This document shows positions 1 through 55,516 of a DNA stretch of 55,516 nucleotides, piece by piece. This stretch comes from an uncultured Actinomycetes bacterium (GTDB taxonomy: Bacteria; Actinomycetota; Acidimicrobiia; Acidimicrobiales; Ilumatobacteraceae). Where the stretch lies: contig CAIQJP010000030.1 in assembly GCA_903872155.1 (NCBI GenBank), positions 1 through 55,516 of the forward strand, given 5' to 3'. The stretch's first letter is position 1; each line of letters begins with the position of its first letter. The notes below the pieces were generated by a model. That model was given only the letters and a program-made list of their open reading frames with translations. It had not been told where the DNA came from and made no database searches. Position numbers and translations under genes: made by a program.

Positions 1-312
1 CAAGAGATGATGTTGACCGGTCGGGTAATTGATTCTGCGGAGGCGTATCGCATTGGTTTGCTGGTTGATCGCGTTTCCGATAGTGATCTTGAAAAAGTTG
101 CAATCGCGAAGGCCGAACAGATCATGCTCAATACTCCGTTTGGTGTTGCGCTCACCAAAGAAGCGATGTGGACGGCTCTCGAGATACCGGCAATGCAATC
201 AGCGATTGATTTAGAGAATCGTCAGCAAATTATGGCGAGTCGCACTGAAGATGCCCGTGAAGCCATGATGGCGTTTATGGAAAAGCGACCACCGAATTTT
301 CAGAACAAGTAA
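1..312 (+). CDS. Enoyl-CoA hydratase/isomerase family protein, C-terminal part (5' end outside window)
   Basis: The open frame runs in from the window edge and ends at a TAA at 310-312. The visible 103 residues match the C-terminal third of crotonase-fold enzymes: a Met-Leu-Thr-Gly-Arg segment, the Ala-x-x-Ile-Gly-Leu-(L/V)-Val-Asp turn, and the final helices that end in a Phe-x-Glu-Lys-Arg-Pro-Pro motif. Family members hydrate 2-enoyl-CoA in beta-oxidation or carry out related CoA-ester reactions. The catalytic loop that would define the reaction lies upstream of the window, so the substrate cannot be told. It converges on the peptide importer operon with a 12-nt gap. Confidence 0.85.
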   Translation, partial: QEMMLTGRVIDSAEAYRIGLLVDRVSDSDLEKVAIAKAEQIMLNTPFGVALTKEAMWTALEIPAMQSAIDLENRQQIMASRTEDAREAMMAFMEKRPPNFQNK

Positions 313-324
313 TTCTGCAACGTA

Positions 325-1350
325 TTAGTTGCTGCGAACTGTTACGGGTACTTCGCCACCGGTGAGCGGATGGTGACAAGCCACGAAGTGACCTGGCTCG
401 ATCTCGCGCAGTGTCGGTTCTTCGCTGCGGCAACGATCTGATGCGTTGGGGCAACGGGGGTTGAAGCGACAGCCAGCAGGTGGCGAAACCGGCGATGGCG
501 GCTCGCCCTCAACGCTGATCTTCTTGATTGCAACCGTGGGGTCGGGAACCGGGATCGATGACAACAAGACATCGGTGTACGGGTGTGCAGGATTGCGGTA
601 CAGATCGTCGCTGCTGGAGACTTCGCAAATCTTGCCGAGGTACATCACTGCAATGCGATCGCTAATGTTCTTGACGACAGCCAAGTCATGGGCGATGAAT
701 ACCAATGTCAATTCGAATTCTTTTTTCAGGTCTTCGAGAAGGTTGACCACTTGAGCTTGGACGCTGACGTCAAGGGCCGATACTGGCTCGTCACAAATAA
801 TCATTTGTGGATTGAGCACAAGTGATCGCGCAATGGAGATGCGCTGACACTGACCGCCAGAGAATTGGTGGGGCTTACTTTCGGCGGCTCGTTGTGGGTC
901 AATGCCGACATGTTCAAGAATCTTGTCGACAGCGGCTAACTGTTCGGCGTTTGTGCCACGCTTCCAGATTGACAAAGGCTCAAGCACAATGTCGCGCACA
1001 TTTCGACGGGGGTTGAGCGATGAAATCGGATCTTGAAAGATCATTTGAATCTTGGTACGAGCTTCACGCATCGCTTCACCTGACAATGTGGTGAGTTCGG
1101 TGCCGTCAAAAATGACCGAGCCAGATGTCGGGCTCGGAAGTTGCATGATGGCGCGACCAGTTGTGCTCTTGCCGCAACCTGATTCGCCCACGATGCCGAG
1201 AGTCTCGCCTTTAAGAACGTCGAAAGAGATTCCACTCACTGCATTGACTTTGAGGCCGGTGCGACCAATTGGAAATTCAACCACGAGGTCTTCGACTCGT
1301 AAAAGAACGTTTTGATCATCGCGAAGATGCGCTTTGCCGGTGCCAGCCAT
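325..1350 (-). CDS. Oligopeptide/dipeptide ABC importer, ATP-binding subunit (OppF/DppF type)
   Basis: A 341-residue ABC ATPase with Walker A GESGCGKS at residues 55-62, the Q-loop in IFQDP near 104-108, signature FSGGQCQR at 163-170 and Walker B IICDEP at 184-189. A C-terminal Cys-containing oligo_HPY extension (CRFNPRC) is typical of the peptide/nickel subfamily. It hydrolyses ATP at the inner face of the membrane to drive uptake, paired with the OppD-type ATPase encoded just upstream. Its ATG overlaps the oppD stop by one base (TAATG at 1352-1348), so the two are translationally coupled. The Cys at the usual Arg position in the signature (SGGQ-C-QR) is a small oddity. It is the last gene of the five-gene operon. 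Confidence 0.93.
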   Translation of the reverse strand: MAGTGKAHLRDDQNVLLRVEDLVVEFPIGRTGLKVNAVSGISFDVLKGETLGIVGESGCGKSTTGRAIMQLPSPTSGSVIFDGTELTTLSGEAMREARTKIQMIFQDPISSLNPRRNVRDIVLEPLSIWKRGTNAEQLAAVDKILEHVGIDPQRAAESKPHQFSGGQCQRISIARSLVLNPQMIICDEPVSALDVSVQAQVVNLLEDLKKEFELTLVFIAHDLAVVKNISDRIAVMYLGKICEVSSSDDLYRNPAHPYTDVLLSSIPVPDPTVAIKKISVEGEPPSPVSPPAGCRFNPRCPNASDRCRSEEPTLREIEPGHFVACHHPLTGGEVPVTVRSN

Positions 1351-2423
1351 TAGTTCGATCCTTCAGACTCAACAAGTTCGCCTTTGCGGGTTAATTCGAC
1401 TCGGCGTTCTAAGTATTCGGGTGAGCCGACGGGGTAGAAACAGCGGTACGTATGGTCGGGTGAATCGGCTTGCTGTAATTCGGGCTCTTCGTTCAGGCAC
1501 AGGTCGCGCACATATGCACAACGAGGCGCAAAGCGACAACCCTTGGGTGGGTGAACAATGTCTGGCGGCCGACCGGGAATGGTTGACAAACGTGAGTGTG
1601 AAGGTTGATCAAGACGCGGAATGCTGCTGAGCAATGCTTCGGTGTACGGCATTTTGGTATTGGCAAACAATGTCTTGGTGGGTGCCTTTTCGACAACTTT
1701 GCCGCCGTACATCACAGCGATCTCGTCGGTGTAGCCAGCGACAACACCAAGGTTGTGCGTCACAAGTAAAAGCGACATATTGCGCTCACGCTTTTGCTCA
1801 CTCAACAATTCAAGAATCTGCGCTTGCACTGTGACGTCAAGTGCAGTTGTGGGTTCATCGGCAAACAACATGTTGGGACCACACGCCATGGCGATAGCGA
1901 TCATGACTCGTTGGCGCATTCCGCCTGAAAGTTCGTGGGGGTATTGGTTCAGGCGGCGTGCCGGTTCGGGTATTCGAACATCATGGAGCAGTTTCTCGGC
2001 AACAGCGAGAGCTTCAGTTGCGGACATGCCCAAGTTTTTACGTAGTGATTCCGCGATTTGCTTTCCGACTTTCATCACTGGGTTGAGTGATGTCATGGGG
2101 TCTTGAAAAATCATGGCCATTTCTCGGCCCCAAATGCTTTGCATTTCTTTGTCGGAGCGATTGCCAATTTCTTGACCTTGGTAACGCACGGATCCTTCGC
2201 GGATCACACCATTGCGGGGCAAGAGTCCCATGATTGAACGCGAGAGCACGGTCTTGCCCGAACCCGATTCGCCAACGACACCGAGAGACTGACCGCGACG
2301 AATCTGGATGGAGACTCCATCAACGGCACGTGCAATGCCACGAGCTGTTTTGAAGTGAGTCTTGACATCAATTGTCTCGACGAGTGGTTCATGTTCGGAG
2401 CGGACCATTTCTGATTGGTTCAT
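1350..2423 (-). CDS. Oligopeptide/dipeptide ABC importer, ATP-binding subunit (OppD/DppD type)
   Basis: A 357-residue ABC ATPase with Walker A GESGSGKT at 51-58, signature LSGGMRQR starting at residue 165, Walker B MLFADEP and a C-terminal Cys-bearing oligo_HPY region (CRFAPRCAYVRDLC). It is the partner ATPase of the downstream OppF-type gene. Its start overlaps the end of the permease gene by 4 bp (ATGA), and its end overlaps oppF by 1 bp. Peptides are the usual cargo of this family, but nickel, glutathione or murein peptides are also known, and sequence alone does not decide. Confidence 0.93.
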   Translation of the reverse strand: MNQSEMVRSEHEPLVETIDVKTHFKTARGIARAVDGVSIQIRRGQSLGVVGESGSGKTVLSRSIMGLLPRNGVIREGSVRYQGQEIGNRSDKEMQSIWGREMAMIFQDPMTSLNPVMKVGKQIAESLRKNLGMSATEALAVAEKLLHDVRIPEPARRLNQYPHELSGGMRQRVMIAIAMACGPNMLFADEPTTALDVTVQAQILELLSEQKRERNMSLLLVTHNLGVVAGYTDEIAVMYGGKVVEKAPTKTLFANTKMPYTEALLSSIPRLDQPSHSRLSTIPGRPPDIVHPPKGCRFAPRCAYVRDLCLNEEPELQQADSPDHTYRCFYPVGSPEYLERRVELTRKGELVESEGSN

Positions 2424-3298
2424 AGCGTGGTCTCTTTGACATCGAAGAAGGTGCGTAAACGATCACCAGCGAAGTTCAACGACAACACGGTCAAGAACAA
2501 CATCAAGATAGGGAAAAATGCAATCCATGGGGCATCTTGAAGGGTCTTGGATGCGTCAGAACCGAGTTGGATGAGGCCACCCCAGGTGATGCCTTTTTGT
2601 ACGGAGAAACCGAGGAAAGCAAGACCGCCTTCAGCAACAACCGCAACAGCCATACCAAGTAACGCCAGCGATGACATCGGGATGGCAACATTGGGAAGGA
2701 TCTCTTTGATGATGATCCGGCGATTCGTTGCACCGATCTGTCGCGCTGCCAAAACAAATTCGCGATCGGCGTATTGCAAAGTTGCGGCACGAGCGAGTCG
2801 TCCGACCGGCGCAATGCTGAGCAAACCAAGTACCAAAGAAACGGTTAACAGGTTTCGGTCAATGAGCGAAGTGAGCAAGATCGCCAACACGAGTGATGGG
2901 AACGACAAAAGAACAATAAACCCGAATGAACTAATGCGATCGATCCACCCCTTGTAGTAACCAGAGATCACGCCAAGAGAGCCGCCAATTAAGAAACCGG
3001 CAGTGATTGCCGTGAAGCCAACTGTGAGTGAAATTCGGGCTCCGTATAGCGAACGGGAAAATACATCGCGGGCGTCTTTGTCGGTGCCAAACCAATGGCT
3101 CCATGATGGGGCATACGGGGGACGTCCACGTGCCGAATCGAGAAAGTTGGCGGTAGGACTCTTGAGCGGAAGGACTGGGGCGAAGATTGCAATAAAGGCC
3201 ATCAGCCCAATCCATGTAACGCATAGCCAAAAACCAAAGCCAAGTTTTTTGCGCACAATGGTGTCTTCGGGTGCGGGTGTCACAGAAGTAGTACTCAT
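2420..3298 (-). CDS. Peptide ABC importer permease (OppC/DppC type)
   Basis: A 292-residue membrane protein. It begins with an N-terminal OppC-type cytoplasmic segment and first membrane helix (FWLCVTWIGLMAFIAIFAPV). A periplasmic loop with the HWFGTDKDARDVFSR motif follows, then a BPD_transp_1 core of about five helices. The EAA-type loop that contacts the ATPases lies near AARQIGATNRRIIIKEILPN. It overlaps both neighbours by 4 bp, so it sits inside one transcription unit with the DppB-type and ATPase genes. Confidence 0.92.
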   Translation of the reverse strand: MSTTSVTPAPEDTIVRKKLGFGFWLCVTWIGLMAFIAIFAPVLPLKSPTANFLDSARGRPPYAPSWSHWFGTDKDARDVFSRSLYGARISLTVGFTAITAGFLIGGSLGVISGYYKGWIDRISSFGFIVLLSFPSLVLAILLTSLIDRNLLTVSLVLGLLSIAPVGRLARAATLQYADREFVLAARQIGATNRRIIIKEILPNVAIPMSSLALLGMAVAVVAEGGLAFLGFSVQKGITWGGLIQLGSDASKTLQDAPWIAFFPILMLFLTVLSLNFAGDRLRTFFDVKETTL

Positions 3299-4251
3299 CG
3301 ACGGACTCTCGGATCGATCAGGGTGTAGGCAAAATCAACCAGCAAGTTGATGACAACGAAGGCTGACGCGACGATCATGACAATCGCCAGAACAACGGGG
3401 AAGTCATTGCGGAAAATTGATTCAACAAGTGTTGAACCGATACCTGGAATTCGGAACACCGTTTCGGCAACAATTGATCCGCCGATCAGTGCTCCGGTAT
3501 TGAGACCGACCACAGTGATGAATGAAAAGAGCGAGGGACGAAGGGCGTGAACGAAGAGGATGCGCGTCTTCGACAATCCTTTGGTGCGGGCTAAGAGGAT
3601 GAAGTCTTGCTGCAACGTCGTAATGAGATCGGTACGCAAAAGCCGCTGGTACACGGCGGCAACCGGAAGGCCAATGGTCAGGGCAGGAAGAAGCAACTGG
3701 AAGAGGCGGCTACTCAGCGGATCATCGGCCACATAAGTGATGGGGGTCCAGCCAAGTTTGAGACTGAAGACAAACTTCAAAATCACAGCGATAGCGAAGT
3801 TGGGCATTGCGACTAAGAAAAAAGCGTTGATAGTTGAAATGCGATCGCTGACTTTTCCGGCTCGTGCAGCTGCGATAATCGCCCAGGGAATTGACACGAA
3901 GATCGCGAACATTTGAGCGAGAAAAACCAGGGAAATAGTTCGTGGGAGACGTTCGCTGATGACGCCTGATACTGGCGGCTGTCCCGTTGAACTGAAGGTG
4001 ACACCAAAGTCGCCCCGCACAAAATGCGACAACCAGATGAAGTAGCGCACCGGTAAGGCCCGATCGAGATTGAATTCTTTCTTGGCCAAAGCAATCATTT
4101 TGATGCTGTCGGGATTATTCACATCGCCGGCAACAGGACCAAGAATATTGAACAAAGGGTCGCCCAAGATATTCAACGCTCCGAACGTGAGCATGCTCAC
4201 TGCAAGGAGAAGAAGAATAGCTAAGGCGACCCTTTGAACGTAATAACGCAT
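3295..4251 (-). CDS. Peptide ABC importer permease (OppB/DppB type)
   Basis: A 318-residue permease with the N-terminal first helix typical of DppB (YYVQRVALAILLLLAVSMLTF), followed by the conserved region ending LPRTISLVFLAQM and an inner-membrane core of five more helices. The EAA-like loop is seen as FILLARTKGLSKTRILFVHALRPSLF. It forms the heterodimeric channel with the OppC-type protein. The ATG lies 37 nt downstream of the binding-protein stop and the 3' end overlaps the next permease by 4 bp. Confidence 0.92.
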   Translation of the reverse strand: MRYYVQRVALAILLLLAVSMLTFGALNILGDPLFNILGPVAGDVNNPDSIKMIALAKKEFNLDRALPVRYFIWLSHFVRGDFGVTFSSTGQPPVSGVISERLPRTISLVFLAQMFAIFVSIPWAIIAAARAGKVSDRISTINAFFLVAMPNFAIAVILKFVFSLKLGWTPITYVADDPLSSRLFQLLLPALTIGLPVAAVYQRLLRTDLITTLQQDFILLARTKGLSKTRILFVHALRPSLFSFITVVGLNTGALIGGSIVAETVFRIPGIGSTLVESIFRNDFPVVLAIVMIVASAFVVINLLVDFAYTLIDPRVRR

Positions 4252-4288
4252 GTAACTAATTGACTCTTTCTAAGGTCGAATCAATGAC

Positions 4289-6028
4289 TCAGCTGGAAAG
4301 CCAAGTTGACTGGAAGAACATACGACCATTGATTGAACACACGAGAGCATTGCCATCGGGTGACTTCCGATCACAATTTCCATGAACCTTGTCGGTGTTG
4401 ACGACAGCCCATGATGAGTGAGTCATGAAAATGTAGGCATACGAGTCGTGGAGGTTCTGAACCAATTCTTGGATCAATCCAACGCGCTCTTCTGGCGATG
4501 CCGGATTAGCGATCTCCTTGATCAAAGCATCACGAGCATCATCGCAATAGCGCGGCCAGTTGAGTGAGATGCCACCAATGTTGCGGCACTCGAGCCAGAC
4601 ACGGTCGTCGCCGGGGTTTTCGGCACCAAATTGACGCCAGCCCACCACGTTGTAGATACCAAGGGCAGCTTCTTGAATGTTGTCGGCCTGTGACTTCTCA
4701 TCGAATGTCACATTGAACGAAGCTTTCCAGTTCTCGTTGTAGAAGTCGGCGATACGAGTTGCCAAGACTGAGGGTCCAGACCACTGGTATTCCATATTGA
4801 CTTTTCCATCGGTGCACTGTGCCACGCCAGCATCGTCAACTGGATTCTCACCGCAGTATTCAGCGACAAGAGCAGCAGCAGCTTCAGGATCATTTCCTTC
4901 TTGCTTCACATCTGGGTTGTAGTACGGGCTGTCGGGCGTGAACATCTGATCAGCCATACGGCCTTCGCCGGTGTTGAACAAGTCGTAGTAGCCCTGACGA
5001 TCAGTTGCCAGTGCCAATGCTTTGCGGACGCGAACGTCATCAAATGGAGCTTTGGCGGTGTTGATCATCAAGAAATACTCTTCACCGTTGTCATCGATGC
5101 TCGTTGTGAGCGTTGGATCATCGCGGTATGTCTGGAACTGATTGGTGTCAGTCGTGTGAAGAATGTCGAGCTCGTCGTTCTGAATCATTTCAGTACGAGT
5201 ATCGGGATCAGTCACTGGGTAGAACTCAATGGCGTCGAGGTAGGTCGGTCCGATGATGTCGGTACCCCACCAGTTGTCATTGCGGACGAACTTGGTGACC
5301 GAGTCTTCGGTGCGACTGTCAAACTGGAATGGTCCGGTTCCGACGGGCTTTTGCTCGAGGGTCGGGTCGGCAGCGAGTGCGTCAAGCCAAGTCGGCGAAG
5401 CGATGTAGCCCAATTGAGCGGTCAAAGCTGTCGGGAAGAACTGGCTCGCCTCGAGTGGGTGGAACTCCATTGTCAGATCATCAATCTTCACAACGGCACC
5501 AGTCTCGGGGTAGTACGGACGTACTGCCAATCCGACGAGCGGGTCGGCGCGAGTGATTTCGAACTGCTTGATCACCGCGTCGGTGGTGAGAGGTGTTCCA
5601 TCGTGGAAGACCACGCCAGCGCGCAATTTCATTGTCCACACCATGAAGTCGGCAGATGGTTCGATGGACTCGGCCAAATAAGGTACGGCGTTGCCATCAA
5701 CATCGAATGTGAACAACGGGTCGAAAACTGCTGAAGCCATGGTCAGACCAGCAACGGCAAGTGCCGAAGCGGTCGGGTTGAGACCGTCAACATCGGCTTC
5801 GAGACCGACGCGCAAGGTTCCGCCAGCGACTGGAGTTTCTTCGGCCGGTGCATCGGTAGCTGGAGCACCAGAATCGGTCGGCGCTGGGGCCTCGGTTCCG
5901 GCTGGCGTTGAATTTGAACTACTCGAGTCATCTCCGCCACAGGCGACTGCGACAACTGAGAGCAAGCCAACGACCGTTGCTCCTAAAATTCGGCGAGTAC
6001 GCCGACTGGACTGTCCATATATCTTCAA
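4289..6028 (-). CDS. Peptide ABC importer solute-binding lipoprotein (SBP family 5)
   Basis: The open frame extends to an ATG at 6097, but I choose a TTG at 6028. It lies just downstream of AAGGGGGAAAC, a very good ribosome-binding site, and it gives a proper lipoprotein signal: a basic start (KIYGQSSRRTRR), a hydrophobic core and a lipobox ending in Cys (VVAVAC). A Gly-Asp-Asp-Ser-rich linker of about 40 residues follows, then a full SBP_bac_5 domain, for about 579 residues in total. It is the extracytoplasmic receptor anchored by lipid and delivers ligand to the OppBC-type permease. Ligand identity is not evident. As the first gene of the operon it is likely the most highly expressed member. 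Confidence 0.9.
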   Translation of the reverse strand: MKIYGQSSRRTRRILGATVVGLLSVVAVACGGDDSSSSNSTPAGTEAPAPTDSGAPATDAPAEETPVAGGTLRVGLEADVDGLNPTASALAVAGLTMASAVFDPLFTFDVDGNAVPYLAESIEPSADFMVWTMKLRAGVVFHDGTPLTTDAVIKQFEITRADPLVGLAVRPYYPETGAVVKIDDLTMEFHPLEASQFFPTALTAQLGYIASPTWLDALAADPTLEQKPVGTGPFQFDSRTEDSVTKFVRNDNWWGTDIIGPTYLDAIEFYPVTDPDTRTEMIQNDELDILHTTDTNQFQTYRDDPTLTTSIDDNGEEYFLMINTAKAPFDDVRVRKALALATDRQGYYDLFNTGEGRMADQMFTPDSPYYNPDVKQEGNDPEAAAALVAEYCGENPVDDAGVAQCTDGKVNMEYQWSGPSVLATRIADFYNENWKASFNVTFDEKSQADNIQEAALGIYNVVGWRQFGAENPGDDRVWLECRNIGGISLNWPRYCDDARDALIKEIANPASPEERVGLIQELVQNLHDSYAYIFMTHSSWAVVNTDKVHGNCDRKSPDGNALVCSINGRMFFQSTWLSS

Positions 6029-6246
6029 GTTTCCCCCTTGTTTATGGTGCCTTTTGGCAAATCGGCAGTGCGAACCGCCGCTATCGCTCAGTGTCATTTA
6101 CCGAGGTCAGGCAACAATGTCTGACCCGCATCTCTGATACTGATGTGACGATAGTAACGCACTTCGGCCACTTATACGAATTATCTTTTCAAAAATTGCC
6201 ACCGATTGATCAGTCATCAGTCGGGTAAGACGGCGACAATAGACCC

Positions 6247-6489
6247 ATGGCTGATCAGGCAAAACTGCGACCGGATGGAGTTGAATTACCACTCCCGCGG
6301 CGCTTGAACTCTGATCACCTTCGATTTGCGACGATTATGACTTTGCATCGCGACGCCGTCCATCGTCAGCGACCGACATATCGCGATCCATTGAGTGGCT
6401 ATACGGTCTTTACCGCCAAATTTCTGGCCGATCGTGACTATTGCTGCGCGAGTGGTTGCCGACATTGCCCCTACGAGCAATTACCTTAG
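6247..6489 (+). CDS. Small Cys-rich protein, DUF5522-like
   Basis: An 80-residue protein with a conserved C-terminal block: a YRDPLSGYTVFTAKFL segment, then Cys-Cys-x-x-x-x-Cys-x-x-Cys-Pro-Tyr. This matches my recollection of the DUF5522 family, whose members are short and end in a CCG-x-GCRHCPY motif. The four cysteines suggest metal or Fe-S binding; no function is known to me. The start ATG follows a GACAAT hexamer by 6 nt, a possible leaderless promoter. The downstream ppk2 start is 27 nt beyond its stop, so the two may be co-transcribed. Confidence 0.75.
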   Translation: MADQAKLRPDGVELPLPRRLNSDHLRFATIMTLHRDAVHRQRPTYRDPLSGYTVFTAKFLADRDYCCASGCRHCPYEQLP

Positions 6490-6516
6490 AGACAGTAGAA
6501 AAGTAACGGAGATGAT

Positions 6517-7329
6517 GTGGCCGACAAATTGATGCGTAAATTCCTCGTCGCAGCAGGTAAGCCATTGTCGCTTGCGTCATTTCCGACGGACGACACTTTG
6601 GGCTGGGATAAAGACTCAGCTAAAGGTGAGTTGGCTAAAACCATCAGCTTGATGTCGTTTGAGCAACATCGCTTGATGGCCGAAGCAAAGCAGAGTTTGC
6701 TCATTGTTTTGCAAGGTCGAGATGCGTCGGGCAAAGACGGCCTGGTGCGTCATGTCATGACCGGAATGAATCCGGCTGGCGTGCAAGTCACAAGTTTTAA
6801 GGTCCCTGCCGGTACCGAACGTATGCACGATTATTTATGGCGCTGTCATGCAGCCTGCCCGGCCAAAGGTGAGGTCGGAGTGTGGAATCGCAGCCATTAC
6901 GAAGACATCTTGGTACCACGGGTGAAAAATCTCGTCGACGACGAAACTTGGTCACGTCGCTATCGCCACATTCGCGACTTTGAACATATGTTGGTGGACG
7001 AAGGGACCAAGGTCATCAAGTTCTATTTGCATGTGTCTCATGAAGTTCAAAGGCAGCGTTTGCAAAAGCGTATTGATAACCCTGAAAGTAGTTGGAAGCA
7101 CGACCCGAGCGACCTCACGGATCGCCGGATTTGGCCGTTGTACGAAAATGCTTATGAAGATGTGATGCGCGAGACATCGCGGCCCTATGCACCGTGGTAC
7201 GTCGTTCCCGCCGATGTGAAGTGGTCACGCGATTTGATCGTTGCCAAGATCATTTTGAACGCGCTCCAAGCGATGGACCCACAAGTGCCAGCACCCGATG
7301 ATTCGTTGAAGGGCATTACCGTCGAGTAA
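6517..7329 (+). CDS. ppk2: Polyphosphate kinase 2 family protein
   Basis: A 270-residue PPK2-fold protein. Walker A is GRDASGKDG at residues 67-75. It is followed by the VTSFKVPAGTERMHDYLWR segment, the Walker-B-like GEVGVWNRSHYEDILVPRV region and the lid-like RRYRHIRDFEHML helix, all typical of PPK2. These enzymes transfer phosphate between polyphosphate and nucleotides. Class (NDP versus NMP phosphorylation) cannot be assigned confidently by eye, although the single-domain length and sequence favour the nucleotide-phosphorylating type. The GTG start at 6517 is preceded by AACGGAG. An ATG at 6515 is in another frame. Confidence 0.92.
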   Translation: MADKLMRKFLVAAGKPLSLASFPTDDTLGWDKDSAKGELAKTISLMSFEQHRLMAEAKQSLLIVLQGRDASGKDGLVRHVMTGMNPAGVQVTSFKVPAGTERMHDYLWRCHAACPAKGEVGVWNRSHYEDILVPRVKNLVDDETWSRRYRHIRDFEHMLVDEGTKVIKFYLHVSHEVQRQRLQKRIDNPESSWKHDPSDLTDRRIWPLYENAYEDVMRETSRPYAPWYVVPADVKWSRDLIVAKIILNALQAMDPQVPAPDDSLKGITVE

Positions 7330-7452
7330 CCCAACGACTTGGCTTGTGCTTTACAACTTGTTCAGCGGGGCAATGGGGTGCGACTGAGCATGAGCGTCTA
7401 CATTTGTTTCTAACGAGGGGCGTACAGCCCTGCGAACTTTGAAGGGACACTT

Positions 7453-7950
7453 GTGAGTAACGAGCGCGAGATCATGACATGGGAAATCTTCGGCGAGGCT
7501 TCGCGGGCTTTGGCTCAGATGGTGGCTGAAGACGGCTACGACCCCGACATGATTTTGTCAATTGCTCGCGGTGGACTTTTGATTGGTGGAGCACTCGGTT
7601 ATTCACTTGCAGTGAAGAACGTGTACACGATGAATGTGGAGTTCTATACCGGAGTTGATGAGCGACTTGAAGTGCCGCGCATCCTTCCGCCGGCACCAGA
7701 CTTCGTTGATCTTGGTGACGCCAGGATTTTGATTGCTGACGATGTGGCCGATACCGGGCATACTTTGCGTAGTGTGCAGAAGTTCTGTGAAGGCAAGGTA
7801 GGCGAAGTGCGCACCGCAGTTCTCTATGAAAAGTCGCATTCAGTTGTGCAAGCAGATTACGCGTGGAAGAAGACCGACCTATGGATCAACTTCCCATGGA
7901 GCGACAAAGATCCGTTCATTCAACGTGATGGGCACGTCAAAGACGCCTGA
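7453..7950 (+). CDS. Purine-type phosphoribosyltransferase
   Basis: A 165-residue type I phosphoribosyltransferase. The PRPP-binding signature is ILIADDVADTGHTL near residues 94-107. An early SIARGGLLIGGALG loop is also present, as in hypoxanthine/xanthine-type enzymes. It likely salvages a purine base with PRPP in the cytosol. The base preference is not decided by the sequence. The GTG start is preceded by GAAGGGACAC. It stands alone, 123 nt after ppk2, and converges on the NMT1-type binding-protein gene with 32 nt between stops. Confidence 0.85.
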   Translation: MSNEREIMTWEIFGEASRALAQMVAEDGYDPDMILSIARGGLLIGGALGYSLAVKNVYTMNVEFYTGVDERLEVPRILPPAPDFVDLGDARILIADDVADTGHTLRSVQKFCEGKVGEVRTAVLYEKSHSVVQADYAWKKTDLWINFPWSDKDPFIQRDGHVKDA

Positions 7951-7982
7951 GTTCTCGCGAAGTTGTATTTAACGACGTACTT

Positions 7983-9104
7983 TTAACGGCCGGGCGCGCC
8001 GGCGCAATAAGTGTTGTCGTACACAGTTGACGCATCATCGGTGACTGTGACGCCCTGCGCGGAATAGATCGGCTGCAAAATGTCGTACAACTTCTGCACC
8101 TTTGCTTCGTCGAATGAGCAATAGGTTCCGTCGGGGCTGTTGGCTCCGATCTTGAGTTCATCGAGCAAATTGAGTCCAAACGTATTGAGTTCAGGACTCA
8201 ATCTCCAGAATCCGTCGTAGGTGTTGTTGATCTCAATCATTGCATCGGTGACCGGAGTTGGATCGTTGTAATAATCGACCCAAGCCTGCGCCAATTTCGG
8301 AATGAAAAGCTTGAGGCATTCATCTAATTCAGCAGCGTGACTCTTCAACATCGTGATAGACGATGGGTAGTTGTCGTAGCCGAGTTGGTCGACCGTAAAG
8401 AACGACACATCGGCTGGCGCGCCATCTTTCCACGGGATGTCGTTTTCGTATTTGTAAATCTCATTGGTGGCAAAACCCTGTTGGAGTAACTTGCCAGATG
8501 CAGCAACCCAAGCAGCATCAGACCCGTTGTAACTGGGGTCGCTTTGCTCGGCAGTGATGTAACCCTTCTCGATGAAGTAGTCGATGTAAGCAAGTCCAGG
8601 GAAGTGAATGAAACTTGCGCCGGTTTTTGCCAGGTCTTCTGGTTTCTGCACGTCAAACTGTGCAGGGTCCCACATCACCATGATTGGATCTTTATCAAGA
8701 GTCTTGGCAACTGCGACGAGGGGAAGCGCTGCCGAATCTTTGATGATGTCGGCAACGCCGATGAACGCCATGTCAGCTTTGCCATTAACGAGAACATCGC
8801 TATTTCGCATATCGAAATTCTTTGCCAAGATTTCAACTACTTGTAGACCACCAACTGCGTAGGCCGCTTGCACTGGCCCGGAGTACGACATGGAATCTTT
8901 ACTAGCGGTTCCGTTGGCACCAATGAGTTGGTACACACCGCCATGTTCGAGTTCGGGGAACCAGTCAGTTTGGATTGTCAACTTACTCGGGCACGGGCCG
9001 GTGGAATCTGATGAACCTTGAGAAGAGTCGTCAGAAGCACAGGCGACGATGAGCGAGGACATGCCGATAATGGAAATTGCTGAGACGAAAGTTCTGATTT
9101 TCAT
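7983..9104 (-). CDS. ABC importer solute-binding lipoprotein, NMT1/SsuA type
   Basis: A 373-residue protein with a lipoprotein signal: a basic start, a hydrophobic core, and a lipobox VACAS with Cys22. A Ser/Asp linker follows, then an NMT1/THI5-like domain that opens KLTIQTDWFPELEHGG, as in proteins binding thiamine precursors, sulfonates or similar small molecules. The AAAGGGATTTC before the ATG is a good ribosome-binding site. It is the last gene of a minus-strand operon that begins with a phosphodiesterase (10704-11474), then the ATPase and the permease. Substrate candidates are pyrimidine, sulfonate or a nitrogen compound; none can be favoured from sequence. Confidence 0.88.
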   Translation of the reverse strand: MKIRTFVSAISIIGMSSLIVACASDDSSQGSSDSTGPCPSKLTIQTDWFPELEHGGVYQLIGANGTASKDSMSYSGPVQAAYAVGGLQVVEILAKNFDMRNSDVLVNGKADMAFIGVADIIKDSAALPLVAVAKTLDKDPIMVMWDPAQFDVQKPEDLAKTGASFIHFPGLAYIDYFIEKGYITAEQSDPSYNGSDAAWVAASGKLLQQGFATNEIYKYENDIPWKDGAPADVSFFTVDQLGYDNYPSSITMLKSHAAELDECLKLFIPKLAQAWVDYYNDPTPVTDAMIEINNTYDGFWRLSPELNTFGLNLLDELKIGANSPDGTYCSFDEAKVQKLYDILQPIYSAQGVTVTDDASTVYDNTYCAGAPGR

Positions 9105-9139
9105 GAAATCCCTTTGATCGTTTGAAGCATTTTTCAGGA

Positions 9140-9979
9140 CTACTGCCGATGAGTCAAGTTAGAGTCGTGCCAATTTCGTATGGCTCGTGACGTGATCCAG
9201 CCAATAAGTACAAACATTGCGATTCCGAATAGTGAAGCAGTAATTGTGCCAGCGAACATTTCGGGACGTTGAATTGCTTGTTGCTGCCGTGTGCGGATGT
9301 AGTAGCCGATGCCCTTTTCGCCTTTGGCGAAGAAGAAATCGGCAACGACCGAACCAATCACGGCACTTCCCGACGCGATTCGTATGCCAGTCATCAGCGA
9401 AGGCAACGCACTTGGGACCTCAAGTTTGACTAAACGGGTCCATCGACTTGACTGATTCAGCGTGAATAGATCATGCAAGGCCCGATCGGTCGATTGAAGT
9501 CCGAAAAGCATGTTCGTTATGACGGGAAAAATCGCCACTAAAACAGTGACAACGAGTCGCACGCCCAGTTCTTCACCAAAGAGCTCGGTCAGTAGCGGAG
9601 TGATGGCCAAAATGGGAACTGTTTGCAAGATGACTGCGTAGGGGAAGAGTGATTTTTCAATTCCCTTCGAAAGATTCATGAGCACGGCCACCACGACTCC
9701 TAGTGCGACTGCAATGAACAGTCCAAGCAGAGTCACCTTGACCGTGGGCCATAGATATCCGAGGATCGGACGCAAACCATTGACCTTGTTATTGAGAGGC
9801 AAAAATCCGTCGGTAACAATTTCGTGAGGATAGGGGAGTGCGTTGCGCCGCTGGACCGGATTGTCGTAATGGAATTTGGCGTAGGTGTACCAAATCGAAA
9901 GAAAAACGATGAATGTGATGAGCGGTAACACGACGGTTGAGACACGTCGTTTCAGTGCAATACGCGTGAAAGGTTTCAT
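9140..9979 (-). CDS. ABC importer permease (SsuC/ThiX type)
   Basis: A 279-residue BPD_transp_1 permease with about six helices. A long extracytoplasmic segment follows the first helix (AKFHYDNPVQRRNALPYPHEIV). The ATPase-contact loop lies in the LFTLNQSSRWTRLVKLEVPSALPSLMTGIRIA region, the diagnostic EAA stretch of the nitrate/sulfonate/taurine family. It overlaps the ATPase gene by 4 bp, and the binding-protein gene lies 35 nt downstream, so the three form one transporter. Confidence 0.9.
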   Translation of the reverse strand: MKPFTRIALKRRVSTVVLPLITFIVFLSIWYTYAKFHYDNPVQRRNALPYPHEIVTDGFLPLNNKVNGLRPILGYLWPTVKVTLLGLFIAVALGVVVAVLMNLSKGIEKSLFPYAVILQTVPILAITPLLTELFGEELGVRLVVTVLVAIFPVITNMLFGLQSTDRALHDLFTLNQSSRWTRLVKLEVPSALPSLMTGIRIASGSAVIGSVVADFFFAKGEKGIGYYIRTRQQQAIQRPEMFAGTITASLFGIAMFVLIGWITSRAIRNWHDSNLTHRQ

Positions 9980-10707
9980 GCGTGAGCCAGCTTCAAGTTA
10001 TGGCTAATGCGACCACACAATTCTGCAAATTCGGCACTGTAACGAATGTGGGGCTCGCGTGGATACGCGAAATCAACTTTGTGCTCGGCGACAAATTGAC
10101 CTGGTTGTGACGACATCACAATGACGCGAGTTGATAAGAAGACGGCTTCTTGAATGCTGTGAGTAATAAAGAGACCAGCGAATTTCTCTTGCGAAAAGAT
10201 GTTGAGCAACTCGTCATTCAAGTGTTCTCGAGTCATCTCATCAAGTGCACCGAATGGCTCATCAAACAAAAATACTTGCGGTTGAGAAACTAAGGATCGT
10301 GCCAAAGAGCAACGCATTTTCATTCCACCTGATAATTGATGGGGAAACTTCGTGACGTGATCGTTCAGTTTGACAAGGCCGATTGCTTTCTGGGCGGATT
10401 CTCGGCGTAATTCTTTTGGGATGCCCTGCAGTTCGGCGTTGAGTTCGACATTTTTTTGAACATTTCGCCATGGCAATAAAACCGAATCTTGGAAGACATA
10501 GCCAATGTTTTTGCTATCAACGTTGCAACTTCCCGAAGTCGGTTGTTGCAAGCCTGAGATGATTCTGAGCAATGTGCTTTTGCCGCAACCCGAAGGACCA
10601 ACAATGGTGACGAACTCGCCGCGTTCAATGGAAAGGTCAACATCGTCGATGGCTCGTGTGCCATCGGGGAAAGTCATCGAGATATTGCGCAGACTCAACG
10701 CTGTCAT
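9976..10707 (-). CDS. ABC importer ATPase (SsuB/ThiZ/TauB type)
   Basis: A 243-residue ABC ATPase with Walker A GPSGCGKS, Q-loop GYVFQDS, signature LSGGMKMR and Walker B VFLFDEP. I place the start at the ATG at 10707 rather than the GTG at 10719, because it makes a 4-bp ATGA overlap with the upstream phosphodiesterase stop. SGGMKMR replaces the common SGGMRQR. This ATPase powers the permease encoded immediately downstream. Confidence 0.9.
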   Translation of the reverse strand: MTALSLRNISMTFPDGTRAIDDVDLSIERGEFVTIVGPSGCGKSTLLRIISGLQQPTSGSCNVDSKNIGYVFQDSVLLPWRNVQKNVELNAELQGIPKELRRESAQKAIGLVKLNDHVTKFPHQLSGGMKMRCSLARSLVSQPQVFLFDEPFGALDEMTREHLNDELLNIFSQEKFAGLFITHSIQEAVFLSTRVIVMSSQPGQFVAEHKVDFAYPREPHIRYSAEFAELCGRISHNLKLAHA

Positions 10708-11474
10708 GTTTGATTCCACAAGTTGTTTACTTCAAGAACTCGCTTGAGAGTGATGGATTGATCGGTCATTAAACCATCAACTCCGAGATCGATGAGACGC
10801 TGCATGTCGTGTGCGTCGTCAATCGTCCACACATGAATGGGTTTTCCAGATGAATGGGCGCTTCGAACTGTTCGTGATGTCACGACCGGAATCGGTCCTT
10901 GGCGCGTAGGAACTTGGAAACAAGATGGTTCGCTCGCAACGTTGCCACCAATCCAGCGGACTACTTCAATGGGGCTAGCACTCGTACACACTTGGTTGCC
11001 GAGAGCAGCACGAAACTGCGAGATCCGTTTATGGCTAAATGAACCAATGCACACTCTGGGCAGAGCATTGGAATTTTTCAGAGCATCAATCAATGGTCCG
11101 ACAGTCGGGTCGCTTTTTGAATCAATGTTGAGAAAAGCATCGGGGAATTCTTCAAGAAGTTCTGCCAACAACGGGATGGGTTCTTTTCCATCAACTCGTG
11201 CCCGCGAAACTTCTTGCCAAGTCATTTCATTGATGCGACCTTTGGTTTGGCAGGTACGAAATAGATCGTTGTCGTGGAATGCCACTAGATGGCCATCACG
11301 TGTGAGTTGAACATCGGTTTCTAGGTACCGGTAGCCGAGTTCGACGGCATGACGAAATGCCGGAATGGTGTTTTCCGGGAGCTGATCGGTGCCGCCACGA
11401 TGAGCAAAGGCAATGAACTGGCCATTGGCATGAGGTGCCAAATACGGATGCTCGTGGGAAGGTCGCGCGGTCAC
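10704..11474 (-). CDS. Glycerophosphodiester phosphodiesterase (GDPD family)
   Basis: A 256-residue GDPD-fold enzyme. The diagnostic start AFAHRGG (residues 22-28) is followed by PENT, the metal-binding LETDVQLTRDGHLVAFHDNDL block and a C-terminal VHVWTIDDAHDMQRLIDLGVDGLMTD. These enzymes release sn-glycerol 3-phosphate from glycerophosphodiesters using a divalent metal. I see no signal peptide, so it is probably cytoplasmic. It is translationally coupled to an ABC importer, which suggests the imported molecule and the diester may be linked. The GTG start follows a GATACT box by 6 nt. A second GDPD lies at 36023-36736. Confidence 0.88.
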   Translation of the reverse strand: MTARPSHEHPYLAPHANGQFIAFAHRGGTDQLPENTIPAFRHAVELGYRYLETDVQLTRDGHLVAFHDNDLFRTCQTKGRINEMTWQEVSRARVDGKEPIPLLAELLEEFPDAFLNIDSKSDPTVGPLIDALKNSNALPRVCIGSFSHKRISQFRAALGNQVCTSASPIEVVRWIGGNVASEPSCFQVPTRQGPIPVVTSRTVRSAHSSGKPIHVWTIDDAHDMQRLIDLGVDGLMTDQSITLKRVLEVNNLWNQT

Positions 11475-11555
11475 TACTTCAGTATCCCGTATTTCTGATC
11501 AAGTCATCGGACGATTTTGCTAAATCGTAGAAATTCGCCCTGTGATACTGAACAC

Positions 11556-13106
11556 TTAAATAGTGCGTCCAGCATCCTTCCAATATTCGTCCTTCAGAAG
11601 GCGCTTGTACAACTTGCCGGTGGGATGGCGTGGTAGTTCAACACGGAAGTCGATTGAACGTGGACACTTCACGTCGGCGAGTTGTGACTTGCAGTAGGCG
11701 ATGAGTTCTTTTTCGAGAGCCTTGGCCTCGTCAGCATTGGCTGGCATCGTGACGGGTTGGACAACAGCCTTGACCTCTTCGCCGAAATCATCATTGGGGA
11801 CACCAAAGACGGCGACGTCAACGATTTTCGGATGAGTCACTAAGGCATTTTCTGCCTCTTGCGGATAAATGTTCACTCCGCCCGAAATGATCATGTAAGC
11901 CTTGCGATCAGTGAGATACAAGAAACTGTCAGCATCGAGGTACCCAACGTCGCCCAAAGTGCTCCAACCTTTGGGGTGGCGTGAACTCTTCGTCTTTTCA
12001 GCGTCGTTATGGTACTCAAAAGTTCCGCCCCCTTCGAAGAAAATGGTTCCACTTTCATACGCGGGAACTTCTTCGCCATCATCACCACAAATATGAATGG
12101 TGCAGCCGATACCCACACCAACAGTTCCTTCGTGAGCCATCCACATATCGCTGTTGCAATAAACAAATCCATTGCCTTCGGTGCCGGCGTAATACTCGTG
12201 AATAATTCGCCCAAACCATTCGATCATTTGCTTCTTGACCGGAATTGGACATGGTGCAGCGGCGTGAATAACAGCTTGCAACGACGAGACGTCGTACTTG
12301 GTGCGAATGTTTTCATCGAGTTTGAGGAGTCGAACAAACATCGTCGGTACCACTTGACTATGGGTGACTTTGTTTTGTTGAACTGCGGCTAAATACTGCT
12401 CGGGATCGAAGTGTTCCATAACGACTGCGGTACATCCCATACTTTGAGCCGCCATCGTGAAACGCAATGGTGCGGCGTGGTACATCGGGGCAGGCGAGAG
12501 ATACACGCTTTCGGATGTGAAGCCAAAAAGCATGGTCAAGGTTGGCGCAACCGTTGTGGGTGTTCCGTCTAGGGGGAGATTGGGGAATTCTTTGGTGACA
12601 CCTTTGGGGAGTCCGGTTGTGCCCGACGAATACAACATGTCGATGCCGGCAATGCGGTTTTCAAGAGGAGCATCGGATTGTTGGGCGACAGCATCTTCGT
12701 AACTTTCATAACCAGGAATCACCCCGTCAAGCATGAGTCGCATGGCAACGTCGGGTGTTCCGTCAATGATCTCGGCTGCTTGGTCGGCTTTGTACTTAGA
12801 AGTAATGAATGCCTTTGCTTCGCAGTCATTCAAAATGTACGTCAGTTCTTTACTTGTGAGTCGAGATGATGCGGCGGTGTACACCAATCCTGCGAATTGG
12901 CAACCCCAAAGAATCTCGAGATAGCGATCATGGTTTTCCATACAAAGCGCAACATGGTCACCGGGCTGAAGCCCCGCAGCGCGGAACAGTTGAGACAGGC
13001 GATTTGCTGCAGCGTTGAGCTGCGCGAAAGTTTGGGTGTAACCCGAGCCAGGTACGACGAGGGCGAGTTTGTCTGGATGTGATGCTGCGTGGACTCCGAG
13101 ATGCAT
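11556..13106 (-). CDS. Acyl-CoA synthetase (AMP-forming, ANL superfamily)
   Basis: A 516-residue adenylate-forming enzyme. P-loop-like motif A3 is YSSGTTGLPKGV, A5 is YAGTEGNG, A7/A8 are STLGDVGYLD and LTDRKAYMIISGGVNIYP, and the catalytic lysine motif A10 is PTGKLYKR close to the C-terminus. It activates a carboxylic acid, probably fatty, to acyl-CoA via acyl-AMP. The ATG at 13106 is preceded at 7 nt by TACTGT, so the mRNA is probably leaderless. It is divergent from the SirB1-like gene. Together with the nearby acyl-CoA dehydrogenase it suggests a fatty-acid or alicyclic acid degradation role. Confidence 0.92.
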   Translation of the reverse strand: MHLGVHAASHPDKLALVVPGSGYTQTFAQLNAAANRLSQLFRAAGLQPGDHVALCMENHDRYLEILWGCQFAGLVYTAASSRLTSKELTYILNDCEAKAFITSKYKADQAAEIIDGTPDVAMRLMLDGVIPGYESYEDAVAQQSDAPLENRIAGIDMLYSSGTTGLPKGVTKEFPNLPLDGTPTTVAPTLTMLFGFTSESVYLSPAPMYHAAPLRFTMAAQSMGCTAVVMEHFDPEQYLAAVQQNKVTHSQVVPTMFVRLLKLDENIRTKYDVSSLQAVIHAAAPCPIPVKKQMIEWFGRIIHEYYAGTEGNGFVYCNSDMWMAHEGTVGVGIGCTIHICGDDGEEVPAYESGTIFFEGGGTFEYHNDAEKTKSSRHPKGWSTLGDVGYLDADSFLYLTDRKAYMIISGGVNIYPQEAENALVTHPKIVDVAVFGVPNDDFGEEVKAVVQPVTMPANADEAKALEKELIAYCKSQLADVKCPRSIDFRVELPRHPTGKLYKRLLKDEYWKDAGRTI

Positions 13107-13113
13107 GAAGAGA

Positions 13114-13119
13114 ACAGTA
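13114..13119 (-). promoter_or_regulatory. -10 element of the acyl-CoA synthetase (TACTGT)
   Basis: TACTGT on the minus strand ends 7 nt before the ATG at 13106, the spacing expected between a -10 box and the first transcribed base. The mRNA would therefore begin at or next to the start codon. Confidence 0.5.
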
Positions 13120-13126
13120 GTGCGAT

Positions 13127-13132
13127 TACCCT
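13127..13132 (+). promoter_or_regulatory. -10 element of the SirB1-like gene (TACCCT)
   Basis: TACCCT ends 7 nt before the ATG at 13140. This supports that start over the earlier in-frame ATGs at 13089 and 13101, which would overlap the divergent acyl-CoA synthetase. Confidence 0.5.
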
Positions 13133-13139
13133 CATCAAG

Positions 13140-13859
13140 ATGGAGTCGTCACGACGGGATGTGGATTGGGCCAAGCGCCGATTTGCTGAGTTAGTGCAAA
13201 GAGGCGGTGACATTCCGCTCGACGAAATGGCCTTTTTGATTTCGTCGACCTTGCTGGGCGCAGATTCGTCAGAAATCGTCGAGCAAATGTCGCGACTTGA
13301 TGAATTGGCAGCGGCTGTTCCCTCACCTACCTTCGCTGGTATCGCGCAATTTCTCTTTTCGGGATCCGATGCATTTATCGGGAATCGCGCCGAGTACTAC
13401 GACCCGGAAAATTCGTTAATACCCCGAGTGCTCGATCGACACGCGGGAATACCTATTTCATTGTCGGTCATCATGATGGAGGTTGGTCGTCGTCTTGGTG
13501 TACCAATCGTTGGCATCGGTATGCCTGGTCATTTTCTGGTCGGATTAGCCCAGGCGAATGGCGATATTCCTGCGACCTTTGCCGACCCTTTTCACGAAGG
13601 TCGGATCTTGGATGCTGAGGGTTGCCAGGAGCTTTTTCACCAGCTCGCGGGGGCGCATCAGTCTTTCCTGACGGGTTTTCTGGCACCAGTGCACCCGATG
13701 GCCATCGTTGAACGCATGTTGAACAATTTGAAAGCGGTGTACCAGTCGCGCTCGGACCACGAACACTTGCGCCACATCATGACCTTGCGGTCGTATTTCC
13801 CGGGACTAGGGAAAAGCGAGCATGACGAACTTTTGCGCCTCATGGCCCCTTTCAATTGA
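13140..13859 (+). CDS. SirB1/transglutaminase-like family protein
   Basis: A 239-residue protein of the SirB1 (Transglut_core2) type. The region NSLIPRVLDRHAGIPISLSVIMMEVGRRLGVPIVGIGMPGHFLVG is the family core, and a tail of helices follows (HLRHIMTLRSYFPGLGKSEHDELLRLM). The role is uncertain in the family; the transglutaminase-like core is not proven to be catalytic. The frame is open back to 13089. I prefer the ATG at 13140 because a TACCCT box precedes it by 7 nt and the start no longer overlaps the divergent gene. Confidence 0.8.
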   Translation: MESSRRDVDWAKRRFAELVQRGGDIPLDEMAFLISSTLLGADSSEIVEQMSRLDELAAAVPSPTFAGIAQFLFSGSDAFIGNRAEYYDPENSLIPRVLDRHAGIPISLSVIMMEVGRRLGVPIVGIGMPGHFLVGLAQANGDIPATFADPFHEGRILDAEGCQELFHQLAGAHQSFLTGFLAPVHPMAIVERMLNNLKAVYQSRSDHEHLRHIMTLRSYFPGLGKSEHDELLRLMAPFN

Positions 13860-13911
13860 GTACCACATTGAATTTTGGTCTGCGACCCGATGCCGACTCT
13901 GTGGGAAATAT

Positions 13912-13941
13912 TCACTAAGTTTCTGAGGAGTACTTTAGTGA
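13912..13941. promoter_or_regulatory. Possible operator upstream of acyl-CoA dehydrogenase
   Basis: Perfect 7-bp inverted arms, TCACTAA at 13912-13918 and TTAGTGA at 13935-13941, flank a 16-bp spacer in the intergenic region before the dehydrogenase gene at 13988. The symmetry and position would suit a TetR- or FadR-like repressor site, but no regulator gene is adjacent and the arms are short. Confidence 0.3.
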
Positions 13942-13987
13942 CTATTTCAATCAAGATGATGTCGATTAATCAACCAAGGGGTTTCCG

Positions 13988-15196
13988 ATGAGCACAGCAA
14001 CAGCAATTTTGACGGCCGACGAGCAGCGAGTCTCCGATTTGGTGACTGAACTCCTGGCAGAGTTCCCGCCAAAATCAACCGATCCGGTCACTTTCCTCGG
14101 TGCACAATTCGACAAGGGTTTGGCGTGGGTGCATTTTGAAGAAGGTTTTGGTGGACTTGGCCTCAATCCAAAATTGCAACGTCTCATTAACGAGCGTATT
14201 TATCCTGAAGGCGCACCGAACCCAGTTGCCCGTAATCCGATTGGTCACGGCATGTGCGGACCGACCGTTGCGGTGTGGGGATCGCCCGAACAAAAGAAGC
14301 GTTATTTGCGACCGCTGTTTACGGGTGAAGAAGTGTGGTGTCAGTTGTTCTCTGAGCCTGGTTCGGGTTCAGACTTCGCCGGCTTGTCGGCTAAGGGTGT
14401 GCGCGATGGCGACGAATGGATTGCTAATGGCCAAAAAGTGTGGACCACGCTTGCGCACTTGTCGCGTTGGGGACTCTTGATTGTTCGTACCGATTCGGAA
14501 GCCGTCAAGCATGCCGGTATGACCGCATTCGTTGTTGACATGCAAGCTCCTGGTGTTGAAGTTCGTCCGCTATATCAGATCACCGGTGAAGCAGAATTCA
14601 ACGAGGTGTATTTCACTGACGTTCGCATCCCTGCAAGTGAAATGTTGGGCAACGTCGGAGACGGTTGGCGCGTTTCGTTGACAACGCTCATGAATGAGCG
14701 CGTTTCGATCGGTGGAGCAATTCCTGGCAAGGGTTCGGGAGCAATCCGTGATGCGATCAAGGTGTGGAATGGTTTGTCGGCCGAGCAACGTGATCCGGCT
14801 ACCCGTGATGAACTGATGAAGCTGTGGGTTCGTGCTGAACTTCTTCGCTTGACGAATATCCGTGCATCACAAAACCGCAAAATGGGCGATCCGGGTCCCG
14901 AAGGTTCAATCGCTAAGTTGGCAATGGCCGAGTTGCACAAGGACATCTATTCGTTTGCGGTATCGATGATGGGGGCCGACGGAATGTTGTTCCCGAGTGG
15001 CTACCAGATGATTCGACCAGAGCACGCAATGGGCTTAGAGAATCCGCAGAAAGCATTCTTGCGCAGTCGCGCGAATTCTATTGAAGGTGGAACAAGCGAA
15101 GTGATGCGCAACATCTTGGGAGAACGAGTACTTGGTCTTCCTGGCGATGTGCGCGTCGATCGCGACATGGCGTGGAGCAAAGTTCCCCGTAACTAA
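13988..15196 (+). CDS. Acyl-CoA dehydrogenase
   Basis: A 402-residue flavoprotein of the acyl-CoA dehydrogenase family. Visible motifs are FSEPGSGSDFAG (substrate/FAD contact), NGQKVWTT in the middle domain, and the C-terminal signature SIEGGTSEVMRNILGERVLGLP. The Glu before the Gly pair in that signature is at the usual catalytic-base position. It oxidises acyl-CoA to 2-enoyl-CoA and passes electrons to ETF. The ATG at 13988 is preceded by AAGGGGTTTCCG, a clear ribosome-binding site. The 128-nt upstream region holds an inverted repeat that may be an operator. Chain-length preference is not evident. Confidence 0.93.
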   Translation: MSTATAILTADEQRVSDLVTELLAEFPPKSTDPVTFLGAQFDKGLAWVHFEEGFGGLGLNPKLQRLINERIYPEGAPNPVARNPIGHGMCGPTVAVWGSPEQKKRYLRPLFTGEEVWCQLFSEPGSGSDFAGLSAKGVRDGDEWIANGQKVWTTLAHLSRWGLLIVRTDSEAVKHAGMTAFVVDMQAPGVEVRPLYQITGEAEFNEVYFTDVRIPASEMLGNVGDGWRVSLTTLMNERVSIGGAIPGKGSGAIRDAIKVWNGLSAEQRDPATRDELMKLWVRAELLRLTNIRASQNRKMGDPGPEGSIAKLAMAELHKDIYSFAVSMMGADGMLFPSGYQMIRPEHAMGLENPQKAFLRSRANSIEGGTSEVMRNILGERVLGLPGDVRVDRDMAWSKVPRN

Positions 15197-15200
15197 GTTG

Positions 15201-15611
15201 TTATCGGCCAGTTTGCAGCATGATGCCAACGAACATTGCTCCAAGCGAAGTCAATAATCCGAGCGCTCCACCGAGTGCCAGGGCCAACTTGGTTTTTCCG
15301 ACCGAATGGATGACTACAAACATTGCGGCCGCCACGGCGAGTAACACATGCACGAACATGGTGACTTGATAGTCAGTGGACATGTCGCCAACTTTGATAT
15401 CGAGAATGTTCCACATGCCGGTGACGACGACAATGGCAAAGGCTGGCCAGGCGACGCGAGCGAAAGCATGAGCTGCAACTTTGAGTGACTCGGGCGCGGC
15501 TTGTCGCAACTTAGGAACTAGGCCACCTAAAACGATTTGCCCTCCGACCCACACAGACGCGGCGAGAACATGCAAAAAGAGGCGGATGGAATCGGCAGTG
15601 GGGGAAAGCAT
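15201..15611 (-). CDS. CopD-like integral membrane protein
   Basis: A 136-residue protein with four predicted membrane helices (LFLHVLAASVWVGGQIVLGGL, FARVAWPAFAIVVVTGMW, VTMFVHVLLAVAAAMFVVIHS, LGGALGLLTSLGAMFVGIML). The first-helix His and WVGG pattern and the later TGMWN motif resemble the CopD copper-resistance domain and related heme-binding four-helix proteins. Whether it transports copper is not shown by sequence. It converges on the dehydrogenase gene, leaving 4 nt. It lies just downstream of ispH on the same strand and is likely co-transcribed with it. Confidence 0.7.
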   Translation of the reverse strand: MLSPTADSIRLFLHVLAASVWVGGQIVLGGLVPKLRQAAPESLKVAAHAFARVAWPAFAIVVVTGMWNILDIKVGDMSTDYQVTMFVHVLLAVAAAMFVVIHSVGKTKLALALGGALGLLTSLGAMFVGIMLQTGR

Positions 15612-15623
15612 GTTTGTAGATTG

Positions 15624-16652
15624 TCACAAACTCGCAAGTACCGCACTAGCCGCTAATGCTCGATCGTCAACTTGAGGGCGATGTGCAAGCGAACCACCCG
15701 ACATCGCCGTGACCGCAGTTTCGATGGCGGTTTGTAAATCACGCAGATTGCGGGGCGGCGGGAAGTATTCGTCTTCTTCGGTGTATCGCACTTCTTCAAC
15801 TCCGTTGATTGGTGCGAGGCGAGCGATGACTGCATCAACGAGTTCTTCTGGAGCCGATGCACCTGCGGTGACTCCGACGATTCCGTGAAGATCTGTTGGT
15901 AATTCGTTTTCAGTGTTAATACGAAAAACTCGTTCGCACCCAGCTTCACGTGCGAGGCGTTCAAGTGCTCGGGTATTTGATGAGTTTGCTGATCCGATCA
16001 CAATGATCGCGTCACATCGTGGAGCCATTGACATCAGGGCTGATTGACGATTGGTCGTTGCGAAACATAGGTCGCTACGACCGGGGGTCCACACTTGTGG
16101 GAATCGTTCTTTCACTCGAACTGCAACTTCGGCCCAATCTCGGTGCGACAAAGTTGTTTGCGCAAGCAGGGCAACGGGTCCGTCGAACTCGGGTAGTGCA
16201 TCAACTTCGACGATTGATTCAACCCGCGAAATTGAATTGGGTGCGACAGCCATAGTTCCGACGGCTTCTTCGTGTCCTTCATGCCCGACGTACACGATGC
16301 GAAAGCCTTTGCCCGATCGGACCTTGACTTCGTGGTGCACCTTGGTCACAAGCGGACAGACTGAGTCAACAACAACCGAACCACGAGCTCGAGCGGCTTC
16401 AACAACTTCGGGGGCCGAACCATGGGCTGACAACATGATGGGACGACCTAAGGGAACTTCATTGATGTCGTCAACAAAAATGACACCGAGCTGTTCAAAG
16501 CGTTCAACGACCAATTTGTTATGAACGATTTCGTGGTAGCAGTACACGGGTGCATCAAAACTTCGCACCATCCACGCCAAAGCTTTGATCGCCATTTCAA
16601 CTCCTGCGCAGAACCCTCGTGGGGCTGCTAGTAGGACGCGATCAACGTTCAT
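15624..16652 (-). CDS. ispH: 4-hydroxy-3-methylbut-2-enyl diphosphate reductase
   Basis: A 342-residue IspH (LytB). It makes IPP and DMAPP in the last step of the MEP isoprenoid pathway, using a [4Fe-4S] cluster. The three cluster cysteines are visible at Cys15 (RGFCAGV), Cys99 (DSVCPLVTKVH) and Cys196 (DLCFATTNRQ). The acid/base Glu lies in the GHEGHEE block near residues 123-129, and the C-terminal TAGASAPEELV motif is present. The length is slightly over the usual 310-320 residues because of a C-terminal extension. The start follows TAGCCT by 7 nt on the minus strand, so it is probably leaderless, and it is divergent from the radical-SAM gene. Confidence 0.96.
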   Translation of the reverse strand: MNVDRVLLAAPRGFCAGVEMAIKALAWMVRSFDAPVYCYHEIVHNKLVVERFEQLGVIFVDDINEVPLGRPIMLSAHGSAPEVVEAARARGSVVVDSVCPLVTKVHHEVKVRSGKGFRIVYVGHEGHEEAVGTMAVAPNSISRVESIVEVDALPEFDGPVALLAQTTLSHRDWAEVAVRVKERFPQVWTPGRSDLCFATTNRQSALMSMAPRCDAIIVIGSANSSNTRALERLAREAGCERVFRINTENELPTDLHGIVGVTAGASAPEELVDAVIARLAPINGVEEVRYTEEDEYFPPPRNLRDLQTAIETAVTAMSGGSLAHRPQVDDRALAASAVLASL

Positions 16653-16659
16653 GTCAGTG

Positions 16660-16665
16660 AGGCTA
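16660..16665 (-). promoter_or_regulatory. -10 element of ispH (TAGCCT)
   Basis: TAGCCT on the minus strand ends 7 nt before the ispH ATG. The divergent gene at 16724 has the identical hexamer at the identical distance (16711-16716), so the 71-nt gap carries a back-to-back promoter pair. Confidence 0.5.
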
Positions 16666-16710
16666 ATGCTCGAACGGACGCATTGAGAGAATGTGCCTAG
16701 AGAGCGCAGG

Positions 16711-16716
16711 TAGCCT
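16711..16716 (+). promoter_or_regulatory. -10 element of the radical-SAM/DUF512 gene (TAGCCT)
   Basis: TAGCCT ends 7 nt before the ATG at 16724, the spacing of a leaderless transcript. Confidence 0.5.
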
Positions 16717-16723
16717 GTGAAAT

Positions 16724-18148
16724 ATGTCCGTCAAGCAATCTGCGCCAGTTGTGGTTGCAATTACGCCGCATTCTCCGGCGGCAAAGTCTGGACTGCAGCC
16801 TGGTGACGAGGTCATTCGTTTGAACGGAATGGTTCCGCGCGACATCATCGAGTGGCGTCTGATGGCTGATGAAGCCGAGGTTGAGATCGATTTTGTGCGC
16901 GGCGGTCTTGAGATGCAGACGATCGTTGTCAAAAACGCTGGTGAAACCTTGGGAGCTGAAGTTGCCAGCGCCTTGTTTGATCGAGTTCGAACTTGTGACA
17001 ACCACTGTGCATTTTGTTTTATCTACCAGCTGCCTCCGGGCATGCGAAAGAGTTTGTATCTCAAAGATGATGACTACCGCTTGAGTTTTCTCTATGGAAA
17101 TTTCACCACCTTGACACGCTTTACCGAGGCAGATCTAGAGCGGGTCATTACCGAAGGCTTGTCGCCATTGAACGTCAGTATTCATGCCACCGATCCCGCA
17201 ATTCGTAGCGAGATGTTGCGTAACCCACGTGGTGGTATGAGTCTGCGTTGGTTGACTCAACTTCTCGGACACGACATCACGGTCAATGGTCAGATCGTGG
17301 TGTGCCCAGGCATTAATGATGGATCAGTTCTTGAAGATTCAATGATTGGCATTCTTGATCGTTACGCCGACTTGCACCATGTGGCGTTGGTTCCTTTAGG
17401 AATTAGTCGTTATAACAACGAAACTTCAATGCGAGCACATACTCAAGAAGAGGCTCGTCGCGTAGTTGAATTAGTGCACCATTGGCAAGAGATCTTTTTG
17501 ACTCATGTTGGACACCGCATGGTGTTTGCCGCCGATGAGTATTACTTGATGGCCGGAGTTCCATTTCCTCCTGGCGAACATTATGAAGGTTTTGGTTTGC
17601 ACGAAGACGGCATCGGAATGGCGCGGACATTCGAATGGGAATTTGATGGACGACTCGAAGTTCCGACTGGACCGCAAAGTGGATTCTTCGCTGCTGTTGA
17701 CGGAGCTCCCGCTGAGGGCTATCGCGCTCCTCGTAATCCTGCTGGCGATACCGGTCTTCGTGGTTGTGGGGGATCGAACGATACGGGTTCGGCCATGATT
17801 TCTTTGACTCCTCGTCGGAATGCTCCAGTCGGAGTTGTGACCGCACCGTATGGGGCCCAAGTTTTGGCCCCGTTGATCGCTCAATGCGGACGTTCTGATG
17901 TGCGTCTCGTCACGGTCGAAAATGATTTCTTTGGCGGAAATACCGCAGTGACTGGCCTCATGGTGGGCAAAGACATCGCCCGAGCACTCGAAAACGAGCC
18001 AGAAGGGCACCGTTATTTGCTTCCAGACGTGTGTTTATCGGAAGGTCGTTTCCTTGACGGCTTAACCACGGCAGACTTACCGCGTCCTGTTGAGGTCATC
18101 CCGACCGACGGAATTGCCTTACGGCGAGCATTGGAATTAGCAAAATGA
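16724..18148 (+). CDS. PDZ / radical SAM / DUF512 protein
   Basis: A 474-residue protein with three parts: an N-terminal PDZ-like segment (residues 10-75, HSPAAKSGLQPGDEVIRLNG), a radical-SAM-like cluster motif Cys91-x3-Cys95-x2-Cys98, and a DUF512 region towards the C-terminus. This matches a family common in clostridia, cyanobacteria and actinobacteria whose substrate is unknown to me. Its 3' end overlaps der by 4 bp. In other genomes this family is also often next to der, which hints at a ribosome or tRNA-linked role, but that is inference. Confidence 0.85.
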   Translation: MSVKQSAPVVVAITPHSPAAKSGLQPGDEVIRLNGMVPRDIIEWRLMADEAEVEIDFVRGGLEMQTIVVKNAGETLGAEVASALFDRVRTCDNHCAFCFIYQLPPGMRKSLYLKDDDYRLSFLYGNFTTLTRFTEADLERVITEGLSPLNVSIHATDPAIRSEMLRNPRGGMSLRWLTQLLGHDITVNGQIVVCPGINDGSVLEDSMIGILDRYADLHHVALVPLGISRYNNETSMRAHTQEEARRVVELVHHWQEIFLTHVGHRMVFAADEYYLMAGVPFPPGEHYEGFGLHEDGIGMARTFEWEFDGRLEVPTGPQSGFFAAVDGAPAEGYRAPRNPAGDTGLRGCGGSNDTGSAMISLTPRRNAPVGVVTAPYGAQVLAPLIAQCGRSDVRLVTVENDFFGGNTAVTGLMVGKDIARALENEPEGHRYLLPDVCLSEGRFLDGLTTADLPRPVEVIPTDGIALRRALELAK

Positions 18149-19500
18149 GTGAAGAAATCGAAATTCAACTTCCAGTCGCTGTCATCGTCGGTCGTCCCAA
18201 CGTCGGAAAGAGCACACTTTTCAACCGTGTCATCGGTGAACAAGCCGCAATTGTTGAGGACCGACCAGGCGTGACTCGCGACCGAAAAGAACTTGAAGCC
18301 AATTGGCTCGGTCATCGATTCATGCTTGTTGATACAGGTGGTTGGATGCCGGGCGGTTCTGAACTTGATGCCAAAGTCAGTCGTCAAGTTGAAGCAGCTG
18401 TGCGTAACGCCAATCTTGTGATCTTTGTTGTTGATGGTTCAGTCGGCGTTACCGACGATGATGAACTCATGGCTGGCTGGCTGCGTAAGTCGGCAGCAAC
18501 AGTGATGTTGGTCGTGAACAAAGCCGACAATGATCGCCGTGAAGCTGATCGATGGGATTTCTTGTCGCTTGGACTTGGCGATCCGTATCCAGTGAGTGCA
18601 TTGCACGGTCGACGCGCTGGTGACCTGCTTGACGAAGTCATCGTTCGTATGCCGTCGTCGCCTTTGAGCGAGGAATACATTCCCAATTACGGTCTCGATC
18701 AAGAGATCATTCCTGTTGGCGAACAAAAGCCGCCGAGGGTTGCGCTCGTGGGCCGACCAAATGTTGGCAAGAGCACTTTGTTCAATCGCTTAGTCGGTGA
18801 AGATCGGGCAGTCGTCCATGACATGCCCGGTACTACTCGTGACTCGATTGACACATTGGTTGAGACAGAAGACGGACCAGTTGTGTTCGTTGATACGGCT
18901 GGTATGCGCCGCCGTTCACGTATCGATGATTCGGCCGAGTACTACTCGTTGGTTCGAGCATTGCGCGCCGTTGACGGGTCAGATATTGCATTATTCGTTA
19001 TTGATGCGACACAAGGAATCACGGCACAAGATCAACGCCTTGCTGAACGAATTGACGCAGCCGGTTGCCCGATCGTGATCATGTTGAATAAATGGGAACT
19101 CATTGATGATGCTGAAGAGCGCGAGCGTATTGATCTTGAAGTCAAGCGCAAACTGTATTTCGTTGATGATGCCCCAGTTTTGAAAGTGTCCGCGCTCACG
19201 GGTAAGGGTGTGCACAAATTGCGCCCGGTTTTGCAAGAAGCGATCTTGCAGTATCACCGCCGTATCCCGACACGTGATGTGAACCGAGTGATTGCCGATG
19301 CTCAGCAACGTCAAGCTGCCGGTGGGGGAGCCCGTGTGATGTACGCGTTGCAGGGAGCTACCGACCCGCCGACGTTTACCTTGTTTGTTAACCGTGAACT
19401 ACCACATACCTATTTGCGATACCTCGAGAGAAGTATTCGCGAGGCTTTCAACTTTGGCTCAACCCCTTTGAAGTTGCGAGTGCGTAAGCGGGCCGACTGA
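18145..19500 (+). CDS. der: Ribosome assembly GTPase Der (EngA)
   Basis: A 451-residue protein with two tandem GTPase domains. The P-loops are GRPNVGKST at 16-24 and again at 203-211, and the G3 (DTGGW, DTAG) and G4 (NKAD, NKWE) motifs are visible in each domain. A C-terminal KH-like domain ends in FGSTPLKLRVRKR. Der is needed for 50S subunit maturation. It overlaps the upstream radical-SAM gene by 4 bp and is followed after 5 nt by a zinc-ribbon membrane protein. Confidence 0.97.
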   Translation: MSEEIEIQLPVAVIVGRPNVGKSTLFNRVIGEQAAIVEDRPGVTRDRKELEANWLGHRFMLVDTGGWMPGGSELDAKVSRQVEAAVRNANLVIFVVDGSVGVTDDDELMAGWLRKSAATVMLVVNKADNDRREADRWDFLSLGLGDPYPVSALHGRRAGDLLDEVIVRMPSSPLSEEYIPNYGLDQEIIPVGEQKPPRVALVGRPNVGKSTLFNRLVGEDRAVVHDMPGTTRDSIDTLVETEDGPVVFVDTAGMRRRSRIDDSAEYYSLVRALRAVDGSDIALFVIDATQGITAQDQRLAERIDAAGCPIVIMLNKWELIDDAEERERIDLEVKRKLYFVDDAPVLKVSALTGKGVHKLRPVLQEAILQYHRRIPTRDVNRVIADAQQRQAAGGGARVMYALQGATDPPTFTLFVNRELPHTYLRYLERSIREAFNFGSTPLKLRVRKRAD

Positions 19501-19505
19501 TTGCT

Positions 19506-19778
19506 ATGCCGTTTTGCGAAGATTGTGCCAAATACTGGGCGCCAAGCGCGATGTCGACGGACGGAACGTGTCCGACCTGCCATCGGGTACTTGAGGCTCC
19601 ACAGATTGCCAGCACCATTCCGACTCATCGCAAAGTGACTGCTGAAAATTTGGATTTGCGTAAGTTGGCAAATGGTCTGCACGATGACGATGACGCAAAA
19701 GCTCCGTGGCATTTCAAACTCTTGGTTGTGGCGTTGTGTATCTATTTGGGTTGGCGCGTCGTACAAATCTTTATGTGA
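19506..19778 (+). CDS. Small zinc-ribbon membrane protein
   Basis: A 90-residue protein. An N-terminal zinc ribbon has CEDC near residue 4 and CPTC near residue 24. An acidic stretch (DDDDA) follows, and one membrane helix (LLVVALCIYLGWRVVQIFM) ends the protein. The function is unknown. The topology suggests that the ribbon is cytoplasmic and tethered to the membrane. It lies 5 nt after der, so it is probably translated from the same mRNA. The high quality of the Cys pairs and the lack of any other gene on either strand support it being real. Confidence 0.75.
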   Translation: MPFCEDCAKYWAPSAMSTDGTCPTCHRVLEAPQIASTIPTHRKVTAENLDLRKLANGLHDDDDAKAPWHFKLLVVALCIYLGWRVVQIFM

Positions 19779-19786
19779 GTTGTGTC

Positions 19787-19792
19787 TAGTGT
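19787..19792 (+). promoter_or_regulatory. -10 element of the TM2 protein (TAGTGT)
   Basis: TAGTGT ends 6 nt before the ATG at 19799 and lies after the stop of the zinc-ribbon gene, so this gene can be transcribed on its own as a leaderless mRNA. Confidence 0.45.
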
Positions 19793-19798
19793 TGCGGT

Positions 19799-20227
19799 AT
19801 GAGCAATATTCCGCCACCGCCAGGAGCACCCGGCTATCAACCAAGCTCGCCGTTGCCAAGTCATAGTGGTCAATACCACGTGCAGATTCCTGGAATGCAC
19901 GGTCAAGCGTTCACATATGAGCAATTGAGCGCGATGGCGGTTCAGGGAGTTCTCAAGCCTGAGTCGTTGGTGCAAGGTGTGGGCGAGCCCTATTGGTCGC
20001 CAGCTTCGGCAATACCAGGAGTATTCAGCGAGAAGAGTTATATCGCGGCGATGCTCTTGGCGTGGTTTTTGGGGGTCTTTGGTGTTGACCGCTTTTACTT
20101 GGGTTACACCGGGCTTGGTCTGGCCAAGTTATTTACTTTGGGTGGGTTCGGTATTTGGGCCTTCATCGACTTTGTACTGATTGCCCTACGAAAAGTTCCT
20201 GATCGACAAGGCAAACCGCTTTCCTGA
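19799..20227 (+). CDS. TM2 domain membrane protein with GYF_2-like segment
   Basis: A 142-residue protein. A Pro/Ser-rich start comes first. Residues 40-75 (AFTYEQLSAMAVQGVLKPESLVQG and a following YWSPASAIPG) resemble a GYF_2-type domain. A TM2 domain follows, with two helices and the motif GVFGVDRFYLGYTGLGLAKL. TM2 proteins are small membrane proteins of poorly known role. The start is preceded by TAGTGT at 6 nt. Confidence 0.8.
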   Translation: MSNIPPPPGAPGYQPSSPLPSHSGQYHVQIPGMHGQAFTYEQLSAMAVQGVLKPESLVQGVGEPYWSPASAIPGVFSEKSYIAAMLLAWFLGVFGVDRFYLGYTGLGLAKLFTLGGFGIWAFIDFVLIALRKVPDRQGKPLS

Positions 20228-20266
20228 TTTGCGAAGTGGCGACGCTAGGCTCGTCTGCACATAACT

Positions 20267-20340
20267 CGGGCTGTGGCGCAGCTTGGTAGCGCGCTTGACT
20301 GGGGGTCAAGAGGTCGCAGGTTCAAATCCTGTCAGCCCGA
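20267..20340 (+). tRNA. tRNA-Pro (anticodon GGG)
   Basis: A 74-nt cloverleaf. The acceptor stem is CGGGCTG (20267-20273) pairing with CAGCCCG (20333-20339), with A as discriminator. The D stem is GCGC/GCGC. The anticodon stem CTTGA/TCAAG encloses loop CTGGGGG, giving anticodon GGG. The T arm is GCAGG-TTCAAAT-CCTGT, with one G-U pair. The 3' CCA is not encoded. The anticodon reads CCC and CCU proline codons. Confidence 0.97.
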
Positions 20341-20347
20341 CACAATG

Positions 20348-20377
20348 ACGGCAGGCTCCGGAAACGGGGCCTGCCGT
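20348..20377 (+). terminator. Strong intrinsic terminator after tRNA-Pro
   Basis: A 13-bp stem with a GAAA tetraloop: ACGGCAGGC plus T plus CCG pairs with CGG plus G plus GCCTGCCGT, with one T-G wobble. GTTATTT follows, a modest U-rich tail. It sits 8 nt beyond the tRNA discriminator base and would end its transcript. Confidence 0.85.
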
Positions 20378-20448
20378 GTTATTTCCCCACCGTGATTCTC
20401 GTGATGTTTCTCACGGGGGTAAAGCCTGCTGGCACGGGTTGTGGCAAC

Positions 20449-20454
20449 TACCTT
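20449..20454 (+). promoter_or_regulatory. -10 element of the ADP-forming acyl-CoA synthetase (TACCTT)
   Basis: TACCTT ends 6 nt before the ATG at 20461. The same hexamer precedes pafA at 7 nt. Confidence 0.5.
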
Positions 20455-20460
20455 TGAGAC

Positions 20461-22626
20461 ATGGCTAGTTCTGCTCACCACTCGCGTACCTTGTCCGAAT
20501 CGGCGTCGAAGGCCCTGTTGCGTGACGCCGGAGTACCGATGGCTGATGAGCGTGAGGTAGCGACTGCCGAACTTGCAGCTCAAGCCGCGTCCGACATCGG
20601 ATTCCCTGTTGTTGCCAAATTGTGTGGAGACGCCATCGCCCATAAAACCGAACGAGGTTTGGTGCGACTGAAATTGACGTCAGCTCAAGCAGTGCATGAA
20701 GCGGCCGCTGAGTTGCTCGCTGCGGCTCGTCCAGATGATGGACCGGTGACTGTTTTGGTCGCTCCGATGGTCCAAGGAAATCGTGAATTGATCGCTGGAG
20801 TTGTTCGTGACCCGCAGTTTGGTGCGAGCGTCATGCTTGGTATCGGCGGAATTTTGGCTGAAGCAATTGCTGACGTTGTGTTTCGTCCCGCTCCGCTTGA
20901 TCGAGTCACTGCTCATGAGATGATCGCCGATTTGGCAACGCAAAAACTGCTTGGAGAATTCCGTGGTGAGGCTGCCGTTGATCGCGAGAAATTAGTTGAC
21001 GTTTTAGTGGGTCTCGGCAAATTGGCGAGCGAACGGTCTGACATCGCAAGCATTGATGTCAATCCTTTGATTGTTCGAGCCGATGGGATGCCGATCGCAG
21101 TTGATGCACTCGTTGAAATAGGCGAACCCGATACATCAATCGCCACAGCGCGTCCACGTCCGACCGAGGCACAGTTTGCTGCGCTGTTTGAACCAAAAGG
21201 TGTTGTTGTTACTGGTGCTTCAACTCACCCTGGAAAGTTTGGTTTTGTGTCGCTGCACAATATTTTGGCTGGGGGTTACACCGGCGGTATTTATGGCACG
21301 AACCTGCAAGGTGAAAATGTCTTAGGTATTCAGACGGTGGCCGATATCGAGCAATTACCCGACAATGCCATTGATTTAGTTTTCGTATGTACGCCAGCCT
21401 CGGCCAACCCCGCACTTTTACGTGCTTGTGCAGCAAAGGGAGTCAAGGCGGCATTCTTGACGTCGGCCGGATATGGAGAAGCTGGCGAAGAAGGTAAGAA
21501 GGCCGAAAAAGAATTGATTGCTCTCGCCGATGAACTTGGCATCTTGTTAGCCGGGCCGAATGGTCAAGGTGTTGTCAGCACGCCGGCCAACTTGTGTGCA
21601 CAAATTGTTGCGCCGTATCCACCAGCAGGAAAGATTGGCGTCGCAAGCCAAAGTGGCAACTTTGTTTCAAGCTTCTTGAACTGGTCGCGTTCGTCAGGAG
21701 TTGGAATCAGCCGTGCAGTATCGGCTGGTAATGCAGCGGCCGTCACAGTAGCCGACTATTTGGATTACTACGCCGACGATGAAGCGACTGCGGTAGGTCT
21801 TGCATACGTTGAAGGAATTGCCGACGGGCGTACCTTGATGACTCGCTTGGCATCGGTTGCCCAACGCAAACCTTTGGTTTTGGTGAAAGGCGGAGCAACA
21901 GAAGGTGGTGCGCAGGCTGCTGCATCGCACACTGGTGCACTTGCAGCCAATGACAAAGTATTTGATGGATTTTGTCGCGCCGCCGGAATTACTCGTACCG
22001 AAACGGTTGAAGAAGCTTTTGAAGCGGCAGCAACGTTTGCAACGCAGCCATTGCCCAAGGGTCCGAACGTCGTCATCATGACGACGGCAGGAGGTTGGGG
22101 AGTGGTGACTTCCGATGCCATCACCCGTGATGGTCAATTGAAATTAATGGAGCTTCCCGAAGACTTGAAGGCACAAATTGACACCAAGCTTCCGCCGAGA
22201 TGGAGCAAAGGTAATCCCGTCGACTGTGCTGGTGGCGAAACGCGTGACACCATTCCTGAAGTGCTTGAAATGATTGCGTTGCACCCCGATGTTCACGCAG
22301 TGATCTATCTCGGTATCGGAATTCAGTCAAACCAAGCACGTTTATTGCGCGAAGGTGGTTTTTATCCCGATCACGGAATCGATCGCATTGTTGCGTATCA
22401 CGAACGTCAAGATCAACGGTTCGCTGAAGCGGCTGATGAGTTATCAAAGCGAACTGGGAAACCAATTTTGACGGCAACTGAATTGGCTGTTTCCGATCCA
22501 GAGAATCCCGGACCGGCAACGGTTCGTGCGACGGGTCGTTTGTGTTACCCATCAGGGAATCGGGCAGTCGCTGCGCTTGGGCACTTGTATCGCGCTGCAG
22601 CGTTCAATGCTCGACGAGGAAAGTAA
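20461..22626 (+). CDS. ADP-forming acyl/acetyl-CoA synthetase (acetate-CoA ligase type, fused)
   Basis: A 721-residue fusion with an N-terminal ATP-grasp domain (about residues 10-220), a CoA-binding Rossmann domain (opening FEPKGVVVTGASTHPGKFG, about 238-340) and a succinyl-CoA-ligase-like domain. The beta-like part therefore precedes the alpha-like part. The SHTGAL motif holds the His that family members use as phospho-carrier. The enzyme interconverts an acyl-CoA plus ADP and Pi with the acid plus ATP. Candidate substrates include acetate, propionate and branched or aryl acids; the sequence does not decide. The start follows TACCTT by 6 nt. Confidence 0.88.
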   Translation: MASSAHHSRTLSESASKALLRDAGVPMADEREVATAELAAQAASDIGFPVVAKLCGDAIAHKTERGLVRLKLTSAQAVHEAAAELLAAARPDDGPVTVLVAPMVQGNRELIAGVVRDPQFGASVMLGIGGILAEAIADVVFRPAPLDRVTAHEMIADLATQKLLGEFRGEAAVDREKLVDVLVGLGKLASERSDIASIDVNPLIVRADGMPIAVDALVEIGEPDTSIATARPRPTEAQFAALFEPKGVVVTGASTHPGKFGFVSLHNILAGGYTGGIYGTNLQGENVLGIQTVADIEQLPDNAIDLVFVCTPASANPALLRACAAKGVKAAFLTSAGYGEAGEEGKKAEKELIALADELGILLAGPNGQGVVSTPANLCAQIVAPYPPAGKIGVASQSGNFVSSFLNWSRSSGVGISRAVSAGNAAAVTVADYLDYYADDEATAVGLAYVEGIADGRTLMTRLASVAQRKPLVLVKGGATEGGAQAAASHTGALAANDKVFDGFCRAAGITRTETVEEAFEAAATFATQPLPKGPNVVIMTTAGGWGVVTSDAITRDGQLKLMELPEDLKAQIDTKLPPRWSKGNPVDCAGGETRDTIPEVLEMIALHPDVHAVIYLGIGIQSNQARLLREGGFYPDHGIDRIVAYHERQDQRFAEAADELSKRTGKPILTATELAVSDPENPGPATVRATGRLCYPSGNRAVAALGHLYRAAAFNARRGK

Positions 22627-22627
22627 T

Positions 22628-24106
22628 TTGACGATGCCACAGTCAAGAGCTCGCGTCACGAGACGCTCTCGACCATCGAACAATCCTGTGGCAAGTTTGA
22701 TCTTTTTGGCAATTGCGCCATCAATCATTCTTGGCGGCCTCTGGCAATTTGCCAACTCTCATGACAACAGTGCGCCACCGGCTCCGGATTTGGTAGCTAC
22801 TTCGCCGGCAAATACTCCGCAAACTCCACTTCTGTCGGCTCGCCGTACGCCTGGAGTGTTAGCTCGTGAGACGTCAGCAATTGCTTTTGAACAAGCATTA
22901 CGCCCGCTCGGTGGCTCAGTACTCGCAGGTTCGTGTGCTGCGGTTTCAGTTGATGGTGTTTTGATGTTGTCGGACGGAATTGATACTCCTGTGACACCAG
23001 CCAGCACATTGAAGTTTTTGGTTGCGGCAACAGCGCTTGACTCATTGGGCGCAGACTTCAGATATTCGACTGAAGTCAAAGCCGAGATTAATGCGGGCGT
23101 CGTTGGATCGATTTATCTAGTCGGTGGTGGAGATCCGCTGTTGGCGTCGTCGTGGTATCCCGACGACTTGACCTTGTCGAAATACCCGCAACAACCGGCA
23201 ACATCTTTGGAAGCACTCGCAGACTCAGTCGTGGCCGCTGGAGTGACTCAAATTACGGGCAACGTTGTCGGCGATGCCTCGCACTATGACGCCGAGATGT
23301 ACCCGCCTTCTTGGCCGATCGGGTTTCGGGCAATTCAAGGTGGGCCAATTTCTGGATTGTTAGTCAACGATGGCGCGGTTCTTGGTGCATCAATGAAAGC
23401 AACTAATCCAGCGATGGGTGCAGCTCAAGAGTTCTATCGTTTGTTACAAGAACGAGGAGTGACGATCGTTGGCGCCCCAGCATCTGGAGTGACGCCAGTT
23501 GGCCTCGCGACAGTCGCAGCAGTTCAATCCGCTCCTCTCATCGACATCATCGGCGAGATGTTGCAGAATAGTGATAACAACACTGCTGAAATGTTGTTAA
23601 AAGAAATCGGCTTTCAATTAAGTGGTGCAGGTACGCGCGCCGCAGGTGATGCAGCAGTGATGGCCAAGTTAAGTTCTTGGGCTGTTCCACTTGACGGAGT
23701 CACCTTGAGTGATGGTTCGGGTTTGTCTGGCGACAATAAGGTGACGTGCGCTGCATTTTTGGCAGTTCTCGAACGTTACGAAACCAGCGATCCATTGATT
23801 TCAAAATTGGCGGTCGCGGGAACGTCGGGGACATTGTCAAAGTATTTTGTCGGGACGTCTTTGCAAGGTCGGCTGTTTGGAAAAACGGGAAGCCTTAGTG
23901 GAGTGAAAGCACTGATCGGCTTTGTGCCTGTTGAAGGCGGATCAACATTACGTTTCGCGTTATTGCTTGAATCACCAGGTGTTGATGACGAGAAAGTTTT
24001 TGTGCCTCTTTGGGAAGGTGTGTTGACGCAAGCGCTTGGAACATACCCGCAAGGTCCAAGCGCTGAAGCAGTTGCGCCGTTACCAGCGACACCAACAGGC
24101 TCGTAA
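22628..24106 (+). CDS. dacB: D-Ala-D-Ala carboxypeptidase / PBP4-type (DacB)
   Basis: A 492-residue class C penicillin-binding protein. A TTG start at 22628 is chosen because GAGGAAAG lies just upstream and it clears the upstream stop by one base. An ATG at 22634 is the alternative, and the longer frame from 22526 overlaps the upstream gene. After a basic leader, one signal-anchor helix (residues about 21-40) places the enzyme outside the membrane. The active-site Ser126-x-x-Lys129 is in PASTLKF; the SxN element is seen as SDNNTAE and KTG as GKTGSLSG. It trims peptidoglycan stem peptides. The LON-domain gene follows after 14 nt. Confidence 0.9.
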   Translation: MTMPQSRARVTRRSRPSNNPVASLIFLAIAPSIILGGLWQFANSHDNSAPPAPDLVATSPANTPQTPLLSARRTPGVLARETSAIAFEQALRPLGGSVLAGSCAAVSVDGVLMLSDGIDTPVTPASTLKFLVAATALDSLGADFRYSTEVKAEINAGVVGSIYLVGGGDPLLASSWYPDDLTLSKYPQQPATSLEALADSVVAAGVTQITGNVVGDASHYDAEMYPPSWPIGFRAIQGGPISGLLVNDGAVLGASMKATNPAMGAAQEFYRLLQERGVTIVGAPASGVTPVGLATVAAVQSAPLIDIIGEMLQNSDNNTAEMLLKEIGFQLSGAGTRAAGDAAVMAKLSSWAVPLDGVTLSDGSGLSGDNKVTCAAFLAVLERYETSDPLISKLAVAGTSGTLSKYFVGTSLQGRLFGKTGSLSGVKALIGFVPVEGGSTLRFALLLESPGVDDEKVFVPLWEGVLTQALGTYPQGPSAEAVAPLPATPTGS

Positions 24107-24120
24107 CAAGGGCTTCATCT

Positions 24121-24750
24121 GTGGACGAATATCGTTTGCCCATGTTTCCTTTGGGGACTCCATTAGTTCCGGGTTCGTTGCTGCCACTGCAAATCTTTGA
24201 ACCGAGATATCAACAGATGATGACTGATGTCCTTGAGCAAGTTGATCCCGAATTCGGTGTGGTCCTGATTGAGCGCGGTCATGAAGTTGGCGGGGGAGAC
24301 ATTCGTTCAATGGCTGGGACAGTCGCGCGAATCGTTGAGACACAGACGGCTCCGGACGGACGACGTATGGTCCTTGCGCTTGGAATTCGACGATTGCGCG
24401 TGCATGAGTGGTTGCCAGATCAACCGTATCCCGTCGCATTGGTGAACAATTGGCCTGACGACTTGTCACCTAGAGACGATTCAGAAGTGGTGAATCGCCT
24501 CTTTGAGAAGGTCATCGAGGTCAGTTCATTGTTTGAGAAATTGGGTGGTCCACCGCTTCGCGTGGCAGATATCGAACTCTCGGCCGACGCGAGTTTCGCG
24601 TCTTTTCAACTGGTTGCGCTCGCCCCAATTGGGCCGGCCGATCGGCAACGTCTCTTGGTGTGTGAGGATCCCGCAAACCGCTTGGAATTGTTGGAAACGG
24701 CTTTGGGTGATGTTGAAGCTGCGTGCCGATTCCGCTTGCAAAGTGAATGA
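24121..24750 (+). CDS. LON substrate-binding domain protein
   Basis: A 209-residue protein consisting of the LON N-terminal domain alone. It opens with the LPMFPLGTPLVPGSLLPLQIFEPRY signature and contains the GVVLIERGHEVGGGD and GTVARI blocks. No AAA or protease domain follows. In full-length Lon this domain recognises substrates; isolated versions are common in actinobacteria and their role is unknown. The GTG start at 24121 follows AAGGG a few nt upstream and is 14 nt from the dacB stop. Confidence 0.9.
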   Translation: MDEYRLPMFPLGTPLVPGSLLPLQIFEPRYQQMMTDVLEQVDPEFGVVLIERGHEVGGGDIRSMAGTVARIVETQTAPDGRRMVLALGIRRLRVHEWLPDQPYPVALVNNWPDDLSPRDDSEVVNRLFEKVIEVSSLFEKLGGPPLRVADIELSADASFASFQLVALAPIGPADRQRLLVCEDPANRLELLETALGDVEAACRFRLQSE

Positions 24751-24822
24751 TCAACGGAGAATTGGCCATTGAGAAACAGCCTTTAAGGTGGGGAATGCCG
24801 GTTCTGGTGCTAGAAACTAGGC

Positions 24823-25170
24823 ATGGCTGAAGAGACTTCTCGTACAAGTCGATCGTCGGTTCGTCGTGAATCGGCGGGCGTCGGCGATGTCGTAGATCTG
24901 GTCAAGGAATACGCCAAACAAGAAACTCTTGGTCCCCTCAAAGGAGCCGGCCGTTGGTTGGCGCTTGGTTCGGCCGGGGCCGCGTTTCTTGGTCTTGGCC
25001 TTGTTCTTGTTCTTCTTGGAATCCTGCGACTTCTGCAAACTGAACTGCACGCCTTTGATGGTGGGTTCTCGTGGGTCCCGTATGTCATTGTTCTCGCACT
25101 GTGTCTTGGACTCGCTTGGGTCGCTCTATCGCGAGTCAAGAAGGCAACTCTTGGAAAGGAACCCAACTGA
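24823..25170 (+). CDS. Phage-holin-like (DUF1469-type) small membrane protein
   Basis: A 115-residue protein with a charged N-terminal tail and two membrane helices (about residues 50-67 and 87-105) separated by a short loop. The pattern is like the actinobacterial holin III/DUF1469 small proteins, which are not shown to be holins. A TAGAAA hexamer lies 6 nt before the ATG. The stop overlaps the next start by one base (TGATG), so the trio of small membrane genes forms an operon. Confidence 0.7.
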   Translation: MAEETSRTSRSSVRRESAGVGDVVDLVKEYAKQETLGPLKGAGRWLALGSAGAAFLGLGLVLVLLGILRLLQTELHAFDGGFSWVPYVIVLALCLGLAWVALSRVKKATLGKEPN

Positions 25171-25388
25171 TGGCTAGCTCAAAGAGTCAATCGCGAATTT
25201 CTCGTGAGGACATTGAATCAAAGTTGCGTTCGCTTCAAGGAGATGTGCAAGGCAAAGTTGATGATCGACGTTCAACACTTCTCGCTGTCGCGGGTGGAGT
25301 CGGAGTCATTTTGGTTGTGGCTTTTTATCTCATGGGCCGTCGTAGTGGAAAGCGTCGTTCGACTGTTGTCGAGATTCGACGCGTCTGA
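25170..25388 (+). CDS. Small membrane protein, unknown
   Basis: A 72-residue protein. Residues 1-34 are polar and coil-like (SREDIESKLRSLQGDVQGK). One membrane helix follows (TLLAVAGGVGVILVVAFYLMG), and the C-terminus is basic (RRSGKRRSTVV). I do not recognise a family with certainty. The ATG at 25170 overlaps the preceding stop by 1 bp; earlier in-frame starts would lie inside the previous gene. Confidence 0.65.
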   Translation: MASSKSQSRISREDIESKLRSLQGDVQGKVDDRRSTLLAVAGGVGVILVVAFYLMGRRSGKRRSTVVEIRRV

Positions 25389-25397
25389 AGCAACGTC

Positions 25398-25616
25398 ATG
25401 GCACTGATGTCGTACCTGCGGTCGCGCAGTGTTAAAGATGGTCTTCTTGGTGGACGTCGTTCGTGGTTTATCGTCGGCATTTTTGTTTGGAGTTTTAAGC
25501 TCATTCGAAAAATGGCGTCGCGTTCTCCACAAGTGGTTTCGACCGAAGTATTGCGACCCGGACAAAGTGTTTCGGTTTCAGCTTTAGAACCAAAAGTACG
25601 ACGACGGAATCGTTGA
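25398..25616 (+). CDS. Small membrane-associated protein, unknown
   Basis: A 72-residue protein with an amphipathic or membrane helix (WFIVGIFVWSFKLIRKM) and a basic C-terminus (RRRNR). The pattern and placement, 9 nt after the previous gene and 6 nt before the ubiquitin-like gene, indicate a real operon member. No function is assigned. In many actinobacteria similar small membrane genes stand next to one another, but I cannot name the family. Confidence 0.6.
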   Translation: MALMSYLRSRSVKDGLLGGRRSWFIVGIFVWSFKLIRKMASRSPQVVSTEVLRPGQSVSVSALEPKVRRRNR

Positions 25617-25622
25617 TCGTTC

Positions 25623-25820
25623 ATGAAAGTTATTTTGCGCAACCCGCGCCGCGAAATTGAGATTGAAGGTCGCCGCCGCGTGCATGCGTTACTTGTTGAG
25701 TTGGGTCTTCCGAGAGAATCACACTTAGTGATCAGGAACGGCACTTTGGTACCTGGTGATGAAGAACTTGATAAAGACGATGTGATTGAAATCCGTCCGG
25801 TCATTTCCGGAGGTTTCTGA
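25623..25820 (+). CDS. ttuB: Ubiquitin-like sulfur carrier, ThiS/MoaD/TtuB-like, ending Gly-Gly-Phe
   Basis: A 65-residue beta-grasp protein. It begins KVILRNPRREIEIEG and ends EIRPVISGGF, very like TtuB of Thermus, which carries sulfur as a C-terminal thiocarboxylate to TtuA and ends in Gly-Gly. Here a Phe follows the Gly pair (Gly63-Gly64-Phe65), so processing would be needed before activation. The gene is directly upstream of ttuA. Its GGA GGT codons form the GGAGGT ribosome-binding site for ttuA, so the two are tightly coupled. ThiS or MoaD is an alternative, but no thiamine or molybdopterin genes are near. Confidence 0.8.
   Translation: MKVILRNPRREIEIEGRRRVHALLVELGLPRESHLVIRNGTLVPGDEELDKDDVIEIRPVISGGF
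25814..25819 (+). promoter_or_regulatory. Ribosome-binding site of ttuA inside the Gly-Gly codons
   Basis: TCC GGA GGT TTC TGA G ATG: the hexamer GGAGG(T) lies in the codons of Gly63 and Gly64 of the sulfur carrier, with its end about 7 nt from the ttuA ATG at 25822. Positions are by reading and may be off by a base or two. Confidence 0.75.
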
Positions 25821-25821
25821 G

Positions 25822-26811
25822 ATGAAATGTCGTACCTGTCGCGGTCCAGCGATTATTGAGTTGCCCCGCCACAACGCTAATTTTTGTGCTGAGCATTTTC
25901 TTCAAATGTGTCGCCGTCAAGTAGAAAAAGCCATTCATGATCACGACATGATTCAAAAGACCGACCGCGTATTGGTTGCGGTTTCCGGTGGCAAAGATTC
26001 ATTGGCTGTCTGGGACATGTTGGTTGAACTTGGGTATCAAGCAGACGGTTTGTACATCGCTCTCGGAATTGGCGAATACAGCGAAGAGTCGCGCGAATAC
26101 ACCGAGCGGTTTGCGAGCGAACGAAACTTGAAACTCACCGTCGTTTCATTGCGCGATGATTATGGTTACGACATTCCCACGGCGACCAAGGTGACTGGTC
26201 GAGTTCCGTGTTCGGCATGTGGAATGAGTAAACGTCATTTGTTTGATAAGGCTGCTGTCGATGGCGGGTATGACGTCGTTGTGACTGGCCACAATCTTGA
26301 TGACGAGGCTGCGGTTCTTTTTGGTAATGCCTTGCGTTGGGATGTTGAATACTTGGCACGACAACTTCCGGTTTTACCGAGCCGCCATGGTTTTCCGAAA
26401 AAAGTGAAGCCACTCATTCGATTAACCGAACGTGAAATGGCCGCGTGGTGTGTTATTCGCGGAATTGATTACATCGTCGAAGAGTGTCCAATGGCTGAGG
26501 GGAATCGCCACATTGGATACAAGGAAGCTCTTAATCTGCTTGAGGAAAAGTCCCCAGGTACTAAATCTTCGTATTACCTGGGCTTTCTTGATCGCATGGT
26601 TCCGGTTTTGGCAACAATTGCCGCGACCGGTGCCGACAGCGTGACGCCATGTATTCAATGCGGGGCTCCTACTGGTGGCGAAGAAGGTTCGGTGTGCGCT
26701 TTTTGTCGGCTGGTCGAACGTTCAGCGGCGCATGAACCAGTGTCAGTTGAATTAATTCGAAAAAAGTCACGTTCGCAAAAACGTGTGCAGGCGGAGGCCT
26801 CCAAAAAATGA
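25822..26811 (+). CDS. ttuA: tRNA 2-thiolation enzyme, TtuA/TtcA/CTU1 family
   Basis: A 329-residue PP-loop ATP pyrophosphatase. An N-terminal zinc finger has Cys3, Cys6, Cys22 and His25. The PP-loop is SGGKDS at 55-60. The Fe-S cluster cysteines are Cys130 and Cys133 (PCSAC) and Cys222 (EECP), the positions I recall for Thermus TtuA. A C-terminal zinc ribbon has Cys277/280 and 292/295. TtuA adds sulfur to U54 of the tRNA T loop with TtuB as donor. The start at 25822 is set by the GGAGGT site; the frame opens earlier at 25786 inside the sulfur-carrier gene. The stop overlaps trmI by 4 bp. Confidence 0.88.
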   Translation: MKCRTCRGPAIIELPRHNANFCAEHFLQMCRRQVEKAIHDHDMIQKTDRVLVAVSGGKDSLAVWDMLVELGYQADGLYIALGIGEYSEESREYTERFASERNLKLTVVSLRDDYGYDIPTATKVTGRVPCSACGMSKRHLFDKAAVDGGYDVVVTGHNLDDEAAVLFGNALRWDVEYLARQLPVLPSRHGFPKKVKPLIRLTEREMAAWCVIRGIDYIVEECPMAEGNRHIGYKEALNLLEEKSPGTKSSYYLGFLDRMVPVLATIAATGADSVTPCIQCGAPTGGEEGSVCAFCRLVERSAAHEPVSVELIRKKSRSQKRVQAEASKK

Positions 26812-27611
26812 GTTCGTTAACTTCTCCAACATTTGCTTACGGTGACAAAGTTCTTTTGATTGATGGTAAGCAGCGCCGTTATCTAATCAATCTGACAGAA
26901 GGCTCTGAATTTCATAGTCATGCGGGGTACGTCTCGCACAGCGAAATCGCCGGTCAACCTGAAGGTTTTCGGGTTCAGTCAACCAAGGGTGCGCGATATA
27001 TCGCGTTACGACCGACGTTGGAAGATTTTGTCGTGGAGATGCCTCGTGGGGCGCAAGTCATTTATCCCAAAGACTTGGCACCGATTTGCATGCTGGCCGA
27101 CATTGGACCGGGAGTCAAAGTATTAGAAAGTGGTGTGGGATCAGGAGCTCTGTCGATGACCATGCTGCGTTACGGTGCAGAAATCGTCGGCTACGAATTA
27201 CGTGAAGACTTTGCCAATCGCGCAGTCACCAACGTCCGTTCGTTCTTGGGTGAAGAAGCGTTGTCGAGATACCACGTTGAGGTTCGCGATTGCTATGAGG
27301 GGATTGATGCGCCCGATATTGATCGCGTCATTCTCGACTTGCCCGAACCCTGGCAGGTCGTTCCTCATGCGCAAAAGGTCATGCGGCCAGGCGGAATTTT
27401 GTTGGCGTACACGCCATCAATTACTCAAGCAGTTCAGACACGTGAAGCGATGGCGAATCCGATGTGGACGGGGACACGAACTTTAGAAGTACTGCACCGA
27501 GGTTGGTATATCGAAGGTCAGGCAGTGCGGCCAGATCACCGAATGGTGGCGCACACTGGTTTCTTGACGACCGGACGTCTCTTAAGCGCTGATGCGCCAA
27601 AGCAGATTTAG
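26808..27611 (+). CDS. trmI: tRNA (adenine-58-N1)-methyltransferase TrmI
   Basis: A 267-residue Rossmann methyltransferase. The N-terminal domain carries the GYVSHSEIAG-like TrmI signature. The SAM motif is LESGVGSGALS at about 106-116, and the substrate motif DLPEPW starts at Asp177. It methylates A58 in the T loop of tRNA. The ATG overlaps the ttuA stop by 4 bp. In Thermus, m1A58 and s2-modified U54 are neighbours in the folded T loop, so this operon is a coherent T-loop modification unit. trmI also lies near the proteasome genes in mycobacteria. Confidence 0.92.
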   Translation: MSSLTSPTFAYGDKVLLIDGKQRRYLINLTEGSEFHSHAGYVSHSEIAGQPEGFRVQSTKGARYIALRPTLEDFVVEMPRGAQVIYPKDLAPICMLADIGPGVKVLESGVGSGALSMTMLRYGAEIVGYELREDFANRAVTNVRSFLGEEALSRYHVEVRDCYEGIDAPDIDRVILDLPEPWQVVPHAQKVMRPGGILLAYTPSITQAVQTREAMANPMWTGTRTLEVLHRGWYIEGQAVRPDHRMVAHTGFLTTGRLLSADAPKQI

Positions 27612-27853
27612 GGTTCGATGAAAATGCATTCGCCGGGGCATTCCTCGGCGGATTCGATGACGCCGTCAAGCTCACCATCGGGGATATTGGCGAGACCGTC
27701 AGCGCCCTGCGCGTGGCCCTTAGCCGTTGCATAGACAGTGGCGCCTTCTTTGACGTATGCCAAGCCATCGTCTAACAGAGTGAAAACATTGGGCGAGATT
27801 TCTTCGCAAAGTCCGTCGCCTGTGCATAGATCCTGATCAATCCAGACCTTCAT
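27608..27853 (-). CDS. Ferredoxin, small single-cluster type
   Basis: An 81-residue acidic protein with Cys10-x5-Cys16 near the N-terminus and a C-terminal Cys-Pro motif with another Cys four residues on (ECPGEC). This is the pattern of actinobacterial [3Fe-4S] or [4Fe-4S] ferredoxins, which donate electrons to P450s or other enzymes. It converges on trmI with a 4-bp overlap and is divergent from arc. No P450 is present in the window, so the partner is unknown. Confidence 0.85.
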   Translation of the reverse strand: MKVWIDQDLCTGDGLCEEISPNVFTLLDDGLAYVKEGATVYATAKGHAQGADGLANIPDGELDGVIESAEECPGECIFIEP

Positions 27854-28100
27854 GTTCGCTCGCTTGCTCCTCGGGTAACTCTGCGGTACCTAACCGCTGG
27901 TCTGAATACTTTACATGGGCAATCGCCCGAACACCGCTTTCTCGGTGACCTCTGCGTGAACTTTTGTCGGAAAATGTGCCCCGTGACCTGATCAATTGTG
28001 AATCAGTGGGCCGAACTGACGGACTTATGACCTCGCCAAGACCAAAGCCTGAAAGGGGGTGTAAGTTCGCAGGGGTAGGCACTGGTGGAAAGACGAGGGC

Positions 28101-29861
28101 ATGAACGAGGACATGGACGATCCCCGCTCAGATAACGAGACGCTGAATGATGATCGAGCGACGTTAGAAGCTGAAATTGCGGCGTTACGACTGCGCCTGA
28201 CTGGCGTGCAATCTGATGTTCCGCGACGAGTTCGGCAACTTGAAGAACGTCTGATGGAGCTGAAGGGCCAACTGGCTCAAGAGACAGCCAAAAATGAAAA
28301 ATTGAGTTACACCCTGCGCGAGGCTCGAGAAAATATTGTCTCGTTGCGTGATGAGGTAGACAAATTGTCACAGCCTCCGTCTGCTTATGGTGTCGTCGTT
28401 GGCAAAAATGACGATCAAACAATCGATGTGCTCACGAGTGGCCGCAAGTTGCGAGTCAATGTGCACCCTGAGATCGATATTGAGTTGCTGCATCGAGGTT
28501 CAGAAGTTGTATTGAACGAAAGTTTCAATGTCGTGACGGCGCGCGAGTCTGAAGGCTCGGGAGACGTCGTCACTATTAAGGAAGTGCTCGAAGACGGTAT
28601 TCGGGCAATTGTTACTGGTCGAACCGACGATGAGATGGTCTGCGAATTGGCTGATGCTCTGCGAGGAATGCATTTGCGGAGTGGTGACACAGTTCGACGC
28701 GACAGCCGTACCAATTTGCTGCTCGAGAAATTACCCCGACCCGAGGTCGAAGACCTTTTGCTTGAAGAAGTGCCCGACATTAGTTATGTCGACATTGGCG
28801 GTCTCGATAGTCAGATTGAGCAAATCGCTGATGCAGTTGAACTTCCGTTCTTGTATCACGACCTTTTCGCCGAACATCAGTTACCGGCACCTAAGGGCAT
28901 TTTGCTGTATGGACCACCAGGGTGTGGAAAGACCTTGATCGCTAAGGCCGTCGCCAATAGTTTGGCCAAGAAAGTTGCGGCTCGAACTGGTGATGAAAAG
29001 GGTCGCAGTTACTTCATCAACATCAAAGGTCCAGAACTTCTCAATAAGTATGTCGGTGAAACAGAGCGGCAGATTCGCTTGGTTTTTCAGCGAGCCCGTG
29101 AAAAGAGTGAAGAGGGCTGGCCTGTCATCGTCTTTTTCGATGAAATGGACTCGATGTTCCGGACGCGAGGTACCGGAATTTCATCCGACATGGAATCAAC
29201 CATCGTGCCGCAATTGCTCGCAGAAATTGATGGTGTCGAAGGTTTACGAAATGTCATTGTGATTGGGGCAACGAATCGTGAAGATCTGATTGACCCGGCA
29301 ATTTTGCGCCCAGGACGACTTGACGTCAAGATCAAAATTGAGCGACCGACCGATATTGCGGCAGTGCAAATCTTTAGTCGCTATTTGACGAGCGAAATTC
29401 CGATAGCCGAATCTGAAGTTGCTCAGCACGGAAGCCTTGAAGTCGCGATCTCCGACATGATTTCGCAAGCGGTGAGCAGCATGTATAGCGACGATGAAAT
29501 CAATCGTTTCCTTGAAGTCACGTACGCCAATGGCGATAAAGAAGTGATGTATTTCCGTGATTTTTCCTCCGGCGCCATGATTGAGAACATCGTTCGCCGG
29601 GCCAAAAAATTGGCAATTAAACGAGTCATCGCTGGAGGTGAACGTGGTGTTTGTGCTCAAGACCTTTTGGATTCGATCCGTCAAGAGTTCCGCGAACACG
29701 AAGATCTTCCCAACACAACGAACCCTGATGATTGGGCCAAGATTTCTGGCAAGAAGGGCGAGCGCATTGTGTTTATTCGTACTTTGGTGAACGAAGGAAA
29801 CGACCGTTCAGTTGCTGGCGGTCGGGCTATTGAACGAAACGCCACTGGTCAGTATCTCTGA
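28101..29861 (+). CDS. arc: Proteasomal AAA+ ATPase Arc (Mpa)
   Basis: A 586-residue hexameric ATPase that recognises Pup, unfolds pupylated proteins and feeds them to the 20S core. A coiled coil spans about residues 20-90, followed by tandem OB domains. Walker A is GPPGCGKT at 271-278 and Walker [10 protein letters not shown] at about 342-350. The C-terminus ends GQYL, a penultimate-Tyr tail that docks into the proteasome. A second in-frame ATG at 28113 is an alternative start. It is the first gene of the proteasome set and lies 247 nt from the divergent ferredoxin, so that gap probably holds its promoter. Confidence 0.97.
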
Positions 29862-29890
29862 TGCTATTTCGCGTGAATGCGGTGATCTAG

Positions 29891-31399
29891 ATGGCCATCG
29901 TCAAAGTTTCTGGAATTGAAACTGAATACGGAATTTTGGCTCGAGGGACGGAATCAAATCCTGTCCTGGCATCGTCCTTGTTGATCAACGCGTACATGGA
30001 GGCGAACTCGCCCGAGGTTCAACATGATGTTCCGGCGTGGAATTTTGATGATGAACAACCCGAAATCGATGCTCGAGGCTTTTCTCTTGAATCGGCCATG
30101 CCACCAGAAGTTGAAATGCATCTCGTCAATGCGGTCCTCACTAATGGGGCGCGTTATTACGTCGATCATGCCCATCCCGAGATATCGACTCCCGAATGTG
30201 CCAACGCTTGGGAGACATTGATTTATGACTGTGCGGGCGAAGAAATCATTCGGCAATCAATGGCTGCAGTGAACCGCACGTTGCCTTCAGGTGTTGAAAT
30301 GCTTTTGTATAAGAACAACAGTGATGGCAAAGGAAATAGCTACGGCTGTCATGAGAACTTCCTCGTTGCCCGCGATGTTCCATTCGGAAGAATTGTTTCG
30401 CAAATCACTCCGCATTTCGTCACCCGTCAGGTGTTTGCTGGGGCTGGCAAAGTTGGCTCAGAAATGCTTGGTGTTTCTGCTGAACAGGTTCCTTTCCAGT
30501 TGAGTCAACGGGCTGACTTCTTCGAAGAAGAAGTTGGCCTTGAAACAACTTTGAAACGCCCAATCGTGAACACGCGCGACGAACCGCACTGTGATCCGCA
30601 GAAGTACCGGCGCCTCCATGTCATTGTCGGCGATGCCAATATGTCGCAGGTTGCAACATTCTTAAAGGTTGGGACGACATCGCTCATTTTGTCGCAGATC
30701 GAAGATGATGTACTTGGCGCTGACCTGACTTTGGCCCATCCGGTCTCGGCGATTCGTCAAGTGAGTTACGACCCGACTTTGAAACAAACCTTGCTCATGG
30801 CGAATGGCTCGCGTATGACCGCCATGGATATTCAATGGGCACTCCTGAACAGGTCTGTGCACTATGTGAAATCGGTTGGTTTTGATTCTGTTGGTGGTGA
30901 AATCATCGGGCAGCGGATTCTTGACTTGTGGGAAGAGGTACTAACTGGTCTTGAGTATGACCTTGACAGCGTTGCGGACATGGTTGATTGGATTGCCAAA
31001 AAACGCATCATTGATGGAATGCAATCTCGTCACGGCCTGTCTCATGGCGACTCGCGATTGAAGGCAATTGATTTGCAATATCACGATATGCGGGCTGAAA
31101 AGTGTTTGGCCACGCGAGCAGGTTTGCGAACTTTGGTCGAAAGTGCTCACGTCGAGCGCGCGATTCGGAAGGCACCTGACACCACACGTGCTTATTTCCG
31201 TGGCCAATGTCTTGAGAGGTGGCCAGATCAAGTTGTGTCGGCTAACTGGGACTGTTTGGTGCTTGACGTTGGGCGGGGTCCTTTGCGTCGCGTTCCTATG
31301 ATGGAACCGCTCCGGGGGACTAAGGAATTGGTGGGACAAATATGTTCAGAAAGCGATACTTTGCTCGAATTGCTGGATCGTTTAGGTGCAGAAAAGTGA
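29891..31399 (+). CDS. dop: Pup deamidase/depupylase Dop
   Basis: A 502-residue carboxylate-amine/ammonia ligase-fold enzyme. It opens KVSGIETEYGILARG, a Dop-type start, and shows YGCHENFLV and [26 protein letters not shown], also seen in PafA. The longer length than PafA and the extra loop in the N-terminal third (NSPEVQHDVPAWNFDD) mark Dop. It removes Pup from substrates and, where Pup ends in Gln, deamidates it. Pup here already ends in Glu, so depupylation is the expected main role. The ATG is 29 nt after arc. Confidence 0.95.
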   Translation: MAIVKVSGIETEYGILARGTESNPVLASSLLINAYMEANSPEVQHDVPAWNFDDEQPEIDARGFSLESAMPPEVEMHLVNAVLTNGARYYVDHAHPEISTPECANAWETLIYDCAGEEIIRQSMAAVNRTLPSGVEMLLYKNNSDGKGNSYGCHENFLVARDVPFGRIVSQITPHFVTRQVFAGAGKVGSEMLGVSAEQVPFQLSQRADFFEEEVGLETTLKRPIVNTRDEPHCDPQKYRRLHVIVGDANMSQVATFLKVGTTSLILSQIEDDVLGADLTLAHPVSAIRQVSYDPTLKQTLLMANGSRMTAMDIQWALLNRSVHYVKSVGFDSVGGEIIGQRILDLWEEVLTGLEYDLDSVADMVDWIAKKRIIDGMQSRHGLSHGDSRLKAIDLQYHDMRAEKCLATRAGLRTLVESAHVERAIRKAPDTTRAYFRGQCLERWPDQVVSANWDCLVLDVGRGPLRRVPMMEPLRGTKELVGQICSESDTLLELLDRLGAEK

Positions 31400-31514
31400 C
31401 TTTGGTTGAAATGACTGTCAAGATCACAGGACTCGCCAAAACCGTGGGTATATTTTCCACAAGTATCACGTTGGTAAGTTTTCATCGTTAATACGTATCA
31501 ATCACTGAGAGGGA

Positions 31515-31712
31515 ATGATGGCTGAGAGAGTCCAGAAACAAAAGTCCAACTCTGAGCGCGTATCAGAAGAAGTCGAATCTTCAGAAGCTTCTAGCCAACA
31601 AGGTGAGAAGTTGAAAGCAGAGCTTGATGATTTGCTCGATGAGATTGATGATGTTTTAGAAAGTAATGCGGAAGACTTCGTGAAGTCGTACATCCAAAAA
31701 GGTGGCGAATGA
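31515..31712 (+). CDS. pup: Prokaryotic ubiquitin-like protein Pup, ending Gly-Gly-Glu
   Basis: A 65-residue (or 64, from the second ATG at 31518) unstructured, acidic protein. The C-terminal half ([31 protein letters not shown]) is the Arc-binding helix and the conjugation tail. The C-terminal residue is Glu, so ligation by PafA needs no deamidation, unlike mycobacterial Pup, which ends in Gln. AGAGGGAATG before the start is a good ribosome-binding site. The Gly-Gly codons (GGT GGC) also lie in the likely ribosome-binding region of prcB. Confidence 0.97.
31700..31705 (+). promoter_or_regulatory. Likely ribosome-binding site of prcB inside Pup Gly-Gly codons
   Basis: AGGTGG spans the last Lys codon and the two Gly codons of pup and lies about 10 nt before the prcB GTG. 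It is a slightly long spacing, but no better site is present in the 3-nt gap. Confidence 0.5.
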
Positions 31713-31715
31713 ATC

Positions 31716-32525
31716 GTGGTCGTTCCGTTTTTTAATCTTGAAAATGATCCAGGAAGTAATTTCACTTCATTGTTGCGCAAGGTAGGCCTCGACCCTTTTT
31801 CTTACGCTCATTCTGGAGACGTTCAATCGTTGCAGGCACCACACGGCACAACTGTGCTCGCGGTTCGTTATAACAATGGTGTGGTCATGGCTGGAGATCG
31901 CCGAGCAACGATGGGTTCGCGAATTTCAAATCGTGAGATGGAAAAAGTCGTACCTGCCGACCGCCATAGTGGAGTAGCAATTTCTGGTACCGCTGGTATC
32001 GCCATGGACATGATCAAGATTTTCCAGTTGCAACTTGAGCATTTTGAAAAACTTGACGGTCGACCTATCAGTCTTGAAGGAAAGGCCAACCAACTTTCGC
32101 AACTCGTGCGGGCGAATCTCTCGGGAGCGATGCAGGGTCTCGCAGTAGTTCCGATTTTCGCGGGTTACGACTTATTGCGTAGCACTGGTCGTCTCTGGGA
32201 CTTTGATGTCACTGGTGGCCGCTATGAAGAGCGTGAGTTTGTGGCGACAGGGTCAGGCGGTGGTCCAGCTTCAACGGTTTTGAAGGTTGGATTTAGGCCA
32301 GGGATGAATGCCGATGAAGCGATCAACTTGGCCTGTCGAGCTTTATGGGAAGCGGCCGATGTTGACTCGGCTACGGGTGGCCCTGATGTGCTCCGAAGCA
32401 TCTACCCAGTTGTCGCGACGATTACCGCCGATGGTTGGGAACGTCGTGAAGATAGCGATTTAGCAACACGGTTTGAGACGCTTGTTCAGCAGCAACGTTC
32501 GCAACGTGAAGGAACAACAACATGA
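31716..32525 (+). CDS. prcB: 20S proteasome beta subunit
   Basis: A 269-residue protein with a 44-residue propeptide. The processing site is HG/TT, making Thr45 the catalytic N-terminal nucleophile of the mature subunit; GVVMAGDRRAT holds the conserved Asp and Lys/Arg region. Fourteen copies in two inner rings provide the peptidase activity. The GTG start lies 3 nt after pup. The end overlaps prcA by 4 bp, which matches the equal stoichiometry of the subunits. Confidence 0.97.
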   Translation: MVVPFFNLENDPGSNFTSLLRKVGLDPFSYAHSGDVQSLQAPHGTTVLAVRYNNGVVMAGDRRATMGSRISNREMEKVVPADRHSGVAISGTAGIAMDMIKIFQLQLEHFEKLDGRPISLEGKANQLSQLVRANLSGAMQGLAVVPIFAGYDLLRSTGRLWDFDVTGGRYEEREFVATGSGGGPASTVLKVGFRPGMNADEAINLACRALWEAADVDSATGGPDVLRSIYPVVATITADGWERREDSDLATRFETLVQQQRSQREGTTT

Positions 32526-33199
32526 ATCAGCCTTTCTATGTAGCTCCCGAACAGTTGATGAAGGATCGCGCTGACTACGCGCGAAAGGGAATTGCTCGCG
32601 GACGCGCCTTGGTTGCTGTTCAGTACAACGACGGGATTGTGGTTGTTGCCGAGAACACCTCAAACACTTTGCGTAAGGTGAGTGAGATTTACGATCGCAT
32701 CGGTTTCGCTGGTGTGGGCAAATACAACGAGTTTGATCAACTACGTCGTTTCGGTGTTCGGAACGCCGATGTTCGTGGCTACCAGTATTCGCGAGACGAT
32801 GTGGAAGCTCGAAGTTTGGCCAACGAATATGCGCAAATACTTGGCCAAACATTCACCCACGATGTCAAGCCATACGAGGTTGAGATTTTGTTAGCAGAAG
32901 TCGGCGTTGATCAAGCGTCCGATCAGTTATTTCACATCATGTATGACGGCACCTTGATGGATGAACGGGGATTGAGCGTTCTTGGCGGCGATGCCGAGTC
33001 AATTACCGAGCGTTTGCGGCATTCGTGGAAACCCGATGACGATTTGGCAACCGCGGTCAAGAAGTGTGTGTCGGCGTTGTCCGGTCCAGATCGTGTCTTG
33101 CATGCCGGTGATCTTGAAGTGGCGGTGTTGCGACGCGGTGAAGATCGTCGTTGTTTTCAACGTTTTGATGATGCGGAAGTCGCCAAACTTCAGGAGTAG
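32522..33199 (+). CDS. prcA: 20S proteasome alpha subunit
   Basis: A 225-residue subunit. The N-terminal gate segment (MNQPFYVAPEQLMKDRADYARKG) is followed by the Ntn-hydrolase fold without a catalytic Thr, as usual for alpha. It forms the outer rings of the 20S core. The C-terminus is short compared with mycobacterial PrcA. It is coupled to prcB by a 4-bp overlap. Confidence 0.95.
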   Translation: MNQPFYVAPEQLMKDRADYARKGIARGRALVAVQYNDGIVVVAENTSNTLRKVSEIYDRIGFAGVGKYNEFDQLRRFGVRNADVRGYQYSRDDVEARSLANEYAQILGQTFTHDVKPYEVEILLAEVGVDQASDQLFHIMYDGTLMDERGLSVLGGDAESITERLRHSWKPDDDLATAVKKCVSALSGPDRVLHAGDLEVAVLRRGEDRRCFQRFDDAEVAKLQE

Positions 33200-33290
33200 T
33201 ACTTCTGCACTGACTTCGAGTGATCGTGACTTTGGTCCTCGGACAAATCAACGAGTGGCGCTTTGTCAATGTCTTTGCTGATGTCATCGT

Positions 33291-33902
33291 GTGGTTATGA
33301 GAATTTTGCTTGTAGACGGAGATCAATCAGAAGGCGTCGTGCTCGCGGGGCAACTCGGAGAACGGGGCCATGAAGTCGTGAGATGCTTCCCGCCAGAAGG
33401 TCATACATTGTGCGTTGGCGCAAGCGACTCGTCAAAGTGTCCAGTTGAGTCACTCGGTTGTGATGTTGCGCTGATTGTGCGCGACGCTGAAATTGAACCA
33501 GGTTTACGGGAAATGGGAGCCATTTGCGCAATTCGTCGTCACATTCCCGTGATTGAGGCCTTTGCTGAATCAAAGAGTCCATACGCCGAATGGTCAACTC
33601 CCGCGGGTACTGCAGTGATTGAAGCGGTTGAAGATTTTGATACGGGAGCGCGACCCCGACTCGTGACAGCGATTGAATCTCGGCTTGCGACGTTGCCGGC
33701 TGTTATTCGTTTAGGCAAAATGCCGACGATCGCTGTGCGCCACCAAGGTACGCAAGTATTGCTCAATATCACGTTGCCGCCTGGTGCGACCGCAGTCGAA
33801 GAAGAAAGCATCGTGACGTGGGCAGTGCGATGCTTACGTGAACAAGACCCACATTCATTAACCGCAGATGTCTCGGTACAAGGTCGGGGATTGACTGGCT
33901 GA
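33291..33902 (+). CDS. Unrecognised protein between prcA and pafA, receiver-like N-terminus
   Basis: A 203-residue protein (201 from the ATG at 33297). The N-terminus (MRILLVDGDQSEGVVLAGQLGERGHEVV) and the following CDVALIVRDAE and RRHIPVIEAF segments resemble beta strands 1, 3 and 4 of a response-regulator receiver, but the phospho-Asp and conserved Lys contexts look degenerate. The C-terminal half (about residues 120-200, TIAVRHQGTQVLLNITLPPG) is a separate alpha/beta region that I cannot place. It sits in the same direction inside the proteasome cluster, so a link to pupylation is plausible but not shown. Confidence 0.6.
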   Translation: MVMRILLVDGDQSEGVVLAGQLGERGHEVVRCFPPEGHTLCVGASDSSKCPVESLGCDVALIVRDAEIEPGLREMGAICAIRRHIPVIEAFAESKSPYAEWSTPAGTAVIEAVEDFDTGARPRLVTAIESRLATLPAVIRLGKMPTIAVRHQGTQVLLNITLPPGATAVEEESIVTWAVRCLREQDPHSLTADVSVQGRGLTG

Positions 33903-33952
33903 AAAGTTGATTCAGTTGACCTAACAAGTTCTGCTCTCAGCAAAAAGGCGAC

Positions 33953-33958
33953 TACCTT
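33953..33958 (+). promoter_or_regulatory. -10 element of pafA (TACCTT)
   Basis: TACCTT ends 7 nt before the GTG start at 33966. pafA can therefore be transcribed on its own as a leaderless mRNA. Confidence 0.5.
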
Positions 33959-33965
33959 GCTGTAG

Positions 33966-35324
33966 GTGGATCGACGAATCTATGGCCTTGAGAATGAATA
34001 TGGAGTGACGTGCACTTTGCGCGGTCAACGTCGTCTCAGTCCCGATGAGGTCAGCCGGTATCTCTTTCGTAAAGTGGTTTCTTGGGGACGAAGTTCCAAT
34101 GTCTTTCTCGAAAATGGCTCGCGGCTCTACCTCGATGTCGGTTCTCATCCTGAATACGCCACTGCTGAATGTGACTCAATTTATGACGTCGTCGTTCAGG
34201 ACAAAGCTGGCGAGCGGATTCTCGAAAACTTGGTTGGTTCAGCTGAAGAGCGGCTTCGCGAAGAAGGAATACGCGGAACTATTTATCTCTTTAAGAACAA
34301 CACCGATTCGGCGGGTAATAGTTATGGGTGTCATGAGAACTATCTGACGTCTCGCGAAGACGATGCAAGTCTGCATAACTCTGTATTGATTCCTTTTTTG
34401 GTCTCCCGAATGATTTTCACTGGGGCAGGAAAGATCGTTCAGACGGCCCGAGGTCCGATCTATTCGATCACGCAACGGGCCGATCACATTTGGGAAACGA
34501 TGTCCTCGGCGACTACTCGTAGTCGTCCAATCATTAATACCCGCGATGAACCTCATGCGGATGCCGAAAAGTATCGCCGCCTTCATGTCATCGTTGGAGA
34601 CTCGAATATGAGCGAGTATTCCAACTTCTTGAAAGTTGGTTCGACCGCGTGTCTTTTGCGCATGATGGAGGATCCCAAGTTTCCTTTACGAGATATGACC
34701 CTCGAAAATCCGATTCGAGCCATCCGTGATTTCAGCCATGACATCACCTGTCGTAAGACGGTCAACTTAGCCAGTGGACGCGAAGTGAGCGCTCTCGATA
34801 TTCAGCGCGAATATCTCAATGCTGCGCTTGAGTTTGCCGAAACTCGAGGTTTTCAACCTAATGAGCAAAAGGCTCTCGACATGTGGAAGTACTGCGTTGA
34901 GTCGATTGAAGTCAATCCACTTTCATTAGATCGCGAAGTGGATTGGGTCATCAAACATAAGTTGATCGATTCTTATTGCGTCAAGAATGGCTTGGAATTA
35001 GGGGATCCAAAAGCGCAACTGATTGATTTGCAATATCACGATGTCGTGCGTAGTCGTGGTTTGTTCTACAAAATGCAGAGTCGCGACTTAGTTGAGCGTG
35101 TCTGCACAGACGCCGACATTATTGAAGCGATGGATGTTCCTCCTCAAACCACTCGGGCGCGCCTGCGTGGGGAATTCATCAGGGTCGCCAAAGAGAAGAA
35201 GCGTGACTACACGGTTGATTGGGTTCATCTCAAGCTCAACGACCAGGCGCAAAGAACGGTTTTGTGTAAAGATCCGCTCAAGAGTCGGGATGAACGGGTC
35301 GAAAAACTGATCGCATCTCTCTGA
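33966..35324 (+). CDS. pafA: Pup ligase PafA
   Basis: A 452-residue ligase. It begins [16 protein letters not shown], the PafA hallmark, where the Glu pair region binds ATP/Mg. Also visible are [12 protein letters not shown] and [27 protein letters not shown]. It joins the C-terminal Glu of Pup to Lys of target proteins with ATP. The GTG start follows TACCTT by 7 nt. It shares the fold and several motifs with Dop, encoded 2.6 kb upstream. Genes pafB and pafC, which follow pafA in mycobacteria, are absent. Confidence 0.97.
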
Positions 35325-35368
35325 GGCGTCATGTTTAGTGGGTGTCGACGCTGTACGGTTAAAGGGTC

Positions 35369-36019
35369 ATGAGCGAAGGAATTGAAATCTCTGAGGACAG
35401 CGCATTGGTTGAAACCGATGACGCTGCAACCGGTGAGGCTATTCGTACGGACTTGAGTGAGAAACAGCGGACGCAAATGCGGGCTGTTTGGGAATGGGTT
35501 TTTGTAGTCGTGATCGCTATTGGTGCAGCGTTATTGATTCGGCTGTTCTTGTTCCAGCAGTACTACATTGACGGTCCAAGCATGCAGACCACATTGATGC
35601 CCCAAGACCGCGTTCTTGTCAACAAAATGTCCTACAAGTTGCACGATATTCATCGAGGTGACGTGATTGTTTTCGATCGTGTAACGAACGAAACTCAACA
35701 CGATGATCTCATTAAGCGAGTCATGGGTTTGCCGGGTGAAACTTTAGAAATTCGCTCATGCATCGTGTATGTCGACGGCGTGCAAGTTGATGAGCCGTAT
35801 CTCAATCCAGAACAAACTTCGCAAATTGAACCGAGTGCACGATGTGGCTCGCACACTGATATGGCTCCCTTGGTAGTTCCCGAACATATGGTCTTTGTGA
35901 TGGGGGACAATCGTGTGCAAAGTTTTGATAGTCGCGACTTTGGGCCTATTAACACTGGAAAAATTCGTGGTCGGGCCTTCGTGGTTATTTGGCCAGCAAG
36001 TGCTTGGGCCTGGCTCTAG
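35369..36019 (+). CDS. lepB: Signal peptidase I
   Basis: A 216-residue S26 peptidase. A polar N-terminal tail is followed by one membrane helix (about residues 42-60). The catalytic Ser71 lies in DGPSMQTT and the general-base Lys116 in DLIKRVMG; the MGDNR motif near the C-terminus is present, then SFDSRDFGPI. It cleaves signal peptides of exported proteins outside the membrane. A TACGGT box lies 9 nt before the ATG. It sits close to tatB and tatC, an export-related grouping. Confidence 0.95.
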   Translation: MSEGIEISEDSALVETDDAATGEAIRTDLSEKQRTQMRAVWEWVFVVVIAIGAALLIRLFLFQQYYIDGPSMQTTLMPQDRVLVNKMSYKLHDIHRGDVIVFDRVTNETQHDDLIKRVMGLPGETLEIRSCIVYVDGVQVDEPYLNPEQTSQIEPSARCGSHTDMAPLVVPEHMVFVMGDNRVQSFDSRDFGPINTGKIRGRAFVVIWPASAWAWL

Positions 36020-36022
36020 CGA

Positions 36023-36736
36023 TTACACATTGCGGGCGAAGGCGTCCACCATGCGGTCGGTGTAGTCGCTGAACACACCATCAAGCCCCATTCGGATGCC
36101 GTCGTCAAGCACATAGTCCTGTTGCATGTCCCAACCAAGGGCGTAACGATTAAAACGATGGAATAACGTGACGAGTCCGCCGTTCCAGTCAGTGTGATGC
36201 ATGTTGATGCAGTCGATGCCAGATTCGTGCAATTGAGCAGCGCGCCGTTCGGGACCATCCTTTAAGCGGCTGAGTCGTGTTGAATCAACAAGTTTTGCCT
36301 CGGTCAGAGACCTCCAACTTGCGACGACTTGCCACTTGTGGTGACAGAGCCAGAGGCGTGGCTCTAGTTCTGGCTTCACGAGGCGAACCGCATCAAGAGT
36401 TGGGTTCAACGCGGCGGGGTCTTTGACATCGAGCGAAAAATCAAAATCACCGCTGACCGAATCAAGCATCGCGGCAACTGTTGGGATGTGAATGGGTAGA
36501 TCTTTCTGCGCGATCTCGGCAATGGGAATTTTTCGTCCACGGCGACGCACAATTCCGTCGTGATCAAGAACAGCAAAGCCGTCGGAGGTCACCCAGACGT
36601 CACTTTCGAGTCCAGTGGCTCCGAGCCGTAACGCCAGCTGAAATGACTCGATGGTGTTTTCGGGGGCGTAGGCCCGAGCCCCGCGGTGGGCGAAAGCAAT
36701 CGGGGGGTCGATCAGAGACGGAAGGCGTTGCTGCAC
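36023..36736 (-). CDS. Glycerophosphodiester phosphodiesterase (second copy in window)
   Basis: A 237-residue GDPD enzyme with AFAHRGARAYAPENT at the start of the fold, the metal block LESDVWVTSDGFAVLDHDG, and a C-terminal DGVFSDYTDRM. It differs clearly from the copy at 10704-11474 and has no transport partner here. It is on the opposite strand to its neighbours, converging on lepB with a 3-nt gap and diverging from tatB. A GTG at 36736 is the likely start; no signal peptide is seen. Confidence 0.85.
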   Translation of the reverse strand: MQQRLPSLIDPPIAFAHRGARAYAPENTIESFQLALRLGATGLESDVWVTSDGFAVLDHDGIVRRRGRKIPIAEIAQKDLPIHIPTVAAMLDSVSGDFDFSLDVKDPAALNPTLDAVRLVKPELEPRLWLCHHKWQVVASWRSLTEAKLVDSTRLSRLKDGPERRAAQLHESGIDCINMHHTDWNGGLVTLFHRFNRYALGWDMQQDYVLDDGIRMGLDGVFSDYTDRMVDAFARNV

Positions 36737-36811
36737 GAGATGATGATGTCATGGTCGAGGAATTCCAGCAAGTCTTGAACAGCGGGGCTCTCAATGTCGA
36801 CCCTCGGTAAT

Positions 36812-36817
36812 TAGACT
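36812..36817 (+). promoter_or_regulatory. -10 element of tatB (TAGACT)
   Basis: TAGACT ends 6 nt before the GTG start at 36824, as in the leaderless genes elsewhere in the window. Confidence 0.5.
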
Positions 36818-36823
36818 CACTGT

Positions 36824-37132
36824 GTGTTCAACTTGTCGGGAAGCGAGATCGTCGTCATCTTGTTGTTGGCGCTGATCGTGCTTGGACCTGAAAAGCTTCC
36901 CGAAGCGATTCGCAAGTTTGGTCGGGTGTACAGCGAGATCCGAAAAATCAGCAATGGTTTTCAGAGTGAGTTCAAGAATGCTTTTGATGAGCCGATGCGA
37001 GAACTTCGCGAGACTGCACAGTTAACTCGTGACGCAGTCTTGAAACCACTCCAAGACGAGCCAGAACCAAAAAAGCCCGAAATACACAAGCCCGAAGTTG
37101 TTCCGCCTTCTGAAGTCGATGGTGACAATTGA
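36824..37132 (+). CDS. tatB: Twin-arginine translocase subunit TatB/TatA family
   Basis: A 102-residue protein with the family layout: one N-terminal membrane helix (EIVVILLLALIVLGPEKLPE), the LGPEKLP hinge, an amphipathic helix (AIRKFGRVYSEIRKISNGF) and an extended charged tail. The GPE at the hinge and the length favour TatB over TatA. It is part of the Tat export system for folded proteins. GTG start; the stop overlaps the tatC ATG by 1 bp. Confidence 0.88.
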   Translation: MFNLSGSEIVVILLLALIVLGPEKLPEAIRKFGRVYSEIRKISNGFQSEFKNAFDEPMRELRETAQLTRDAVLKPLQDEPEPKKPEIHKPEVVPPSEVDGDN

Positions 37133-37926
37133 TGAAGTTGCCTTTCGGAAATAAGAACAAGGTTAAGAAAGATGCGTCAACTGAAGATGCGATGACTTTG
37201 ACTGAACATTTGGCCGAATTGCGCTCACGAATTATTCGGGCAGTTTTAGCCGTTGCCATTGGCATGATGGGTGTGTTGGCCTTTTATGAGCCAGTTCTCA
37301 AATTCTTGCGCCAACCTTATGACAATGTCTGTCAAAGGCGTCCTGATCTCGTAACAAACTGCGACTTCTATTCACTTGGTCCGCTTGAGGGATTTAATGC
37401 TCGGTTAAAGATTTCTTTGTACGGCGGATTGATCTTGGCTTTGCCAGTGGTTCTGTGGCAGATCTGGCGATTTGTGGTTCCTGCACTGCACGCCAAAGAA
37501 AAGCGTTACGCAATTCCATTTGTCTTTTCGTCAGTTGTGCTCTTTTTACTTGGTGGATTCTTTGCTTATTTCACGCTCGATAAGGGCCTTGAGTGGTTGA
37601 TTTCATGGTCGGGGAGCGATGTTCAGCAAGCCTTCCAGATTTCTAAATATGTGAGTTTCGTCGGACTCATGGTTGCGGCCTTTGGAATTGGGTTTGAATT
37701 CCCGGTGTTGTTGGTGTTCTTGCAACTTGTCGGAGTTTTGAAACCACGACAGTTGATTGAAGGTTGGCGAGTCGCCATTGTGGTCATTGTGGTGATAGCA
37801 GCAGTCATTACGCCGTCTGGCGACCCGATTACCTTGATGCTGTTGTCGGTTCCGCTGATTGTTTTCTATTTCATATCGATCTTGATCGGTCACCTCGGGA
37901 CGCGGAATCGTCCTGTTGACGCTTAA
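37132..37926 (+). CDS. tatC: Twin-arginine translocase subunit TatC
   Basis: A 264-residue protein with six membrane helices. The N-terminal motif MTLTEHLAELRSRIIRA (residues about 22-38) and a conserved loop after helix 1 form the signal-peptide-binding face. It is the core receptor of the Tat translocase and works with TatB. I prefer the ATG at 37132, overlapping the tatB stop, over the TTG at 37129. An extra charged segment precedes helix 1. Confidence 0.95.
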   Translation: MKLPFGNKNKVKKDASTEDAMTLTEHLAELRSRIIRAVLAVAIGMMGVLAFYEPVLKFLRQPYDNVCQRRPDLVTNCDFYSLGPLEGFNARLKISLYGGLILALPVVLWQIWRFVVPALHAKEKRYAIPFVFSSVVLFLLGGFFAYFTLDKGLEWLISWSGSDVQQAFQISKYVSFVGLMVAAFGIGFEFPVLLVFLQLVGVLKPRQLIEGWRVAIVVIVVIAAVITPSGDPITLMLLSVPLIVFYFISILIGHLGTRNRPVDA

Positions 37927-37958
37927 GCCACCGTTCAACGAGTTCCACGAGGCAGACT

Positions 37959-40559
37959 GTGAATGTGCGGACTGACCGGCCGGCGCTGATCGCCCACTAC
38001 AACTTCCCACTTGATCGTTTTCAGATTGAAGCGATGGACGTACTCGATGCTGGCGAATCGGTTTTGGTGGCCGCTCCGACTGGTAGTGGTAAGACCGTTG
38101 TCGCCGAATATGGGATTTCGTGTGCCTTGGCTGATGGGAAGCGGGCTTTTTACACGGCCCCGATCAAGGCTTTGTCGAATCAGAAATATAACGACCTTGT
38201 TGAATTGTATGGTCGAGACAAAATTGGACTTCTGACGGGCGACAATGCGGTGAACGGAGAAGCGCCAATTGTGGTCATGACCACAGAAGTGTTGCGCAAC
38301 ATGATTTATGCGCGTTCACGCGCATTGGACGACCTGGCTGTTGTTGTGCTTGATGAGGTGCACTTCATTCAAGATACGTTCCGCGGTCCAGTGTGGGAAG
38401 AAGTGATCATCCATCTTCCACGCAAGGTCAAGTTGGTGTGTTTGTCGGCCACAGTGAGCAACGCCAATGAGGTGGCCGATTGGATTAGCACGGTTCGTGG
38501 TCCGACAAGGTTTGTCGTTGAAGAAAAGCGTCCAGTCGAACTGGAGAATCTGTACATGGTCGGCGACAAGACGGCCCAGCGTGAGCATCTCTTTCCCACG
38601 TTGGTTTCGGGTCGTCCGAACCCTGAAGCAGCACGCCTTGAAGAACTGACTCGAAAAGTGAGTGGTCGGGGGCAAGTCAAGGGTCGACCGCGGCGGGCGC
38701 TGTATACACCTAGTCGACTTGAAGTAGTGGATCGTCTCAATGAAGAAGGTCTACTTCCTGCAATCTTTTTTATCTTCAGCCGAAATGGTTGCAATGAAGC
38801 GGCACAATCGTGTTTAAAGCAAGGTTTACGTTTGACATCGCCCGATGAACGTCGTCGTATACAAGAAATCATCACGAGTCGCTTGGGTGATATCGACGAC
38901 GATGATCTTGATGTCTTGGGCTATCCACAATTCGTTGCGCAATTGGAAGCGGGCATCGCGGCTCATCACGCCGGATTGGTTCCACCATTCAAAGAAACTG
39001 TTGAAGCGTGTTTCGTTGAGGGTCTTGTCAAGATTGTTTTTGCCACAGAAACACTGGCCGTTGGTATCAACATGCCGGCCCGTTCAGTCGTGATTGAAAA
39101 ATTGTCGAAGTTCACTGGTGAACATCACGAGTTTTTGACTGCTGGTGAATTTACGCAATTGACTGGGCGTGCGGGTCGACGAGGATTAGATGACAAAGGT
39201 CATGCAGTCGTTTTATGGAATCCGTTTGTGACGTTTGAGCAAGTCGCAGGGTTGGCGAGTTCGCGTACATTTCGGTTGACCTCGTCATTTCGGCCGACGT
39301 ACAACATGGCAGTCAATTTGGTTCGCTCATATTCAAGTGAAGAAGCCCGTCACTTGCTCAATCTCTCGTTTGCTCAATATCAAGCAGATCGTGATGTTGT
39401 CAAAATTGAAACGCGTCTCGATCGACGTTTGGAGCAACTTTCAGAACTTCGTCTCGCCGCTGAAAGTCCGTTCGGAGATATTCACGACTATCGGGCACGG
39501 CTTGAAGGAACGCTGGGAATTCGTAGTGAAAGCTCCATTGAGTTCGCCATGGCACGGCTTCGACCTGGTTCGGTGATTTATGTCGATAAGGGTAAAACCC
39601 CAGGACGCGCCGTGGTTTTGTCAACGGCAAATCGTTCAGGCGGAGTGAAGCTCACGGTATTGACTGCTAAACGGGCGACTCTCAATCTTTCGTCGCGCGA
39701 TTTTCATGAACCGCCTCGACCACTTGGTCAGATTGAACTTCCCGAGCCATACGCTCCGACTCAACCAGATTTTCAAAAGATTGTCATCACTCGTTTGCAT
39801 CAAGCGCGAGAAGTCGCCAGTGAATGGAGCTCGCCCGAACCTGGCCGACAGGCCGTGCATCCAGTGGAAGATGATCCCGACTTGCGTGACCGCCTGAAGG
39901 CAGCGGCTCAAGCCGATCGGGTATCGCGCGATGTTGACCAACTGCGAGAACAAGTGCGTGGCAAAGGAAACTCGGTTGCCCGAAAATTTGAACGAGTCCT
40001 GCGCATTCTTCAGGACTGGGATTATGTGTCGGGTTGGTCGTTGACTGAAAAAGGTGAAGTGCTCGCGCGTACTTTCCATGAGAGTGACCTCTTGATCGCT
40101 GATTGTATTGATCGGGGATATCTCGATGATCTAGATCCCGCATCGCTGGCAGCGTTGGCTTCAGTGTTTGTCTATGAACATCGTTCGAGTGAAGCGCCTC
40201 CTGCTCCTTGGTTTCCATCGGCAGAGGTTCGTAAAAAGTGGCGCCGGATCGAGTCGGTCAGTCGAGAACTGCAAGCAACTGAAGAAGCAGCGTCCCTGAA
40301 TCAACATCGGGCGCCGGATCCGACGTATATTGCAATCGCATATGCATGGGCAGCTGGTGAAGGTTTCGCCGAAGTCGTTGAGGCTGAAGAATTATCTGGT
40401 GGAGATTTTGTGCGCACGATGAAGCAACTCATCGACCTCTTGCGACAGATCGGAACGATGGCGCCGATTCCGCAAACGCGTCGCAATGCTGAGGCGGCTG
40501 CTGACTTGTTAATGCGTGGAGTTGTGGCTGCATCAACATCGGTCCCCGGTGAACTCTGA
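37959..40559 (+). CDS. helY: DEAD/DEAH-box RNA helicase, HelY/Ski2-like
   Basis: An 866-residue superfamily 2 helicase. Walker A is APTGSGKT at 39-46, the DEVH box at 132-135, SAT motif KLVCLSATVSN, and the second RecA domain shows QLTGRAGRRG. A C-terminal Mtr4/Ski2-type region follows. The same gene is next to tatC in mycobacteria. These helicases are thought to unwind structured RNA for decay or processing. The GTG start follows GAGGCAGACT. The next gene starts 12 nt downstream. Confidence 0.92.
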   Translation: MNVRTDRPALIAHYNFPLDRFQIEAMDVLDAGESVLVAAPTGSGKTVVAEYGISCALADGKRAFYTAPIKALSNQKYNDLVELYGRDKIGLLTGDNAVNGEAPIVVMTTEVLRNMIYARSRALDDLAVVVLDEVHFIQDTFRGPVWEEVIIHLPRKVKLVCLSATVSNANEVADWISTVRGPTRFVVEEKRPVELENLYMVGDKTAQREHLFPTLVSGRPNPEAARLEELTRKVSGRGQVKGRPRRALYTPSRLEVVDRLNEEGLLPAIFFIFSRNGCNEAAQSCLKQGLRLTSPDERRRIQEIITSRLGDIDDDDLDVLGYPQFVAQLEAGIAAHHAGLVPPFKETVEACFVEGLVKIVFATETLAVGINMPARSVVIEKLSKFTGEHHEFLTAGEFTQLTGRAGRRGLDDKGHAVVLWNPFVTFEQVAGLASSRTFRLTSSFRPTYNMAVNLVRSYSSEEARHLLNLSFAQYQADRDVVKIETRLDRRLEQLSELRLAAESPFGDIHDYRARLEGTLGIRSESSIEFAMARLRPGSVIYVDKGKTPGRAVVLSTANRSGGVKLTVLTAKRATLNLSSRDFHEPPRPLGQIELPEPYAPTQPDFQKIVITRLHQAREVASEWSSPEPGRQAVHPVEDDPDLRDRLKAAAQADRVSRDVDQLREQVRGKGNSVARKFERVLRILQDWDYVSGWSLTEKGEVLARTFHESDLLIADCIDRGYLDDLDPASLAALASVFVYEHRSSEAPPAPWFPSAEVRKKWRRIESVSRELQATEEAASLNQHRAPDPTYIAIAYAWAAGEGFAEVVEAEELSGGDFVRTMKQLIDLLRQIGTMAPIPQTRRNAEAAADLLMRGVVAASTSVPGEL

Positions 40560-40571
40560 CGGTGATGAGAC

Positions 40572-41204
40572 ATGGTGATTAAGCACGGTCAAGATTGGGG
40601 AAAAGAAAGTGTTGCCCCGAGTGACCTTGTCTATGCACCAACTGATGGCGCGCTGGCGGCTTGCATCGGTGAGGGACACCAAAACGTTGTTGTCACAGGC
40701 GGTGATATGTGGCGCACGATCGGTGCTGAGGGTCGAGTCGTGGTGCCTGGTGAAACCGCGACTTGTTTACCGATAGATGTCATGAAAGTCGATATTCAAC
40801 TTGATGACGAATCAATATTGTCAAAAATTGCGGCTGCACATGTTGTCTTCAGACGGTCGAACTTCAGGGGAGGCTGGTTGCGCGGACCCTTGACCGTCGT
40901 GGCGAACGCTCAATTTCTGGGTGATTGGGACATCGCCCCCCGTGGTCATCCCAACGATGGTCGGGTTGAACTCACTCAAGTTGATTCAACTATGGGAGTG
41001 CGTCAAAGGTTGACGGCTCGAACGCGATTGAGTACTGGATCTCATCTTCCTCACCCGTCGATTGAGACAAAGTCCGTGAAGAATTATGTCTGTGAATCCG
41101 CTGATCAAGCCCCAACGATTTTGTGGATAGACCATCAATGTATTGGTCAAGTCAAACGCCTCAGTATTGAAGTTTGTGCCGACCAAGCATTTTTGTGGAT
41201 GTAA
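40572..41204 (+). CDS. DAG-kinase C-terminal-domain-like protein
   Basis: A 210-residue protein. Residues about 90-155 (RRSNFRGGWLRGPLTVVANAQFLGDWDIAPRGHPNDGRVEL) resemble the C-terminal domain of YegS/diacylglycerol-kinase-like proteins, where the ANAQFLG and HPNDG motifs recur. The N-terminal catalytic half of such kinases, with the GGDG motif, is absent, and the gene is much shorter than the usual 300 residues. It may therefore be a non-catalytic relative or bind a lipid or nucleotide. It follows helY closely. Confidence 0.6.
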   Translation: MVIKHGQDWGKESVAPSDLVYAPTDGALAACIGEGHQNVVVTGGDMWRTIGAEGRVVVPGETATCLPIDVMKVDIQLDDESILSKIAAAHVVFRRSNFRGGWLRGPLTVVANAQFLGDWDIAPRGHPNDGRVELTQVDSTMGVRQRLTARTRLSTGSHLPHPSIETKSVKNYVCESADQAPTILWIDHQCIGQVKRLSIEVCADQAFLWM

Positions 41205-41213
41205 GGTTTTCCT

Positions 41214-42413
41214 ATGAATGCAGCGAACGGGACGATCATTGATGCAGTTGACAATCTCGCTGATCGATTGATCGCAGTCAGCCACGATATTCATGCTCAT
41301 CCTGAATTGAATTATGCCGAGCATTATGCCCACGATCTATTGACTGGTGTGCTGACCGAATACGGGCTCGATGTCACCCCGCACGCGTATGGAGTCGACA
41401 CTGCTTTTGAAGCAGTTGTTGGCGACCCCAATGCTCCTGAAGTTTTGGTCTTATTGGAATACGACGCATTGCCTGGCATCGGACATGGTTGTGGTCACAA
41501 TGTCATTGCTGCTGCTGGTCTTGGGGCAGGTCTCGTGGCCGCTTCGATGGCGCGCGATCTCGGCGGTCGAGTGCGCATTCTTGGTACTCCTGCTGAAGAA
41601 GGTGGTGGTGGCAAAATTGCGATGGCCCGCAATGGCGCCTTTGCAACTGGTGTCGCTGCAATGATGATTCACCCGGCAGATGCCGATCTCATCAAAATGG
41701 ATTCGATCGCGATTCATACGGTTGATGTCACGTATGAAGGTAAAGCAGCGCATGCGGCAGCAGCTCCGTGGGAAGGAAGAAATGCGCTCGACGCGGCCGT
41801 CCTTGGTTACATGAACGTTGCCGCGTTGCGCCAACATATTCGACCAACGGAACGCATTCACGGCATCATCACCGAAGGGGGCGAGAAGCCCAACATTGTT
41901 CCGCGTCGCGCCGCGGCCACTTGGTACGTGCGTTCAAATACCATTTCAACATTGCAACCGTTGAAACAAAGAGTGTTGAATTGTCTCGAAGGTGCGACAA
42001 GTGCTTGCGGATGTTCAATGTCGGCAACATGGGACGATCACACATACGCCGATGTTCGCGACAATATGGCGGTGGTCAATTCGTATGTTCACAACATGGC
42101 TTCACTTGGTCGCATAGTGCGGGACCCACGAACTGAGGGTCGGGCAGTGATGGGTTCAACAGACATGGGAAACGTGTCGTACCTGTTGCCATCAATCCAC
42201 CCGATGGTCAAAGTCGCTCCCGATGGGGTCGCGATTCATACCGAGGACTTTGCGCACTACGCCGGGTCAGAATCTGGCGATGAGGGAGTTCTCGTCGGGG
42301 CTAAGGCCATGGCAATGACGGTCGTCGATTTGTGGACAAATAGCGATTTGCGTTCGGCGGCTGCCACCGAATTCGCAACTGTTTCGTCCGATGTTGATGT
42401 TTTGGCTCGTTAA
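41214..42413 (+). CDS. M20-family amidohydrolase (AbgB/PM20D2-like)
   Basis: A 399-residue metallo-amidohydrolase. Visible motifs are HDIHAHPELNYAE near the N-terminus, GIGHGCGHNVIA (metal-binding His), the TPAEEGGGGK acid pair, and HTEDFAHYA near the C-terminus. The set matches the M20D group that hydrolyses N-acyl amino acids, aminobenzoyl-glutamate or dipeptides of unusual amino acids. Zinc ligands are inferred. The ATG lies 9 nt after the preceding gene and has TAAGGTTTTCCT upstream. It may share an operon with helY and the DAG-kinase-like gene. Confidence 0.85.
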   Translation: MNAANGTIIDAVDNLADRLIAVSHDIHAHPELNYAEHYAHDLLTGVLTEYGLDVTPHAYGVDTAFEAVVGDPNAPEVLVLLEYDALPGIGHGCGHNVIAAAGLGAGLVAASMARDLGGRVRILGTPAEEGGGGKIAMARNGAFATGVAAMMIHPADADLIKMDSIAIHTVDVTYEGKAAHAAAAPWEGRNALDAAVLGYMNVAALRQHIRPTERIHGIITEGGEKPNIVPRRAAATWYVRSNTISTLQPLKQRVLNCLEGATSACGCSMSATWDDHTYADVRDNMAVVNSYVHNMASLGRIVRDPRTEGRAVMGSTDMGNVSYLLPSIHPMVKVAPDGVAIHTEDFAHYAGSESGDEGVLVGAKAMAMTVVDLWTNSDLRSAAATEFATVSSDVDVLAR

Positions 42414-42465
42414 TCGCCGGCAATTCATTTTTGGTCTATTCCACCATCGGCACCGTCTGACCAAC

Positions 42466-42471
42466 TAGCGT
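42466..42471 (+). promoter_or_regulatory. -10 element of the tandem ThyX-like gene (TAGCGT)
   Basis: TAGCGT ends 8 nt before the GTG start at 42480. The spacing is slightly longer than in the best leaderless cases. Confidence 0.4.
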
Positions 42472-42479
42472 GAAAAGCC

Positions 42480-44081
42480 GTGACGGTCTACGCCCCAGAG
42501 GAGTTCACCGCCGAGGAGTCGGAAGTTTTACGACGCTATTTCACCAATTTGGACGGTCCAGTATTCGCCCTGGTGAACTTGCCCGAGGTGGTTAAAGGTG
42601 CTTTATTTGCGCGGTACAGCCGCACCCACAAAAGTCTTCGTCGACTCTTTTTGGACGAGTTTGTTGGCGAATTAGATATTGCAGGCGATCAAGGCGTTGA
42701 TGCAACGATCGGCCTTGAGCGAGCTGAAGAGTTGTACGAGAAAGTTTTCTTTGAATACGGGGACGACTCAGTTGCTCAACTTGGTGGCGTGCACCTGGCT
42801 TGTGAACAGGCTTCCAACGTACTGACCAAGATTCTTGAATGGGGCCGACTCGCGAGTTATCTCGAACAAAGCACGCGCTATATCGCCTATGACGCGCGAC
42901 TTGCTGGGCGGTATCGGTTCTATCGTGACCCCGATGTCTTGAACTCGCGTTTCGGAACGCGGTATGTAGGAGATATGGATCGTATGTTCGATTCGTACTC
43001 GCAATTGATTGAAAAAGTGACCGAGCATGTTCGGTCAAGTATTAAACGTGATCCTGCGGACAGCGATTTCGTCTTCCGTATGGCAACTCGTGCGAAAGCG
43101 TTAGATGCTGTTCGTGGAGTTTTGCCGGCGGCTTCGTTGTCAAATGTCGGTATATACGGCAGCGGACAGTCGTATGAAGCGATGTTGATTCGTATGCGTG
43201 CGCATCCGTTACCGGAGGCTCGTCATTACGCCGATTTAATGTTGGAAGAACTCCGCAAAGTGATTCCGAGCTTCTTGAAGCGCGTTGATCTTGCTGATCG
43301 CGGTGGCCGTTGGAGTGATTACTTAGCGGACACTCGTGAATCGACCAGCGAACTTGTTCAAGGCCTCTTCGCCGAGACACCTGTTGACCACAGTCCTCCG
43401 GTGGTGTTGACAGATTTTGATCCAGAGGGTGAAGATAAATTAATCGGTGCGATTTGTTATTCGCATACCAGCTTGCCTGAGACCCAAATCATGCAACGTG
43501 TGCAACGCATGAGCCATGCCGAAAAGGTCGCGATTTTGAAGGCATATATTGGAGATCGCGAAAATCGTCGACACCGTCCGGGGCGAGCTTTCGAACGTAC
43601 TGACTACCGCTTTGACGTTTTGTCGGATTATGGCGCTTTCCGAGATATGCAGCGGCACCGTATTTTGACCATCGAATGGCAACCGTTGACCCCGAATCAT
43701 GGGTACACCCGTCCCGATCTCATTGATGAGGCTGGGCAGACCGTCGCCTTTGATGAGGTTATGAGCCGCTCAGCTGGCCTCTTTGACGCCATGAAGCCAG
43801 ATTTCCCTCAGCAAGCCTCGTACGCCGTTTCAATGGCCTATCGGGTGCGCTACGTCATGCAGTTCAACGCCCGAGAAGCCATGCACATGCTCGAATTGCG
43901 CTCGTCGCCCCAAGGTCACCCGGCCTATCGCCGAGTTGCCCTCGAGATGCACCGCTTAATTGGCGAACAAGCGGGGCATAAAGCGATTGCCGAAGCGATG
44001 ACGCACTTGACAGTTGAGGCCCCCGAACTCGAACGTTTGGCAGCTGAACGTCGCGCTGAATCCCGTCGTGGGGGTCAATAA
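42480..44081 (+). CDS. Tandem ThyX-like protein (flavin-dependent thymidylate synthase family), double length
   Basis: A 533-residue protein with two halves that each resemble ThyX (usual length 220-260). The N half has GRLASYLEQSTRYI at 122-135, the second part of the ThyX motif, but lacks RHR. The C half has RHR at 392-394 followed by ILTIEWQPLTPNHGY, without the Ser-x-Asn-Glu-x-Ser-x-Arg part. Each half also has the following ThyX-like helix region (residues 212-258 and 447-495). ThyX is a tetramer with shared active sites, so the halves could combine to make one site. Activity as a thymidylate synthase is not shown. Confidence 0.75.
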   Translation: MTVYAPEEFTAEESEVLRRYFTNLDGPVFALVNLPEVVKGALFARYSRTHKSLRRLFLDEFVGELDIAGDQGVDATIGLERAEELYEKVFFEYGDDSVAQLGGVHLACEQASNVLTKILEWGRLASYLEQSTRYIAYDARLAGRYRFYRDPDVLNSRFGTRYVGDMDRMFDSYSQLIEKVTEHVRSSIKRDPADSDFVFRMATRAKALDAVRGVLPAASLSNVGIYGSGQSYEAMLIRMRAHPLPEARHYADLMLEELRKVIPSFLKRVDLADRGGRWSDYLADTRESTSELVQGLFAETPVDHSPPVVLTDFDPEGEDKLIGAICYSHTSLPETQIMQRVQRMSHAEKVAILKAYIGDRENRRHRPGRAFERTDYRFDVLSDYGAFRDMQRHRILTIEWQPLTPNHGYTRPDLIDEAGQTVAFDEVMSRSAGLFDAMKPDFPQQASYAVSMAYRVRYVMQFNAREAMHMLELRSSPQGHPAYRRVALEMHRLIGEQAGHKAIAEAMTHLTVEAPELERLAAERRAESRRGGQ

Positions 44082-44210
44082 GTACATCGTGATGGAACTT
44101 CGTGACCAGTGTCACCTAAGTATCCAACAGTTGGAGACCAAAGCGTGTCTATTATCCGCGCTCACACCTTTGTTTTTGGTGGGCAAACTTCAGGAGTAAC
44201 AGGAAATCTC

Positions 44211-44723
44211 ATGGCAAAAGATGACGACAATTTGGACCCAGAACTTGATGAGGAGTTCCTTGAGGAAGAGGAAGCCATTGACGAGGCCGACCCCGATGAG
44301 TTACTCGATGACGACGAACTTGAAGATGAGGAAGATCTTGGTGTTGAGGACCTAGACACGGTTTTGGCTGGCGAGGATCCCGAGGCCGAGATTGTTCCTT
44401 TGGTCGCCAAAAAGAAGGCCAAGAAGTCGAAAAAAGACGTCGCTGAGGATGAAGAAGAAGACGACGATGATGAACTCATCGGAGAAGATGACATCGAAGA
44501 AGACCTCGGCGTCATCTTGGCAGCCCGTGTCAAAGGTCGTAGCGAAGACGACGAAGAAGATCCCGAAGAGGAAGAAGAAGACCTTCAGTTGTCGAATGAT
44601 CCCGAAAGCGGGATTCAACCGAAGCGTCCCGATGAGCGCATGTGCACGCAGTGTTTCTTGCTCGTCCGCAAAGGCGCCCCCATGTGTCCAGTGGGCGACG
44701 ACACCTGTCCGCTTTTTGCCTAA
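44211..44723 (+). CDS. Highly acidic protein with C-terminal zinc knuckle (DUF4193-like)
   Basis: A 170-residue protein with two very acidic stretches split by a short basic block (AKKKAKKSKKD near residues 64-74) and a C-terminal Cys-rich end (ERMCTQCFLLV and CPVGDDTCPLF). The end resembles the zinc-binding tail of actinobacterial DUF4193-type proteins. The ATG at 44211 is chosen over the open frame back to 44109 because AGGAAATCTC precedes it. The low-complexity acidic region should be unstructured. No function is assigned. Confidence 0.75.
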   Translation: MAKDDDNLDPELDEEFLEEEEAIDEADPDELLDDDELEDEEDLGVEDLDTVLAGEDPEAEIVPLVAKKKAKKSKKDVAEDEEEDDDDELIGEDDIEEDLGVILAARVKGRSEDDEEDPEEEEEDLQLSNDPESGIQPKRPDERMCTQCFLLVRKGAPMCPVGDDTCPLFA

Positions 44724-44729
44724 TCGCTC

Positions 44730-45191
44730 ATGAGCATTGAGCCAGTCATTCGCCACGCGACGACTGACGATTTGGCTGTGATTATTGAATTAGATGCCAC
44801 GGCCCGTGAAGCGGTGGCATCTCAACGTGGTGGACGTAGCTGGTTAGTTGAACATGCGCCAGCGAGATTTCTTCACGCAGACGAATTGATTGATCACAGT
44901 TGGGTCGGCACCGTCGACGAACATGTGGTCGGTTTTCTCCGATGCACGATTGAAGATGTGCCACAACACGGTTTGGTGTGTTCAGTCGAACGAGTATTCG
45001 TCGACGAAAACGCGCGCGAACTCGGGTTCGGTGATGCATTACTGCAACAAGCTATTGACTACGCCACAAACTTAGGCTGTGTTGCGATTGAAGGAAATGC
45101 GCTTCCCGGTGATCGCGAAACGAAAAACCTTTATGAACGTGCCGGAATCGTCGCTCGCAAAATCATTGTGTCGCGACCGTTGAACCAGTAA
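44730..45191 (+). CDS. GNAT-family acetyltransferase
   Basis: A 153-residue Gcn5-related N-acetyltransferase. An opening IRHATTDDLAVI is followed by the acetyl-CoA-binding core CSVERVFVDENARELGFGDALLQQAIDYA (about residues 87-115) and the last strand and helix with a NLYERAGI motif. It transfers acetyl from acetyl-CoA to an amine of unknown identity. It starts 6 nt after the acidic gene, so they are likely co-transcribed. Confidence 0.82.
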   Translation: MSIEPVIRHATTDDLAVIIELDATAREAVASQRGGRSWLVEHAPARFLHADELIDHSWVGTVDEHVVGFLRCTIEDVPQHGLVCSVERVFVDENARELGFGDALLQQAIDYATNLGCVAIEGNALPGDRETKNLYERAGIVARKIIVSRPLNQ

Positions 45192-45216
45192 CGAATCAAT
45201 CAGTAACAGAAACGGT

Positions 45217-46017
45217 TTACTTGCCGGTCCAGTTTGGTGTGCGCTTTTCAATGAATGCAGTCAGACCCTCTTTGGTGTCTGATGAAGCCATCACTTGAGC
45301 GAATAAAGAATTGGTGAGTTTCTTCAATTCGTCATCGGGTTGATACGCAGCAGCAAGGACGACTTGACGACTGGCGTACACAGCGAGTGGTGCACTAGTT
45401 GCAATCTGTGCGGCCAACTTGCGAGCCTCGTTCATTGCTTCGCCAGGTGCAACGAGACGTGAAACGAGACCAAGGTGATAGGCACGCTCCGCAGGAATGG
45501 GGTCGCCGGTCAAGATGGCTTCCATGGCAGCAGCTTGTCCGATTGCTCGGGGAAGACGGAAGAGTCCGCCCGCACCAGCAATGAGGTTGCGCTTTACTTC
45601 GGCGAGACCAAATGACGAACGAGTGGTGGCGATGACCAGATCGGCCGCCAAAACAATTTCGCAACCGCCAGCAGTAGCGAGTCCATCGACGGCGACAATG
45701 ATCGGCTTGCGACGTTCGCGATAAACGAAACCGGCGAATCCGCCGCGCTTGGTATTGAGATCTCCGGCTTGGCCAGAGTTAATAGCTTTCAGGTCTGCTC
45801 CTGCACAAAACACTGGACGCTCTTGGCCTTCGGTATTGGCGGTCAGAATGCCGACCCATACTTCGTCATCTGCTTCTAATTGATCAATTGCTGCTTCAAC
45901 CCCACGGGCAACATCGCCATTAATGGCGTTGCGTGCGTCGGGGCGATTGAGAGTAATGATGCCTACTCGGCCTTCGGTTGAGTAGGTGACGATGTCGGTT
46001 TTTGCGGTGTCGCTCAT
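45217..46017 (-). CDS. Enoyl-CoA hydratase/isomerase family protein
   Basis: A 266-residue crotonase. The oxyanion-hole segments are FCAGADLKAI and the GLATAGGCEIVLAADLVIA block, and the protein ends with a Phe-x-Glu-Lys-Arg-x-Pro motif like the window's first gene. The frame is open back to 46128, but the ATG at 46017 gives the normal start and a TACGGT box lies 7 nt before it. The family hydrates enoyl-CoA or isomerises it. Confidence 0.93.
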   Translation of the reverse strand: MSDTAKTDIVTYSTEGRVGIITLNRPDARNAINGDVARGVEAAIDQLEADDEVWVGILTANTEGQERPVFCAGADLKAINSGQAGDLNTKRGGFAGFVYRERRKPIIVAVDGLATAGGCEIVLAADLVIATTRSSFGLAEVKRNLIAGAGGLFRLPRAIGQAAAMEAILTGDPIPAERAYHLGLVSRLVAPGEAMNEARKLAAQIATSAPLAVYASRQVVLAAAYQPDDELKKLTNSLFAQVMASSDTKEGLTAFIEKRTPNWTGK

Positions 46018-46024
46018 ACCTTTG

Positions 46025-46030
46025 ACCGTA
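46025..46030 (-). promoter_or_regulatory. -10 element of the enoyl-CoA hydratase (TACGGT)
   Basis: TACGGT on the minus strand ends 7 nt before the ATG at 46017. This, and the position of the neighbouring stop at 46052, supports the shorter start. Confidence 0.5.
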
Positions 46031-46051
46031 GCGGCAGTGAACCGCTCAGAA

Positions 46052-47500
46052 CTAACCCTCGTCGGTTGATGGAGTCTCGGCGACTGGCGTCTCGACGACT
46101 TCAGGCGCAGATTCAACGATTGCCTCAACGACTACTTCAACGGCGACGTCGGCTGGAGCCTCGGTGACCACGTCGGCAGATACTTCTGTCACGACGGCAG
46201 CCGTCGGAGCAGTCGGTGGCTTAGGAGGCAACTTTTTCGCGGGCGGTCGAACCGTGCGCAAGGGCTTCGGAGCATGGCTTGTCGAGGCGACCGCGATACC
46301 GAGGCTGGCCGCAATTTGGGGGAGCAATGCGCCCAAACGTTCAACAGTCTTAGCCAAGTCAGGAGTAATGGTCTCTGGCTTTGACGTGACTGTGACCTGG
46401 GAGCGGATTGGCGCAAAAGCCACAGCTTCAAGAACGGCAATCCAACGATCGGCCAAGGCATCGGCCACGAGACTTTGTGACGTGGCAACGGCGAGACGAC
46501 GTCCGAGTTCATCGGGGAAGATTGCTCCGGCTTTCGGAGGTTGTCCGGCCAACTTGAGTGCCCGCACAATACGTCCAACACCAAGTGCGGCGTCGATGTC
46601 TTGTAGCCAATTCTGGTATTCCTGATCGGCGCGAGCCGTGAGACCCGTACGCAATTCGGCAACGAGCTCGCGACAATTTTCGGCCCGTTCAATGACCGGA
46701 TCGTTGGCTGCCGCGACGACGCTACGTAAGTCGCGCAAGTCGAGTTCGGCCAGATCTTTACGCGCTGCTTCAGCACGGTCGAGCCAATCGGCGACACGCA
46801 AGCGGGGGAGAAGATTCTCGGCCATCTGCAAAACGCTTTGCTCGGGCATGGTGGGCTTGCCTTCGGCGGCTAACGCAGCGTTGGCATCTTTGAGACGCTG
46901 ACGAACCGTTTGCATACCCTGCAATGCGAGTTCGGCAATGGGACGCTGATCTTCGGGAAGTTCCGACAACACTGCCTTGCGATTGGTTGAACCAGCCTTT
47001 AAGCGCTTGGCTTTTGGACGCTGGGGCAATTCGGGAGGAGCTTCGAAATGCGGACGACGCGGGCCGCGTGGCTTATCGCCAGTGCCAGCATTGTCACGGC
47101 GCGGACGACGATCGGTGTCGCGACCTGCACCATCACCACGTGCGGGACGGTCGCCGCGTGCGGGACGATCACGACGGTCACCACGATCACGTCGATCGCC
47201 ACGGTCGCCGCGATCTTTCTTGGCGAGTTGCTGTGTCACCGCTTCAAATGGCTTGTCATTTCCGACGAGCGCGATCTTTTCAACCTTGTCAACCTTGACG
47301 CGGCCTTGGGTGATGCTGACGATCGTGATGCCATCAATGTCGAATTCAGCTTCGGCTTTGACAACATCTCCGGGCTTTGATCCCTGCGACAAGAGGGTTC
47401 CGTCAAGAACTCCCTTTGGTTCGCGGGCACCTGCGGCGCGCCAGGTCCAGGACCCATCGGGGCGTGAACTTGTTAACTCGATTTCAATCCTGCGGGACAT
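46052..47500 (-). CDS. Large basic/low-complexity protein, unknown
   Basis: A 482-residue protein of unknown function. An N-terminal beta-rich segment (RRIEIELTSSRPDGSWTWRAAGAREPKGVLDG) resembles a cold-shock/OB-like fold. Residues 96-136 are an Arg/Asp/Gly repeat region. A helical middle follows (about 150-380), then a Pro/Ala/Val-rich tail. The RGD/RDR region suggests RNA or nucleic acid contact, by inference. The ATG at 47500 is preferred over the TTG at 47509; a TAGGGT box lies 8 nt upstream. Confidence 0.75.
   Translation of the reverse strand: MSRRIEIELTSSRPDGSWTWRAAGAREPKGVLDGTLLSQGSKPGDVVKAEAEFDIDGITIVSITQGRVKVDKVEKIALVGNDKPFEAVTQQLAKKDRGDRGDRRDRGDRRDRPARGDRPARGDGAGRDTDRRPRRDNAGTGDKPRGPRRPHFEAPPELPQRPKAKRLKAGSTNRKAVLSELPEDQRPIAELALQGMQTVRQRLKDANAALAAEGKPTMPEQSVLQMAENLLPRLRVADWLDRAEAARKDLAELDLRDLRSVVAAANDPVIERAENCRELVAELRTGLTARADQEYQNWLQDIDAALGVGRIVRALKLAGQPPKAGAIFPDELGRRLAVATSQSLVADALADRWIAVLEAVAFAPIRSQVTVTSKPETITPDLAKTVERLGALLPQIAASLGIAVASTSHAPKPLRTVRPPAKKLPPKPPTAPTAAVVTEVSADVVTEAPADVAVEVVVEAIVESAPEVVETPVAETPSTDEG
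47093..47215 (-). repeat. Arg-Asp-Gly low-complexity repeat region in the gene above
   Basis: About 123 nt encode a run of DRGDRGDRRDRGD-type and RPARGD units. The short DNA repeats can confuse assembly and can also make spurious long open frames on the opposite strand. Confidence 0.8.
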
Positions 47501-47566
47501 GGTTGCCAACCCTATCGGGATCGCCTCTCGGTCCGTTCATGTCCGCACGAAGCGAGGCAGTACTGG

Positions 47567-47572
47567 TAATTT
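47567..47572 (+). promoter_or_regulatory. -10 element of the carbonic-anhydrase-like gene (TAATTT)
   Basis: TAATTT ends 6 nt before the GTG start at 47579. Confidence 0.45.
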
Positions 47573-47578
47573 CACCAA

Positions 47579-48097
47579 GTGCCGATTTACGCCCTGGGGG
47601 ACCGCACCCCAACGATTCATCCCGATGCCTACATTCATCCCGAAGCCGTCATTATCGGTTCGGTCACGATTGGGGCCGACAGTTCAATTTGGCCGGGAGC
47701 GGTTTTGCGTGGCGATGATGGCGAGATCATCATCGGCGAACGTACGTCAATTCAAGATGGCTCAGTGCTTCATACAACGCATGTCTTTCCCACTGTTGTC
47801 GGAAATGATTGCGTGATCGGGCACATCGTGCATCTTGAAGGTTGCACGATCGAAGATGGTTCGCTGATCGGCAACGGGTCAATTGTGTTGCATCGAGTGA
47901 TCGTTCGTTCGGGAGCTGTCGTTGGAGCGAACTCTGTTGTCTTGAACGGATTAGAAGTTCCAAGCGGAGCGTTAGCCGTTGGAGCACCAGCCGTGATCAA
48001 GCTTGATAAAGCGCGTGCGGCCGACATCCAACTGGGCGCCGCATCATATGTTGCTCGCGCCAAGTTGTATAAAGAAAAACTTCGCCGTCTTGATTGA
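47579..48097 (+). CDS. Gamma carbonic anhydrase family protein (left-handed beta helix)
   Basis: A 172-residue hexapeptide-repeat protein with the gamma-class layout, opening PIYALGDRTPTIHPDAYIHPEA, followed by left-handed beta-helix repeats and a C-terminal helix. The expected metal-ligand pattern is His...Gly-His-x4-His. Here GHIVHLEGC has Glu87 in the usual third-His place and His85 nearby. It may bind metal differently or not be a carbonic anhydrase. The GTG start has a TAATTT box 6 nt before it. It is followed by prmA after 18 nt. Confidence 0.78.
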   Translation: MPIYALGDRTPTIHPDAYIHPEAVIIGSVTIGADSSIWPGAVLRGDDGEIIIGERTSIQDGSVLHTTHVFPTVVGNDCVIGHIVHLEGCTIEDGSLIGNGSIVLHRVIVRSGAVVGANSVVLNGLEVPSGALAVGAPAVIKLDKARAADIQLGAASYVARAKLYKEKLRRLD

Positions 48098-48102
48098 TCA
48101 TT

Positions 48103-48121
48103 CGGCTATTTCGTCATGACG
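48103..48121. promoter_or_regulatory. Copy 1 of motif TTTCGTCATGACG, across the prmA start codon
   Basis: CGGCTATTTCGTCATGACG spans the prmA ATG at 48116. It shares 18 nt with the 30-bp palindrome at 49931-49960 but lacks the second arm (the next bases are CTTTC). Confidence 0.45.
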
Positions 48122-48964
48122 CTTTCAATCATTGTTCGCACAACTCCGATTGAGGTTGAATTTGTGAGTGACCTCTTGTGGTCTTTGGGTGTTGTCGCTG
48201 TCGAAGAACATTGGGATCCTGATGGAATCGTTCGCTTACAAACTTCGCTCGGTGATGACATTGATGTTGTTGAGCAAGCGATGAATTCCTTGCCGGCCAA
48301 ATTGGATTGGTCGACAACTACCGTGAATGACGCAGTGGCTAACAAATGGCGAGAATTTGCTCGTCCTACTGTGATCGGTCATCGCATTGTGATTGCGCCG
48401 GTGTGGTGTGATGATCAAGAAGTTGCCGAGGTCGTATCTAGTCTTGCGAATCCCGATCAAGCCATCGTGATTCCGATTGAACCCGCAAGCACTTTTGGCA
48501 TGGGCGATCACCCAACAACAAAGAGCAGTTTGTTGATGATCGAAAAGTACTTAACACCCGGCGACGTTCTTATTGATGTCGGATGTGGTAGCGGTGTTCT
48601 CGGTATTGGTGCTTTGCGTCTTGGTGCAGTTCGTGCAATCGGAATGGATATCAATCCTTCATGTATTGCGGTATCTCAAGAAAATGCTCGGTTAAACAAC
48701 GTTGCCGATCGTTGGTCAGTGACAACTGAACCACTTGCAGTCATTGGGCTACCTGCAGACATCGTGGTTGCAAATATTTTGGCACCGGCGCTGATTGAAC
48801 TCAGTAGTGAATTGAAACGCTTAACGAAATCCCATGGTTTATTGGTGATTAGTGGAGTATTGGCGGAGCATTATGAGCATGTGGCCGAGGCTCTCGCACC
48901 GCTTCAAGAGTGTGATCGAATTGAATACGACGGATGGGCGGCCGTGGCCTTTCGCAACAATTGA
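48116..48964 (+). CDS. prmA: Ribosomal protein L11 methyltransferase
   Basis: A 282-residue class I methyltransferase that methylates ribosomal protein L11. The linker and SAM-binding motifs are FGMGDHPTTKSS, DVGCGSGVLGIGALRLGA and VVANILAPALIEL, all characteristic of PrmA. The N-terminal domain (residues 1-100) is more variable. The ATG is embedded in copy 1 of the TTTCGTCATGACG motif. Confidence 0.9.
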   Translation: MTLSIIVRTTPIEVEFVSDLLWSLGVVAVEEHWDPDGIVRLQTSLGDDIDVVEQAMNSLPAKLDWSTTTVNDAVANKWREFARPTVIGHRIVIAPVWCDDQEVAEVVSSLANPDQAIVIPIEPASTFGMGDHPTTKSSLLMIEKYLTPGDVLIDVGCGSGVLGIGALRLGAVRAIGMDINPSCIAVSQENARLNNVADRWSVTTEPLAVIGLPADIVVANILAPALIELSSELKRLTKSHGLLVISGVLAEHYEHVAEALAPLQECDRIEYDGWAAVAFRNN

Positions 48965-48979
48965 TTGTGCGTGGCTGAG

Positions 48980-49867
48980 CTAATTGACGAGAGCGTCAAT
49001 GTCGTGTTGCGTTGGTAATGAAGGGACTGCGCCTTGCTTCGTTGCGGCAAGGGCGCCAGCGGCTGAAGCTCGACGGGCCGCGGTCGTGATGTCGGCTCCG
49101 TGAGCGAGCGCAGTTGCGAGTGCGCCGCAAGCGGCATCACCAGCACCTGTTGTGTCGAGGGCCCGAACCGCAAACGGTGGAATTTGTAATTCACCATCTT
49201 GAGTGACAATTTTGATTCCGCGAGCGCCGAGTGTGATGACAACAATAGAGACGCCGGCCTCAAGAAGTGATGTTGCTCCGCCGAGCAGTGCGACTTCATG
49301 TTGATTGGGCATGATCACGTCGCAAAGTTGTAGCACTGAACGATTGAGTTGCGTTGCTGGAGCAGGGTTGAGGATCGTGCGGGCTCCACCAACTTTGGCG
49401 ATTGCGAGAGCGGCTTCAACTGCATCAATCGGCACTTCTAATTGACACAGCAATACTCCGGTGCGGCTAATGACATCGCGGTGTGCATCAACAACGCTGA
49501 TGGAGAGTTCGGCATTTGCGCCTGGTACAACGACGATGGAATTTTCACCGTGTTCATCAACAGAAATAAGTGCTCGACCGGTTGGGCCCTGATGATCGGT
49601 GACATACGCGGCGATTCCCTCTGATGTCATGAGACGGTGCAAAGTTTCACCAGCGGCATCGGTTCCGAGACAGGTAATAAAAGCGGTGTCGGCTCCGGCG
49701 CGACGACAAGCGACTGCTTGATTCAGGCCTTTGCCTCCGGCGTGCTCTGCGTAATTGGTACCAAGAACTGTTTCGCCGGGAGAGGGGAGACGATCAACTG
49801 TGGCAACGAGGTCGAGATTGCTGCTACCGAGAACCACAACTTCGTATGCATGCGAACCGTTGGCCAT
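48980..49867 (-). CDS. rbsK: Ribokinase / PfkB-family sugar kinase
   Basis: A 295-residue PfkB kinase. PfkB signature 1 lies in the GGKGLNQAVACRRAGADTAFI block, and signature 2 holding the catalytic Asp is DTTGAGDAACGALATAL. The layout matches ribokinase, which makes ribose 5-phosphate, though other sugars or nucleosides are possible. No ribose transporter is adjacent. The 30-bp palindrome lies 64 bp upstream of its start. Confidence 0.88.
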   Translation of the reverse strand: MANGSHAYEVVVLGSSNLDLVATVDRLPSPGETVLGTNYAEHAGGKGLNQAVACRRAGADTAFITCLGTDAAGETLHRLMTSEGIAAYVTDHQGPTGRALISVDEHGENSIVVVPGANAELSISVVDAHRDVISRTGVLLCQLEVPIDAVEAALAIAKVGGARTILNPAPATQLNRSVLQLCDVIMPNQHEVALLGGATSLLEAGVSIVVITLGARGIKIVTQDGELQIPPFAVRALDTTGAGDAACGALATALAHGADITTAARRASAAGALAATKQGAVPSLPTQHDIDALVN

Positions 49868-49930
49868 GTCTCTAGTGAACCATGCCGCACCAAGCGAAAC
49901 ACAGCGCTCAGTGACTGCGGCGTCGATACT

Positions 49931-49960
49931 AGGGCTATTTCGTCATGACGAAATAGCCCT
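49931..49960. repeat. Perfect 30-bp palindrome (copy 2 of motif TTTCGTCATGACGAAA)
   Basis: A perfect inverted repeat: arms AGGGCTATTTCGTCA and TGACGAAATAGCCCT meet with no spacer. It covers the last codons and stop of the kinase gene at 49943 and lies 64 nt upstream of the ribokinase start on the same strand. As RNA it forms a hairpin without a T-run, so a terminator is possible but an operator for ribokinase is as likely. Two partial copies lie at 48103 and 52636. Confidence 0.75.
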
Positions 49961-51001
49961 GAGCAGTGGAGTCAGGTCTAGGCGGTCAATCGCGGGGAGG
50001 TAGGTGCGCGCCGCGTTACTGCGGAACTTGGTGCACAGATCGGGTCGAAAAAATCGCGCACCTTCGCGTACGACGTAATTCAAAATGAAAAATCGATACG
50101 CCTCGGGAAGGAAGCGAATATCAGATTCGGTCAGAGGAAAAATCTCGTGGTACGCGCGAATGAATTCAACGAACTCTGGTTCAACCAAAGTATGAGGGGA
50201 GTACGACCACTGGGTCTGGTCGCCCGTTGACGATGAAACGCGGGACAGGAAATAGAAGTCGAGCAGACGCGATTCGACGCGGAACCAGTCGTAGTCCCAA
50301 CGCGAAAACAGCGTGAAAGGTTGTGTCGACGAACCATGATCATCGACGGAGAAATTTCCCAAATTCCAATCCACCAAAATGGGAATGCGTTTCCAGGAGT
50401 CGTATCGAATGTTTTCAAGTTCGAGCAAAAAGTCATGCGTGTGTTTGTGCAAGACACCGATGTGTTCGGGAGGAAGTGAAAAATTCTTTGGAGCGAAAGG
50501 ACTGGATAACAAATCCAAGAGATGTATGGCATCGGACTTAATGCTGTTTGACGTCGCCGGAATGTCGGTTGCAATTGAATCGCAAACGAGATGAAACTGG
50601 GCAATTTCTTGAGCCAAGCATCGGGATTGTTCTCGATTGAGCTGTGGTGGCAGCATATTTCGTTTCGTTGCTTCACCATAAAAGGCCACCCATAGGTTGC
50701 CGTCGTAATAGGTAAACGGCCGGTTGGCTTTCTCTAAAACCGGAGCCAGGAAATTTTCAAAACGAGTCCCCTGAATTAATTGGGTGCAACGAAACAGTCG
50801 GTCGTGGTCTTCAGCAAAGAGAAAATACGATCCATAATTCGAAACTTTGGCAAAGACACGATTGCCATCGCTGAGATGAAGTCGAAAGACCGAATTGGTG
50901 GAGACGTTGGGACTGGTGTCGTCGACACCGACGATGGAACGGCCGTCGCCGAATTCTGACCACGCCGCGTCAAGGGCATGTCGATATTCGGAGAGGCTCA
51001 T
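49943..51001 (-). CDS. APH/choline-kinase-like phosphotransferase, atypical
   Basis: A 352-residue protein with the kinase-like fold. The catalytic loop is ILVDWNLGNFSV, where the usual His-x-Asp-x4-Asn pattern has Leu in the His place. A following RWDYDWFRVESRLLDFYFL holds the metal-binding Asp region. Its substrate is unknown; sugars, amino alcohols or antibiotics are family possibilities. Its 3' end lies in the 30-bp palindrome. A GACAAT box lies 6 nt before the ATG. Confidence 0.7.
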   Translation of the reverse strand: MSLSEYRHALDAAWSEFGDGRSIVGVDDTSPNVSTNSVFRLHLSDGNRVFAKVSNYGSYFLFAEDHDRLFRCTQLIQGTRFENFLAPVLEKANRPFTYYDGNLWVAFYGEATKRNMLPPQLNREQSRCLAQEIAQFHLVCDSIATDIPATSNSIKSDAIHLLDLLSSPFAPKNFSLPPEHIGVLHKHTHDFLLELENIRYDSWKRIPILVDWNLGNFSVDDHGSSTQPFTLFSRWDYDWFRVESRLLDFYFLSRVSSSTGDQTQWSYSPHTLVEPEFVEFIRAYHEIFPLTESDIRFLPEAYRFFILNYVVREGARFFRPDLCTKFRSNAARTYLPAIDRLDLTPLLRAISS

Positions 51002-51007
51002 GGATGC

Positions 51008-51013
51008 ATTGTC
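51008..51013 (-). promoter_or_regulatory. -10-like element of the APH-like gene (GACAAT)
   Basis: GACAAT on the minus strand ends 6 nt before the ATG at 51001. The same hexamer at the same distance precedes the gene at 6247. Confidence 0.35.
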
Positions 51014-51053
51014 TCACCTGAGGCGAGTCAACGCGGTGCAGAGAGAAATGACT

Positions 51054-51356
51054 TCAGCTGGCGTTGGCACGAATGCCAATAGGTGCAATGAGTCGGAAGC
51101 CGGCTTCGTGGCGTTCGTCTTCACTTTCGCCACCCCATAAGCCGTACTCGTGGTTATCGCGAGCGAAATCTCGACAGAGATCTTGCACGTTGCAACCAGA
51201 GCACACGCTGCGGGCTAGAGCCTCGCGGCGTTCACGAGCCTGGGGCCTTTCGGCGGTGGTGGGGAAGAAGAGATGAGTCATGCCTCGGCACGCTCCAGAG
51301 TCCATCCACGCGTCGTCCGTCTGCTGACGGGTGATGATGATTTCTACAGCTGCCAC
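51054..51356 (-). CDS. WhiB-family Fe-S transcriptional regulator
   Basis: A 100-residue WhiB-like protein. The four cluster cysteines are Cys23, Cys52, Cys55 and Cys61 (ACRG ... VCSGCNVQDLCRD), followed by the G(V/I/L)WGG turn seen as GLWGGESEDER and a basic or polar C-terminus. These proteins bind [4Fe-4S] clusters and regulate transcription with the sigma factor. This family is restricted to Actinobacteria and their phages, which supports the taxon. The start is GTG at 51356 with AGGGGGTC upstream. Confidence 0.93.
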   Translation of the reverse strand: MAAVEIIITRQQTDDAWMDSGACRGMTHLFFPTTAERPQARERREALARSVCSGCNVQDLCRDFARDNHEYGLWGGESEDERHEAGFRLIAPIGIRANAS

Positions 51357-51503
51357 ACGACCCCCTGGTGGTGAAAACTTACAAATTCATTGAGTTTTAC
51401 TGAAATTCCCCATGTTGCTGGCAGGTCACACTGCCGACAACGAGACGACTCTAGATGTAATTAACCGTGGAGTCAAAAAAAATTTGTCGGAAGAAAAAAC
51501 TAA

Positions 51504-52607
51504 TTAACCTACAAAATGGCGGATGCCTGCGACGAATTGGTCGATATCGGCCAACTCGGTATCCCATGCGGTCATCCAGCGCACCTGCTGGTGGTGGGAG
51601 TCCCAATCGTAAAAAAAGGACCAATCCCGCAAAGCCTCAATGTCGTTGGCGGGAAGGACGGGGAAGATGCTGTTGACCTCGGGTGCGCCGTCAAGTGCCA
51701 CTCCGGGAAGACCCACGGTTTGCTCATAGAGATGACGAGCCATGGCGTTGGCGTGACGGGCGTTTTTGATCCAGAGGTCATCAGTGAGGAGTGCCGAAAA
51801 CTGTGCCGAGATGTAGCGCACTTTTGACGGAAGCTGCGTGACTTGCTTGCGAACGTAGGGAGCACTTCGAGCCAAATCGGGATCGAGATAAATCACCGCT
51901 TCGCCATACATCATTCCGTTCTTGGCTCCACCAAATGAAACGACATCGACGCCAGCATCAACCGTGAACGATTTCAATGCTTGTTGAGTTCCACCAAGTG
52001 CGGCAGTCGCGTTCGCAATGCGCGCGCCGTCAAGGTGAACTTTCATTCCCATTGAATGGGCGGCATCACACAGAGCCGCGATTTCATGGGGCGTATATAG
52101 AGTTCCCCACTCGGTACTTTGCGTGATTGACAAAACGCTTGGTTGCACGTGGTGAACAACGCCAATGAAATGTTGCAGATTCAATACTTGCTCGGGAGTC
52201 ATCTTGCCCTTGATGGCGGGCACATCAATGAGCTTTGCACCGAGGATTCTTTCTGGTGCTCCAGTTTCGTCAACATTGATATGCGAAGCGTCGGTACAGA
52301 TCACTGCCCCCGCAGGGGAGAGGAGTGTGGCCAGCGCCAGAACATTGGCTCCAGTTCCGTTCCACACCATCAAGGTCGAAACTTGTTGTCCGAATAATTC
52401 GTTGAAAGCTTCCTCAGCCGCCGCAGTCCAGGGGTCGTCACCATAAGCAACTGCATGGCCGCGGTTCGCACGTTCAAGAGATTCAAGAATCAATGGATGA
52501 ACCGCTGCGTTATTGTCACTCGCGAAGCGACGTTCGGGGGCTGACGGAATCCCAGATGATGTATTCATGCTGTGAGTCTGTCGCATCATGAATTGATTAC
52601 GACTCAT
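51504..52607 (-). CDS. Threonine aldolase-type PLP enzyme (beta-eliminating lyase fold)
   Basis: A 367-residue fold type I PLP enzyme. It opens FASDNNAAVHPLILESL, has the LDGARIANA block with the pyridine-binding Asp, and carries the Schiff-base Lys in FGGAKNGMMYGEA. These match low-specificity threonine aldolases, which split threonine or allo-threonine to glycine and acetaldehyde. The start could be ATG at 52607 or 52568; a CAATTT hexamer 6 nt before the first gives it slight support. Confidence 0.85.
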   Translation of the reverse strand: MSRNQFMMRQTHSMNTSSGIPSAPERRFASDNNAAVHPLILESLERANRGHAVAYGDDPWTAAAEEAFNELFGQQVSTLMVWNGTGANVLALATLLSPAGAVICTDASHINVDETGAPERILGAKLIDVPAIKGKMTPEQVLNLQHFIGVVHHVQPSVLSITQSTEWGTLYTPHEIAALCDAAHSMGMKVHLDGARIANATAALGGTQQALKSFTVDAGVDVVSFGGAKNGMMYGEAVIYLDPDLARSAPYVRKQVTQLPSKVRYISAQFSALLTDDLWIKNARHANAMARHLYEQTVGLPGVALDGAPEVNSIFPVLPANDIEALRDWSFFYDWDSHHQQVRWMTAWDTELADIDQFVAGIRHFVG

Positions 52608-52635
52608 TCACCAAAATTGCTCGTCTCGTGTGACA

Positions 52636-52656
52636 GTATTTCGTCATGACGAAATC
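52636..52656. promoter_or_regulatory. Copy 3 of motif TTTCGTCATGACGAAA, across a start codon
   Basis: GTATTTCGTCATGACGAAATC contains the whole 16-bp palindromic core and overlaps the ATG at 52646 in the same register as copy 1 overlaps the prmA start. The palindrome could mediate translational or transcriptional control. Confidence 0.5.
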
Positions 52657-53029
52657 AACCACAGGGGTACGGGTGCGGGCCGAAAGTGGTCCACGATGCC
52701 GTTGGTGCCGCCGAGTTTTACCCGAGCAAAAAGGCGCCGGCCGTAAACGAGTTTTCTGCAGTCAGGCTTGCCGTCAATGGGATTGGGTCGGCCGCCAACG
52801 GGCTCGGGAACTCAAATTGAGCGAAGACGAATTAGTTGTTGCCCGGCAAGAGATTGATTCGCTGTATGACGATCTGTATGTCTTGGCATGCGCAGTTGAT
52901 GACACTGAACGCGAACTGAAAGCTGGCAAGCCGACCGTCACGAGTTTGAAAGAAGCCATGGAGTGGATCTTGGATGCGGCACGGCCGTTACGGGATCGAA
53001 CATTGACGCCATCTGGGCATCACGAATAA
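52646..53029 (+). CDS. Small zinc-finger protein, unknown
   Basis: A 127-residue protein. The N-terminal zinc finger has Cys18-x2-Cys21 and Cys38-x3-Cys42 (CRWC ... FCSQAC), followed by the RQWDW motif and a helical C-terminus. This pattern is common in small actinobacterial proteins of unknown function. The ATG lies inside copy 3 of the palindromic motif. Confidence 0.75.
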   Translation: MTKSTTGVRVRAESGPRCRWCRRVLPEQKGAGRKRVFCSQACRQWDWVGRQRARELKLSEDELVVARQEIDSLYDDLYVLACAVDDTERELKAGKPTVTSLKEAMEWILDAARPLRDRTLTPSGHHE

Positions 53030-53067
53030 CTGGAATATTCCGCCCATAATCTCCGTTATGACACTTT

Positions 53068-53100
53068 GATCTGGAACGAATGGCAATTCGTTTTCAGATC
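53068..53100. terminator. Long hairpin between convergent genes
   Basis: GATCTG and AACGAAT pair with ATTCGTT and CAGATC, giving 13 paired bases around a GGCA loop, with a one- against two-base internal bulge (G opposite TT) between the two stems. It lies between the zinc-finger gene (ending 53029) and the FKBP gene (ending 53144 on the minus strand), so it may end both transcripts. No strong T-run is seen on either side. Confidence 0.6.
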
Positions 53101-53143
53101 ACAAAAAGCCTGCTCCTACTGCAGTTCTGAAGTACTTGTGGTT

Positions 53144-53524
53144 TCAGCGCACGTCAATGAGATCGACAACAAAGATCAACGTTTCGTTGCCTTTGATGAC
53201 GCCGCCAGCGCCACGGCTGCCGTAACCAAGTTCGGGTGGAATCGTCAACTGACGACGGCCGCCCACCTTCATACCCGCAACGCCTTGATCCCAGCCGCCG
53301 ATGACTTCACCGGCACCTAGGCGAAAACTGAAAGTTTCCATGCGATCCCAAGAAGCATCGAATTCGCGACCGGTGCTCCAGGCCACGCCGACGTAATGCA
53401 TGACGGGCCGACAACCGGCAGTTGCCTCTTTGCCGTCGCCGGTCACGATGTCGTCGATGATCAAATTGGCAGGTGGGTCCCCTGCGGGAACTGTGATGAC
53501 GGGCTTACCGGCGTGTGTGGACAT
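53144..53524 (-). CDS. FKBP-type peptidyl-prolyl isomerase
   Basis: A 126-residue single FKBP domain. Visible motifs are VMHYVG, the FDASWDRMETFSFRLGAGEVIGGWDQG loop, KVGGRRQLTIPPELGYG and GNETLIFVVDLIDV. It catalyses cis-trans isomerisation of X-Pro bonds and may act as a chaperone. There is no signal peptide, so it should be cytoplasmic. TAGGAT lies 6 nt before the ATG on the minus strand. Confidence 0.93.
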   Translation of the reverse strand: MSTHAGKPVITVPAGDPPANLIIDDIVTGDGKEATAGCRPVMHYVGVAWSTGREFDASWDRMETFSFRLGAGEVIGGWDQGVAGMKVGGRRQLTIPPELGYGSRGAGGVIKGNETLIFVVDLIDVR

Positions 53525-53530
53525 CTCGCA

Positions 53531-53536
53531 ATCCTA
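53531..53536 (-). promoter_or_regulatory. -10 element of the FKBP gene (TAGGAT)
   Basis: TAGGAT on the minus strand ends 6 nt before the ATG at 53524, in the gap after the thioesterase stop at 53547. Confidence 0.5.
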
Positions 53537-53546
53537 GATGACGGAC

Positions 53547-54020
53547 TTACGCGGTCGCTGAATTCTTGGGGCGCATATAGGTGCCCTGAGCGACCGCTAC
53601 GGGCTTTGATTCGTCATCGGTGTAGGCAATGACGGTTCCGACAATTGAGCGCGATCCAAGGCTGTCAAGACGCGCTCGCGCGCGAATGACCTCTCCCCTT
53701 GCTGGGCGCAAGAAACGAATCGACATCTCACTTGTCAAGGTCATGGGCTCCATGCCTATGGCTGACAACGATGCGTAAAACAATGCAGCATCACAAATGC
53801 TGAAGACAGTGGGACCGCTAATGATTTTGCCGGGTCGTAATGAAGCTGCGCTCGGGTACATGACGGCGACGGCCATTCCGAAGGCCATTTCTTCGCAAGC
53901 ATTCTGATTGCCACCGAACGCTCCCCCGATGAAGGCATTCATTTCATCGACAGACACGAGTGGCGCTGCATTCGGATCGGACGCGGCTTTTGTTGGAGAC
54001 ATAGTTACCACCGTAGTCAT
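53547..54020 (-). CDS. Hotdog-fold thioesterase, PaaI-like
   Basis: A 157-residue protein of the PaaI type. The central helix region GPTVFSICDAALFYASLSAIG and the strand TLTSEMSIRFLRPARGEVIRARARL are characteristic. It should hydrolyse an acyl-CoA thioester of unknown chain. The start is ATG at 54020; 54002 is an alternative. It is divergent from the S1P-lyase-like gene with only 23 nt between the starts. Confidence 0.82.
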   Translation of the reverse strand: MTTVVTMSPTKAASDPNAAPLVSVDEMNAFIGGAFGGNQNACEEMAFGMAVAVMYPSAASLRPGKIISGPTVFSICDAALFYASLSAIGMEPMTLTSEMSIRFLRPARGEVIRARARLDSLGSRSIVGTVIAYTDDESKPVAVAQGTYMRPKNSATA

Positions 54021-54030
54021 GCGAGTTGCC

Positions 54031-54036
54031 TACAGT
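54031..54036 (+). promoter_or_regulatory. -10 element of the S1P-lyase-like gene (TACAGT)
   Basis: TACAGT ends 7 nt before the ATG at 54044. It overlaps the promoter region of the divergent thioesterase gene. Confidence 0.5.
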
Positions 54037-54043
54037 GCGAGTT

Positions 54044-55267
54044 ATGGATTCGCGTGCTCAAGAAGTCTTGGCTCAAGTTGCATCAATCGGAGGTTCCGAT
54101 CTGCGCTGGAAAGACGGACGAGCCTTCTCGTTGGCGTACTACGCCGGACCTGAAGTTCAAGAAGTAGCTGACCGCGCTTTTGCGATGTACGGATCAACGA
54201 ACGGATTAAACGCTGATGCGTTTCCGAGTTTGAAGAAGTTTCAAGCAGATGTTGTGTCAACGGTCAATCGTTGGGTGCATGGTGACGAACAGTCAGCTGG
54301 CTTTATGACGAGCGGCGGCACCGAAAGTATTTTGCTTGCGGTCAAAGCGGCTCGCGAACGGGGTCGCAAAGAGTTTGGTATTACTCAACCGAATGTCGTT
54401 CTGCCCACGTCTGCACACGCCGCATTTGAAAAGGCTTGTTACTACTTCGGTCTTGAAAGTCGACGGGTCCCAGTGCTCGCTGATTGGCGAGCCGATGTTG
54501 ACGCGATGCAACAAGCCATCGATGAGAACACAGTTTTGGTCGTGGGTTCTGCACCGCAGTATCCCCAAGGAGTTGTTGACCCAATTGTTGACATTGCCGC
54601 AATTGCCCGTCAACGAAATATCAACTGTCATGTTGATGCATGTATGGGCGGAGTAACTCTCACTTTCCTCGAGCAACTCGGAGAGCCAATTCCGTTATGG
54701 GACTTTCGCGTTGATGGAGTAACGAGCATTTCTGTTGATCTACATAAATACGGCTACACCGCAAAAGGTGCTTCAGTGATTTTGCACCGTGATCGCAAAT
54801 TGCGTTCATATCAAACGTTCATGACCGACAATTGGCTCGGTGGTTTGTACGGTTCGTCCGGAGTTCTAGGTACCAAGAGCGGTGGTCCGATGGCTGCCGC
54901 TTGGGCGGTGATGAACTACCTCGGCGATGAGGGCTACCAGCAACTCACGCAATCGGCCCGTACCACGACTCGTCAACTAGCCGATGCGATTCAAACAATT
55001 GACGGTTTGCAACTACGGGCTTATCCCGACAGCACGCTGTTGTCGTTCGGAGCGCAAGGATTTGATGTTTTCGCAGTCGCCGACGAATTGGCGAAGCACG
55101 GTTGGTATGTCGACAAACAGGGTCCTCCCGACTCGTTGCATTGCACCGTCAACGCGGTTCATCACGAAGTCATTGAAGAGTTCATTGTTGATCTAAGCCG
55201 CGCTGTCGCCAAGGTTCGCGATGCCGGCTCGACGGGCTCGGCTGGTGCGTACGGCACGATCGAATGA
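54044..55267 (+). CDS. PLP-dependent decarboxylase/lyase, sphingosine-1-phosphate-lyase-like
   Basis: A 407-residue fold type I PLP enzyme of the group II decarboxylase/S1P-lyase branch. Visible motifs are FMTSGGTESILLAVKAAR (phosphate cradle), HVDACMGG (Asp contacting the pyridine nitrogen) and the Schiff-base Lys235 in SVDLHKYGYTAKG. These features match S1P lyases more than amino-acid decarboxylases, but bacterial homologs have varied substrates. The ATG at 54044 is preferred over earlier starts because it lies 7 nt after TACAGT. Confidence 0.82.
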   Translation: MDSRAQEVLAQVASIGGSDLRWKDGRAFSLAYYAGPEVQEVADRAFAMYGSTNGLNADAFPSLKKFQADVVSTVNRWVHGDEQSAGFMTSGGTESILLAVKAARERGRKEFGITQPNVVLPTSAHAAFEKACYYFGLESRRVPVLADWRADVDAMQQAIDENTVLVVGSAPQYPQGVVDPIVDIAAIARQRNINCHVDACMGGVTLTFLEQLGEPIPLWDFRVDGVTSISVDLHKYGYTAKGASVILHRDRKLRSYQTFMTDNWLGGLYGSSGVLGTKSGGPMAAAWAVMNYLGDEGYQQLTQSARTTTRQLADAIQTIDGLQLRAYPDSTLLSFGAQGFDVFAVADELAKHGWYVDKQGPPDSLHCTVNAVHHEVIEEFIVDLSRAVAKVRDAGSTGSAGAYGTIE

Positions 55268-55291
55268 AGTCGGGTGTGTTAGTAATTTGAC

Positions 55292-55516
55292 ATGAGTCTT
55301 CGCTTCGGAATCTTCATGCCACCCATGCACAAGACGGGTGTCAACCCCACGCTCGCTCTTCAACGAGATCTCAAATTGCTTGAACACCTTGATGAACTTG
55401 GCTATCACGAAGCGTGGATTGGCGAACACCATTCGGCCGGATCTGAACTCATTGCTTCTCCTGAAGTGATGATTGCTGCAGCTGCCGAGCGCACCAAGTA
55501 CATCAAGCTCGGTACG
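55292..55516 (+). CDS. LLM-class flavin-dependent oxidoreductase, N-terminal part (3' end outside window)
   Basis: The frame from ATG at 55292 is open to the window edge (75 residues). The sequence (RFGIFMPPMH, ELGYHEAWIGEHH, AAAAERTKYIKLGT) is the N-terminal signature of the bacterial luciferase-like monooxygenase family. These use FMN or F420. The rest of the gene lies beyond the window, so the cofactor and substrate cannot be told. Confidence 0.88.
   Translation, partial: MSLRFGIFMPPMHKTGVNPTLALQRDLKLLEHLDELGYHEAWIGEHHSAGSELIASPEVMIAAAAERTKYIKLGT

Follow-up and report, generated by a model that had tools for sequence, protein, structure and literature searches.

A tandem ThyX protein from an actinobacterium with the ThyX signature motif divided between its two halves

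We describe a gene from an uncultured actinobacterium of the family Ilumatobacteraceae whose product joins two ThyX domains, each of which retains the part of the ThyX signature motif that the other lacks. The gene lies in a stretch of 55,516 nucleotides, hereafter the window (contig CAIQJP010000030.1 of GenBank assembly GCA_903872155.1), where it occupies positions 42480-44081 of the forward strand. The same complementary split was present in all of the 108 tandem proteins aligned, that of the window included. We put at roughly 80% the probability that this open reading frame (ORF) encodes a flavin-dependent thymidylate synthase in which a single active site is shared out between two fused, diverged ThyX domains. 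The window genome most likely relies on it for thymidylate synthase activity, provided by a dimer with two composite sites.

Two Thy1 domains and a divided motif

The gene starts with GTG within an open frame of 535 codons and encodes 533 amino acids. Thy1 (PF02511) was the sole Pfam family in the ORF, scoring 117.3 bits over two stretches, which places the protein in this family and gives the chain the two Thy1 domains that characterise a domain-duplicated ThyX. The halves were also scored separately, with the chain cut between residues 280 and 281. The N-half domain (residues 80-264; 42717-43271, forward strand) then obtained 62.7 bits and the C-half domain (43437-43967, same strand) 58.5 bits, against a cut-off of 24.8; because each half passes alone, the tandem arrangement is not a chance match. 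BLASTP detected no real similarity between the N half and the C half (best E 8.1), while global hhalign comparison with 20 single-domain ThyX proteins gave 99.0% for the N half and 99.4% for the C half, so that the two halves are linked to each other through the ThyX profile. An earlier note on this DNA had read the ORF as a ThyX-like tandem, and this reading holds: both halves lie above the Pfam Thy1 cut-off, and the outcome named there as refuting it, halves that fail to align to ThyX in a profile search, occurred neither with Pfam Thy1 nor with hhalign. The NCBIfam thyX equivalog model (TIGR02170) scored the whole ORF at 43.5 bits, below its cut-off of 87.9, and the N and C halves at 24.3 and 26.1 bits; one single-domain ThyX scored 163.5.

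Residue equivalences were assigned with single-domain ThyX as a ruler, using T. maritima (Tm) numbering anchored on RHR = 78-80. All features that follow lie on the forward strand. The dUMP-side half of the motif, S126-Y-L-E129-Q-S131-T-R133-Y134 (Tm S83...E86, S88, R90, Y91; 42855-42881), is found in the N half, where the RHR position reads W121-G122-R123. By alignment, the FAD-side half, R392-H393-R394 (Tm R78-H79-R80; 43653-43661), lies in the C half. It is followed there by ILTIEWQPLTPNHGY and no Ser-x-Arg-Tyr occurs; Pro stands at the E86 position and Thr at S88, with R90 and Y91 unaligned. A second RHR string, residues 364-366 (43569-43577), falls outside the ThyX motif position. Further along, the alignment places R212-G-V-L215-P216 (Tm R147...P151; 43113-43127) in the N half and R474 (Tm R174, M. 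tuberculosis (Mtb) R199; 43899-43901) in the C half, and equates S97 of the N half (42768-42770) with the FAD-phosphate position of Tm Thr55 and Mtb Ser71. Equivalents of RHR, Arg174 and Ser88/Arg90/Tyr91 (R392-H393-R394, R474, S131, R133 and Y134) are all present in the chain, and in neither domain does the motif run contiguously from RHR to S.R(Y/F). This is the distribution that the earlier note had described, namely an N half with SxxxQSTR-like residues (here SYLEQSTRY) and no RHR, a C half with RHR and no Ser part, and the helix region after the motif kept in each half, as RGVLP in the N half and AREAMHMLELR in the C half.

The 108 tandem proteins comprise the window protein, its relatives at 80 loci, 19 of 20 stretches fetched from genomes of the class, and eight plasmid or phage records. 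In every one of them the equivalents of R78, H79 and R80 read RHR in the C half, and the N half holds equivalents of E129, S131, R133 and Y134, of R212, L215 and P216, and a Ser at the S97 position. The R474 equivalent in the C half is Arg in all 107 rows that have a residue at this place (one row is cut short), and at the Tm R147 position of the C half Arg is not among the commonest residues. A strict pattern for the joined motif, which is narrow and misses four true single-domain proteins, matched 0/108 tandem proteins versus 16/20 single-domain ThyX. The split also occurs in six of six relatives from viral contigs, whose identity to the window protein is 21-52% and in which the ten key residues are all conserved; the split persists down to about 21-22% identity.

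This conservation bears on whether just one half might do the work of a ThyX, with the other carried along as a degenerate, structural or regulatory passenger. Enzymes have often evolved fused inactive copies, motif residues have been lost from each half, and the N half mostly still has Arg at the Tm R80 and R174 positions (103/108 and 104/108, respectively; Arg at R78 in 13/108). However, neither half has a complete motif and the piece missing from one is invariant in the other; moreover the two halves are similarly constrained, with mean core identities to the 80 relatives of 83% and 75%. Given that RHR is intact in 0/108 N halves and that the C half has no counterpart of Ser-x-Arg-Tyr, we rejected the passenger explanation, which we regard as quite improbable.

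A predicted composite active site

According to a review of ThyX structures that describes the Mtb enzyme, each ThyX active site is made by three subunits and the four sites are equal. Subunit A provides RHR, which touches FAD, and its first Arg together with Arg199 touches dUMP; subunit C provides Arg87, Ser105, Arg107, the lid Tyr108 and the backbone of Gln103; the third subunit provides Ser71 and Arg190 (PMC6514825). The premise of the earlier note, that ThyX active sites sit between the subunits of a tetramer, agrees with this description. Motif counting equates Mtb Ser105, Arg107, Tyr108 and Gln103 with Tm S88, R90, Y91 and E86, and alignment equates Ser71 and Arg190 with Tm Thr55 and Arg165. 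S88A, R90A and Y91A substitutions in Tm ThyX strongly slowed one catalytic step (PMC8316439).

In the tandem protein the RHR/R199 group falls in the C half and the equivalents of Ser105, Arg107, Tyr108 and Gln103 fall in the N half. The split runs along an existing subunit boundary, since solved ThyX draws RHR and the dUMP-holding Ser-x-Arg-Tyr from separate subunits; with one group in each half, a complete site would require an N half paired with a C half. The C half would supply the FAD side, with R392-H393-R394 and R474, and the N half the dUMP side and its tyrosine lid, with E129, S131, R133 and Y134. Two chains, bringing together four ThyX domains, would adopt the usual ThyX tetramer shape, so that the dimer would be a pseudo-tetramer in which two composite sites are complete and two others dead. 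The chemistry would be that of ThyX, in which the methylene of CH2-THF passes via FAD to C5 of dUMP, yielding dTMP and THF. We infer FAD and dUMP binding, activity, dimeric assembly and two sites per dimer, and the composite pocket itself from the tandem sequence read against the solved homotetramers.

The earlier note had suggested that one chain could supply complementary pieces as a built-in heterodimer. The sequences support this for RHR in the C half and E.S.RY in the N half, which are so placed in 108/108 proteins and come from different subunits in solved ThyX, but other residues of the site sort less cleanly. The equivalent of Mtb R87, a subunit-C contact to dUMP, is Asn113 in the window protein; N halves have Asn here in 102/108 and Arg in 3/108 cases, and Arg is found in 14/20 single ThyX. 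Equivalents of E58 and N163 are kept in the C half (103/108 each) and of E182 in the N half (107/108). Of the third-subunit residues, S/T55 is in the N half in 108/108 proteins, and R165 is in the C half in 102/108 and in the N half in four; since these point different ways, they do not assign the third-subunit role to either domain. His53, present in 20/20 single ThyX, is replaced in the window protein by Asp95 (N half) and Pro367 (C half), and tandem N halves have Asp at this position in 103/108 and His in 5/108 cases. H53D and H53A variants of Tm ThyX have been crystallised with ligands, according to the titles of the structure entries.

An AlphaFold2 model built with 67 close sequences had a mean pLDDT of 65.4, with residues 1-83 and 88-145 below 50. 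A model built with 42 sequences, six viral-contig relatives having been added, reached a mean pLDDT of 74.8 and a pTM of 0.63. In this improved model most of the N-half motif region (residues 98-142) still had pLDDT below 50, and the fold of the N half therefore rests on sequence profiles. The C-half model (residues 304 to about 518) matched solved ThyX-fold entries with Z of 12.5-16.5 and rmsd of 2.4-3.5 over 170-196 residues, and the top 47 entries were all ThyX or PolB. Structural comparison of both models confined the ThyX matches to the C half (304 to about 519), which does not imply that the N-half fold differs. Against PDB sequences, phmmer returned two chance-level matches only and the family profile returned none at E up to 1.

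A tree was computed from 23 N halves and 23 C halves (taken from 23 of the 108 tandem rows) together with 20 single ThyX. The N halves formed one group (100/99). For the C halves two changes are needed, and they came together in 60% of 200 bootstrap trees, since the three from Paenibacillus/Bacillus were placed with the single ThyX by a branch 3.76 changes per column long. A long-branch warning applies to this tree. The shared split makes a single origin of the fusion likely, although the tree itself does not show it. A more far-reaching proposal is that tandem ThyX forms a widespread, obligately asymmetric class, in which a homo-oligomer was fused and its site irreversibly partitioned, and in which the two pseudo-sites per dimer may have become regulatory, binding a nucleotide or folate; we offer this tentatively and think it rather unlikely.

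Thymidylate synthesis and distribution

The window genome is a draft assembly of 165 contigs that is 97% complete. Profile searches of it found one Thy1 protein and no Pfam match to ThyA, so that the check proposed in the earlier note, for another thyA or thyX, turned up neither a ThyA nor a second Thy1 protein. SHMT is present, and Pfam DHFR_1, the only DHFR type searched, had no match. ThyX returns THF and not DHF, so no DHFR is needed to recycle DHF, and the lack of a DHFR_1 match agrees with this chemistry. A thymidine kinase gene is also present, and salvage is therefore possible.

Among 149 sampled genomes of the class, Thy1 was found in 136, ThyA in 16, both in three and neither in none; all 13 genomes without Thy1 have ThyA. 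Fisher's test of this near-exclusion gave p = 3e-16, a value that is overstated since the genomes are related. At least two Thy1 matches were found in 126/149 genomes, and eight genomes, all from the same genus, lack ThyA and have a single-domain ThyX. Two Thy1 matches per genome were counted as tandem; 19 of 20 class stretches contained one long frame matching the query, a few of them cut by the end of the stretch or contig; the twentieth was a guessed place. At the level of the phylum, at least two Thy1 matches were found in 93/296 genomes, with two non-tandem ones removed. Outside the class, 59 genomes of the phylum sample have at least two Thy1 matches, and a ThyA-family match, a piece of 74 positions, was found in one of these. 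The genus g163 contains both states: ThyA was absent from two sampled genomes that have two Thy1 matches, while a third has ThyA and no Thy1. One class genome (G009:C39:1968-3886) has, besides two Thy1 matches, a ThyA broken into two parts separated by about 1 kb.

The earlier note had also considered a flavoprotein with another activity. Such a protein might methylate UMP/dUMP as PolB does, or be an atypical ThyX that is not essential, as in Corynebacterium glutamicum. The solved folds matched include those of PolB and of the atypical C. glutamicum ThyX, Asp has taken the place of His53, and the thymidine kinase gene points in the same direction. Against this, neither ThyA nor another Thy1 protein was matched in the window genome, every class genome without Thy1 has ThyA, and a ThyA-family match accompanies Thy1 in only 3/136; ThyA is rare beside tandem ThyX. 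Nor do the scanned neighbours show an evident biosynthetic cluster: seven of nine neighbouring window ORFs have a Pfam match (helicase, M20 peptidase, GNAT enzyme, enoyl-CoA hydratase and the like), and no polyoxin-type gene cluster was evident among the nine. We thus give another role very little credence and favour a thymidylate synthase. The product of the downstream neighbour (44109-44723), a very acidic protein of 204 aa, has four Cys close to the C terminus and matched no Pfam family at E 0.001.

A search of one genome per species returned 426 relatives, of which the best 80 were retained. Among these best 80 of 426, 79 lie on contigs titled actinobacteria and one on a contig titled Acidobacteria, and all have the same single long frame at 73-98% identity. 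Three records titled Bifidobacterium breve (L003, L004, L033) carry genes 76-98% identical to the window gene, and their titles look mislabelled. Plasmid matches comprised ten records (Euzebya, Parabacteroides, Miltoncostaea, Paenibacillus, Bacillus) and phage matches five; 11 of the 15 carry the annotation thymidylate synthase and the remaining four, Vibrio phage proteins, the annotation hypothetical. Eight of the 15 records were compared, including Tunturiibacter phage Tunturi_5 and Vibrio phage vB_VmeM-Yong MS32, and both halves and the split were found in 8/8. An assembly artefact, in which a sequencing error had joined two adjacent ThyX genes, might be considered in a draft of 165 contigs, but the recurrence of the same single frame at the 80 loci and in the eight plasmid and phage records refutes it, and we attach practically no probability to it.

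In Vibrio phage vB_VmeM-Yong MS32 the 461 aa "hypothetical" protein at 236867-238252 is likewise a tandem ThyX, split in the same way. Viral contigs scanned with the window, Tunturi_5 and Vibrio phage proteins yielded no relative. A viral structure library contains phage ThyX of one- and two-domain lengths, including that of Microcystis phage LMM01 (491 aa). The Bacillus and Paenibacillus plasmids with tandem ThyX are roughly 200 kb in size, and relatives occur on contigs classed as viral; these plasmids may be phage-plasmids. In the two Paenibacillus cases the tandem ThyX adjoins DUF1257/DUF2997 genes. In an actinobacterial genome of 7.8 Mb, an intein-like insert interrupts a single-domain ThyX gene (G393:C1:3664200-3666200) just after RHRVGW.

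Relation to known ThyX enzymes

In summary, we see tandem ThyX not as a new activity but as a form of a known enzyme, widespread and under-described; by sequence, the family profile picks up no relative with a solved structure. If our reading is correct, much of the class examined (126/149 genomes with at least two Thy1 matches) depends on tandem ThyX, and the protein would illustrate clearly how equal subunits can come to divide their labour during evolution. ThyX is pursued as an antimicrobial target. A fused form with part of the site in each domain would allow the contribution of each subunit to be tested singly, which a homotetramer does not.

The ThyX of Chlamydia trachomatis is probably about 530 aa long and so possibly tandem. 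It has been isolated and assayed (PMC3498832), and if it is tandem then activity of the tandem form has already been shown. In the openly licensed literature (CC0, CC BY, CC BY-SA), as far as its available passages extend, no description of a motif partition between ThyX halves was found, which is weak evidence of absence. A domain-duplicated ThyX of Chloroflexi was noted in 2009 as uncharacterised (PMC3224940); the passage that mentions it contains no motif analysis.

Three Paenibacillus/Bacillus and two phage tandem ThyX are 22-25% identical to the window protein and differ from it in having His at the Tm H53 position; in four of these five the R165 equivalent lies in the N half. The closest established systems are the single-domain ThyX enzymes, or FDTS, such as TM0449 of T. 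maritima and ThyX of M. tuberculosis, which the tandem protein resembles in its Thy1 domains, its C-half fold, RHR, Ser-x-Arg-Tyr and R174. Whereas these enzymes have one contiguous motif and four equal subunits, in the tandem protein two diverged domains share the motif and His53 has given way to Asp95.
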